From the IMG/VR virus record IMGVR_UViG_3300050821_001027, positions 1 to 35,215 of that record: a stretch of DNA of 35,215 bases; one strand, written 5' to 3'. Positions 1 to 35,215 of the stretch are shown in pieces. The notes under the pieces were generated by a model. That model did not search any database. It saw nothing but the letters and a program-made list of their open reading frames with translations, and was not told the DNA's origin. Every line of letters begins with the position of its first letter. The first letter of the stretch is position 1. This DNA comes from a virus. The translations under genes and the position numbers were made by a program.

Positions 1-1932
1 CATGTACGTCGAACCACTACCACCACCTGAGAATTGGACTGCGTTGTTGAGCGTCAGCGCCCATGTGCTGCCACCCTCATTGACTGCAGCAATGACCAAC
101 CCACACACTGCCCATCGTGGAATGTCGCAGCTGATCACACACAGGTCACCGTACGACGGTATGAATCCTTCCAACCCTACTGAGAAGACGATGTTCTCCC
201 GCAGGTAGTACGCGACCGCGCGTTGGTACATGCCCTCGCGCCATGCCTGAACCAGGTTAGTGCAACCGTACAGAAACACCTGCAGCGGGTTGTTACCCTC
301 GTCAATGTCGGGCAGCTGGCATTCGGTGATGATGGGCAGGTAAGTACCATCGTCCCCGTCTTGGTATGTCAACTCAATGCCGTCATTGTAGTCGTACCCA
401 GGCAGTTTGATCTGCCACTGGAACGAACCCTTCACCATGTTCTCAGGACCGAACATTGCCACTGGGATTGTCTGCTTGGTGTCCCTCACAAGTCCCAATA
501 CGGGTCCCGTTAGGATCGGAGTCGACCGTATGACAAGGGCGAGCAGCTTCGCAGCTTCCCAGAAGGTCGTCGACTGGTCAAACGTCCAGTCAAAGTAGTA
601 ACTGTTCTCAATGCAAAGGTCATTCAACGCGACCAAACCCACCATGTCGAGGTACTGCGTGATCAATTGTGGTCCGTACGCCGCCATTGCCATATCACAG
701 AACGCCCATATGGGGGACCGCGTGGCGGTGGGGGCGCTCCATGTGTTCGTGTCTATGTCGTAAATTGGTAGCATCCTCTCAGCAAGGATATTGAACTCCT
801 GCGCCGACTGGTCATTGAGGTTGAAGTCAGCAAGTGCCTTCACCCCGATGCAAGTCACGTTGCCGTAATTTGCAGCATCGGGACAGAAGCAGCGCATCGC
901 ATCCCACACCAACTCGTCCGAAGCGCCCGTAGCGGTATCGTGCGCATTGGTGCGCCATGCAGACACCTCCCACCGAGCGTTCGGAACCGGTGGGGTCCAA
1001 CTGATCGTTTGGCGCTGCGGCGTCGTGGTCGAGTACGTTGAGTTGCCCGGCACGTTGTAGGGAGCTCCGATCGGTGCACCCGTCACATCATCAATCTGCT
1101 GGTATGAGAACATCCACGTCACCGTCTCATCGCTCAGGCTGCCATCCGAGTTGCCCTTGTAAAGACCTGCGGGGAATGAGATGTCCACCTCCAAACGCAG
1201 CGCATACGATGGGGCACCCGAGGGATTAGCAACGAACGGTCCTTGCACCACATACCCGGTCTGATTCGTCCCGAGTAGTTGAATGTTGGAAACGTCAGAG
1301 CTCGTCAGGACGTTTGTGGGGAACAGGGTCGGTTTCGATCCCGGCGGCACGATCTCATATGTGATCTCCGGGTAGTTGGCAACCGGGGTCGTGCCAATGA
1401 ACAGCTCCGTAATGTTGTAAAAGCCCTGACCCACACAGAAGAACTGGAAAAGGTACTGACTGTTGCCAATGTACTGGTTGTACGGCTGCGCGGCGTAGCT
1501 GGGGAATATCAGCTGCTTCCCGTAGTTGACTTCAATCGGGTTACCCAGCTTCTCCTGGTTGTTCTTGCCCTGCAGTGTGTAGGCGGGACTGGTCTGTGGT
1601 TGCGTCAGGTTGGACAGCTTGTGAGCCATCGCCAACACGACCACCGCAACGATCAATAGGATGACCAGCGCCCACAGCAGATAAATCGGCGGGAATCCAA
1701 CCTGGCTGATTATCGTCATAACGTCACCGTTCTTGATGACCCGTGTGTCCCAGTCCTTCCTGAGCACCGGTACGCCATTCACCAGGATGATGGTGGGCCG
1801 GTCGAACTCGACGAAAGTCGGACTGTAGTGCTTTCGCAGTACATTCCTGATGGTCAGCTTGCGGCGGAGCGCGCTGACCTTGTGCTTGTACGGCTCGAAG
1901 CCGTTGGGAATCTCTACGAGACTAGCTTGCAT
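1..1932 (-). CDS. Tail tip / host-specificity protein J-like, partial
   Basis: The frame stays open from the ATG at 1932 to the window edge, giving at least 644 codons without a stop, so the C-terminus is missing. The N-terminus (about residues 1-75) looks like a small beta-grasp domain (RPTIILVNGVPV near 45-56). It is followed by a strongly hydrophobic segment at about 81-103 and then the segment YTLQGKNNQEKLGNPIEV near 118-135, which resembles the start of lambda J-type central tail fibre proteins. In this family the protein closes the tail tip and contacts the host receptor. The gene overlaps the NlpC/P60 gene by 11 bases, and the order DUF1833, NlpC/P60, J is the usual one. The I-like plus membrane-segment N-terminus fused to J is seen in many siphoviruses, so this is probably not a rearrangement. 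Confidence 0.85.
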   Translation of the reverse strand, partial: MQASLVEIPNGFEPYKHKVSALRRKLTIRNVLRKHYSPTFVEFDRPTIILVNGVPVLRKDWDTRVIKNGDVMTIISQVGFPPIYLLWALVILLIVAVVVLAMAHKLSNLTQPQTSPAYTLQGKNNQEKLGNPIEVNYGKQLIFPSYAAQPYNQYIGNSQYLFQFFCVGQGFYNITELFIGTTPVANYPEITYEIVPPGSKPTLFPTNVLTSSDVSNIQLLGTNQTGYVVQGPFVANPSGAPSYALRLEVDISFPAGLYKGNSDGSLSDETVTWMFSYQQIDDVTGAPIGAPYNVPGNSTYSTTTPQRQTISWTPPVPNARWEVSAWRTNAHDTATGASDELVWDAMRCFCPDAANYGNVTCIGVKALADFNLNDQSAQEFNILAERMLPIYDIDTNTWSAPTATRSPIWAFCDMAMAAYGPQLITQYLDMVGLVALNDLCIENSYYFDWTFDQSTTFWEAAKLLALVIRSTPILTGPVLGLVRDTKQTIPVAMFGPENMVKGSFQWQIKLPGYDYNDGIELTYQDGDDGTYLPIITECQLPDIDEGNNPLQVFLYGCTNLVQAWREGMYQRAVAYYLRENIVFSVGLEGFIPSYGDLCVISCDIPRWAVCGLVIAAVNEGGSTWALTLNNAVQFSGGGSGSTYM

Positions 1933-2428
1933 TTGGCTTTGGCCAGGTGCGGGGGATGTAGTACCCTATGACATTGAGGCAACGATTCCTGACGGTCTCA
2001 ATCCTGTGGCATACGACACCGCCACCGAAGCCACGACCACCCATAGCAGGGCTGACCGCGTGCAGCAGGTGACCACGGTCAACCGCAAGGTATATGCCCA
2101 CATGGGTGACGATGTTGTTTGCACCAAGCGCAACCGCTGCCCCATTGATCGGCTTGTCAATCTTCACCCAGTCACCCGATGCAATGCCCTTCGCTATCTC
2201 AGGCACCGTCTTAGATTGGTCTTGAGCATCAATGCCGGCATATGTGGGCAGGATGGTGTTGAAGTGGTTCTTGTAAACGGCGCACAGCAGTCCCCAGCAG
2301 TCGAAAGTGTCGGGGCCGCGTGCACCGTTGACCCACTTCATGCCGATGTAGTCGCTTGCCCAATGCTTTTGCCCTGACGTGTACTTCTTGACGATGCGTT
2401 GGCGTTCGATGGGTGGTGAAGTGATCAT
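1922..2428 (-). CDS. NlpC/P60 family tail assembly protein (lambda K-like)
   Basis: This 168-residue protein has the NlpC/P60 cysteine peptidase pattern: TFDCWGLL with the likely nucleophile Cys44, THVGIYL with the likely base His109, and LLHA near 121-124 in the position of the third active-site region. In lambda-like phages such proteins sit at the tail tip and are thought to cut peptidoglycan stem peptides during tail assembly or DNA entry. The start at 2428 forms an ATGA overlap with the stop of the DUF1833 gene, and the end overlaps the J-like gene. Its position between DUF1833 and J supports the K-like assignment. The family call is firm. The exact substrate is inferred. Confidence 0.85.
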   Translation of the reverse strand: MITSPPIERQRIVKKYTSGQKHWASDYIGMKWVNGARGPDTFDCWGLLCAVYKNHFNTILPTYAGIDAQDQSKTVPEIAKGIASGDWVKIDKPINGAAVALGANNIVTHVGIYLAVDRGHLLHAVSPAMGGRGFGGGVVCHRIETVRNRCLNVIGYYIPRTWPKPNAS

Positions 2429-2946
2429 TGTGCGTAGGTGTTTGCCAATCCCGGAAATCGCGTGCGGGTGTAATTCTGGGTGGGGAATGGTTTGTTGATT
2501 ATGTCCATGAACGTGCAGTTGCCCTGCACTTGGGTCTCGGTCACGGTGATGTCTGTGAGGAAAAGGATGATGGGTGGCACCATCTGCGGCACCAGCAAGT
2601 TGTTGCTCAGGTACGGCCGGTAAGTCACCGACACCGGATCAGAGGAGTTTTTGACCTGGTTGATGAAGTCGGTAAATACCTGGTCAATGTTGTCTATCGC
2701 AATCGGCAGATTGGACAGGCCTTGGTCACCGCTCTGCGGACGTTGGATCGAAAACGCACAAGGTTGGAATGTTGCTTCAGCCTCCGTCTCAAGCAGGCAT
2801 GTGATTGCTTCCGTATTGCAGCAGATGAAGATGTCACCCCCGGGCAATGACGGGTGACTGATCTGCAGGGTATCGATGACCGCAACATTGCTAGGGGCCA
2901 GGGTATAGGCCTCTTTGAGCGCTTCAGATAGTGACGCGTCAGGCAT
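2425..2946 (-). CDS. DUF1833-like minor tail protein
   Basis: The 173-residue product begins MPDASLSEALKEAYTLAP and contains ISHPSLPGG and a C-terminal NKPFPTQNYTRTRFPGL segment. This resembles the DUF1833 tail family, which usually sits directly upstream of the NlpC/P60 protein in siphovirus tail-tip modules, in the slot of lambda L. It probably forms part of the tail tip complex. The ATG at 2946 overlaps the preceding gene by 8 bases and the stop overlaps the next ATG (ATGA). No catalytic motif or membrane segment is visible. The assignment rests on sequence resemblance recalled from the family and on gene order. Confidence 0.65.
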   Translation of the reverse strand: MPDASLSEALKEAYTLAPSNVAVIDTLQISHPSLPGGDIFICCNTEAITCLLETEAEATFQPCAFSIQRPQSGDQGLSNLPIAIDNIDQVFTDFINQVKNSSDPVSVTYRPYLSNNLLVPQMVPPIILFLTDITVTETQVQGNCTFMDIINKPFPTQNYTRTRFPGLANTYAQ

Positions 2947-3442
2947 GCTGGCGACGTGCCTCCAATGTAATGACGCGTCGGTCGATGCCCTGCAGCGTCT
3001 TCATGGTCTCTTCGTTCCGTTTCTCGGACTTGTCATTGAATGTTTCCAAAGCTGTCTCCACCCTCATGAGAGCGGAAGCAACCCTGTCAATGGGTCCGGC
3101 GATTAGTGTGGCTTGTTCTTTTTCCATGCGTGTTGTCCTTTGTTCCAAAGTCTCCCATAGCTTTTCATTGTACGCTTTATACTTCCTGAAATCCTCGTCC
3201 TTCTCCTCGAGTGCAATCCTTATGGCATCGTCCGCGTTCTTCTTCGCGAGCTCCACGGCCTTCTCGTCCTCCCTCCTGAGGTTGTAGAACACCTTCTTGG
3301 CCACGAACACATGACCAAGGGCCCACATGACCCCCGCAAGTGCAGCTCCTGCTATCGTGAGAAGTGCGGCCACTTCAGTTGGTGTCCACCATACGGGGGT
3401 GGCCACGTTGGTGACCGTTGTTACATCTACGGGAGCAGTCAT
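2939..3442 (-). CDS. Membrane protein with long coiled coil (lysis cassette candidate)
   Basis: The start at 3442 is chosen because it makes an ATGA overlap with the stop of the upstream gene. An in-frame ATG 36 bases earlier would overlap that gene by 40 bases. The 167-residue protein has one membrane segment at about residues 23-48 (ending LGHVFVAKK), then a highly charged helix (about 50-165) rich in E, K and R that is likely a coiled coil, including EEKDEDFRKYKAYNEKLWE. This layout suits a membrane-anchored spanin- or holin-associated protein. It could equally be a tail or membrane-anchoring protein. I do not recognise a named family. It lies in a run of six envelope-targeted genes. Confidence 0.6.
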   Translation of the reverse strand: MTAPVDVTTVTNVATPVWWTPTEVAALLTIAGAALAGVMWALGHVFVAKKVFYNLRREDEKAVELAKKNADDAIRIALEEKDEDFRKYKAYNEKLWETLEQRTTRMEKEQATLIAGPIDRVASALMRVETALETFNDKSEKRNEETMKTLQGIDRRVITLEARRQHA

Positions 3443-3645
3443 TTGGAATGGGATGCTGTGTAATGCTGGAGGCGCCATTGCTGTGCTTGTTCAAGTGCAG
3501 ACACTCGCGCTTTGAGGGCATTCCAATCGTTGCTGGCGTCCCACACAGCGATCACTAGACCGCTGAGTGCCGCCCACAAGAGCATGACAGGTATCCGAAC
3601 CTTCATGCCCTCGTCCACCATTGGAATGCGCCTCTTGCGTTTCAC
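3439..3645 (-). CDS. Small single-span membrane protein (possible holin or i-spanin)
   Basis: A 68-residue protein with a very basic N-terminus (MKRKRRIP), one membrane segment at about 17-35 and a short amphipathic tail (WNALKARVSALEQAQQW). The positive N-terminus predicts an inside N-terminus and an outside tail, the topology of i-spanins and some class III holins. It is linked on both sides by ATGA overlaps (at 3642-3645 and 3439-3442), so it is translated as part of the cassette. No family is recognised and the role is inferred from topology and neighbours only. Confidence 0.55.
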   Translation of the reverse strand: MKRKRRIPMVDEGMKVRIPVMLLWAALSGLVIAVWDASNDWNALKARVSALEQAQQWRLQHYTASHSK

Positions 3646-3944
3646 GGGTTGAGTTTCTTCTGATCCGCCGCGTTCATGGCGTTGTACAGTTCGTTGTTCA
3701 CCTTGGCGAACTCCTGGGGTGACACCCAGGTTTCGTCCATTTGTGGTGTGTAGATGCCCAACTTACTTTGGATCGGGACTCCCTTTGCCAGTTGCAGCGT
3801 TGGTGGCTGGTACAGGGTCAGGGAGGCGACTGAGGATGCCGGCGGCGGCGAGGGCTCGGTCGCGCATGATGTCAGCCCGAGCGAAATCAGCAGGACTGCC
3901 ACTAGCGCGCAATGCCGCATCGGCGTCTTGGATTTTGTCAACAT
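3642..3944 (-). CDS. Small lipoprotein, o-spanin-like, partly nested in the preceding gene
   Basis: The 100-residue product from the ATG at 3944 has a basic start, a hydrophobic stretch and the lipobox LTSC with the modified Cys27. A proline/serine-rich segment (TEPSPPPASS) follows. An alternative ATG at 3920 leaves a shorter but still complete signal. Its first 182 bases lie inside the 3763-4056 gene in another frame. This nested lipoprotein arrangement is the hallmark of Rz/Rz1 spanin pairs, in which the o-spanin sits in the outer membrane and fuses it with the inner membrane at lysis. The C-terminus (about 45-100) is longer than in Rz1. The o-spanin role is inferred from architecture and nesting, not from sequence match. 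Confidence 0.6.
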   Translation of the reverse strand: MLTKSKTPMRHCALVAVLLISLGLTSCATEPSPPPASSVASLTLYQPPTLQLAKGVPIQSKLGIYTPQMDETWVSPQEFAKVNNELYNAMNAADQKKLNP

Positions 3945-4056
3945 AATCTTGGATTTGGGTTTGGAGTCTGAATCTCTCAGCCGCTGCACGTATCTGAAGG
4001 TACGCAGTAAGCAGCGGGATGAGAGCTACGACACCACCAACTATGGTGGTGAACAT
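3763..4056 (-). CDS. Small membrane protein with helical tail, i-spanin-like
   Basis: A 97-residue protein with an N-terminal membrane segment at about 3-22 (FTTIVGGVVALIPLLTAYL) followed by a charged helical region (RAAAERFRLQTQIQDYVDKI) likely to be coiled, and a Pro/Ala-rich C-terminus. The second half overlaps the lipoprotein gene in a different frame. A membrane anchor with a periplasmic coil, paired with a nested lipoprotein, fits the i-spanin of a two-component spanin. The start at 4056 lies 4 bases after the stop of the upstream lipoprotein gene. A holin is the alternative reading. Confidence 0.6.
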   Translation of the reverse strand: MFTTIVGGVVALIPLLTAYLQIRAAAERFRLQTQIQDYVDKIQDADAALRASGSPADFARADIMRDRALAAAGILSRLPDPVPATNAATGKGSPDPK

Positions 4057-4060
4057 GGTA

Positions 4061-4618
4061 TCAGGACGCCGGTGTGGGCGTCGGTGTTGGAGTCGCTGGA
4101 GCGGTGACCGTTGTGGTGGCAGGCAGAGCGACCACCTTGTTGGGATTCCCGCTCGCGACGTTCAACCCATTGGCAAGTGCCGTTGCGAACAGCGCATAGT
4201 TGGGTTTCAGCGCCGGGAAGTTGATCTTGAAGTCCGACTCGTACAGCGCCAGCGCCGATCCCGCATAAGTGGAAATCGTCTGCTGGTTTGCCGCGCTGAT
4301 ATTTGTGGATGCAAGAGCTGCGGTGATGTCCGCACCCGTCAGCGCACCCGGATTGGATGTCGCAATCGCCGTGAAGACATCCGCAGCAGCTGACACGTCA
4401 CCCGAATACTTCGGGTTCTTCTGCAGGATGCCCGCACCGACTGCCGAGATGACATCCTGGGCGGCCTTAGCGAGCGTGGTGGGTGTGACCTGCGCTTCAA
4501 TCTGCGAGAGCGCAGATGAAGTCGTTGTGGAACCCGGTGTCCCATTTGAAACGCAGCCCGTGGTGAACGAAACAGCGGCGCAGAGGGCCGCGAATCCTAA
4601 CATTTTTAGCTTATTCAT
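4061..4618 (-). CDS. Predicted lipoprotein of unknown function
   Basis: A 185-residue protein from the ATG at 4618. It has a classic lipoprotein signal: MNKLK start, hydrophobic core and lipobox TTGC with the modified Cys22. The mature part is rich in Ala, Thr and Ser, and the C-terminus is a threonine-proline run (TPTPTPTPAS). The leader ...AAACATCAAAACCACAAAA before the ATG has no Shine-Dalgarno sequence and nearly repeats the leader of the gene upstream. The earlier in-frame ATG at 4729 would read through the end of the upstream gene and lacks a signal. I do not recognise the family. An outer-membrane or periplasmic role in lysis or superinfection exclusion is possible. Confidence 0.65.
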   Translation of the reverse strand: MNKLKMLGFAALCAAVSFTTGCVSNGTPGSTTTSSALSQIEAQVTPTTLAKAAQDVISAVGAGILQKNPKYSGDVSAAADVFTAIATSNPGALTGADITAALASTNISAANQQTISTYAGSALALYESDFKINFPALKPNYALFATALANGLNVASGNPNKVVALPATTTVTAPATPTPTPTPAS

Positions 4619-4643
4619 TTTTGTGGTTTTGATGTTTCCTAAC

Positions 4644-5060
4644 TTAAACTGAACCGGAGGTTTTCGCAGCGGGCTCCACTGTGACGTTCTGGACGATCTT
4701 GTGGAGGTCATCCTGAACACCCAGCGCAAGTGCTTGCTTGCTGATCGCTGCTTTCACCGTCTGCTCGAACTGCTGGACTTCAGGCAGCGATGTGGCGAAC
4801 TCAACCCCCTTCACGACGGCGACGAGGGCTTTCTTCGAAGTGGTCAGCTTGCTCTGCTTCCACCATGCGAATATGGCCGCGCTGAAGGTCAGCAAGGCGT
4901 CGTATGTCCTGCTGTCGGTCAGCAGCGAGACAAGGGGGTTCGGTACAACCGGTGCCGGGTTGACAACGGAAGGACCGATTGCGGGAACCTGGGAGTAACC
5001 CCGGGGAGCGGCGAACATCACCGCGAGCACTAACATTACCATGAGCAGGTACTTTTTCAT
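4644..5060 (-). CDS. Exported or two-span membrane protein (holin candidate)
   Basis: A 138-residue protein with a signal-like N-terminus (MKKYLLMVMLVLAVMFAAP, possible cleavage after GYSQ near 24) and a second hydrophobic segment at about 54-67 (ALLTFSAAIFAWW). A helical charged C-terminal half follows (VEFATSLPEVQQFEQTVK). If the first segment is not cleaved it is a two-span protein, as in some holins. It opens the envelope-protein cassette, directly downstream of the tail structural genes. The leader AAACATCAAAACCACAC lacks a Shine-Dalgarno motif. No family is recognised, so the holin suggestion is an inference. Confidence 0.6.
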   Translation of the reverse strand: MKKYLLMVMLVLAVMFAAPRGYSQVPAIGPSVVNPAPVVPNPLVSLLTDSRTYDALLTFSAAIFAWWKQSKLTTSKKALVAVVKGVEFATSLPEVQQFEQTVKAAISKQALALGVQDDLHKIVQNVTVEPAAKTSGSV

Positions 5061-5093
5061 GTGTGGTTTTGATGTTTGACTGACTTGAGTGGA

Positions 5094-5702
5094 CTACATG
5101 CTTGCCGTGTAAGACACCTGGAGCGTGTCACCGGGAGAGACGACCTTGTCGCCGCCCGTGAACAGTCCGACCGACCACAGCTTTCCACTGGTGTTGGCGA
5201 TGGTGCTGGACGCTCCTGATCCGTATATGATGAAGCATCCCTTCACCGTGCCACCCGTGGTCACAATGGGGAATGACAAGGCGGCTGACAGCGCCTTGGA
5301 CGCACCCGATGCGGAACTGAACACGCACGTCTTCCGGGGCGTGGTATACAGGGGGTAGTTGGTGCTGCTACCTGCCTCAGCCCACCCGTTGGCACCGTCG
5401 ATCTGTGCCGCCGTGTCACCGGCAGTGATTGCTGAGTAACCAACTGAACTGATCAGCCCCATGTATGGTCCGGTGACCGAGTAGGACGAACCAGCAAGAA
5501 TGGTGTCGAGCGCGAGGTTCCTGCCCTCGGTGGTGACCGTGTTCTTGATTGTGTCCCTCCACATCACCTTGGACTTGCCGTTGACCTTTCGGATGCAGCG
5601 GACGTGGTAGATGCCATCGGCAAACGCCTGCTCGGCGTGCAAGGAACCGCGGAGAACCGTGGCGCCTGAATTATCCCTGGGATATACTGTTTCTTTGCTC
5701 AT
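5094..5702 (-). CDS. Phage structural protein of the tail-fibre region
   Basis: The 202-residue product contains TVTTEGRNLALDTILAGSS, GPYMGLISSVGYSAITAGDT, a KTCVFSS segment, and ends GDTLQVSYTASM. This set of motifs recurs in a siphovirus protein usually annotated as a hypothetical or putative tail protein. It looks all-beta with no signal or membrane segment. It follows the long glycine-rich fibre by 22 bases, so a role at the fibre or tail tip is plausible. The leader AATAAACAACCAATAATAAA has no Shine-Dalgarno motif. The family resemblance is good. The function is not established. Confidence 0.65.
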   Translation of the reverse strand: MSKETVYPRDNSGATVLRGSLHAEQAFADGIYHVRCIRKVNGKSKVMWRDTIKNTVTTEGRNLALDTILAGSSYSVTGPYMGLISSVGYSAITAGDTAAQIDGANGWAEAGSSTNYPLYTTPRKTCVFSSASGASKALSAALSFPIVTTGGTVKGCFIIYGSGASSTIANTSGKLWSVGLFTGGDKVVSPGDTLQVSYTASM

Positions 5703-5724
5703 TTTATTATTGGTTGTTTATTGG

Positions 5725-7779
5725 CTACTGAAAGTAAGTTATGACTATCGCTATTCCCTGGTAACCATTTCCGCCAGCTCCTGAGGTGTGTCCGCTCCTT
5801 GTATTGCCACCACCAGCACCACCAGCACCGTATTTACCGCCGTTACCACCAGTAAATCCTCCCGTAAGAGTGCTGGAACCAGAACCGCCACCGCCACCGC
5901 CCTCGGGAGGTATAATCGGATCACTGGCAGTGTAATCTCCCCCATTACCACCGGCGCTACTGGAACCGGCAGCACCCGAAGTACCACCATTCGTGACGGC
6001 ACCACCAGCAGCTGTCGCACCCACATTACTGGATGTGTCAATGCCGGCGGACGAAGCACCACCAGCTCCTGCATCGTTGGTTGATCCACCAGCAGCACCA
6101 TTCAAGTGTCCCGTGGTGTACCCAGTAGCATCGCCACCATTACCACCGTTCTCAGAAGAGGTGTATGTACCAGAGGGCGAGCCACCACTTGGACCGAATA
6201 CGACAATGGGTCCAGCCGCACCGTTACCCCCAAGTCCCTTACCAGCAGTCACCCAACTTCCAAACGAGGTGTCACCTCCATTGGTACCGTTGTGCGATGA
6301 ACCCGTGGTGGAGCTGGCCCCACCCACACCAGCAGCACCGACTGTGACTGTTTCTGTTGATCCCAGTGTTGATGTCGCAAATGACGATATTGTCCTAGCA
6401 GCACCGCTGCCACCGCAGGCTCCGTTAGTTCCGATAGACGAAGAAAACGCAGCGCCACCACCACCGCCACCGCCACCACCGATCAGGTACACAACTGTAG
6501 TGACACCACCCGAAGGCTTTGTCCATGTGTTCGATCCCGTGGTGGTAAATATCTGTATGTCAGCAGCCGACAGCAAGTCTGCTGCTGTGCCTGATTCCGA
6601 AATAGCGGCACTGAACAGAATCGCAGCTGACGGATTGTCTGCAGCGCTGGCTGCTTCTGATATGGTCACCAAATATCCACCCGCAGCTGAGTCGACAGTC
6701 GACGTAGAATCTTCCAGGTCAGCCAGCCGCGTAGCGGCGCCAACCGGCACGTCCTGCGCATTTGCCGCTTCATTGGCTGTTCCACCATTGAAGTCGATTG
6801 CATCAGTAAGGTCTGTAGCGCTACCCGCCTCAGTGACACTGGTGACATATGTGGCAATGCCAACCGGCAGGTCGAGCGCATCCATTACATCCACAACAGT
6901 ACCACCAGCGATGTTCACCACGTTTAGAACGTCCTGCGCATTGGCGGCCTCGGACACAGATACAAAGAAGTTTGTGGGACCGTCTTCAACGTCCTGCGCA
7001 TTGGCGGCCTCGGACACAGCGGCGAGGTATTGACCATCGCTGGCGTCGGTAGCGTCCGCAGCTTCATTGACGTTGGCAATGATCGCGCCGTCAGTGGTAT
7101 CCACCGCTGTGGGATCCTCCAATATCATTGAAGGAGCGTACACGGTGCCAGCTGCATTGACATCCGAAGCGGATCCAGCCTCAGTAACGCTCGGCGCATA
7201 CGAAGCCACACATGTGACAGCATCGGAAGCAGACGCTGCCTCAGTGACAAAGCTGTTGTCCGATACAACCTCAGTTACCACGTCAGCTGCTGAAGCTGCT
7301 TCAGCAACAGCGGATGCTCTTATCGTGACATAACTGGAAACATCAGACGCATGGGCAGTCTCAACTTGAGAGGATGAACCCGCCAGCGCTATCGCTGCGT
7401 CCAGCACAGATTCGGCAATGATGGGTGGTCCCTGCACTTCAAGCTGTGCAGTTACTACCCACTTGCCCTCGTTGTACTTTGCCTTCCAAACACCACCGAC
7501 GAACCGTGCCTGGTAATTGATTAGTCCCCCACCGATCGGCAGATCAATCGTGAAGTAGTCCTCACCGTTGTTGATGGTGAACTTGCAGAAATTCTCAAAC
7601 GTGACTAGGTCGGCATCGCCGAGCGTCCATTGGACGTTCTGTACCATCAGCGTGTTCGTGCGCTTGAGGCGCTGGCGCACCCGACCGGTCGCCATCGTCG
7701 TCCTGATGACCGGGCTCTGGCCCACCCCAGTATCATACTCGAGTTGAACCCCGGGAAGCGTGGAAGGCCAGTTGCTCAT
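5725..7779 (-). CDS. Long tail fibre: minor tail domain, repeat stalk and glycine-rich tip
   Basis: A 684-residue mosaic. Residues 1-118 (WPSTLPGVQLEYDTGVGQS to VTAQLEVQG) are clearly paralogous to the preceding gene and should anchor the protein to the tail. About 130-405 is a stalk of roughly 20-residue degenerate repeats with a core like EAANAQDV or EAGSASDV. From about 413 (TTTGSNTWTKPSGGVTT) to the end is a glycine-rich domain with a run of nine glycines and repeated GGNGG and GAGG motifs, ending GNGYQGIAIVITYF, as in the glycine-rich tip domains of phage adhesins. It probably binds the host receptor. The start overlaps the upstream stop (ATGA at 7779). Confidence 0.8.
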   Translation of the reverse strand: MSNWPSTLPGVQLEYDTGVGQSPVIRTTMATGRVRQRLKRTNTLMVQNVQWTLGDADLVTFENFCKFTINNGEDYFTIDLPIGGGLINYQARFVGGVWKAKYNEGKWVVTAQLEVQGPPIIAESVLDAAIALAGSSSQVETAHASDVSSYVTIRASAVAEAASAADVVTEVVSDNSFVTEAASASDAVTCVASYAPSVTEAGSASDVNAAGTVYAPSMILEDPTAVDTTDGAIIANVNEAADATDASDGQYLAAVSEAANAQDVEDGPTNFFVSVSEAANAQDVLNVVNIAGGTVVDVMDALDLPVGIATYVTSVTEAGSATDLTDAIDFNGGTANEAANAQDVPVGAATRLADLEDSTSTVDSAAGGYLVTISEAASAADNPSAAILFSAAISESGTAADLLSAADIQIFTTTGSNTWTKPSGGVTTVVYLIGGGGGGGGGAAFSSSIGTNGACGGSGAARTISSFATSTLGSTETVTVGAAGVGGASSTTGSSHNGTNGGDTSFGSWVTAGKGLGGNGAAGPIVVFGPSGGSPSGTYTSSENGGNGGDATGYTTGHLNGAAGGSTNDAGAGGASSAGIDTSSNVGATAAGGAVTNGGTSGAAGSSSAGGNGGDYTASDPIIPPEGGGGGGSGSSTLTGGFTGGNGGKYGAGGAGGGNTRSGHTSGAGGNGYQGIAIVITYFQ
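6549..7380 (-). repeat. Degenerate tandem repeats coding the fibre stalk
   Basis: The stalk region of the 5725-7779 gene encodes a dozen or so related units with a core of E-A-(A/G)-(S/N/D)-A-x-D-(V/A), spaced mostly 19-30 residues apart. At the DNA level two neighbouring units are identical over 32 bases (6928-6959 and 6988-7019), a 60-base period, which suggests recent duplication. Such repeats can change fibre length by recombination. They are in frame and coding, so they are not a CRISPR array. Confidence 0.75.
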
Positions 7780-8147
7780 GCGGGTACTGCGTCCTCAATC
7801 TCAAGCTGAGCGCTCACGATCCACTGACCCTCGTTGTATTTCGCTTTGTACGTGGCACCAACCATCCTGGCCGTATACCACTGAAGCCCGTCACCCAGTG
7901 CCAAGTAAATCAGGAACTTGTCAGCCCCCAGCGTGATCTTGTAATACACCCACGCCTGGAAGTATTGGAACTGCAAGTCATTGAAAGTCCACTGGACATC
8001 CTGCGTCTTCAGGTCACTCCTGAAGCGGTTGCGCTGCTGGTATATGCCAAACTGATCCCCGACATCAGTACGCAGCAACCCAGAGGATGGAGTTATTCCA
8101 TACTGTAGTTGAACCTCGGGCAGGATCAGGGTGGGGTAGTATTGCAT
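7776..8147 (-). CDS. Minor tail protein downstream of tape measure
   Basis: A 123-residue protein with the segments LPEVQLQYG, TQDVQWTFND, DGLQWYTARMVG, and YKAKYNEGQWIVSAQLEIE. It matches the N-terminal domain of the next gene position by position (VQWTxxD, GGLINYQARFVGG, KAKYNEGKWVVTAQLEV). Proteins of this type, beginning with WP.LP or a similar motif and lying directly after the tape measure gene, are common distal tail components of siphoviruses, in the slot of lambda M. The ATG at 8147 shares its A with the tape measure stop (TGATG). The role as part of the tail-to-tip joint is inferred. Confidence 0.7.
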   Translation of the reverse strand: MQYYPTLILPEVQLQYGITPSSGLLRTDVGDQFGIYQQRNRFRSDLKTQDVQWTFNDLQFQYFQAWVYYKITLGADKFLIYLALGDGLQWYTARMVGATYKAKYNEGQWIVSAQLEIEDAVPA

Positions 8148-10852
8148 CAGGGTGTGGGTTGACCCCTCCTAATGTTATAGGACCGCTGGATCGCCAAGCT
8201 GACAGGTCCAGCTCCCTGGTATATGTCCTTTGCAACCCTCTCAGCGGCGCCCTTTATGATGATGTCAATTCCCTGGGCATCGGTCGCGCTGGGTTGTGCA
8301 CTCACCTGAGAGGAGGTGTAGTTGTGAACGTTCACGACCGGACCGCTTGAACCTCCACTGCCACCGGGGGGACGCTGTCCCCTAGTCAGGTCGGACACCA
8401 CCTCTTGCGGGTGCAGCATCGCCATGAAACCACCCGCACCGTCTAACCCGCCGACACGCGCACCCATGCCCGTATCACCACCACCCTCAAAGCTCATGCC
8501 CTCAATGTTCGACACGATGGTGGCAAGGTCTGTTGCCGCAGTCGCAGCCATGGCCAACCCCAGCGGGAAGAACGGTTGCGTAGCAAACGCGGACGCAATC
8601 GCCTGGAACATGTTCATCGTCGCTGATGCGATGGCAAAACTCTTTTGGATGTCGAACATCGCCTTGTATGCACCGCTCTGCTTACCGAACATGTCAGAGG
8701 TGATGCCCGTGACTGCAGCAGCAATCTCACTGTAGGAGCCAATCTCGGATTGCAGCAACTGCTGCTGATCCGCCGCGACCTTCTGGGCGTGCGCCTTGTC
8801 CATCGCCTCAAGCTCAGCGTTGGTCATTGTCTTCCACTTGACTGCTTCGTCATGCTCGAGTTTGAACTGGGCAATTTCCTGGGTGATCTGCTTCTTAAGG
8901 TTCGCAATCTCGTCAACCCCCTTAATACCAGTCTGGGACTGTGTCTGGGAGTTCAGCAACTTGGCGCGTGCGACCGTGTATTCCTGGAGTGTAATGATGT
9001 CATGCTTGTACGCAGCATCCAACTCAGCAAGGTCAGCAAGCGTCTTCTCAAATGGATCCTGAGCGGTGCCCTTCAAGTTGAGTTTTAGCATCGCCTGCTG
9101 GAATTGAAGCAGCGTGACAGTGCCCTTCTTCAATCCATCCTCCAACGCAACCAAGTACTCCTCAATCTTGATCGAATTGACCTCCCATGGATACTTGATG
9201 GCGTTGATCAGTGCCACATGCTCAGGGATGATCGTGTTAGCATTGGACAACGCAGCTGTTTGAGCCGTGGTAGCGGTCGTGGCCGCTACAGTCGCAGCCG
9301 TTGCGGCACCGGTCGCATTTGCCAACGCAGCTGTATGGATGCGTGCATCATCAACAGCCTTCTTGAAATCATCACCGGGCGTGGCGGTCATGATCTTGTC
9401 AAACTTGGTATTCAGCTTGTCGATCTCAGCTTCAAACTGTGCGGTATCATACTTGGCATTGTCCATGGCGTTCTTCCACGCTGATGCCACGCTCTGGCCC
9501 GGAGTGACAAGGGCTTTCATGGCCGCTGCAACCGCCACCAACGTGTCGTACACGCGCATGTCCACTTCTGCTATCCTGAGGAACAGGTACTGTCCCGAAT
9601 TGAGGAAACCCTCAAAGAACTGCCACGCCTGCATCGCAAGTTGGATGCCCTGCACCAGGTCCTCACCGAGTGAGACAGCGAAGTCCTTCACCGATGAAGT
9701 GGTGGCACCGTTCGTCTGCATCAGGGTGATAAGTTCTGTGTTCAGCACCTCGAGTACGGGCACCAACTGCGAACCGATCACCGTGAGTATGTTGACAACA
9801 TTGTTCCACAGGATCTGAGCCTGCGCGTTGAACGTCGCCAGCTGTTGATCAGCGACCGTCTGCGTTGCGCCACCCGCATTCTCCATCGCTGTCTGATATT
9901 TGCCTATGGCGTCGCCAAGCCCCAGCATGCTTTGAATTGATGTGAGCGTGCGGGCTTGGAACCCAAGGTCAGAAAGCTCCTTGCGCTGCTGCTCTTGTGT
10001 CAACCCCGCCATGTTACCCTGAAGCATCTTGAGTACGTCACCGAACGGTTTCAGCTGCCCAGCAGCATTGTAGATGCTCATCCCGTATTGCTGCCACATC
10101 TCAGGCTGCTTGACTGCAGACTGTTGGAGGGTTCGCAGCGACATCGCCAGCGCTTGAGCTCCATCCTCAGCAGACTTGCCCGTCTTGGTATATGCTGCGA
10201 TGACCGCAGCACCCTCCTGGAATCCACCGGGCAACATCCTGATCTGAACACCCGCCTGTGCAAGTGCATGAGCGAAGTCCATCATGGTGCCGTTGCCCAA
10301 CCGGGCCGCAGTCGTGAGTGTGTCCGAGACACTCGCCATGTTCTTCGCATTCGTTGCAGCGTCAGCTGACGCCATGCCAACTGCCACAGTCGCCTTAGCA
10401 AGGGCATCAGTGGCCGTCGTCAGTTCAGTATGGGATGCTACCGCAAACGTGTCCGCTACGCCGATTGCAGCCAAAGCCCCAGCTGCGTCCATGCCGTTGT
10501 TTTTTAGGACGCCGTATGCCTTCGCCAACTCCTGAGCGCTGCTCGTCGATTGCCCTGACAGCTGGATCGCCATGTCCTGCATCTTGTCCTTCATGTCGGC
10601 CGTAGCGCCAGACATGTTTGCAGTCGAGTTGACGAAGTCGCCTTCAAAGTCGGCATACGACTTCACGGCGGCAGCACCGATAGCAACAACTGTGGTAGCA
10701 ATGGCAGCTGACGCACCCTCAAACGCAGTCAGCATCTGCTGCGTGATTGTCTGCGTGGCCGACAGGGTGTCCCCCATCGTCTTCAGGTATGCACGACCGT
10801 CGGCTGTCAGTGTGACGACCAGTGTCCCAATTGATTGTGTGTCAGCTCCCAT
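8147..10852 (-). CDS. Tape measure protein
   Basis: The longest gene here (901 residues) sits between the G/GT chaperone and minor tail genes, as expected for a tape measure. Residues about 60-300 resemble the TP901 core family: SYADFEGDFVNSTANMSG, then ELAKAYGVLKNNGMDAAGAL, and QAGVQIRMLPGGFQEGAAV. The centre has several Ala/Thr-rich and charged helical regions and hydrophobic stretches. The C-terminus contains GARVGGLDGAGGFMAMLHP and VVSDLTRGQRPPGG, common in lambda H-like ends. In this family the protein fills the tail tube and sets its length. The usual rule of about 1.5 angstrom per residue predicts a tail of about 135 nm, an inference. It starts immediately after the stop at 10853. Confidence 0.95.
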   Translation of the reverse strand: MGADTQSIGTLVVTLTADGRAYLKTMGDTLSATQTITQQMLTAFEGASAAIATTVVAIGAAAVKSYADFEGDFVNSTANMSGATADMKDKMQDMAIQLSGQSTSSAQELAKAYGVLKNNGMDAAGALAAIGVADTFAVASHTELTTATDALAKATVAVGMASADAATNAKNMASVSDTLTTAARLGNGTMMDFAHALAQAGVQIRMLPGGFQEGAAVIAAYTKTGKSAEDGAQALAMSLRTLQQSAVKQPEMWQQYGMSIYNAAGQLKPFGDVLKMLQGNMAGLTQEQQRKELSDLGFQARTLTSIQSMLGLGDAIGKYQTAMENAGGATQTVADQQLATFNAQAQILWNNVVNILTVIGSQLVPVLEVLNTELITLMQTNGATTSSVKDFAVSLGEDLVQGIQLAMQAWQFFEGFLNSGQYLFLRIAEVDMRVYDTLVAVAAAMKALVTPGQSVASAWKNAMDNAKYDTAQFEAEIDKLNTKFDKIMTATPGDDFKKAVDDARIHTAALANATGAATAATVAATTATTAQTAALSNANTIIPEHVALINAIKYPWEVNSIKIEEYLVALEDGLKKGTVTLLQFQQAMLKLNLKGTAQDPFEKTLADLAELDAAYKHDIITLQEYTVARAKLLNSQTQSQTGIKGVDEIANLKKQITQEIAQFKLEHDEAVKWKTMTNAELEAMDKAHAQKVAADQQQLLQSEIGSYSEIAAAVTGITSDMFGKQSGAYKAMFDIQKSFAIASATMNMFQAIASAFATQPFFPLGLAMAATAATDLATIVSNIEGMSFEGGGDTGMGARVGGLDGAGGFMAMLHPQEVVSDLTRGQRPPGGSGGSSGPVVNVHNYTSSQVSAQPSATDAQGIDIIIKGAAERVAKDIYQGAGPVSLAIQRSYNIRRGQPTP

Positions 10853-11571
10853 TTACTTTTTGGATTGTTTGGCGGCTTTCATCGTCCCCAGGATACCGAA
10901 CCACGCAGCCTTCGAAGCTTCGGCGCGCTTGCGCTTGATTTGAGCAGGAGTCAGTCCTTCTTCGGTATCGTTTGGTTTGTCCTTGAACCGTGTCAGGAAG
11001 TCTTCGAGTTTTAGCGAGTCGCGGTGTTCAGGCTTCAGGGTAGTACGCCGTATTTCAAGCGCAATGCGGGCGAAGAGGAAATCCTCGCGCCGCACTTCTA
11101 AATTCTCCTGAGTCAGGAACTCACGCCATTCGTTGAACTCGGTACTTGTTGTTAAACGTTGGACAACCTGCAGTGGGAGGCCGAGTCGCGCGGCTAAACG
11201 GAACCAGTCTTTGCGCTCGCCTCTGAGTCGTTTTTTACTTTCGCGGCGTCATCGGTCGTGAGACCACTTATCTCACGTGCCTTGTTGAACAGAGCCGTCT
11301 GGACGCGTGCGGGCCATTGTTCGATGGTCGCCAGCGGGACAGACTCGCCGTTCTCGGTGAACAACGCGAGAGCAATCAGTTCGGCCTGGTGGTTGTCGAA
11401 CTCGTTGACGCGGACCGGCTTTCCGGTTGCGTCGAACTGGATTCGCTTTCCACTGGCCGTTAGATGTGCATCGCGCTGTTTGCCGGTCAGTTCGCGCAGC
11501 GTGTATTTCTTGCCGTCGATGGTGACCGGTGTGGTCGCCACGGTTGTCGATAGGACTAGGTCTTCGCTCAT
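10853..11571 (-). CDS. Tail assembly chaperone GT, made by -1 frameshift
   Basis: Reading G from 11571 to the AAC codon ending at 11230, then slipping back one base, gives an open frame to the stop at 10853 (about 114 plus 125 residues). The shifted part starts RLRGERKDWFRLAARLGL and continues with PLQVVQRLTTSTEFNEWREF, which resembles the conserved T segment of phage tail chaperones. I checked this frame codon by codon and found no stop between the slip site and 10853. No ATG opens the T segment on its own (only a GTG at 11095), so frameshifting is the natural way to express it. GT proteins bind the tape measure and recruit tail tube protein, and the tape measure gene follows at once. Confidence 0.85.
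11177..11236 (-). promoter_or_regulatory. Programmed -1 ribosomal frameshift signal
   Basis: On the minus strand the heptamer A AAA AAC lies at 11236-11230, in exact phase with the G reading frame (GTA AAA AAC), which is a strong -1 slip sequence. After a 6-base spacer, bases 11223-11213 (GAGGCGAGCGC) can pair with 11189-11177 (GCGACTCGGCCTC) into an 11-pair stem with two single-base bulges, a plausible stimulatory structure. The minus-one frame is open to the end of the T segment. The slip sequence and phase are seen directly. The stem is a hand-drawn prediction. Confidence 0.85.
11194..11571 (-). CDS. Tail assembly chaperone G
   Basis: The unshifted product is 125 residues from the ATG at 11571: MSEDLVLSTTVATTPVTIDG, then KKYTLRELTGKQRDA, and a helical region with ALFTENGESVPLATIEQWP and ALFNKAREISGL. 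This is the usual look of the G-type chaperone that lies between tail tube and tape measure. An in-frame ATG 69 bases upstream would run into the tail tube gene and is not used here. The leader ACCAACCACACACCCGAATA has no Shine-Dalgarno motif. About twelve residues after the slip site (ending TGSV) are unique to this short form. Confidence 0.85.
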   Translation of the reverse strand: MSEDLVLSTTVATTPVTIDGKKYTLRELTGKQRDAHLTASGKRIQFDATGKPVRVNEFDNHQAELIALALFTENGESVPLATIEQWPARVQTALFNKAREISGLTTDDAAKVKNDSEASAKTGSV

Positions 11572-11602
11572 GGGTGTGTTTATTCGGGTGTGTGGTTGGT
11601 GT

Positions 11603-12031
11603 TTACGAGCCAGCGACGTAGACCGGGGCCGTCTCAACATTGGACGCGTTCAGCAGCGTCGGCATGATCGAGATGTCCGCCTCGGGACGTGCGCCTTCCT
11701 TGATCGCGGAAGGTGTGAAGGAATCCAGGAATCCGTAGAACGCGAGCGTCGAGCTGTCGGGGAACGTCATCGTGATCAGCTGATTCCGGCCGAGCGCGCC
11801 AGCATCGCACTGGGCGAAGATGTCGGGATCGTATGCCACTTTGATCTTCGCGCCCGTGAGGGACTTGAGGATCGCGGCAGCAGCGGTGCGCCACGCGGTG
11901 TTCCGCATGGTGGTGAGGTCGATGCTCTTGCCGATCTGCATGGCAGGAGGGGTGACCTCAATCTCGTAGAACTTCAACGTGCTGTCCGTTGCAAACGAGA
12001 TGATTGTTTGATAACCGTCGTGTAGGAACAT
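11603..12031 (-). CDS. Major tail (tube) protein
   Basis: A 142-residue protein with STLKFYEIEVTPPAMQIGK, a central AKIKVAYDPDIF segment and LITMTFPDSSTLAFYGFLDS followed by EADISIMPT. This beta-rich pattern is typical of siphovirus tail tube proteins, and it sits directly before the G/GT chaperone, where the tube gene belongs. It has one of the few convincing Shine-Dalgarno sequences here (AGGAG, 9 bases before the ATG), which fits a protein needed in high copy. No membrane segment or extra Ig-like domain is visible. Confidence 0.85.
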   Translation of the reverse strand: MFLHDGYQTIISFATDSTLKFYEIEVTPPAMQIGKSIDLTTMRNTAWRTAAAAILKSLTGAKIKVAYDPDIFAQCDAGALGRNQLITMTFPDSSTLAFYGFLDSFTPSAIKEGARPEADISIMPTLLNASNVETAPVYVAGS

Positions 12032-12064
12032 TGTGATATCTCCTGATTATGTTTTTGTTTCGGA

Positions 12065-12529
12065 CTAAACTGGATCGCAAGTGAAGGTCGCGTTGAGTGC
12101 GAAGAACCACCGGCGCTTGGTGCTCTCGGTGATTGGTTCCTGTCCCATGGGCAGCGGTGAACCGCGCGTGATTGCTGGAATGGTGTAAAAGTGGGATGTG
12201 TCGGTCTGCACCGATTGACTGACAACCTTGTCCAAGGCCAGCATGATTGCATCCAGCTGCTGCCACCCACCGTTGTAATCGGTGCTGGTCGCACGCACTT
12301 TGATCTGCACGCCGAATCGCTCGAGGACTAGACCGCTTGCCATGTCGCGTCCTTCCTTAATGCCGGGCATGTCACGTATTGACACGCACTCATCTGGCAC
12401 GTTGTCCCCGTCAGGCATCGATCCTATGTAGCAGGGCCACATGCCAGTCGAACCGGGTAAGACAACCACACCCTTGCTCCTGAGCAGGGCAGCCAAGATG
12501 AACGCCGGGCTTTGAGTCAACGGGGTCAT
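12065..12529 (-). CDS. Tail terminator / minor capsid protein-like
   Basis: A 154-residue protein beginning MTPLTQSPAFILAALLRSKG with ECVSIRDMPGIKEGRD, FGVQIKVRATSTDYN, and WQQLDAIMLALDKVV. The layout (N-terminal helix, then a strand pair, then the GG.W..LD.I...LD.V helix) resembles tail terminator or minor capsid proteins located between gp10-like and tail tube genes. Such proteins cap the tail tube and join it to the head. The ATG overlaps the previous stop (ATGA at 12529). The family call is by resemblance and position. Confidence 0.6.
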   Translation of the reverse strand: MTPLTQSPAFILAALLRSKGVVVLPGSTGMWPCYIGSMPDGDNVPDECVSIRDMPGIKEGRDMASGLVLERFGVQIKVRATSTDYNGGWQQLDAIMLALDKVVSQSVQTDTSHFYTIPAITRGSPLPMGQEPITESTKRRWFFALNATFTCDPV

Positions 12530-12951
12530 ATTGCAGCTCCGGCCATGATGCTCAGGAACTCACCGCGGTGCTCGATTGCGGGACCGATCAGGAACTTGGC
12601 CTTCTGATTCGCACCACGAGTATGGAATCCTTTGTCCCCCGCAGCGATCTGCGCCGCGTACTTCTGGTTGTAATCCTCGCCGTGAGCGGCGTCCATGTTC
12701 TCGTGGACGTAGATGGCATAATTGGCGGTGTATCCAACATCCACCGTGGCGAAGAATCCCTTGCCCTGCAAGCGCGTGTAGGCACTCCCGCGGAGGTTGC
12801 CCTTGTCCACGGGCACGATCAACTGACTGTAGCGCTGCAGCAGCAATCCGCACTTCGTCAGGCCGCGCTCGATCTTCCCACCAATTTGGTCATTGGCGTC
12901 TCGGACCCCTTTGATCAGGTCCTCCATTCCTGTGAGTTGTGCTATGAACAT
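12526..12951 (-). CDS. HK97 gp10-like head-tail joining protein
   Basis: The start at 12951 shares a base with the preceding stop (TGATG). An earlier in-frame ATG at 13023 would lie inside that gene. The 141-residue product has a helical N-terminus (MEDLIKGVRDANDQIGGKIE), then the motif VPVDKGNLRGSAYTRL and NYAIYVHENMDAAHG, followed by AKFLIGPAIEH. This is the pattern of the HK97 gp10-like family (PVDTG.L..S and YA.YVE), which occupies the slot between closure and terminator proteins and is needed for tail completion. No unusual feature is visible. Confidence 0.75.
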   Translation of the reverse strand: MFIAQLTGMEDLIKGVRDANDQIGGKIERGLTKCGLLLQRYSQLIVPVDKGNLRGSAYTRLQGKGFFATVDVGYTANYAIYVHENMDAAHGEDYNQKYAAQIAAGDKGFHTRGANQKAKFLIGPAIEHRGEFLSIMAGAAI

Positions 12952-13298
12952 CAGAGGTAAGCGGTGAGTAGCGTCTCGCTGTTCCGAATGTTGGGCAGCT
13001 GGTTGAAACTCTTGATCTCCCACACGCCTGAGTTCTTCTTGGGCACGGACAAATTGGTCAGCGTTGTGATCGCCCCAAGTCGAAGGAGGTCACCCTCCTT
13101 CATAACACGATCAACATACACGCGAGAAGTTGACCTTTGGGTGCTGCCGTCCTTGGCGATGTACTCGGATACACTGTCCTCCCAGCGGCACTTGATTTGC
13201 ACAGGTGCACCCCACACAGGCTGACCAAACGCATCGGGCGCGGCGGATTGTCCCCACCACACGGCGACTTGCTTCCTCATTCGTGTGATTATGCTCAT
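12951..13298 (-). CDS. Head closure / stopper protein-like
   Basis: The start at 13298 is preferred because it gives an ATGA overlap with the connector stop. An ATG 24 bases upstream is possible. The 115-residue protein begins MSIITRMRKQVAVWWGQSAA and contains a TSRVYVDRVMKEGDLLRLG segment and VWEIKSFNQLPNIRNSETLL. A small beta-barrel with strands around VWEIK and LLTAYL is what closure proteins of the SPP1 gp16 / lambda FII type show, and the position between connector and gp10-like genes agrees. The family is inferred mainly from context. Confidence 0.6.
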   Translation of the reverse strand: MSIITRMRKQVAVWWGQSAAPDAFGQPVWGAPVQIKCRWEDSVSEYIAKDGSTQRSTSRVYVDRVMKEGDLLRLGAITTLTNLSVPKKNSGVWEIKSFNQLPNIRNSETLLTAYL

Positions 13299-13786
13299 GG
13301 GCAGTAGCCCGAAGTCTGACAACGCGGTTGGTACCGGCCCTCATGCGACCCCAGCGAGAATATACCAATTGGCAGGTCGCGCATGAACTGGGGCTTGTTG
13401 TTCTTCGCAGCGAGTCCACCCAGCGTGTCGATTCGCATGGCGTTCTGTCCGTACTGTGAACCCTCAAACCCAGTGCCGACAAACTTTTGGAACGACTGCC
13501 TGACCGAACCGGCAGCTTCCATCTGCACCCTCGGGTCGAGCGTGCAATAGAAGTGCGCCGTCAGCCACCTCTCAATCAGCTCCAAACGTGCGGGTGTGTA
13601 CGCCTGAGAGGGTCGCATCTGCTTGTTGCCCGTGGTTCCGTTCCATGGTGTGCAGCACTCGGTGACGAGTTCATTGGCCACGTCTATGAAAGGATTGAGT
13701 CCCGAGAAGTCAGTGAATACGAGAGTGGGATCCGTCTCAATGATCCCCGCAACTGCCACCCCCGTTGTGCGTCCTGGAAAGCTCAT
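13295..13786 (-). CDS. Head-tail connector (adaptor) protein
   Basis: The ATG at 13786 lies one base after the stop of the upstream gene. An upstream in-frame ATG at 14023 would overlap that gene in a non-coding-like frame and is rejected. The 163-residue protein has a helix ARLELIERWLTAHFYC, then AAGSVRQSFQKFVGTGFEGS and QYGQNAMRIDTLGGLA. The pattern of a helical first half ending LTAHF, with a loop and a YGQ.A..LD..G.L segment, is shared by head-tail adaptor proteins such as HK97 gp6 or the DUF4054 type. It would form the ring under the portal. Confidence 0.65.
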   Translation of the reverse strand: MSFPGRTTGVAVAGIIETDPTLVFTDFSGLNPFIDVANELVTECCTPWNGTTGNKQMRPSQAYTPARLELIERWLTAHFYCTLDPRVQMEAAGSVRQSFQKFVGTGFEGSQYGQNAMRIDTLGGLAAKNNKPQFMRDLPIGIFSLGSHEGRYQPRCQTSGYCP

Positions 13787-13787
13787 G

Positions 13788-14423
13788 TTAGTCCATGAAT
13801 AGTTTGGATGCGGGCACGGGCAATTCCTTGAACGGGAACTGAGTGTACGCCGACTCCGGGTTGCAGTTGAAAATCTCCGTACCAGGAAACACCTGCTGGT
13901 ACGTCTTCGCGAGCTTGTCGAACCCACGGTAGAACTTCTCGTAGACTCGCTGGTTGGGCGGTTCAATGACGCGGTTGTGCCAGTTCGATTCCCGCTCAAG
14001 TCCCAGCTTGCCGTCAAACCCAAGCAGGAACACCCGCTTGGCTCCCATCAGGAGTGCGAGGTGGATGGCACTTGTCCCGCTGCAGCACCCGTAACCGAAG
14101 TAAAGCGAGTCGCCCTCAGCAGTCATTTCCGTCTCATGGCGGGCCATCTTCGAGATGAAGTGGATGTTCTCGTTGATGTACTCGCATTGAGTCACCACAC
14201 GACCATCGAAGTTCTTCAGCTCGTCAGCGTACTTGTTGAACCAGTGCTGATCCGAGAAAAGGCAGATGGAGCAAACTCGGCTTCCGAGCGTGAAAGCCGA
14301 GTTGCATCCAATTGTGTGTTCGCCTTCGATCAGGCCCCAGTCAAATCCCTTCAATGAGGGACCACCGCCAATTATGATGGCGTCCTGACCCTCCCATTCG
14401 CGCTCTGGTTTCCAACGGGGCAT
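13788..14423 (-). CDS. MptE-like / DUF115-type protein
   Basis: A 211-residue protein whose N-terminus reads AIIIGGGPSLKGFDWGLI (Gly-rich GGGPSL at 19-24), followed by IGCNSAF at 38-44 and RVFLLGFDG at 130-138. This pattern belongs to the family named for MptE (6-hydroxymethylpterin diphosphokinase) and for DUF115 proteins of the motility accessory and glycan type. Members occur in phages, often without known function. It sits between a capsid-associated gene and the connector genes, an odd place for an enzyme. With the sugar cassette at 20-23.6 kb it could belong to a virion- or surface-modification pathway. That link is inference. Confidence 0.6.
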   Translation of the reverse strand: MPRWKPEREWEGQDAIIIGGGPSLKGFDWGLIEGEHTIGCNSAFTLGSRVCSICLFSDQHWFNKYADELKNFDGRVVTQCEYINENIHFISKMARHETEMTAEGDSLYFGYGCCSGTSAIHLALLMGAKRVFLLGFDGKLGLERESNWHNRVIEPPNQRVYEKFYRGFDKLAKTYQQVFPGTEIFNCNPESAYTQFPFKELPVPASKLFMD

Positions 14424-14435
14424 CGGCCGGCGTTG

Positions 14436-14903
14436 TTAGGCCAGATCGGCCACGTACTGCTCGACCTCCGACTTCTTGATCGCCTTGGCGTTTGCCGCCC
14501 TGGTGGGATTGTCCTTGTCGGCGACGAAGTAACCTTCATCCGTCTTCGTGACGACGAAGCCCAGCTTCTTGGCCTTGGGGAACTGATCGGTTGCATCCTC
14601 CCCGGCAGGCATCGTAGTGCCCTCGCCAGCGTCGGGTGCCGACGTTTCTGCCTTGGGGGGCGTGGTGACCGCTGCCGGAGTCTTCACGACTGCAGCTGCG
14701 GGGGCCGGCGGTGCCGGCTGCTCGACCTGGATTTCCTCGAACTTGTTCGGGAATGCCGCTTTAAGGTCGACGCGTGTCTTGACGACGCTGCCGACGGCAT
14801 AGACGTTGGGATCAACGTCCGCATTAGTCTTGGCCTTCATCTCACCGGGCACGTTGTGGTGGTGAACGCCGGCCAGTACCTTGAATCCTCTGAGCTTACT
14901 CAT
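14436..14903 (-). CDS. Small capsid-associated protein with Pro/Ala linker
   Basis: A 155-residue protein with an N-terminal FKVLAGVHHHNVPGEMKAK segment and DLKAAFPNKFEEI, which resembles a small protein found next to major capsid genes of several phages. A Pro/Ala-rich linker (about 62-105) and a C-terminal basic-acidic domain (KKLGFVVTKTDEGYFVADK) follow. It is separated from the capsid gene by an intrinsic terminator, which may reduce its level. Leader ATAAACCACACAAAAGAAAG has no clear Shine-Dalgarno. The molecular role is unknown. Confidence 0.65.
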   Translation of the reverse strand: MSKLRGFKVLAGVHHHNVPGEMKAKTNADVDPNVYAVGSVVKTRVDLKAAFPNKFEEIQVEQPAPPAPAAAVVKTPAAVTTPPKAETSAPDAGEGTTMPAGEDATDQFPKAKKLGFVVTKTDEGYFVADKDNPTRAANAKAIKKSEVEQYVADLA

Positions 14904-14937
14904 ATGGGTGTCTTTCTTTTGTGTGGTTTATCTAACG

Positions 14938-14974
14938 AAAATGAAAACTGGAGGGGCCGCGAGCGCCCCTCCAG
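14938..14974 (-). terminator. Intrinsic terminator after the major capsid gene
   Basis: On the minus strand CTGGAGGGGC (14974-14965) pairs with GCCCCTCCAG (14957-14948), a perfect 10-base stem with a 7-base loop, followed by TTTTCATTTT (14947-14938). This is a textbook Rho-independent terminator. It lies 37 bases past the stop of the capsid gene and before the ATG at 14903. In many phages such a site partly uncouples capsid from downstream genes. Partial readthrough is likely, because I see no strong promoter between it and the next gene. Confidence 0.85.
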
Positions 14975-15011
14975 ATTACCATGAAACAGCGTCCGTCCGA
15001 CGCTAATTCAA

Positions 15012-16103
15012 TCAGACCGCGTTGCCGTGCACCAGTCCGGTGTTGCCGTTCACGTCCGCACGAACCTGCGGGACCATGATGGCCATGACCTTGTAGTGCA
15101 TCTCGAGGCCACCCTCGGTCTGCCACTGGACCGTGGTGAAGTCCAGTCCGACGATTTCGCGGATCACGTCCGAGGACTGCTGGACGAGCAGCATCTGGTA
15201 GCCGGTCAGGTAATCCAGGGCACGAATGTCCAGGATCCCATCGATCTGCTTCAGACGCTCGCGGAGCGTCACGTCGCCCTTGGTCGTGCTGTAGTCATTG
15301 TCCAGGTACTGGTCCCAGGACGTTGACGCGTACAGGATCCACGGGCCGAAGTGGACAGCCGCCTGGCTGGCCTGCTTCATCGCGAGCACTTCGTTCAGCG
15401 TCGTCCTGGCCGTCCAGGAGGTGTGCGTCGGTGCCGTCATCGTGTACGTCAGGCGCTGCGGGAACGTGGTCGCCCCGTAGATCGTGCCGCCACCGAATGA
15501 GAAGTTGCCACCGGCCCAGTTGCCAAGCGCCAACTGTTCGGCGGTCTCGGCGACACGGCGGGCGGAAGCCTCTGCCATCGATGTGTCGAGCGGTGTTGAC
15601 GACTCACGGCTGACCATGATCTGCCTCGCTGAGAAGCTGAAGTCCGAATGGATCAGCGGCAGCGGGACATTGGTCAGTGTGTATTCCTGGCGGTCGCCCT
15701 TGCCCTTGTCGAGACCGTCCATGCTGACACCCGCCGTGCCCGGGTCGGTGCTCGACTCCGTGCTTAGGACGGTCTTGCTCAGGCCGTTCGGGATGGTGTA
15801 CTGCAGGCCACCGGCGCGAAGGTCGGCGACGAACCGCAGACGACCACGGGCTGCCTTCAGCACCGCGGTGTCAAGTTGGCGCCAGTCGTCGTACCGCAGG
15901 GTTGCCGAAGCGTTGCGAGCGAGAGCCGCGCGGGGCGTGATCTTGCCCGTCTTCGGGTCCTGGTGGTTGACGGTGATGTACGTGCGTCCGTCCCTGCCGA
16001 GGTAGGGGCGAAGCACACGCGGGTCGAAGCCCGAGTTCATCAGCCGCGTGGCCGTGTTCCCGAATGCCTGACCGTTGAGGATGTAATCCAGGTTCTTGAT
16101 CAT
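15012..16103 (-). CDS. Major capsid protein (HK97 fold, encapsulin-like)
   Basis: A 363-residue protein with an N-terminal domain of helices and strands, the segment LPLIHSDFSFSARQIMVSRE and then DTSMAEASARRVAETAEQLA, similar to the corresponding region of encapsulin/linocin-type HK97-fold shells (two-strand turn, then a long spine helix). Later WTARTTLNEVLAMKQA and QYLDNDYSTTKGDVTLRERL fit the A-domain. Lying between decoration and connector genes and after the protease/scaffold, it is the shell protein. The leader ends AATAGAATACAC with no Shine-Dalgarno. Unlike some capsid proteins it has no obvious long N-terminal delta domain, in keeping with a separate scaffold. Confidence 0.9.
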   Translation of the reverse strand: MIKNLDYILNGQAFGNTATRLMNSGFDPRVLRPYLGRDGRTYITVNHQDPKTGKITPRAALARNASATLRYDDWRQLDTAVLKAARGRLRFVADLRAGGLQYTIPNGLSKTVLSTESSTDPGTAGVSMDGLDKGKGDRQEYTLTNVPLPLIHSDFSFSARQIMVSRESSTPLDTSMAEASARRVAETAEQLALGNWAGGNFSFGGGTIYGATTFPQRLTYTMTAPTHTSWTARTTLNEVLAMKQASQAAVHFGPWILYASTSWDQYLDNDYSTTKGDVTLRERLKQIDGILDIRALDYLTGYQMLLVQQSSDVIREIVGLDFTTVQWQTEGGLEMHYKVMAIMVPQVRADVNGNTGLVHGNAV

Positions 16104-16140
16104 GTGTATTCTATTTTACTGAGTTGATGTTGAACGTGGA

Positions 16141-16626
16141 TCAGTACACGAACACGGCACTGCGCGTGTTCACGGCACCGGTTGCCGAGAGGTCCAACGC
16201 CACATCGCACTCGCCGATGATGGTGTGGAACGTCGACCCCGAGGTGTGTGAGGACGCCTTCTCAAGCGTTCCGTCGCCCGCGCTGATCAGCTGGTCGCCG
16301 ACCGCGTAAGCAACGCCCGCTTTCAAGATGGCGTTCACCAGATCGCCCGGGTGGGCGATGAAGATGGGAATCAGCGCGCCTGAAGCGTACTGCGTGTCCA
16401 CGCTGTTGGGCGTGCCGCTGTTGAGCGAGTACAGACCTTCCTCCTCAGCGAACCAGCGGGAGGCGGGACCGCCGACCGTTGCGTGAGGAGCGACCTGATT
16501 GCTAGAGTTCACCGCGAGCAGATGCCCGGGGTAAATGCTACCGTTCGCTGCAATACGCTCGCAACGTTCGCGCTGCGTCTGCAGTTTGATTGTCCGCGGC
16601 TTTTGCGGAGTGGGAAGTCCTGACAT
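16141..16626 (-). CDS. Capsid decoration protein
   Basis: A 161-residue protein with IYPGHLLAVNSSNQVAPHA, RWFAEEEGLYSLN, VDTQYASGALIPIFIAHPGD, and AYAVGDQLISAGDGTLEKAS. This order (a GXLLAL-type strand, an AEE segment, Y..G..V......G, then G..L.SAGDGTL) is typical of lambda D/DUF2190-like decoration and head fibre-associated proteins. Placement directly before the major capsid gene supports it. A weak AAGGAT sequence lies 9 bases before the ATG. It likely binds the outside of the mature shell. Confidence 0.8.
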   Translation of the reverse strand: MSGLPTPQKPRTIKLQTQRERCERIAANGSIYPGHLLAVNSSNQVAPHATVGGPASRWFAEEEGLYSLNSGTPNSVDTQYASGALIPIFIAHPGDLVNAILKAGVAYAVGDQLISAGDGTLEKASSHTSGSTFHTIIGECDVALDLSATGAVNTRSAVFVY

Positions 16627-16670
16627 GTTGGTTTATCCTTTGTTGATTGTTTCTGCGTGATTGGTTTCGA

Positions 16671-17315
16671 TCAGGCGGAGACTTTGGCCTTCTCGGTCTC
16701 AAAGTTCATCACCGGGGCGTCCAGGACTTCGCCGGCACCTTCCTCGCTGTTGCGAGCGGGAGCGGCTTCGCCCTGACCGTCGTAGCGCACGGCACCGAAC
16801 GAGCGGTCCGGCGTGGCGATGGCAGCGAACTTGCGGAGCTGCGGGAGCGTGAACGCGTCGAGTTCCTCCTGTGTGAACTCGTTGGCGTCATTGGCGAGGA
16901 TGTCCTCGCACAGGCGCTTGCGTTCGTTCGAGGTGATGTCCCGGGCGTTCCGGAGAATCTCCTGCACCTCCTCGGGCGCATCGGCGAGATACTCGTTGAA
17001 CGTGGCGCGCTTGGCCCGGTTGGTCTTGAACGCGTCGGGCGACGGGTCCTCACCGACACCGCGCTTGCCCTTGCCGCCGGCTCCCTTGCCACCCTTGCCG
17101 TTGTCCTCGCCGCCGCGGTTGTCCTCCTGGTTGTCGTCCTGCTCGTCGTCACCCCCGTCAGAGGGGTCGCCCGCGCCGGTCGTCTTTGCGTTCTTGGTCG
17201 CTTGATCGTGAAGCGTGCGGACACGCTTCTCGGGAAGTCCTTCAAGGAACTTCCGTTCGCCTTCCTCCCAGCCGTGATTCTTGATCAGGGCGTCAATGAT
17301 CTGTTTCTTATTCAT
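16671..17315 (-). CDS. Possible internal-start scaffold protein
   Basis: An in-frame ATG at 17315 (codon 571 of the protease gene) starts MNKKQIIDALIKNHGWEEGE and gives 214 residues comprising the linker and C-terminal helical scaffold. The sequence before it, CGGAAACAACCAAGAAC, matches the A/C-rich leaders seen before many real starts in this window. Nested scaffold starts inside protease genes are established in lambda (C/Nu3). The internal protein is inferred, since nothing in the sequence proves it is made. Confidence 0.5.
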   Translation of the reverse strand: MNKKQIIDALIKNHGWEEGERKFLEGLPEKRVRTLHDQATKNAKTTGAGDPSDGGDDEQDDNQEDNRGGEDNGKGGKGAGGKGKRGVGEDPSPDAFKTNRAKRATFNEYLADAPEEVQEILRNARDITSNERKRLCEDILANDANEFTQEELDAFTLPQLRKFAAIATPDRSFGAVRYDGQGEAAPARNSEEGAGEVLDAPVMNFETEKAKVSA

Positions 17316-19025
17316 GTTCTTGGTTGTTTCCGAAGACTCTTCCGAATCGTTGGTTGTGGCGGGTTCATACGTAGTGACGCGAACCACCGCCTCTGGCTCG
17401 CCCTCCAAAGTAACGGATTTGTTGTCCTTGGAATAGTCGTGCGAGTAAAGCTCGCCTTTGTAGGAATACACAAAGTAATCCTCGAAGACATCGCATACCC
17501 ACGGACTGCACATCATGGGATCACAGTCCAGTTTCTCGCAAAGTGCAGTGCTCAACGCTGAGCGCGTGTCGTCAAATGACAGCTCGTTGGTCGTGGCTGA
17601 AAGTTCCTTGGCGATGCCGTCGTGCATCTTGGCAGCGGTGTCGTGGTACGCTGTCATCAGGTTTCCCTTCCCGTCATTTGCCTTGCGGTGTGCAGACGAT
17701 GCGACGCGGTGGGCGATGGCAGCTCCCTTGTGCGCGACTGACGACTGTGACTTGCGCGTCATGGCGTCGTTGGTGCGTTCCGTTGCGGTCGCTGTGGCAG
17801 CATCACCCCCCGTCATGCTCGACGCGACCTCCCCGCTGCCCGTGGTAGACACCTGACCGGCGGCGCGCTTCTTGTCCTGGTTGTCGTCCGAGTCATCGTC
17901 CTGTGTGGGGTCGGGTTTGAAATTGGAATCGCCCGTCACATCGTTGGCGAGGACGCGAGCGCACATCTCACTGACGAACTGCTCAAGCTTCACCAGGTCA
18001 CCCTTGGAAATGTCCTGCTGGCCGAGCGCGTTGCCGATAAGTGCAGACACGAGAGTATTCTTGGTGGGCGTCTTGCTGGCCGCACCGGCTTCAACGGCCC
18101 ATGCTTTGTGGTCGGACGCTTTGGTGTCATGCCACTTTGAGTGGGCATCGTTGCCGTCCTTCTTGAAGGCGGCGGAAGCGGCCTTGTGCGCCTTGGCAGC
18201 ATCCTCATGCGCCTTCTGCTTCCCGCTAATCACCGCCCATGCACCCTTGCGAATGGCGGACGATGACGCCGTGGCAGCGTTGTTGTCCTTGCTGTCATCG
18301 TTGTTCTCCTCAGCGTCGGGTTTCCCCTTCGCATAGTTGAGCAGGATGTCCACCTGCTCACTGTTCAACGCGGCGCTGTTGCGGATGAACCCCGCACCGT
18401 CTTCGATGCTACACGCTCCCTTCTTGTCGGGCAGGAGAGCAAGGTGATCAGGACGATAGTTGCGTGCAATGGCGTTGTACGCCTCGCCACCGTATTCACC
18501 GGGCGTTTCCTCCTGGTCGGTGTAGACCCCGGTGGACAGCTCCATCATTTCCTGATTCTCAATGGCCTTCATGACCCGATCATCCACCTTGTTGGCGCGT
18601 TCCTCTTCAATCCAGGCTTCGGCCTTCAGCCTGCCCGTCTGATCAAAGGTGGTGTTCATAATCACACCGATCTTGTAATTCTCGGCGATCTCAGGGTCGC
18701 ACGCGCTGACACCCTCACCGTTCTTCTCGGGGTGGTACACGACCACGGGCTTCATGTTCCAAACCTGCGGGGTCTTGCCGAGCTCGTCAGCCGGGTAAAG
18801 CAACGGTCCCTGACTGCCCGCATGGACGCCCTCGGTGAGCATCACCATCGGTACCGCCGTGTATTCACGGCCCTCCATCGTCTCATGTCGTATGAGACGC
18901 GAGTTCGTCTTCAGGGCGAACCGGACTGACTGCCGCACGTTTTTGGTCAACGTCGGCGAACTGTCTTTGTTCGTGACAAGGGTAGACTGACGTGCGGGAC
19001 GCCGAGTCCGTTGTGATCGTTTCAT
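16671..19025 (-). CDS. Prohead protease with C-terminal scaffold
   Basis: A 784-residue protein. Residues 30-215 look like the DUF2213-type prohead protease: SRLIRHETMEGREYTAVPMV, a V-W-N-M-K-P-V-V-V-Y-H segment near 88-98, MELSTGVYTDQEE near 161-173 (possible Ser164) and NYRPDHLALLPDKKGACS near 189-206 (possible His194). The middle carries two His/Ala helical repeats (about 272-312 and 430-474) and acidic linkers. Residues 510-555 (VFEDYFVYSYKGELYSHDYS) form a small domain seen in related proteins, and 571-784 is scaffold-like, acidic and Gly-rich with helices. The catalytic residues are guesses from pattern. Protease plus scaffold before decoration and capsid genes is the standard order. 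Confidence 0.75.
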   Translation of the reverse strand: MKRSQRTRRPARQSTLVTNKDSSPTLTKNVRQSVRFALKTNSRLIRHETMEGREYTAVPMVMLTEGVHAGSQGPLLYPADELGKTPQVWNMKPVVVYHPEKNGEGVSACDPEIAENYKIGVIMNTTFDQTGRLKAEAWIEEERANKVDDRVMKAIENQEMMELSTGVYTDQEETPGEYGGEAYNAIARNYRPDHLALLPDKKGACSIEDGAGFIRNSAALNSEQVDILLNYAKGKPDAEENNDDSKDNNAATASSSAIRKGAWAVISGKQKAHEDAAKAHKAASAAFKKDGNDAHSKWHDTKASDHKAWAVEAGAASKTPTKNTLVSALIGNALGQQDISKGDLVKLEQFVSEMCARVLANDVTGDSNFKPDPTQDDDSDDNQDKKRAAGQVSTTGSGEVASSMTGGDAATATATERTNDAMTRKSQSSVAHKGAAIAHRVASSAHRKANDGKGNLMTAYHDTAAKMHDGIAKELSATTNELSFDDTRSALSTALCEKLDCDPMMCSPWVCDVFEDYFVYSYKGELYSHDYSKDNKSVTLEGEPEAVVRVTTYEPATTNDSEESSETTKNMNKKQIIDALIKNHGWEEGERKFLEGLPEKRVRTLHDQATKNAKTTGAGDPSDGGDDEQDDNQEDNRGGEDNGKGGKGAGGKGKRGVGEDPSPDAFKTNRAKRATFNEYLADAPEEVQEILRNARDITSNERKRLCEDILANDANEFTQEELDAFTLPQLRKFAAIATPDRSFGAVRYDGQGEAAPARNSEEGAGEVLDAPVMNFETEKAKVSA
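17604..17738 (-). repeat. His/Ala helical repeat, second copy in the protease gene
   Basis: Residues 430-474 of the protease (AHKGAAIAHRVASSAHRK, linker, then YHDTAAKMHDGIA) share the pattern H-x2-A-A-x2-A-H-x2-A, linker, (W/Y)-H-D-x2-A-x2-H with the copies at 18090-18212 and in the portal C-terminus (26302-26451). It looks like a helical hairpin. Confidence 0.55.
18090..18212 (-). repeat. His/Ala helical repeat, first copy in the protease gene
   Basis: Residues 272-312 of the protease (AHEDAAKAHKAASAAF, linker, then KWHDTKASDHKAWA) show the same spacing of His, Ala and W-H-D residues as the second copy and the portal copy. The three are related by pattern, not by close identity. Confidence 0.55.
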
Positions 19026-19095
19026 GTGTGAAAAGTGGAGCTGCTGAACACTGCCAAGCTCCGCTTTTCGGATACCCGTTCCTACCGTGGAACGT

Positions 19096-19124
19096 CAAAT
19101 ATGGGCCTAGGACTGGTAAGTCAA
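19096..19124 (-). promoter_or_regulatory. Weak promoter-like site before the protease/capsid genes
   Basis: In the 125-base gap before the protease gene, TTGACT (19124-19119) is followed after 17 bases by TATTTG, a weak -10. A second TTGAC lies at 19098-19094, and CCTAGG (19111-19106) lies within the spacer. A GGAGCT/AGCTCC inverted repeat lies further down in the leader. This is the largest non-coding gap in the capsid region, so a booster promoter here would make sense, but the -10 is poor. Confidence 0.25.
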
Positions 19125-19150
19125 TAATAATCCTACCCACTACCGACGCG

Positions 19151-19336
19151 TCAACCCTGTTTCGCCACCAGGTGACTCTGCTCGGTATTATACCGTATCA
19201 CCTTTCCTGATTCAATGTGCAGCGTGATCTTACCAAACCACTCCTTGTTCCTGCACGCAATGAGCGTCTTTACGACGACCGCCACGTCCGGTGGCAATGC
19301 TGCTATCGCAGCGGCAATCTTTGCTTCGTCACTCAT
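19151..19336 (-). CDS. Small DUF2292-like protein
   Basis: A 61-residue protein from the ATG at 19336, which overlaps the preceding stop (ATGA). It begins MSDEAKIAAAIAALPPDVAV and ends with WFGKITLHIESGKVIRYNTE, resembling the small DUF2292-type fold where a helix precedes two strands with a D/SGK-V motif. The function is unknown. The longer in-frame start at 19462 is rejected because it would run back through the upstream gene. Confidence 0.5.
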   Translation of the reverse strand: MSDEAKIAAAIAALPPDVAVVVKTLIACRNKEWFGKITLHIESGKVIRYNTEQSHLVAKQG

Positions 19337-19824
19337 TTCTTTTCCTCCTCCTTCGCTGGTGCAGGTACCGCCACGGGCCTTCGCACGAATATGAAGTTCT
19401 TGTAGAGGACTTGCACGATGATCAGTTGCAACGCCATCTTGGGCTCGACCATCTGTTTCCAAAACTCGGTCACCTTCTCAGCTGTGTGGATGATCTCACC
19501 CTCAGTGGCGTTCATCGCAGCGACCTGTGCAAGGCCCATGACCTGCTGACCTAGCTTGTTGTGTGTCTCACATATGTCCAGCATGACCTCCTGCATGAAG
19601 TCACTGTCAATGGGGATTTCTTTTGCACCCTCGGGTAGCGCACCAGAAGTCTCGGCTTTGGGTTGTTGGACTTGTCCTTTGCGGTTTATTTCATCTATCC
19701 CCAGCCCTATCTGATCTTCAGTGGTTCGGAATGCTTCGCAAAGTTGACTCAACGTCATGCGCTTTCGGTTCATGCGGTCGAGTATCTTAAGTTCATCTGA
19801 GCTCCATTTTTTGGGTGTGTTCAT
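19333..19824 (-). CDS. Unknown protein with N-terminal helix-turn-helix-like segment
   Basis: A 163-residue protein. The first 50 residues (KKWSSDELKILDRMNRKRMT, then LSQLCEAFRTTEDQIGLGID) have the look of a small helix-turn-helix or SANT-like motif with W-S-x-D-E-L-K, as in phage gcrA/DNA-binding segments. Residues 70-140 are helical, and the C-terminus is Pro/Ala/Lys-rich. It could bind DNA or act as a small head-completion factor. No family is recognised with confidence. ATGA overlaps join it to both neighbours (19821-19824 and 19333-19336). Confidence 0.5.
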   Translation of the reverse strand: MNTPKKWSSDELKILDRMNRKRMTLSQLCEAFRTTEDQIGLGIDEINRKGQVQQPKAETSGALPEGAKEIPIDSDFMQEVMLDICETHNKLGQQVMGLAQVAAMNATEGEIIHTAEKVTEFWKQMVEPKMALQLIIVQVLYKNFIFVRRPVAVPAPAKEEEKK

Positions 19825-20057
19825 GTAAGGCGGGTGTTAAGGACGTATTTCTTGCCAAACGCTTTGATGCGTTCCTTTTGAAGGTCGGTAAAGTGAGTGC
19901 GAGACTTGTTCGACACAACGAACTCATTTTCCCAGTCAGTGAGTTGGTCGGTGAACGTGGTCATCTCAGCAATGACCTGCTGGCACTGAATGTCAGTTGG
20001 GAGAATGCCCTGAGTCGAATGCTGTTGTCCCGTTGGGACTGCAGTTCTAGGAAACAT
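19821..20057 (-). CDS. Small unknown protein
   Basis: A 78-residue protein starting MFPRTAVPTGQQHSTQGILP with a likely helical C-terminal half (ERIKAFGKKY). It overlaps the epimerase gene by 11 bases and the next gene by 4 (ATGA). No membrane segment, cysteine cluster or known motif is visible. Length, overlap pattern and composition support a real gene, but function is unknown. Confidence 0.5.
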   Translation of the reverse strand: MFPRTAVPTGQQHSTQGILPTDIQCQQVIAEMTTFTDQLTDWENEFVVSNKSRTHFTDLQKERIKAFGKKYVLNTRLT

Positions 20058-21036
20058 AAGCTTCAGGTATCAGACGTTGTGCTGCGATGTGCACCGCTTC
20101 ATCCGATGAATGAGAGGGTCGCCACCCGTATGAGTTCATCTTGGTTGCAGTGTAGTTCACGACTGGCACGTCACCGGGGAAACCATGGCGTCCACCTGTG
20201 TGATTGAGATAGATGGTTTCATCCATGGGAATCTTGCCAGCTTGCTGCATCTCGTAACACACGATATGAGCAACATCATCAACACTGGTCTGACCATCCG
20301 TTCCCAGGTTGTAAACGTCACACTGGCGGCGTTCGCCAGGCGGAATGTTGAAAGCAGTGATCATGCCCCAGATGCAGTCCTCAACTAAGAAGTACGGTTT
20401 GCGTCCCTGACCATCGCCCCAAACTTCTAGGATGGGAGTAGATCCCTTTGATCGGTTCTTCAGTTTTTGGATCAGGTCGTAAATGATGCCGTGACCCATC
20501 CCACCACCGACCACATTGCCAAACCGGAATATCCATGCGTGGATGTTGTAATGGTGTGCATACACACTGATGAACGCCTCAGCAGCGAGTTTGGATGCTG
20601 CGTACAGCGATATGGGAAGCATCGGTCCGTGTTTCTCGGATAGGATGGTGTTGGGTTCATCACCGTACGTTGCTGCGGTCGATGAGAACAGGAGCTCTTT
20701 GATGCTCAGGTCCTTCATTGCCTCGAGCACGTTCAGTGTTCCAATCGTGTTGTGCTTGAAGTCGAAATTGTTGTCCTGGCCCTGCATGATCGTATTAGCT
20801 GCCAGGTGCCACACAACATCGTGTCCTTTCATCGTGGTGACAAGGTGCATGGGGTCGAGTATGTCACCCTGGATGAATTGGTACCCCGGCGCCATGACAA
20901 ATCTTTCGATGTCCTTGAACTTGCCGGTCGAGAGGTTGTCAAAGCATGTGACGCGGTGGCTACGCTTGAGCAGTTCCTCAGTCAGTTTGACGCCTATGAA
21001 ACCGGCACCGCCGGTAAGGAATATGTTTCGGTTCAT
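20047..21036 (-). CDS. NAD-dependent sugar-nucleotide epimerase/dehydratase
   Basis: A 329-residue extended short-chain dehydrogenase from the ATG at 21036 (ATGA overlap with the methyltransferase stop). It has the NAD-binding GGAGFIG at 9-15, D59-type loop FIQGDILD, SSTAATYG at 118-125 and the catalytic YAASK (Tyr145, Lys149), with RFGNVVGGG further on. These are hallmarks of UDP-glucose 4-epimerase and related NDP-sugar 4-epimerases/dehydratases. It would act on nucleotide sugars in the cytoplasm. The exact sugar cannot be read from the sequence. Its neighbours (two methyltransferases and glycosyltransferases) argue for a modified-sugar pathway. Confidence 0.9.
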   Translation of the reverse strand: MNRNIFLTGGAGFIGVKLTEELLKRSHRVTCFDNLSTGKFKDIERFVMAPGYQFIQGDILDPMHLVTTMKGHDVVWHLAANTIMQGQDNNFDFKHNTIGTLNVLEAMKDLSIKELLFSSTAATYGDEPNTILSEKHGPMLPISLYAASKLAAEAFISVYAHHYNIHAWIFRFGNVVGGGMGHGIIYDLIQKLKNRSKGSTPILEVWGDGQGRKPYFLVEDCIWGMITAFNIPPGERRQCDVYNLGTDGQTSVDDVAHIVCYEMQQAGKIPMDETIYLNHTGGRHGFPGDVPVVNYTATKMNSYGWRPSHSSDEAVHIAAQRLIPEAYVS

Positions 21037-21488
21037 TTGATAGCTTCCACGCGGAGTGTTTCGATGTTGTCCTGCTCCATCCCTATGGCCTTCCAGTGAC
21101 CGTCGCATTCCTTTCGGTCACTCTCCTCAACGATGCGGAAGCCCGCTACGGTAAGTAGTTGTTTCAGGAGTGGGAAATTGAACACCATAAGGTGGCCGTG
21201 GTTGGTGATGATGTCCACAGCCTTGTCATGACTGAGCCTGCCAATGACAGGCACGCATATGCGAAGCACACCATCGGGCTTCAGGCACCGGTAAGCTTCC
21301 TGCATGAACCGAAACCCATCGGGACAGGTCACATGCTCAAGGCAATGCTCAATCAGGATCATCTGAGCAGCACCGTTGACGAACGGCAGACGCTTGGTGA
21401 TGTCCACATCCCTGTCGAAGTTGGACCAAGGGTATGGGAGCTTGTTGTCACCACATCCCAGGTTGATATGTGATATTCCAAAGCTCAT
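21033..21488 (-). CDS. Class I SAM-dependent methyltransferase
   Basis: A 151-residue protein starting MSFGISHINLGCGDNKLPYP. LGCGDN at 10-15 is the SAM-binding motif I, followed by an acidic residue after strand two (DVDITKRLPF) and IEHCLEHV near 46-53 plus CLKPDGVLRI, which is the pattern of small methyltransferases in glycan and lipopolysaccharide gene clusters. The start at 21488 overlaps the upstream stop (ATGA). The C-terminus is short compared with many members, so it may be a minimal domain. Substrate is unknown; a sugar hydroxyl is a reasonable guess from context. Confidence 0.85.
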   Translation of the reverse strand: MSFGISHINLGCGDNKLPYPWSNFDRDVDITKRLPFVNGAAQMILIEHCLEHVTCPDGFRFMQEAYRCLKPDGVLRICVPVIGRLSHDKAVDIITNHGHLMVFNFPLLKQLLTVAGFRIVEESDRKECDGHWKAIGMEQDNIETLRVEAIK

Positions 21489-22069
21489 CGGCGTGGTAGT
21501 TTGCGGAGACAGAACGACGGGATGTTTTCCCATTCGGTGACGGGTGGTGGGTTGTGCGGGGAGGTGACATATTCGAGCTCCCACCCGTACTTTACGCAGA
21601 ACTCCATGACCGCGAGCTGCACCCCGCAGTCAGGTGTGTTGTCCACGAAGTCATGGCCCATGATGAACCCACCCGGATACAGCAGGTTGCTCCACAGTTC
21701 CAAATCCTGCAGCGCATATCGGCGCAGGTGGTTGCCATCGATGTATGCCCAATGGATGCAGGGCTCCTTGAACGAACGGGCGACATCAGCTGACAAGCCG
21801 CGCTTCACAACAGCTCGGCCCGTTGCAATGTCAGGCGCAAGGTCAGTGATTACCCGGTTGTAAGCGTAGTTGTGGGACTTCTCACTGTTGAGCGGGTCGT
21901 GTCGGAACTCGTCGTATGTGGCCCACGGATCGACCATGTAAAGTCGCTTGATGGGATATTTCAGCAGTTGACCGGAAAAGTCGCCACAGAACACACCAAC
22001 CTCCACTCCCGTGGTGTTGGGCTCAATAACAGCTTTGATCAGGTCTTGCCGTGTCGGTAGTATTTTCAT
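21485..22069 (-). CDS. SAM-dependent methyltransferase (macrocin O-methyltransferase-like)
   Basis: A 194-residue protein from the ATG at 22069 (ATGA overlap). Motif I is GVEVGVFCG at 21-29, VDPW lies at 46-49, WAYIDGNH at 107-114 and GGFIMGHDF at 133-141. This order fits the Methyltransf_24/macrocin-type O-methyltransferases, where IDG-H and GH-D/DD-Y line the metal or substrate pocket. Here IDGNH has Asn where family members often have Asp. Probably methylates a sugar or related small molecule. The two methyltransferases in a row are related in fold only, not close copies. Confidence 0.8.
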   Translation of the reverse strand: MKILPTRQDLIKAVIEPNTTGVEVGVFCGDFSGQLLKYPIKRLYMVDPWATYDEFRHDPLNSEKSHNYAYNRVITDLAPDIATGRAVVKRGLSADVARSFKEPCIHWAYIDGNHLRRYALQDLELWSNLLYPGGFIMGHDFVDNTPDCGVQLAVMEFCVKYGWELEYVTSPHNPPPVTEWENIPSFCLRKLPRR

Positions 22070-22782
22070 CGTATGAGTTCGCGTTTCTTTGCTTCGTTGT
22101 ATTCGTCTAAAGTCCATTGCTGTGCAGCCCACACAGGAGCTTCCCATGGCAGGGGTCGGTTGCGGTCAAGGTTCCACGGTCCTGACACGCGCACCCTATC
22201 GCCAAGGCCTTTCTTCAGGGCGGTGAATTTCTGCTCACCGTATTGGCCCGGGAGGGTGGCATCCTCACCCAGGCTCAAGTACAGCGACACAAAACTGGGT
22301 ATGAAACTGTGGCGCACCAGGAAAAGGCTTTGCGACGATGTGAGCTTCTGGTGCGGTGGGTTGAGTGGACCCCCTATCGTCATAGTACCATTGCCCATTT
22401 CAGCATAGAGCTGATCGATGTACGGCCCGAACGCTAAACAGTCCTGCTCCTGGAAAACAAAGTCCAAACAGTCATTGTAAGCAATTAACGCTGCAGTGAG
22501 CATCGCTGACGCCCACCCAACGATTGGGTAGTTTGTCCTACCCTCATGCTTGTCCCTCAGTGAACCCAAGTCCCCCGAACAGGACACCACGAGATTGACA
22601 TTGCGGTGGAGATAACTTGGACCCATCCCACCCCCGGTAACCACCACCACCCGTTCTGCTCGGTGATGAACATTGCTACCTATGTTGGTTACCCAAGTTT
22701 CGCAGAACTGCTCTGGAGGGACAGGGGTCTTTGACTTGTGGCTGTATCCTGATCCAATGAGGAATCGTCGTGTGGTCGGCAT
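22066..22782 (-). CDS. Unknown protein of the glycan cassette, possible transferase
   Basis: A 238-residue protein starting MPTTRRFLIGSGYSHKSKTP with TWVTNIGSNV, RVVVVTGGGMGPSY, LRDKHEGRTNYPIVGWASA and DCLDFVFQEQDCLAFGPYI. The early beta strand RRFLIGSGY and VVVVTGGG segments suggest a Rossmann-like transferase, but I cannot assign a family. The last residues (AKKRELIR) run to the methyltransferase start. Its first 94 bases overlap the GT9 gene in another frame, and both frames look coding there. A later start (MGPSYLHRN, residue 54) would avoid the overlap. Confidence 0.6.
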   Translation of the reverse strand: MPTTRRFLIGSGYSHKSKTPVPPEQFCETWVTNIGSNVHHRAERVVVVTGGGMGPSYLHRNVNLVVSCSGDLGSLRDKHEGRTNYPIVGWASAMLTAALIAYNDCLDFVFQEQDCLAFGPYIDQLYAEMGNGTMTIGGPLNPPHQKLTSSQSLFLVRHSFIPSFVSLYLSLGEDATLPGQYGEQKFTALKKGLGDRVRVSGPWNLDRNRPLPWEAPVWAAQQWTLDEYNEAKKRELIR

Positions 22783-23633
22783 AGGTGTGATCGTATCGTC
22801 TTTAGGACCTCCTCCACGGAGATCGTGTCCATTGGGTTGTTGGGTGGGTTGCCCAGGTTGATTTTGTTCATGGAGTTCACCTTGTGGCGAAGTCCGGTAA
22901 AAGGGTGCTTGCTATCACTCACCACGGCACTTGTGTGGGGTGAGTTACAGAGCAAGCATTGAGGGGACGTTACCCCAAAGAGAACGACGCGCGGCGTCTT
23001 CATCGCACCGGCGACATGGCATGGGAAGCTGTCGATACCAACAAACAGCGACGCAGCACCGATCACAGCCCCAAGGTGCAGGAACGTCTGTGTCTTGCCA
23101 CGCAGATCGATTGAGCAGGGCAGTTTGTAGTTCATCTCCTGACCGACAATCACCACGTGGCGACCCTCGTTGATCAGGATTTGACACAATGCGCGCCAGC
23201 GTTCCTCCTTCCAATTGCGACCTTCCCACAAGCCAGGTCCCGGGGCAATCACAACATAGTCGGAGCAATGTATCTCGCGCTTCGCCCAGTCGTAGTGTCC
23301 GACGCGAGGAAACATCTCGAGGTCCCGAGCTATCTCACCGCGCTTGAACCCAGCCCCTTGCGCGAAACCATCGATCAGGTGCCACCCGGGCATCTGCTCG
23401 TAGTACACCAGGTTGAGGTTGTAGATCGCTGTGGGCTTGTTCGGTCCAATCACACCCAAGCCAGCTTCCACCACCCGGGGGTTGTTCTCGAACACCTCGG
23501 GGAACTTGGTTTGGAAGTAAATCTTGCAGCCGGGATTCCTCTCGTGGACTGCTTTGACAACAGCGCTGCACAGCAGCGTATCGCCACGCATGAGGTGACG
23601 GATCAGTACGAAGCTTTTGGGTGTTTCATCCAT
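22689..23633 (-). CDS. Family 9 glycosyltransferase (heptosyltransferase-like)
   Basis: The ATG at 23633 gives 314 residues. MDETPKSFVLIRHLMRGDTL has the GT9 opening VLIRHLMRGD. Residues 126-146 include APGPGLWEGRNWKEERW, the family substrate loop, and 187-220 LGAVIGAASLFVGIDSFPCH with AGAMKTPRVVLFG is the donor-binding signature of heptosyltransferases. It would transfer a sugar from a nucleotide donor to a glycan or protein. The C-terminus (VLKTIRSHLCRPHDDSS...) runs 94 bases into the next gene, longer than usual. The start overlaps the head morphogenesis gene by 8 bases, tying the cassette to the head operon. Confidence 0.85.
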   Translation of the reverse strand: MDETPKSFVLIRHLMRGDTLLCSAVVKAVHERNPGCKIYFQTKFPEVFENNPRVVEAGLGVIGPNKPTAIYNLNLVYYEQMPGWHLIDGFAQGAGFKRGEIARDLEMFPRVGHYDWAKREIHCSDYVVIAPGPGLWEGRNWKEERWRALCQILINEGRHVVIVGQEMNYKLPCSIDLRGKTQTFLHLGAVIGAASLFVGIDSFPCHVAGAMKTPRVVLFGVTSPQCLLCNSPHTSAVVSDSKHPFTGLRHKVNSMNKINLGNPPNNPMDTISVEEVLKTIRSHLCRPHDDSSLDQDTATSQRPLSLQSSSAKLG

Positions 23634-24573
23634 GGACTTTGATCTTGAGATTGTCTGTAAGGTCGTCCTCTTCATCAGCCTCCGGTGCTGAATCGTTTGA
23701 GCGGTCAATGCGTCCTTTCTTGTCCACAGGTGCAGGGATCCACGAGCAACGGCAGTTGGGATGGAGTGGGATCAGGCCCCGGGCCTCGTCCACAGTGTAT
23801 GGGCTGTTGTCTGCACCGTCCTGGCAGTCCTCACACACAGCATCATCATCCGCCGTAGCCCACTCAGCCATCATGCCAAGTGAATCGATGTCGAGCGCGT
23901 CAAACGCGTCAAGCTGCCCTTCTGCGTGCGCTCTTACGATTTCAGTACGCGCAATCATGTTCGCACGCGACCGCGTCAGGCCGTCAATCTGGTCGGTCAT
24001 GTCCTTGGCAATGGTGAGTGGTGCATCACCGTTTGCCATGCCATCGGCTAGGGTCCTGCCAAGTATCTGCTTATTATCAGCAGTAAACCCCTTCATTTCC
24101 TCAAACGTGCGTGTCGCTAAGGACTGAATCTTGTCCAGTGTTTCCGGTGAGGAAAAGGACTGTTTGACGAACGCAGCTTCCGATTTGGCGTAAAAGGTAG
24201 GGTCGGACACCATGCTATCTCGATGGGAGTCGAGGTAGGCTCGGACAAGACCCTGCTTGTACGCGCTGGTGATATATGCACCAACCCAAGGATTGTCAGG
24301 GTCGTTGCCAGCAATAAGCCCCAAAGCGCCGCTGTCCAACTGCTGTTGTAACCAATTGCTGAACGCTTGCTGCTTCTGGGCTGACGTAAGGAACTGGTAC
24401 TTGTTTGTGGTAAGTGCATTGGCTACGGGTGAACCCAAGCCGAACGAATCGTCCAACCCGACGAGCTTATGGACATGGCCTTTGAAAGCGTCCATCCTCG
24501 ACTTGATGTCCTGGGTGAAGGCATGGACAATCAGGGTCGTCCGCGTTGGATCAATTCGCATCAATCGGCTCAT
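23626..24573 (-). CDS. Head morphogenesis protein (SPP1 gp7 / Mu F-like)
   Basis: A 315-residue protein. About 185-270 holds the Phage_Mu_F hallmark: RTEIVRAHAEGQLDAF, a TADDDAVCEDCQDG segment with a CxxC pair, YTVDEARGLIPLHPNCRCSW with the Cys/His cluster. The N-terminal two-thirds is helical with LVGLDDSFGLGSPVANALTT. In this family the protein is a minor head component linked to the portal and ejected or retained with DNA. The ATG overlaps the previous stop (ATGA). The C-terminus is acidic with EADEEDDLT, and the stop is crossed by the GT9 gene. Confidence 0.9.
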   Translation of the reverse strand: MSRLMRIDPTRTTLIVHAFTQDIKSRMDAFKGHVHKLVGLDDSFGLGSPVANALTTNKYQFLTSAQKQQAFSNWLQQQLDSGALGLIAGNDPDNPWVGAYITSAYKQGLVRAYLDSHRDSMVSDPTFYAKSEAAFVKQSFSSPETLDKIQSLATRTFEEMKGFTADNKQILGRTLADGMANGDAPLTIAKDMTDQIDGLTRSRANMIARTEIVRAHAEGQLDAFDALDIDSLGMMAEWATADDDAVCEDCQDGADNSPYTVDEARGLIPLHPNCRCSWIPAPVDKKGRIDRSNDSAPEADEEDDLTDNLKIKVHG

Positions 24574-25400
24574 TGTTTTCCAGGAAATTCAATCACCTCA
24601 CCCATGCCGTGAGCAATGCGTCCGGCAATCGATTCAACCGTGTCACCGGGCCGCACTTCAATAGCGACCTTTTCGGCGTCGGGCACACCGGCGCTGTCGT
24701 CCGACTTAACCATCTCAATCAGCTCGGGTGTGTCATGCTTGAGATCAACAATCACCGGTTGCTTGTGACCGTAGGCTTTCGACTCGACGATCTCAGCAGG
24801 TTCCTCAAGTAGGGGCTTCGCGTGCTTGTGGAATCGAATGTCGACCAGCGCCCCCGAAGCGATCATGCCAGCGAACTTGCACTTGATGAGCGCTTGCATC
24901 CGCTGGCGGTTGTAAGCTCGCAGCATGTCCTGTTTCTCAGGATCGAGACGAGTGAAGTCCGGGCGGCTGATTTCCTTGCCCTCGGGTGTCCAAATCTTCG
25001 TTGCATCGAAGGGCTCTTTGATCAGCCCACCGTACTTGGCAAGCATGTCAGGGGAAGCACCCAGCTTTGCAGCCTCCTCAATCTTCTTCCGACCCTCGTC
25101 AATATGACGCTGAAACAGCTCGGGGTCATGCACATCATCAAACGGCCATCCATGGTGAGCTCGCCAGCGTGCCTTGTAATTGAACTCCTCGACGTGAAGG
25201 AGGAAGGCCCTGGCAATGGTGCGGTTGTTTATCTCCTTGGGTGCACCAACCTCGGGTGGTGATGCTTCAGCGGTCTTGCGAGCACCTGCAATCAGGTCTC
25301 GAGTGGATATTGTGTTCAGGAACTTCTTCCTGTGCTCAAGGTACTCGTTGAGTACGTACTGCGGGTGCTCTCTGTTCCAATTTTTTAGGGTGCGGCTCAT
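24570..25400 (-). CDS. Unknown portal-region protein with LysM-like C-terminus
   Basis: A 276-residue soluble-looking protein from the ATG at 25400 (MSRTLKNWNREHPQYVLNEY). It is highly charged, with FDDVHDPELFQRHIDEGRKK and RAYNRQRMQALIKCKFAGM helices, and ends with VEVRPGDTVESIAGRIAHGM, which resembles the start of a LysM motif (PGDTxxxIA). It lies between the DUF6527-like gene and head morphogenesis, where minor capsid or virion proteins often lie. I cannot name the family. The stop overlaps the next gene (ATGA). Confidence 0.55.
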   Translation of the reverse strand: MSRTLKNWNREHPQYVLNEYLEHRKKFLNTISTRDLIAGARKTAEASPPEVGAPKEINNRTIARAFLLHVEEFNYKARWRAHHGWPFDDVHDPELFQRHIDEGRKKIEEAAKLGASPDMLAKYGGLIKEPFDATKIWTPEGKEISRPDFTRLDPEKQDMLRAYNRQRMQALIKCKFAGMIASGALVDIRFHKHAKPLLEEPAEIVESKAYGHKQPVIVDLKHDTPELIEMVKSDDSAGVPDAEKVAIEVRPGDTVESIAGRIAHGMGEVIEFPGKQ

Positions 25401-25415
25401 ATGCTACTATAGTCG

Positions 25416-25751
25416 TCAGCAGGAAACAAATTCGCCGTCCGTCAAATGACCATGCCAAAGGGTCTCCATCACAGGCACATCTTTGCCCTCTGCATTCTTC
25501 TCATACCTCAGCACTCGCTTCTGTTCAATCGATGGAGTTAAAGTGGGCTTATCAGTCTTGCCGTTCCATCCCCAGTATCCGTCAGCATGGGGGCCGATTG
25601 CAACGGGCAGGTTTGTAAACCACCCATGTTGGCAGGGCAGGTGCATTGCACAGTACATTTTCCCATCATGTGGGTTAACCTTGAAGTGGAAGTCACCTGG
25701 TTGGGATTCATCCAAAGGTGGTTCCTGCACAAGTCGTCCTGGTGTCTTCAT
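25416..25751 (-). CDS. DUF6527-like protein
   Basis: A 111-residue protein with MKTPGRLVQEPPLDESQPGD, MYCAMHLPCQHG, GYWGWNGKTDKPTLTPSIEQ and WHGHLTDGEFVSC. The sequence of Cys/His residues before a W.W.G....PTL.PS motif and a terminal WHG.L.DG.F matches the DUF6527 family, small phage and bacterial proteins that may bind a metal. Its function is unknown. It is the second gene after the portal. Confidence 0.65.
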   Translation of the reverse strand: MKTPGRLVQEPPLDESQPGDFHFKVNPHDGKMYCAMHLPCQHGWFTNLPVAIGPHADGYWGWNGKTDKPTLTPSIEQKRVLRYEKNAEGKDVPVMETLWHGHLTDGEFVSC

Positions 25752-25812
25752 GTTAATCAGTCACTGACTGTTTCCGCACCGTTAAGGCCCGTACTTGGTC
25801 AGCTTCGATCAT

Positions 25813-26070
25813 TTACTTCCGATCACCTTCCACGAACCAGTACCTCCCGTGAGCTGATCCGCTGTCACGGTGCGAGCAGGAAGACATCCTCTCGACTTGG
25901 CGTCCGTAACTATCTGTCTTTGTCTCGTCAGAGGACAGATATAGGACGTTTGCTACAGTTGATGGCTGTCCCGGCTGAGTCCATACGTTTGTTATGATGC
26001 CGTTGTGCAGCACGCTGAACTCGTCGACCACCTTGACTGCGTCACCTATCTTGACTACTTCACCGATCAT
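25813..26070 (-). CDS. Small KOW/SH3-like protein
   Basis: An 85-residue protein beginning MIGEVVKIGDAVKVVDEFSV with HNGIITNVW, followed by LYLSSDETKTDSYGRQ and RYWFVEGDRK. The opening suggests a small beta-barrel of SH3/KOW type (KIGDAVKVVD...HNGIITNV). There is a CACAAA leader with AGGAC 5 bases from ATG. It lies directly after the portal gene. Function unknown. Confidence 0.5.
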   Translation of the reverse strand: MIGEVVKIGDAVKVVDEFSVLHNGIITNVWTQPGQPSTVANVLYLSSDETKTDSYGRQVERMSSCSHRDSGSAHGRYWFVEGDRK

Positions 26071-26115
26071 TTTGTGTCCTTGGTTTATCCAATGGCGTGA
26101 TTGCCAGTGGAAATT

Positions 26116-28224
26116 CTACTTTTTGACACCCTTACCCTTGGGAAGTTTGTCCTTGCCACCGCTACCACCTTTCTTGTTCCCCTTCTTGTAGAAGGCTTCG
26201 ATGCGGTCGACAGCTGCTTTTTCCTTGTCCTTCAACGCCGTGGACTGTTGTTCGCCTCCCTTTGTCGGTTTGCGTCCCGCTCCAGCACGAGCACCGCCAC
26301 GTTGCAGCTCAGTGATTGCTGTCAGGTGACGGTCAGCCTCCGCATCATGCCAGGCCGCTGCGTTCGGTTGGTCATCCTTGAGCAATTCGGATGCCTCGTT
26401 GTGAAGGGTTGCGGCAGCCTTGTGGTGTGCAATGTCCTTCATGTGGTCAGCGATAGTGCCCTGCTCAACAGCCTCATTCGACGCAAAGGCAGCCTCCTTG
26501 CGCTTCTGCATGATGCGAATGTTCGACACATGTTCCTCCTCATTCTTGACGGGCTTCTTACCACCACTGCCAGGCGTCGGGGATCCCTTAAGCGGTGGTG
26601 CTGCGGGAGGGGGCTTTACAGCGCTGGGAATCTTCGACTGTGTCTTACCGGGCTTGGGTTGCTGGTAGGGATTGCCCTGGTTGGGGAAGTTGTCAACTTG
26701 AGTGGCCTTTGTGCCACCCTTACCAGCGTTCGGCAGCGGTGACCCACCAGCCGGTGGCGGTTGACCATCAGCACCGGGAGCGTTCGGGTCAGGCTGCGGA
26801 GGATGCAGGATGTCAGCCTGTCCACCGTTGCCCATCGTGTTCAGGTACTTCTTCACGTTCGCCATGATGGCGTCCGCTTCCTCGTCCGTGAAGTTCAGGA
26901 ACATTGTCAGGTACTGCTTCGGTGGCACCAGCACATCGCAACCACCACTGACGTATGCACCCATCGCTTGCGACATCTGGAAGGCGATCTGCGCCTTTTC
27001 TGTGTCGCTGGTCGTGTGGGGGTCAGCCCAGTTCACGACCAACCCAGCATCCATGTCGTCAAGCGGGGACAGGATGCCCATGATGATCAGTCGCTCCACA
27101 AACGGCGTGATTACGTCCGGGGTAAGGTACTTGGTTTGGCGGTTCGTGACGCGTTCATTCCATGCTGAAGCGTCCTGGTCGGCGGCGAGCTTGGCCTCCT
27201 CAGTCCCGATGAACACGCGCCACGGGATCCCCAGTGAGCAAGCGATGGCTTTGATTGCCGTGGTGAAGTGCGCTGTGGGATCAGCGACCTGCAGCGCCAT
27301 TGATTTGGCGGTGACACCGACAAGTGCGAGGTAGCGCTGCAACCCTGATTGGTACTTCTCGAACTCCTCGCGCATCTCCTCACGGTTGAGGGTTGACACA
27401 GCCTGCAGCTCGGGATTGACCTCGAAGCTGATGCCAGGGAAGCCACCCTTGTAGAACATCTCACCGGCGCCTCCTAGCACCTTGCGAAGGTCGACGATGC
27501 GGTTGGCGACCGATGCCAACCTTGGCACGCCATACACCTCGCTGCTTTCCTTGTTATCAGCAAGGTGAATCACCCGCGTCCAGTGAACGGGTGTCGGGCT
27601 GGTCGGCATGGGTGCCACCGGTTGGATCACCTGCGTGTTGACACCGTACTGGATGAAATTGATGTTGTAGAGCAGCGGACGGCCGTACCTCGGGCTGGTA
27701 ATGTCCAACTCAAACTTGTTGATTGTCACCGCTGATTCATCGAACACACGGAGGTAAGCGAGCTTCTGCGCTCTGCTGCCCTTGGGGAAGGTGGTGGGCA
27801 TCGTCCCATCAAGCGGCACACCATCGACCGGTTCAATGAATTGCTTGCCGTCAGTGATACCGAGCAGTATCACACCAAACGTACCAATGCCCGACATGAC
27901 ATCCGCACGCTGCAGGATGCTATACAGTTTGAACTTCTTTTGCAGGGCGTCCCAGTCCTTCTCGAACTGAGTGTCTCCCTCGTCATCCGTCTCAAGGATT
28001 TCAGGGTCCTGCTTCCAGCACTCCTCGGGGAAAATCCTGACGACGCGCTTGGCGATGCCCTCGCGGTCGTACATCTGCCGAAGGTACGCAATGGTGAGTA
28101 TCTCCTCGTACCCGCACTCCTTATCGATGTCCTTGGTCTTGTCGATCAGGTTGCGAAGGAACTCACCACGCGCAAATATGGCGTTTTGAATGAGCTGATT
28201 GTCGGTGATCTTCGGCTTTTTCAT
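26116..28224 (-). CDS. Portal protein (DUF1073 type)
   Basis: A 702-residue protein. The N-terminus (GEFLRNLIDKTKDIDKECGY, then AYLRQMYDREGIAKRVVRIF and PEECW) has the DUF1073 portal pattern in which a helical pair is followed by R/K-I-V-x-x-x-P-E-x-x-W. Residues 380-470 (VERLIIMGILSPLDDMDAGL) complete the core. About 480-590 is Pro/Gly-rich linker (QPPPAGGSPLPNAGKGG); 592-641 is a His/Ala repeat (DHMKDIAHHKAAATLHNEAS and WHDAEADRHLTAI), and the tail carries GGARAGAGRKP and a Lys/Gly-rich end. The portal forms the ring through which DNA is packaged. The long C-terminus is an extension beyond the usual family length. TAATG overlaps the lysozyme-like stop. Confidence 0.85.
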   Translation of the reverse strand: MKKPKITDNQLIQNAIFARGEFLRNLIDKTKDIDKECGYEEILTIAYLRQMYDREGIAKRVVRIFPEECWKQDPEILETDDEGDTQFEKDWDALQKKFKLYSILQRADVMSGIGTFGVILLGITDGKQFIEPVDGVPLDGTMPTTFPKGSRAQKLAYLRVFDESAVTINKFELDITSPRYGRPLLYNINFIQYGVNTQVIQPVAPMPTSPTPVHWTRVIHLADNKESSEVYGVPRLASVANRIVDLRKVLGGAGEMFYKGGFPGISFEVNPELQAVSTLNREEMREEFEKYQSGLQRYLALVGVTAKSMALQVADPTAHFTTAIKAIACSLGIPWRVFIGTEEAKLAADQDASAWNERVTNRQTKYLTPDVITPFVERLIIMGILSPLDDMDAGLVVNWADPHTTSDTEKAQIAFQMSQAMGAYVSGGCDVLVPPKQYLTMFLNFTDEEADAIMANVKKYLNTMGNGGQADILHPPQPDPNAPGADGQPPPAGGSPLPNAGKGGTKATQVDNFPNQGNPYQQPKPGKTQSKIPSAVKPPPAAPPLKGSPTPGSGGKKPVKNEEEHVSNIRIMQKRKEAAFASNEAVEQGTIADHMKDIAHHKAAATLHNEASELLKDDQPNAAAWHDAEADRHLTAITELQRGGARAGAGRKPTKGGEQQSTALKDKEKAAVDRIEAFYKKGNKKGGSGGKDKLPKGKGVKK
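26302..26451 (-). repeat. His/Ala helical repeat in the portal C-terminus
   Basis: Portal residues 592-641 contain ADHMKDIAHHKAAATLH, a linker and AWHDAEADRHLTAI, the same H-x2-A-A-x2-x-H, linker, W-H-D-x2-A-x2-H pattern found twice in the prohead protease gene. Presence in two head proteins of the same operon suggests one module with a shared partner. Confidence 0.55.
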
Positions 28225-28601
28225 TATGATGGTACGGTTATTTCGGTCTTCAGCAGTTCAGCCTCAACCTTGTGCCAGTATTCAGTGGTTTCATCCAGGT
28301 GCTTGCCGTGTGGACCGCCCTTCCAGGTACGTGCCATGTCCTCATACATGGCAGCCACATTGGGATATACCGTGCCGCGTGTGTAATGAGAAAGGTAGAT
28401 GCAGCACATCTCCTTGCTTTTCTCCAGGTCAAGTCGGTCATCGGGATGGTACACCTGCCGGTGCATTATCCGATCAATGTCCATCAGCGTACCGAACTTG
28501 ATCTGCAGGATCCCTAGTTCGCTGTGAGTGCCCACAGCGGTGGGATTGATGTGTGATTCGACAGCGATCAGTGCTGCCAACAGTATAGCAGGAGGCACCA
28601 T
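28224..28601 (-). CDS. Lysozyme-like / lytic transglycosylase protein
   Basis: A 125-residue protein with LLAALIAVESHINPTAVGTH (possible catalytic Glu15), SELGILQIKFGTL near 27-39 in the place of G-x-x-G-L-x-Q-I, and a C-terminal MARTWKGGPHGKHLDETTEY, similar to goose-type/SLT lytic transglycosylases with the N-GGP-G motif. It would cleave the glycan chain of peptidoglycan, either as endolysin or virion enzyme. No signal peptide is visible. Its position between fibre genes and portal, far from the envelope cassette at 3-5 kb, is unusual for an endolysin. Confidence 0.7.
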   Translation of the reverse strand: MVPPAILLAALIAVESHINPTAVGTHSELGILQIKFGTLMDIDRIMHRQVYHPDDRLDLEKSKEMCCIYLSHYTRGTVYPNVAAMYEDMARTWKGGPHGKHLDETTEYWHKVEAELLKTEITVPS

Positions 28602-28613
28602 ATCATGTCGGAT

Positions 28614-30167
28614 TCACGGCCCCCCTACGACGACGCCCCTGCCCGGAGCGAGTGCGGAGAGGGCGGTCTGGTAGTATTCGTAGGCGCCGATGGAGGGCGT
28701 GGGAGGACGGGGGCGGTTCGATAGATCAAGGGGGACAGAGGCTAGCGTTGCATTCGTTCCACCTGCACGGCATGGGGAAGAACTCGACGGAATATTCGCT
28801 GAGTTCAATAAAGGGTTCGATGTTGAAAAATTGGCGTCCTGACCCGTTTCAGACTGCCACGTTGCTATGGAAATCCCTCCTGCGCTGCCATTCGTAGAAT
28901 ACTTGAACGCATTGCCGAGCCCGCCATAACCAAGATTGTTCGTGCAGGTAAGGGACGTGGTTCCGCTGTAAAACACGGCCACCGCAGTATCGACGTTCTG
29001 GAACAGGTTGTTCTCGTCCTTGAGAGTTTGCGTACCTCCTACGGAGAAGGTGTCAGGAGAGAAGTTGATCCCGATCCCGGTTCCACCGCCGACGAACGTA
29101 TTGTTGGCTATCAGGTAGGTCGATACCAAGTTCCCTTCAGGGTTGAAGTAGATGAACCCGGTCGAAGGATTGTCGCCGCTCCCATTGGTCAGGAAAAGAT
29201 TGTTATAAGCCCGGGCATTAGTTACCCCGAATTGGATGAACAGTCCCGATGTTGATTTGTTCACTCCGCCGCCGTTCAAAGAATAGTTCGGCCCGATGAT
29301 ATTATTGTAATAATATACGGTGTCAGCAGTTGAACCGGCAGTCGCAAAAGTGAAAAATCCGTTATGATGGAATGTGTCGGCCCCGGAGGTATCATCCCAA
29401 TTTGTCCAATTAGAGAATCGGTTCCCATAAACGTACATTCCGACAATCGTATTGGCGGAGCTGCCCGACCCGCTGCAAACCCCGCACCAGTTGCAGTTGT
29501 ATGAGGTGCAATTAGAATAGGTGATGTTAGAGCATGCTCCGTTCGGTACGAAGTAAAACCCCCCCGTGGCGTCGGTCAGGGTGCAATTATTTACTGTGAT
29601 ACTGGAAATTCCAGAGCCGTTGTTGCCGAGGCAATAGACACAAACCCCGTAATTATTCTGGTCGGTGCCAACGGTCCTTACGTACATTGGGCTCACTGTC
29701 AGGTTCTCTACCGTGATATTGGAACAGTTTGTCAGGATGACACCAACGGAGTTAACCTGATTGGATAGACCTGTGCCGTTGGCGGTGCTCTGAATGAGTC
29801 CCTGCCTTCCTCCGGTTACATCGCCGTTTATCGTCACGTAGCTTCGACCGCTTAGAATTACTGCACCGCTGACTGCCCACGCCGGAACAGAGAAATTTGC
29901 ACCGGAATCGAAAAGGATAGTTATCGGGTTACCGCTTGACCCGCTCCCGGAAATCGTAAACGCGCTCGTGAAGGTGCCATCAAGGTGAACCGTATCCCCG
30001 GCGACGATACCGGCCCCACCCCACGTCTGAGAGCCCACCGCCCAAGCGTTTCCTACAGAAGTTCCATTCAAGGAACCTGCTCCAGACTGAGTGATATACC
30101 AATTAGAGGCGAGTGCTCGTGCGACGACGATAACCGTCACCACAACAAATCGAGATAGGAATTTCAT
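28614..30167 (-). CDS. Secreted-looking parallel beta-helix protein
   Basis: A 517-residue protein with a signal-like N-terminus (MKFLSRFVVVTVIVVARALA, possible cleavage after ALAS) and a body rich in NITVENLTV, ISSITVNNCTLTD and SNITYSNCTSYN coils, the ladder of right-handed parallel beta-helix proteins (pectate-lyase or tailspike fold). It ends with RPPTPSIGAYEY, a C-terminal cap common in such proteins. It may degrade or bind a glycan. A tailspike function is plausible, but the export signal is odd for a virion part. It starts one base after the preceding stop (TGAAATG). Confidence 0.7.
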   Translation of the reverse strand: MKFLSRFVVVTVIVVARALASNWYITQSGAGSLNGTSVGNAWAVGSQTWGGAGIVAGDTVHLDGTFTSAFTISGSGSSGNPITILFDSGANFSVPAWAVSGAVILSGRSYVTINGDVTGGRQGLIQSTANGTGLSNQVNSVGVILTNCSNITVENLTVSPMYVRTVGTDQNNYGVCVYCLGNNGSGISSITVNNCTLTDATGGFYFVPNGACSNITYSNCTSYNCNWCGVCSGSGSSANTIVGMYVYGNRFSNWTNWDDTSGADTFHHNGFFTFATAGSTADTVYYYNNIIGPNYSLNGGGVNKSTSGLFIQFGVTNARAYNNLFLTNGSGDNPSTGFIYFNPEGNLVSTYLIANNTFVGGGTGIGINFSPDTFSVGGTQTLKDENNLFQNVDTAVAVFYSGTTSLTCTNNLGYGGLGNAFKYSTNGSAGGISIATWQSETGQDANFSTSNPLLNSANIPSSSSPCRAGGTNATLASVPLDLSNRPRPPTPSIGAYEYYQTALSALAPGRGVVVGGP

Positions 30168-30168
30168 T

Positions 30169-30897
30169 TCAGTATTTGAAATCCGCTACTCTGGACGCCA
30201 AAACATTGGTTATAAATTGCGAGGTCCACGTAGGATTTGTCGCAGAGGCCGAACTAAGTATGTTATAAGACATTGAAAGTCCCTCGCTGGTAGCCGTCAC
30301 ATATGCGGCGGTGTCCGTTATCGTTAAGCTGGAATCAACGGAAATAGTGCCGCTGGAATTAGCACCGAAGGAAAATGCGCTTACGATTATACTATGAGCC
30401 TGAGAAGGCGTTATGGACCCCGGTTGGATGGTGGTGGCATTCGCGCTTCCCGCGCCGTTCTCATGATCGAAAGGAGAAGCCGCCACGTTGCTAAATGCCT
30501 CCACGCATATTGAGGCATATATGGAAGTGCCGTTATAGGTAAAGGTGTGACCTGATCCGACTGTGGCTCCATAGCAATAAAACAGTTGGCAGCTTACATT
30601 ATTGGAGGTGGAAGTGCTCTCTGTCAGAGCAGACCAAGTGTTAGATTTGGAATCGCTTATAGTGCCATTCGCGGTTATCCCGCTGTACCAGCTAACCGCA
30701 ACCACGAGCAGGTTTGCCCCTGTTGTGTTTATTGAGCTACTGGTAACCCCGTTAATGCCGCCCCCCGTGCCAGTATGAGTTATCAATGCCGGTGGGCCAC
30801 CCCCCGGCGTGTTCTGCCAAAATCCGATATTCGCGGGAGCCCCCTGCAAAGAGGCCAAAATCCCAATGGCGAGCAATCCTTTCAAAAAGGCTTTCAT
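30169..30897 (-). CDS. Signal-peptide-bearing beta-sandwich-like protein
   Basis: A 242-residue protein. MKAFLKGLLAIGILASLQGA is a signal-like segment. The rest is low in charge and rich in Ser, Thr, Gly and Asn: NLLVVAVSWYSGITANGTIS, TFTYNGTSIYASICVEAFSN, ending LASRVADFKY. Strand-rich sequence and the SNxWSALTES/IYASI pattern fit a jelly-roll fibre or adhesin domain. The function is unknown. Base composition looks AT-richer than the head genes. It joins its neighbours with the same stop/start string (TGAAATGAAA) at both ends. Confidence 0.6.
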   Translation of the reverse strand: MKAFLKGLLAIGILASLQGAPANIGFWQNTPGGGPPALITHTGTGGGINGVTSSSINTTGANLLVVAVSWYSGITANGTISDSKSNTWSALTESTSTSNNVSCQLFYCYGATVGSGHTFTYNGTSIYASICVEAFSNVAASPFDHENGAGSANATTIQPGSITPSQAHSIIVSAFSFGANSSGTISVDSSLTITDTAAYVTATSEGLSMSYNILSSASATNPTWTSQFITNVLASRVADFKY

Positions 30898-30898
30898 T

Positions 30899-32275
30899 TC
30901 AGGATACCCCAGGCCCGCTGATTATCCACGAAGTGGTTCCAACCTTGAGAAGCGTCGCTACGCCGCCTGCCGCCAGTGAACGCGATCCTGTGGAACCAGT
31001 CCCGCTCCCGGCGTACCACGTGAGCGTGTCGGACGTGATGGCGATTGTGACGGTGTTGATCTGATTAACGACTGTGATGACGGTGCCAATCGGCCATGCC
31101 ACGTTGGCATTGGAGTCTATTGTGAACGTCCGGGCGTTGTTGTCAGCCGTGGGGTGAAGGATATGCTTTCCCATGTCGCCCAAGACCATGGTGTAGGCGG
31201 CGCTTTGGCTGTTCTGAGGCATCCCAATGTATCCAGCTAAAACGGTCGAGCTACCTGACGTTGGCGTGGCAATCGTTGCGTTGGCCGCAAGGCTTCCGGC
31301 TGAACCAGTGGTATTCTGATTGAACGTCGGAAAAGTGTTCGTTCCGCTTGTAAGATTCTTGTTGGTTAGGGTGAGGGTGGCCGCAGCAAGGGCGTCCACG
31401 TAAGCGTCCGTCGCCAATTTCGTGTCGTTAGAGGCCGCTGATTGGGTAGTGGCCGTCATGCCATTCGACAACGCGCCAGCAACCACGGAAGCTGCCGGGA
31501 GTCCCGTTGCGTTGGTCAACGTCCCGCTCGACGGCGTTCCTAGCGCACCGTTGTACGTCACGAAGGCACCGGGAGAGCCCACGTTGACTCCGAGAGCGTT
31601 GGCGACTCCGGTGCCGACGTTTAACGAAGCCGGGCTGATGAGCGCGTTGCTCGCCGCCGCCCCGATCTGCACCGTCCCGTCCCCCGCCGCTCCGGTCTTT
31701 AGGACGGGGGTCACGAACGAGGTGGTGCCCGTTGGAGCGGTAGCCGTCAGCGCCCCGCCCGTCCCAAGGTAGTAAACGGTGTTGGCCGCCAATCCCGTTA
31801 TCGTGCTCTCGTAGCCAGAGGTCGTCATCGTGAACGAATTGGTGCCCGTGACCGTGACCACGCCCGCGACCGTCGCCGTCCCCTGAGCGCTGTTGTCTGC
31901 CGCCGAGAAGTGCGGAGAGCCCACCGTCCCCGTCCCGTCGTTATACACGCACTCCCCGAGCGTGAAGCCGTTGGAGGTTTGGGCAACCGTCTGAACGTTC
32001 GACGCCACGCTGAGCGTGATCGCGGGAGTCGTCGTCTGGTTCGCGACCGTCCCGGATACGCCGTTGGCGGAGACCACGGAGACCGAGGTGACGGTGCCGG
32101 AGCCTCCACTAGGAAGTCTGCGGGGACTGACATACACATTACCCGCTGTCTTTGCAGCGACCTGAGCTACTGTAGCCTCAGCAGGTGGTGGTATGCCCTG
32201 AGCATTTAGCTTGGGCGCGAAAAAAGCGCCGATTATCGCAGCGGCACCAAATAACACCATTCGTAGTGATTTCAT
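30899..32275 (-). CDS. Tail-fibre-like protein with N-terminal signal-like segment
   Basis: A 458-residue protein. The N-terminus MKSLRMVLFGAAAIIGAFFA ends KLNAQG, a signal-peptide form. Then repeats such as GTVTSVSVVSANGVSGTVAN and a C-terminal SQSAAYTMVLGDMGKHILHP, NARTFTIDSNANVAWPIGTV and GGVATLLKVGTTSWIISGPG follow, which is a common C-terminal pattern of phage tail fibre and related virion proteins. No enzyme motif is visible. It opens the three-gene fibre-like group. The leader contains a perfect CACCTAGGTG palindrome at 32283-32292, 8 to 17 bases before the ATG. Confidence 0.7.
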   Translation of the reverse strand: MKSLRMVLFGAAAIIGAFFAPKLNAQGIPPPAEATVAQVAAKTAGNVYVSPRRLPSGGSGTVTSVSVVSANGVSGTVANQTTTPAITLSVASNVQTVAQTSNGFTLGECVYNDGTGTVGSPHFSAADNSAQGTATVAGVVTVTGTNSFTMTTSGYESTITGLAANTVYYLGTGGALTATAPTGTTSFVTPVLKTGAAGDGTVQIGAAASNALISPASLNVGTGVANALGVNVGSPGAFVTYNGALGTPSSGTLTNATGLPAASVVAGALSNGMTATTQSAASNDTKLATDAYVDALAAATLTLTNKNLTSGTNTFPTFNQNTTGSAGSLAANATIATPTSGSSTVLAGYIGMPQNSQSAAYTMVLGDMGKHILHPTADNNARTFTIDSNANVAWPIGTVITVVNQINTVTIAITSDTLTWYAGSGTGSTGSRSLAAGGVATLLKVGTTSWIISGPGVS

Positions 32276-32299
32276 TTTATTGCACCTAGGTGTTTAATG

Positions 32300-32605
32300 T
32301 TAGGTGTTCGGTCCGGGCGGCAACGTGGCAACGTAAAGGAGTTTGTCCCCCACGTTGGTGCCCTGGAAGAAAAACTGGTTCAGGTCGAGCGTCTGCACAG
32401 GGTCGGTGAGCACATTGGGATACTGAATCGGTGCGGGGATGATTGGTGGATTGCTGATGCCGGCTTTTATTGTGCCACTGTTCGCAGGATCAGGAACCAG
32501 CAGCAGGGATAAAACCTTCTGCGACGTGGCGCTTAGTTGCTGAACTGGCGTTCCAGAGCTTACAGTGACTGCACCTTCAATGACCGTTGCCGGGATTGTC
32601 TTCAT
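32300..32605 (-). CDS. Small beta-type phage protein
   Basis: A 101-residue protein from the ATG at 32605 (MKTIPATVIEGAVTVSSGTP). An earlier in-frame ATG at 32632 is possible but adds a poor N-terminus. VLSLLLVPDPANSGTIKAGI and LDLNQFFFQGTNVGDKLLYV suggest two beta motifs in the style of small virion accessory proteins. A candidate promoter lies upstream at 32658-32687. Function unknown. Confidence 0.55.
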   Translation of the reverse strand: MKTIPATVIEGAVTVSSGTPVQQLSATSQKVLSLLLVPDPANSGTIKAGISNPPIIPAPIQYPNVLTDPVQTLDLNQFFFQGTNVGDKLLYVATLPPGPNT

Positions 32606-32657
32606 AGGTATGCAAGGAATTATTGGGCCCATTGTGAGCCTGCTGCGTAGGCTCGTG

Positions 32658-32687
32658 CCTATACACTACAATAACCTAGGAAGTCAA
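32658..32687 (-). promoter_or_regulatory. Candidate promoter before the fibre-like genes
   Basis: TTGACT (32687-32682) matches the -35 consensus at five of six bases, and TATAGG (32663-32658) matches the -10 consensus at four of six after an 18-base spacer. It lies in the 97-base gap before the gene at 32605. CCTAGG (32680-32675) sits directly after the -35 box, and TAGGC/GCCTA forms a small hairpin just downstream. It is the best promoter-like site I noticed, but phage late promoters often differ from the consensus. Confidence 0.4.
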
Positions 32688-32702
32688 CAGCGATTACCGA
32701 CA

Positions 32703-32942
32703 CTAACCCACCAAGCTTTTGATGTGTGTCCGACTGAAATCCAGCAGTCCCAGCGCTGAGGACATGCGTCCTTGCCAGTATGTCCTGAATGATGTGTTGG
32801 TGTTCTTAGTCGGCGGTGCACCTTCAATGCCTGATGGCACCTCGGTGACCACGTCGAACTCGAGCGAGATCAATGAGGATGCAAAGTTCTTCCTGAGCAG
32901 TTCCCTGGCTTGAGCGAGGGCAGCTTCTTGTTTCTTGTTCAT
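32703..32942 (-). CDS. Small unknown protein
   Basis: A 79-residue protein: MNKKQEAALAQARELLRKNF with a helical first third, then DVVTEVPSGIEGAPPTKNTN and ALGLLDFSRTHIKSL. It has no membrane segment or cysteine. It is the last gene of the small-gene group before the candidate promoter. The leader AACAAATCAA contains no Shine-Dalgarno motif. Function unknown. Confidence 0.5.
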   Translation of the reverse strand: MNKKQEAALAQARELLRKNFASSLISLEFDVVTEVPSGIEGAPPTKNTNTSFRTYWQGRMSSALGLLDFSRTHIKSLVG

Positions 32943-32957
32943 TTGATTTGTTGCGCG

Positions 32958-33218
32958 TCAGGTGTTTATCATAGGAATAAGCCTGCAAATTGGACACCAC
33001 TTTTCGCCTGGATGACCTTCATGTGGAACGAGGTTCCTGCCACACTCAGGACATGAAAACACACTGGTGACCAACTTACCGGGCACCAGCTTTGGTGTGA
33101 CGTATCGTTCCAATACCTCTTGTATGGCATCTACGGTTTGTCCATACGTCAAAGTACCGTCACGTTCTGCTTGTTTGATGGCTATGGCACACAGGCCAGA
33201 TATTTCACGAATTGTCAT
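32958..33218 (-). CDS. Small zinc-ribbon-like protein
   Basis: An 86-residue protein with a helical N-terminal half (TIREISGLCAIAIKQAERDG) and a C-terminal FSCPECGRNLVPHEGH ... KWCPICRL pattern, two CxxC pairs about 17 residues apart, typical of a zinc ribbon. It could bind nucleic acid or stabilise a partner. ATGA overlaps the preceding stop. No further assignment is possible. Confidence 0.6.
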   Translation of the reverse strand: MTIREISGLCAIAIKQAERDGTLTYGQTVDAIQEVLERYVTPKLVPGKLVTSVFSCPECGRNLVPHEGHPGEKWCPICRLIPMINT

Positions 33219-33673
33219 TTGATTTTGGACTTGTCCCTGACAGCCTGGCGTTTGCTGTCGGCTTTCATCAATGCGTTCAGCAGTGTGTCAGCGTAGAATC
33301 GTTCCTCCTTGAAGCCGTTCCAGTCACCCATGACATCAACAGCGACCTGGTCGTCATGTCCGTCAGGGTCTGGGTTGTCACAAGGAATCATAACTGATGC
33401 TCCTTCACAGTCATTGCGTAATGACTCGATCAGCTTATGGCACAGCATTGCAACGGCCTGCGGTGACTCGGGTGGCAGCGTCTCGAGGACTTCAAAATCG
33501 GTGCAGTTTTGCCAAAAGGATTGGTTTGACATCACCCAGAGGGCTTTGAAGCACTTGCCGGAAGGCGACAACTCAGTCAGCACAACCTCCATTGGTATTG
33601 CCTGGCGGTCGGTGAAATCAGCCTTTTGGATGAGCACGCGACCGCCGATGAGTTCCTTCCAGTTTGTTTTCAT
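33215..33673 (-). CDS. Unknown protein
   Basis: A 152-residue protein with MKTNWKELIGGRVLIQKADF, VVLTELSPSGKCFKALWVMS and TDFEVLETLPPESPQAVAML. The N-terminal half looks like a small beta-barrel, the C-terminal half is helical with RFYADTLLNALMKADS. No motif is recognised. It is linked by ATGA overlaps on both sides (33670-33673 and 33215-33218). Confidence 0.5.
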   Translation of the reverse strand: MKTNWKELIGGRVLIQKADFTDRQAIPMEVVLTELSPSGKCFKALWVMSNQSFWQNCTDFEVLETLPPESPQAVAMLCHKLIESLRNDCEGASVMIPCDNPDPDGHDDQVAVDVMGDWNGFKEERFYADTLLNALMKADSKRQAVRDKSKIK

Positions 33674-33930
33674 GTGGTAATGGGGGCTAGGATGAATTTA
33701 CGGACGCGACGCTTGCGCCAGGGCAGTTGAATGTCGACCGAGCCGTCCTTGTGGACCTTTATGACGGTGTGTCGATTGTCACCAACGAACGCTGGGTGGC
33801 TGTCATGCAGGGAATTAGCATCCCAGCACTGTCGGATTTGATCGCCCACATGAACCTTGCGGACAGGATTGGCGGGCACATCCTCCCAAAAGTCGGAGCT
33901 GGCGGTGTTTGGCTTCATTTGAGGTCCCAT
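33670..33930 (-). CDS. Small unknown protein, possibly beta-barrel
   Basis: An 86-residue protein: MGPQMKPNTASSDFWEDVPA, then VHVGDQIRQCWDAN and HTVIKVHKDGSVDIQLPWRK. HVGDQI and TVIKVHKDGSVDIQLP suggest a small SH3-like barrel. Overlaps the preceding coil gene by 16 bases and the next gene by 4 (ATGA). MKPNT (residue 5) is an alternative start. Confidence 0.45.
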   Translation of the reverse strand: MGPQMKPNTASSDFWEDVPANPVRKVHVGDQIRQCWDANSLHDSHPAFVGDNRHTVIKVHKDGSVDIQLPWRKRRVRKFILAPITT

Positions 33931-34082
33931 CCAGCAGCACGAGCGGACTTGGTCAGTTTCCTGATCAACGACCTAATCTTGGACAGGTTGTCTTCAAGGA
34001 AGGCTTCCTGTTCCTTGAGCTCCCTGTAAGCGCGACGTGCAACTTCCAACATCTCAAGTTCGTTTTTGGGTTTCGCTTTCAT
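33915..34082 (-). CDS. Small coiled-coil protein (55 residues)
   Basis: From the ATG at 34082 (MKAKPKNELEMLEVARRAYR) to TGA at 33915-33917. The sequence is almost wholly charged helix (ELKEQEAFLEDNLSKIRSLI) with a basic end (RKLTKSARAAGWDLK). The start lies 4 bases after the stop of the upstream gene at 34087, and the end overlaps the next start. It fills what would otherwise be a 156-base gap, which supports a real gene. Function unknown. Confidence 0.5.
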   Translation of the reverse strand: MKAKPKNELEMLEVARRAYRELKEQEAFLEDNLSKIRSLIRKLTKSARAAGWDLK

Positions 34083-34086
34083 GCCA

Positions 34087-34401
34087 TTATAGTCGACCGC
34101 AATCCTCTATCCGTGCCTGACGCTCAAATTCATTGTAAGCAATTTGGCACTCAGCCATCAACCGGAACGGTCCGTAGCACTCATCACCGTCCAAGTCCCA
34201 ATAGTAGTACAAGCCGTCCACATCGATGCTGAAGATGCCCGAGCTTGTTGTCCATTCAAACTGAAGAGCCTGCTGAGTCTCCTCAGTCCACCACCTAGGC
34301 GAGTGGATGTTTGGCCTCATGTCCATTGTGATCAGCTCACGGTAGGCAACCCAGAACACAATCACCATGCCCAGTGCCATAAACTCTAGGACCGTGATCA
34401 T
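34087..34401 (-). CDS. Small N-terminally anchored membrane protein
   Basis: A 104-residue protein: MITVLEFMALGMVIVFWVAY is a membrane segment, followed by a soluble domain with PRWWTEETQQALQFEWTTSS, DGLYYYWDLDGDECYGPFRL. The start overlaps the preceding stop (ATGA at 34401). No family is recognised. It might be a small signalling or exclusion protein of the membrane, but this is a guess. Confidence 0.5.
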   Translation of the reverse strand: MITVLEFMALGMVIVFWVAYRELITMDMRPNIHSPRWWTEETQQALQFEWTTSSGIFSIDVDGLYYYWDLDGDECYGPFRLMAECQIAYNEFERQARIEDCGRL

Positions 34402-34751
34402 ATGCCCTCCTCCCTTTCAACCATAGCCTGACATTGATCAGCCTGGACAGCGCTTAAGCGTTCCATGAAAGCACCGACGGGTTCTGGTCGCCGTATGATA
34501 TGACAACCAAAGTCCATGACACTCGCCTTGCCCTTTGATTCGTATTGGTGGCGTTTGCGCTGCAACTTCTTCAGCTTCACAGGATCGAACACCCTGCACT
34601 TGGCAGGCAGATCACCACGGACTTCATTGCCTCTGCGTTTGTGGTGTCCCATGCGATCCCGGTGTCCATCACCGGCGCGCTTGGCGCTGAAGATGTCCTG
34701 ATCATCAACGGTGAGCGCTACGGGGTAATGCTTGTCGATAGCTAAGCTCAT
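34398..34751 (-). CDS. Small basic unknown protein
   Basis: A 117-residue protein that is strikingly rich in Arg, Lys and His (SAKRAGDGHRDRMGHHKRRG, then KLKKLQRKRHQYESKGKAS) with a Cys pair apart from known motifs. It could bind nucleic acid. Both ends form ATGA overlaps (34748-34751 and 34398-34401). No membrane segment. Function unknown. Confidence 0.45.
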   Translation of the reverse strand: MSLAIDKHYPVALTVDDQDIFSAKRAGDGHRDRMGHHKRRGNEVRGDLPAKCRVFDPVKLKKLQRKRHQYESKGKASVMDFGCHIIRRPEPVGAFMERLSAVQADQCQAMVEREEGI

Positions 34752-34984
34752 TTGTGGAGTATTTTAATGAGGATTGGAGCGAACAACGAGAAAGCAACTG
34801 TGATCACCAAAGTCCAAAACATCCATGGTATCATGCCACAGATCGTTTTCATTGGCTCGGGTGCCAGGGGTTTCATCACCTCCCGCATGAAGTCATCCAT
34901 CTCGGCTTTGGACAGCCACCGGTCACCCGAGTAGGACTTCACCTTGTAGATGTGCAAGGCATCAGGTTTTGCGGAGCCTTTCAT
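34748..34984 (-). CDS. Small tail-anchored membrane protein
   Basis: The start at 34984 (MKGSAKPDALHIYKVKSYSG) lies one base after the stop of the upstream gene. A longer ATG at 35071 would overlap that gene by 86 bases. The 78-residue product has a charged N-terminus and one C-terminal membrane segment (IPWMFWTLVITVAFSLFAPI). No family is recognised. Confidence 0.5.
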   Translation of the reverse strand: MKGSAKPDALHIYKVKSYSGDRWLSKAEMDDFMREVMKPLAPEPMKTICGMIPWMFWTLVITVAFSLFAPILIKILHK

Positions 34985-34985
34985 A

Positions 34986-35210
34986 TCAGTAAGGATCGTG
35001 CCGGTAAGCGCCACAACGGCTGCATTTCCTATCCCAGTGACCGCGTGATTGTGCCATCCAATGGTGGCCACGGATCAAACACGTCAGTGGCTTTCGGAAC
35101 AGTATAATCATGGCAATGAAACCGATGGCACAGAATACTGCCCATATCCAGAAGAAGTCCCATATGACCTGCTGGACGAATGTTTGTATCTTGGTGATCA
35201 TGTTTGCCAT
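34986..35210 (-). CDS. Small membrane protein with zinc-finger-like end (DUF1660-like)
   Basis: A 74-residue protein from the ATG at 35210 with a membrane segment at about 18-38 (DFFWIWAVFCAIGFIAMIIL) and a C-terminal cluster LTCLIRGHHW ... KCSRCGAYRH. The spacing C, H-H-W, C-x-x-C resembles DUF1660, a small prophage protein with a zinc-binding site. The upstream base string (TGAAATG) suggests another gene ends just outside the window. Function unknown. Confidence 0.5.
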   Translation of the reverse strand: MANMITKIQTFVQQVIWDFFWIWAVFCAIGFIAMIILFRKPLTCLIRGHHWMAQSRGHWDRKCSRCGAYRHDPY

Positions 35211-35215
35211 TTCAT

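Follow-up and report, generated by a model that had tools for sequence, protein, structure and literature searches.

What is a set of sugar and methylation enzymes doing inside the head operon of a phage? Virion glycosylation in phages is known mainly from those that infect actinobacteria, and the question is raised here by a linear virus record of 35,215 bases (IMG/VR record IMGVR_UViG_3300050821_001027, the whole of which we call the window), from a phage known from metagenomes alone. A first-pass annotation had placed five such genes in a row between the head morphogenesis gene and the small genes that precede the protease. Their order, strand and span were confirmed: the limits 20047-23633 are exact, and the cassette lies on the minus strand throughout, as do the flanking head genes (Table 1). 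Behind the head morphogenesis gene follow, without gaps, a GT9 glycosyltransferase, an orphan protein, a Methyltransf_24 and a Methyltransf_11 methyltransferase and an NDP-sugar epimerase, then two small genes, the DUF2213 protease/scaffold gene and the major capsid protein (MCP) gene. GT9 does begin within the head morphogenesis gene, whose last 8 bases it shares, as had been described, and the reported ATGA overlaps (4 bases) are present at three junctions (orphan/Methyltransf_24, Methyltransf_24/Methyltransf_11 and Methyltransf_11/epimerase), but the junction of GT9 with the orphan is instead an overlap of 94 bases, the end of the GT9 frame apparently continuing into the orphan. The epimerase stop and the small gene at 20057-19821 overlap by 11 bases. 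To judge from the gapless layout, the cassette is probably co-transcribed with the head genes; promoter- and terminator-like sites are about as frequent in the region as in shuffled sequence, or only a little more so. Chance open reading frames were rejected as an explanation of this arrangement, because homologues recur at the same position in four other phage lineages.

Table 1. Features of the cassette and its surroundings in the window (L008 is one of the related phage lineages)
Feature	Position	Strand	Evidence
Portal protein	26116..28224	-	PF06381 7.1e-26, phrog_146 6.3e-62
Head morphogenesis (MuF / SPP1 gp7-like), upstream border of the exchange site	23626..24573	-	PF04233 4.6e-12, phrog_758 3.5e-44
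GT9 (heptosyltransferase-like) glycosyltransferase, 314 aa	22689..23633	-	PF01075 9.9e-15
Orphan, predicted new GT-A-fold glycosyltransferase family, 238 aa	22066..22782	-	predicted model, alignment, fold matches
SAM methyltransferase, Methyltransf_24, start 22069	21485..22069	-	PF13578 1.2e-13
Small SAM methyltransferase, Methyltransf_11, start 21488	21033..21488	-	PF08241 1e-6
NDP-sugar epimerase/dehydratase, extended SDR family, start 21036	20047..21036	-	PF01370 3.2e-39
Small gene between cassette and protease	19821..20057	-	46% homologue in L008, directly after the L008 cassette
Small helix-turn-helix-like gene	19333..19824	-	five-lineage HMM; weak PF09012 below cut-off
DUF2213 head protease with scaffold-like C-terminal part, downstream border	16671..19025	-	PF09979 2.2e-8, phrog_12864, phrog_4708
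Major capsid protein	15012..16103	-	PF19774 2.2e-24, phrog_771; 36% to annotated MCP of Brevundimonas phage MaInes

Profile searches with the five proteins, which had been proposed as a check, gave Pfam matches for GT9, both methyltransferases and the epimerase, but neither a Pfam nor a PHROG match for the orphan. On these profiles we assign a GT9 enzyme, an SDR epimerase and two SAM methyltransferase families. The GT9 match scores 55 bits against a cut-off of 22, the protein is 46-57% identical to the GT9 found at the same position in four other lineages, and its only sequence match in the PDB is 1psw. Methyltransf_11 is 53-61% identical across four lineages, and Methyltransf_24 is 44% identical to its homologue within the L008 cassette. 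Both epimerase motifs, TGGAGFIG and YxxxK, can be read off the sequence, and the nearest solved relative is GalE-1 (3ehe, 4.1e-57), i.e. GalE-type enzymes are the closest.

The orphan had no match in Pfam, PHROGs, PDB sequences or 50,697 deposited phage records. Relatives from IMG/VR allowed an alignment of 28 sequences, in which D107, E112 and D114 are invariant; E112-x-D114 is thus a DxD-like acidic, putatively metal-binding motif conserved in all 28. The AlphaFold model (pLDDT 84.4, pTM 0.86) gave 279 PDB hits at E <= 0.001 in Foldseek, headed by GT8 glycogenin (3.5e-7), and in VIA-align its best 50 entries were all GT-A-fold glycosyltransferases (Z 13.3-14.4), including the glycosyltransferase domain of chlorovirus PBCV-1 A064R (2p73; Z 14.2, 3.6 A over 189 residues), BoGT6a (4ayl; Z 14.1) and glycogenin (Z 13.7). 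The Z-scores of these enzymes are nearly equal, and therefore they fix the fold of the orphan but not its sugar. Judging from its predicted structure, the orphan represents a new glycosyltransferase family with a GT-A fold, in line with its earlier description as an unknown possible transferase. When gene homologues were used to look for the host, one relative of the orphan turned up in a contig of an Ignavibacteriae MAG, in a possibly viral stretch and surrounded by glycosyltransferase and methyltransferase genes.

In L008, a lineage represented by several contigs, one of them 70 kb long, GT9 and the orphan form a single protein of 569 amino acids (45% identity to the orphan), and Methyltransf_11 is fused to a GT32 domain (PF04488) in a protein of 364 amino acids. 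Such GT-GT and GT-methyltransferase fusions support a tie of the cassette parts to glycan synthesis, and together with the fold of the orphan and the conserved position they bear out the suggestion that the five genes belong to a single cassette for glycan synthesis, linked to the head operon. The orphan family is also found in unrelated phages (L033-L057), where it mostly adjoins Methyltransf_11 if the available flank permits, often accompanied by GT32, Methyltransf_24, GT47 or other methyltransferases. There its genes are near DnaG primase or terminase, outside the head operon; the gene set therefore has more than one genomic context, and head genes are not always its neighbours.

We surveyed the interval between head morphogenesis and protease genes in 82 clusters, collected by searches with the MCP and the head morphogenesis protein; the clusters were separated at 95% nucleotide identity in the latter's gene, so that L025 and L027 form two of them. 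Glycan genes were present in the interval in 19 clusters (14 of the 59 in which it is in full view), a co-occurrence with capsid genes that had been proposed as a check, and most relatives had none there; nor is a glycan gene annotated at the interval in the cultured relatives Brevundimonas phage MaInes, Klebsiella phage KpV2811 and haloviruses Hardycor1 and HJTV-4. The core of GT9, GT-A and Methyltransf_11 occupies the interval in five lineages (the window, L008, L025, L027 and L098/L099) whose MCPs are 47-82% identical, and the divergence of the cassette proteins broadly parallels that of the head morphogenesis proteins. Between the window and L008, however, the epimerases share only 37% identity and differ in their place, and therefore the sugar may differ or the genes may have been gained independently. 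A second gene set, with GT11, usually together with GT2, Methyltransf_24, FkbM and a GT2-like gene, was found in at least nine clusters, and other sets differ again. In the near-complete L099 record (67.8 kb, portal split over the ends) the cassette is the only site matched by the cassette profiles. The helix-turn-helix-like small gene often closes the variable interval, its HMM finding it between cassette and protease in L025, L064, L066, L081, L098, L148 and L168. Other interval cargo in relatives includes cytidylyltransferase-like and hydrolase-like genes.

Since the cassette HMMs were partly seeded from interval genes, Pfam tallies are the fairer test of enrichment. Among 126 interval proteins the tally is dominated by glycosyltransferases, sugar-nucleotide enzymes and methyltransferases (Methyltransf_24 9, Epimerase 5, GT9 5, Glyco_tranf_2_2 5, GT11 4, GT2 4, FkbM 4, GT25 2 and GT34 2), an enrichment relative to the rest of the same loci, where 126 control proteins gave one epimerase, no Methyltransf_24 and no glycosyltransferase family among the 25 families listed. 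The 25 listed are the most frequent out of totals of 51 and 44 families, respectively, so that single glycosyltransferase hits among the controls are possible.

Two of the core-bearing lineages, L025 and L027, come from different metagenomes and share 3.4 kb of upstream sequence, including the whole portal gene, at 100% identity. Identity begins to drop towards the end of the head morphogenesis gene and is 37-80% over most of the cassette (95% in the methyltransferase, with a 99% patch in the small gene that follows it), returning to 99-100% within the protease gene. Between the two alleles, pN is 0.060 and pS 0.737 for the GT-A gene, and 0.146 and 0.747, respectively, for GT9. Judging from these values, the alleles are under purifying selection. 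Both are intact and differ mainly at synonymous positions, so that what is seen is a recent swap of functional alleles and not the result of decay or misassembly. Decayed or scattered leftovers were likewise rejected, given intact frames, low pN/pS and conserved motifs, and this alternative, which the first-pass annotation had named as a possible refutation, was not borne out. The same border behaviour is seen between L071 and L072, with flanks 95-100% identical and an unrelated interval that holds other small genes and no glycan genes. By sequence comparison, then, the gap between head morphogenesis and protease genes serves as an exchange site, the glycan gene sets in it differing from one related phage to another. 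The cassette had been called locked inside the head operon, and its position is indeed fixed, but its content is exchanged and most relatives lack such genes there.

The reading that we favour, with a probability of about 55%, is that the cassette encodes a soluble pathway for placing a glycan on a virion protein during head assembly. Its product would be a short O-methylated glycan, made when the head genes are expressed. The epimerase would supply or alter a nucleotide sugar. In the cytoplasm, GT9 would start the chain with one sugar on Ser/Thr of a virion protein, the GT-A enzyme would extend it by a second, and the two methyltransferases would O-methylate it; the acceptor would most likely be a capsid, tail-tube or fibre protein produced at the same time. 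Which protein is the acceptor, which sugars are used and in what order the steps run are all inferred here. The tail of the MCP was considered as a possible acceptor signature and rejected, as no Ser/Thr-rich tail tracking cassette presence was seen at the MCP termini. Against the reading also count the GT-A/Methyltransf_11 pairs near primase or terminase in other phages, the many relatives that lack such genes, and the dissimilar epimerases of the window and L008. It is nevertheless favoured, with the cytoplasm as the place where the virion protein would be glycosylated, because none of the interval proteins looks like a multi-pass membrane protein, because the cassette is in the head operon, because it is the sole profile-matched site in L099 and because PF00303 is absent from the L099 record. 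As glycan gene sets are exchanged at this gap, the sugar coat of the particle would therefore vary among close relatives. More tentatively, and with greater doubt than belief, the interval could be seen as a phage "glycotype" locus, where glycan pathways would be swapped by homologous recombination among near-identical phages, yielding differing methylated sugar coats whose diversity would be maintained by some selecting agent able to recognise the surface of the virion.

The main alternative to virion glycosylation, which we regard as less likely, is that late in infection the enzymes alter a glycan of the host surface (LPS or capsule); progeny would then not stick to debris or to cells already infected, and the variation would track host glycans. 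GT9 enzymes are classically LPS heptosyltransferases, consistent with the PF01075 match and with 1psw as only PDB match, and the GT-A family also occurs outside head operons, near primase or terminase. Furthermore, the hypervariable host-recognition region of pelagimyophages, which resembles the cassette site in being variable and rich in glycosyltransferases, has been read as modifying the host O-chain (PMC7029224), but that region lies with tail fibres, in myophages, whereas the present cassette is strongly associated with the head operon and not with tail-fibre or lysogeny genes. A hydropathy scan of the 122 interval ORFs of cassette-bearing phages found none with two or more candidate membrane segments; the 19 cassette-bearing intervals are therefore without a multi-pass membrane protein such as a flippase or a polyprenol-phosphate sugar transferase, and thus no flippase- or Gtr-type surface system is indicated; gtrABC serotype conversion uses a multi-pass flippase and membrane-bound glycosyltransferases, neither of which is among these ORFs. 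On the choice that had been left between virion and host surface, the lack of multi-pass membrane proteins and the head-operon position thus favour the virion, but the occurrence of the GT-A family beside non-head genes does not.

It is improbable that the cassette is mobile "moron" cargo that lands repeatedly at a tolerated site between head morphogenesis and protease genes, with no functional link to the head, while still making some glycan. The interval does vary without glycan genes, as in L071 and L072, and accepts the other cargo mentioned above, but glycan genes dominate its Pfam tally and the GT9/GT-A/Methyltransf_11 core is kept there across five lineages in spite of the divergence of their MCPs. 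That the glycosyltransferases modify phage DNA bases is very improbable indeed: phage enzymes that glycosylate DNA are known (PMC12619734; PMC12838424), but PF00303 (thymidylate synthase/hydroxymethylase type) had no match in the window or in the records of four relatives (one near complete, most of them fragments; other base-modification routes exist), and in the window's lineage the association is with head genes, not replication genes.

Glycosylation of the virion, the preferred reading, has several partial parallels. In mycobacteriophages of cluster O (Corndog type), three tandem glycosyltransferases adjoin an O-methyltransferase and are said to modify capsid and tail tube proteins (PMC11600133, citing Freeman 2023). 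This tandem arrangement next to a methyltransferase is like the cassette, which differs, with gene sets compared by description only, in having GT9, a predicted new GT-A family and an epimerase and, unlike cluster O, in lying inside the interval between head morphogenesis and protease genes and being exchanged between close relatives. In chlorovirus PBCV-1, A064R is a GT-GT-methyltransferase that helps to build a methylated glycan on the major capsid protein (PMC7019647). Here too a GT-A glycosyltransferase is joined in function, and in relatives by sequence, with a second glycosyltransferase and a SAM methyltransferase, and the cassette glycan is likewise predicted to be methylated. However, A064R is one three-domain protein of a eukaryotic virus, many GT-A enzymes tie in fold with the orphan (Z 13-14), and a profile search of PDB sequences for a match between the orphan and A064R gave nothing at E <= 1. 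A further parallel is TibC, a member of GT9. TibC heptosylates protein serines directly (PMC4358343), and autotransporter heptosyltransferases of the TibC/AAH type thus resemble the proposed role of GT9 in that a heptosyltransferase acts on protein serines, but they are bacterial and target autotransporters, and the GT9 of the window matches only 1psw in the PDB by sequence.

The five genes are thus a real, selected and polymorphic glycan cassette, whose surprising parts are the new GT-A family, as predicted from its fold, and the exchange site within the head operon. This suggests that a sugar coat is varied among related phages, with the phage particle itself as its most likely carrier. A function class is thereby given to a GT-A family that neither Pfam nor PHROGs recognises and that is without a match among the deposited phages. 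If the reading is true, virion glycosylation would be extended to a separate group of uncultured phages, in which it is placed in the head operon, polymorphic and swapped, and the purpose of phage sugar coats would become testable with pairs of phages that differ almost solely in the cassette.

Within the glycan cassette, the Methyltransf_24-type gene falls in PHROG phrog_2675, which carries the label 'DNA methyltransferase'. This label may mislead annotation, since the genomic company of the gene suggests a sugar O-methyltransferase instead. In the lineage of the related locus L098 the cassette also contains a radical SAM/SPASM protein, which hints that a sugar or peptide is modified in an unusual way. 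The GT-A family has a relative on a 210-kb Ignavibacteriae MAG contig (CAIUMP010000062.1), where it is surrounded by a dense series of glycosyltransferase, methyltransferase and sugar-nucleotide genes; the contig may be bacterial or may come from a jumbo phage.

At three related loci, proteins that by eye resemble ADP-ribosyltransferases or kinases lie inside or adjoin the head morphogenesis gene, which suggests that they are further polymorphic cargo of the same site. The head morphogenesis gene itself seems to contain a long intein-like insert at two other loci, positioned in the region of the conserved Cys motif and, in L013, ending in ...VVHNC.

Coordinates of the features discussed (L, loci of related sequences)
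Feature	Location	Strand	Length (aa)
Methyltransf_24 type	window 21485-22069	-	
Three consecutive genes	window 28614-32275	-	458, 242, 517
Radical SAM/SPASM protein	L098:9992-10846		
ADP-ribosyltransferase- or kinase-like	L065:4371-5105		
ADP-ribosyltransferase- or kinase-like	L017:4111-6093		
ADP-ribosyltransferase- or kinase-like	L020:2955-6689		
Head morphogenesis gene with apparent intein-like insert	L013:3729-6266		
Head morphogenesis gene with apparent intein-like insert	L079:2819-5329		

In the window, the transglycosylase and portal genes are immediately preceded, on their upstream side, by three consecutive genes whose products have signal-peptide-like N-termini and bodies rich in Ser/Thr/Gly/Asn, and that had no match in Pfam and PHROG searches. 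Segments of two of these genes have relatives in the related locus L025, at another location, after the tail-side head genes. The three products are possibly fibre or secreted proteins, and are candidate acceptors of the glycan.
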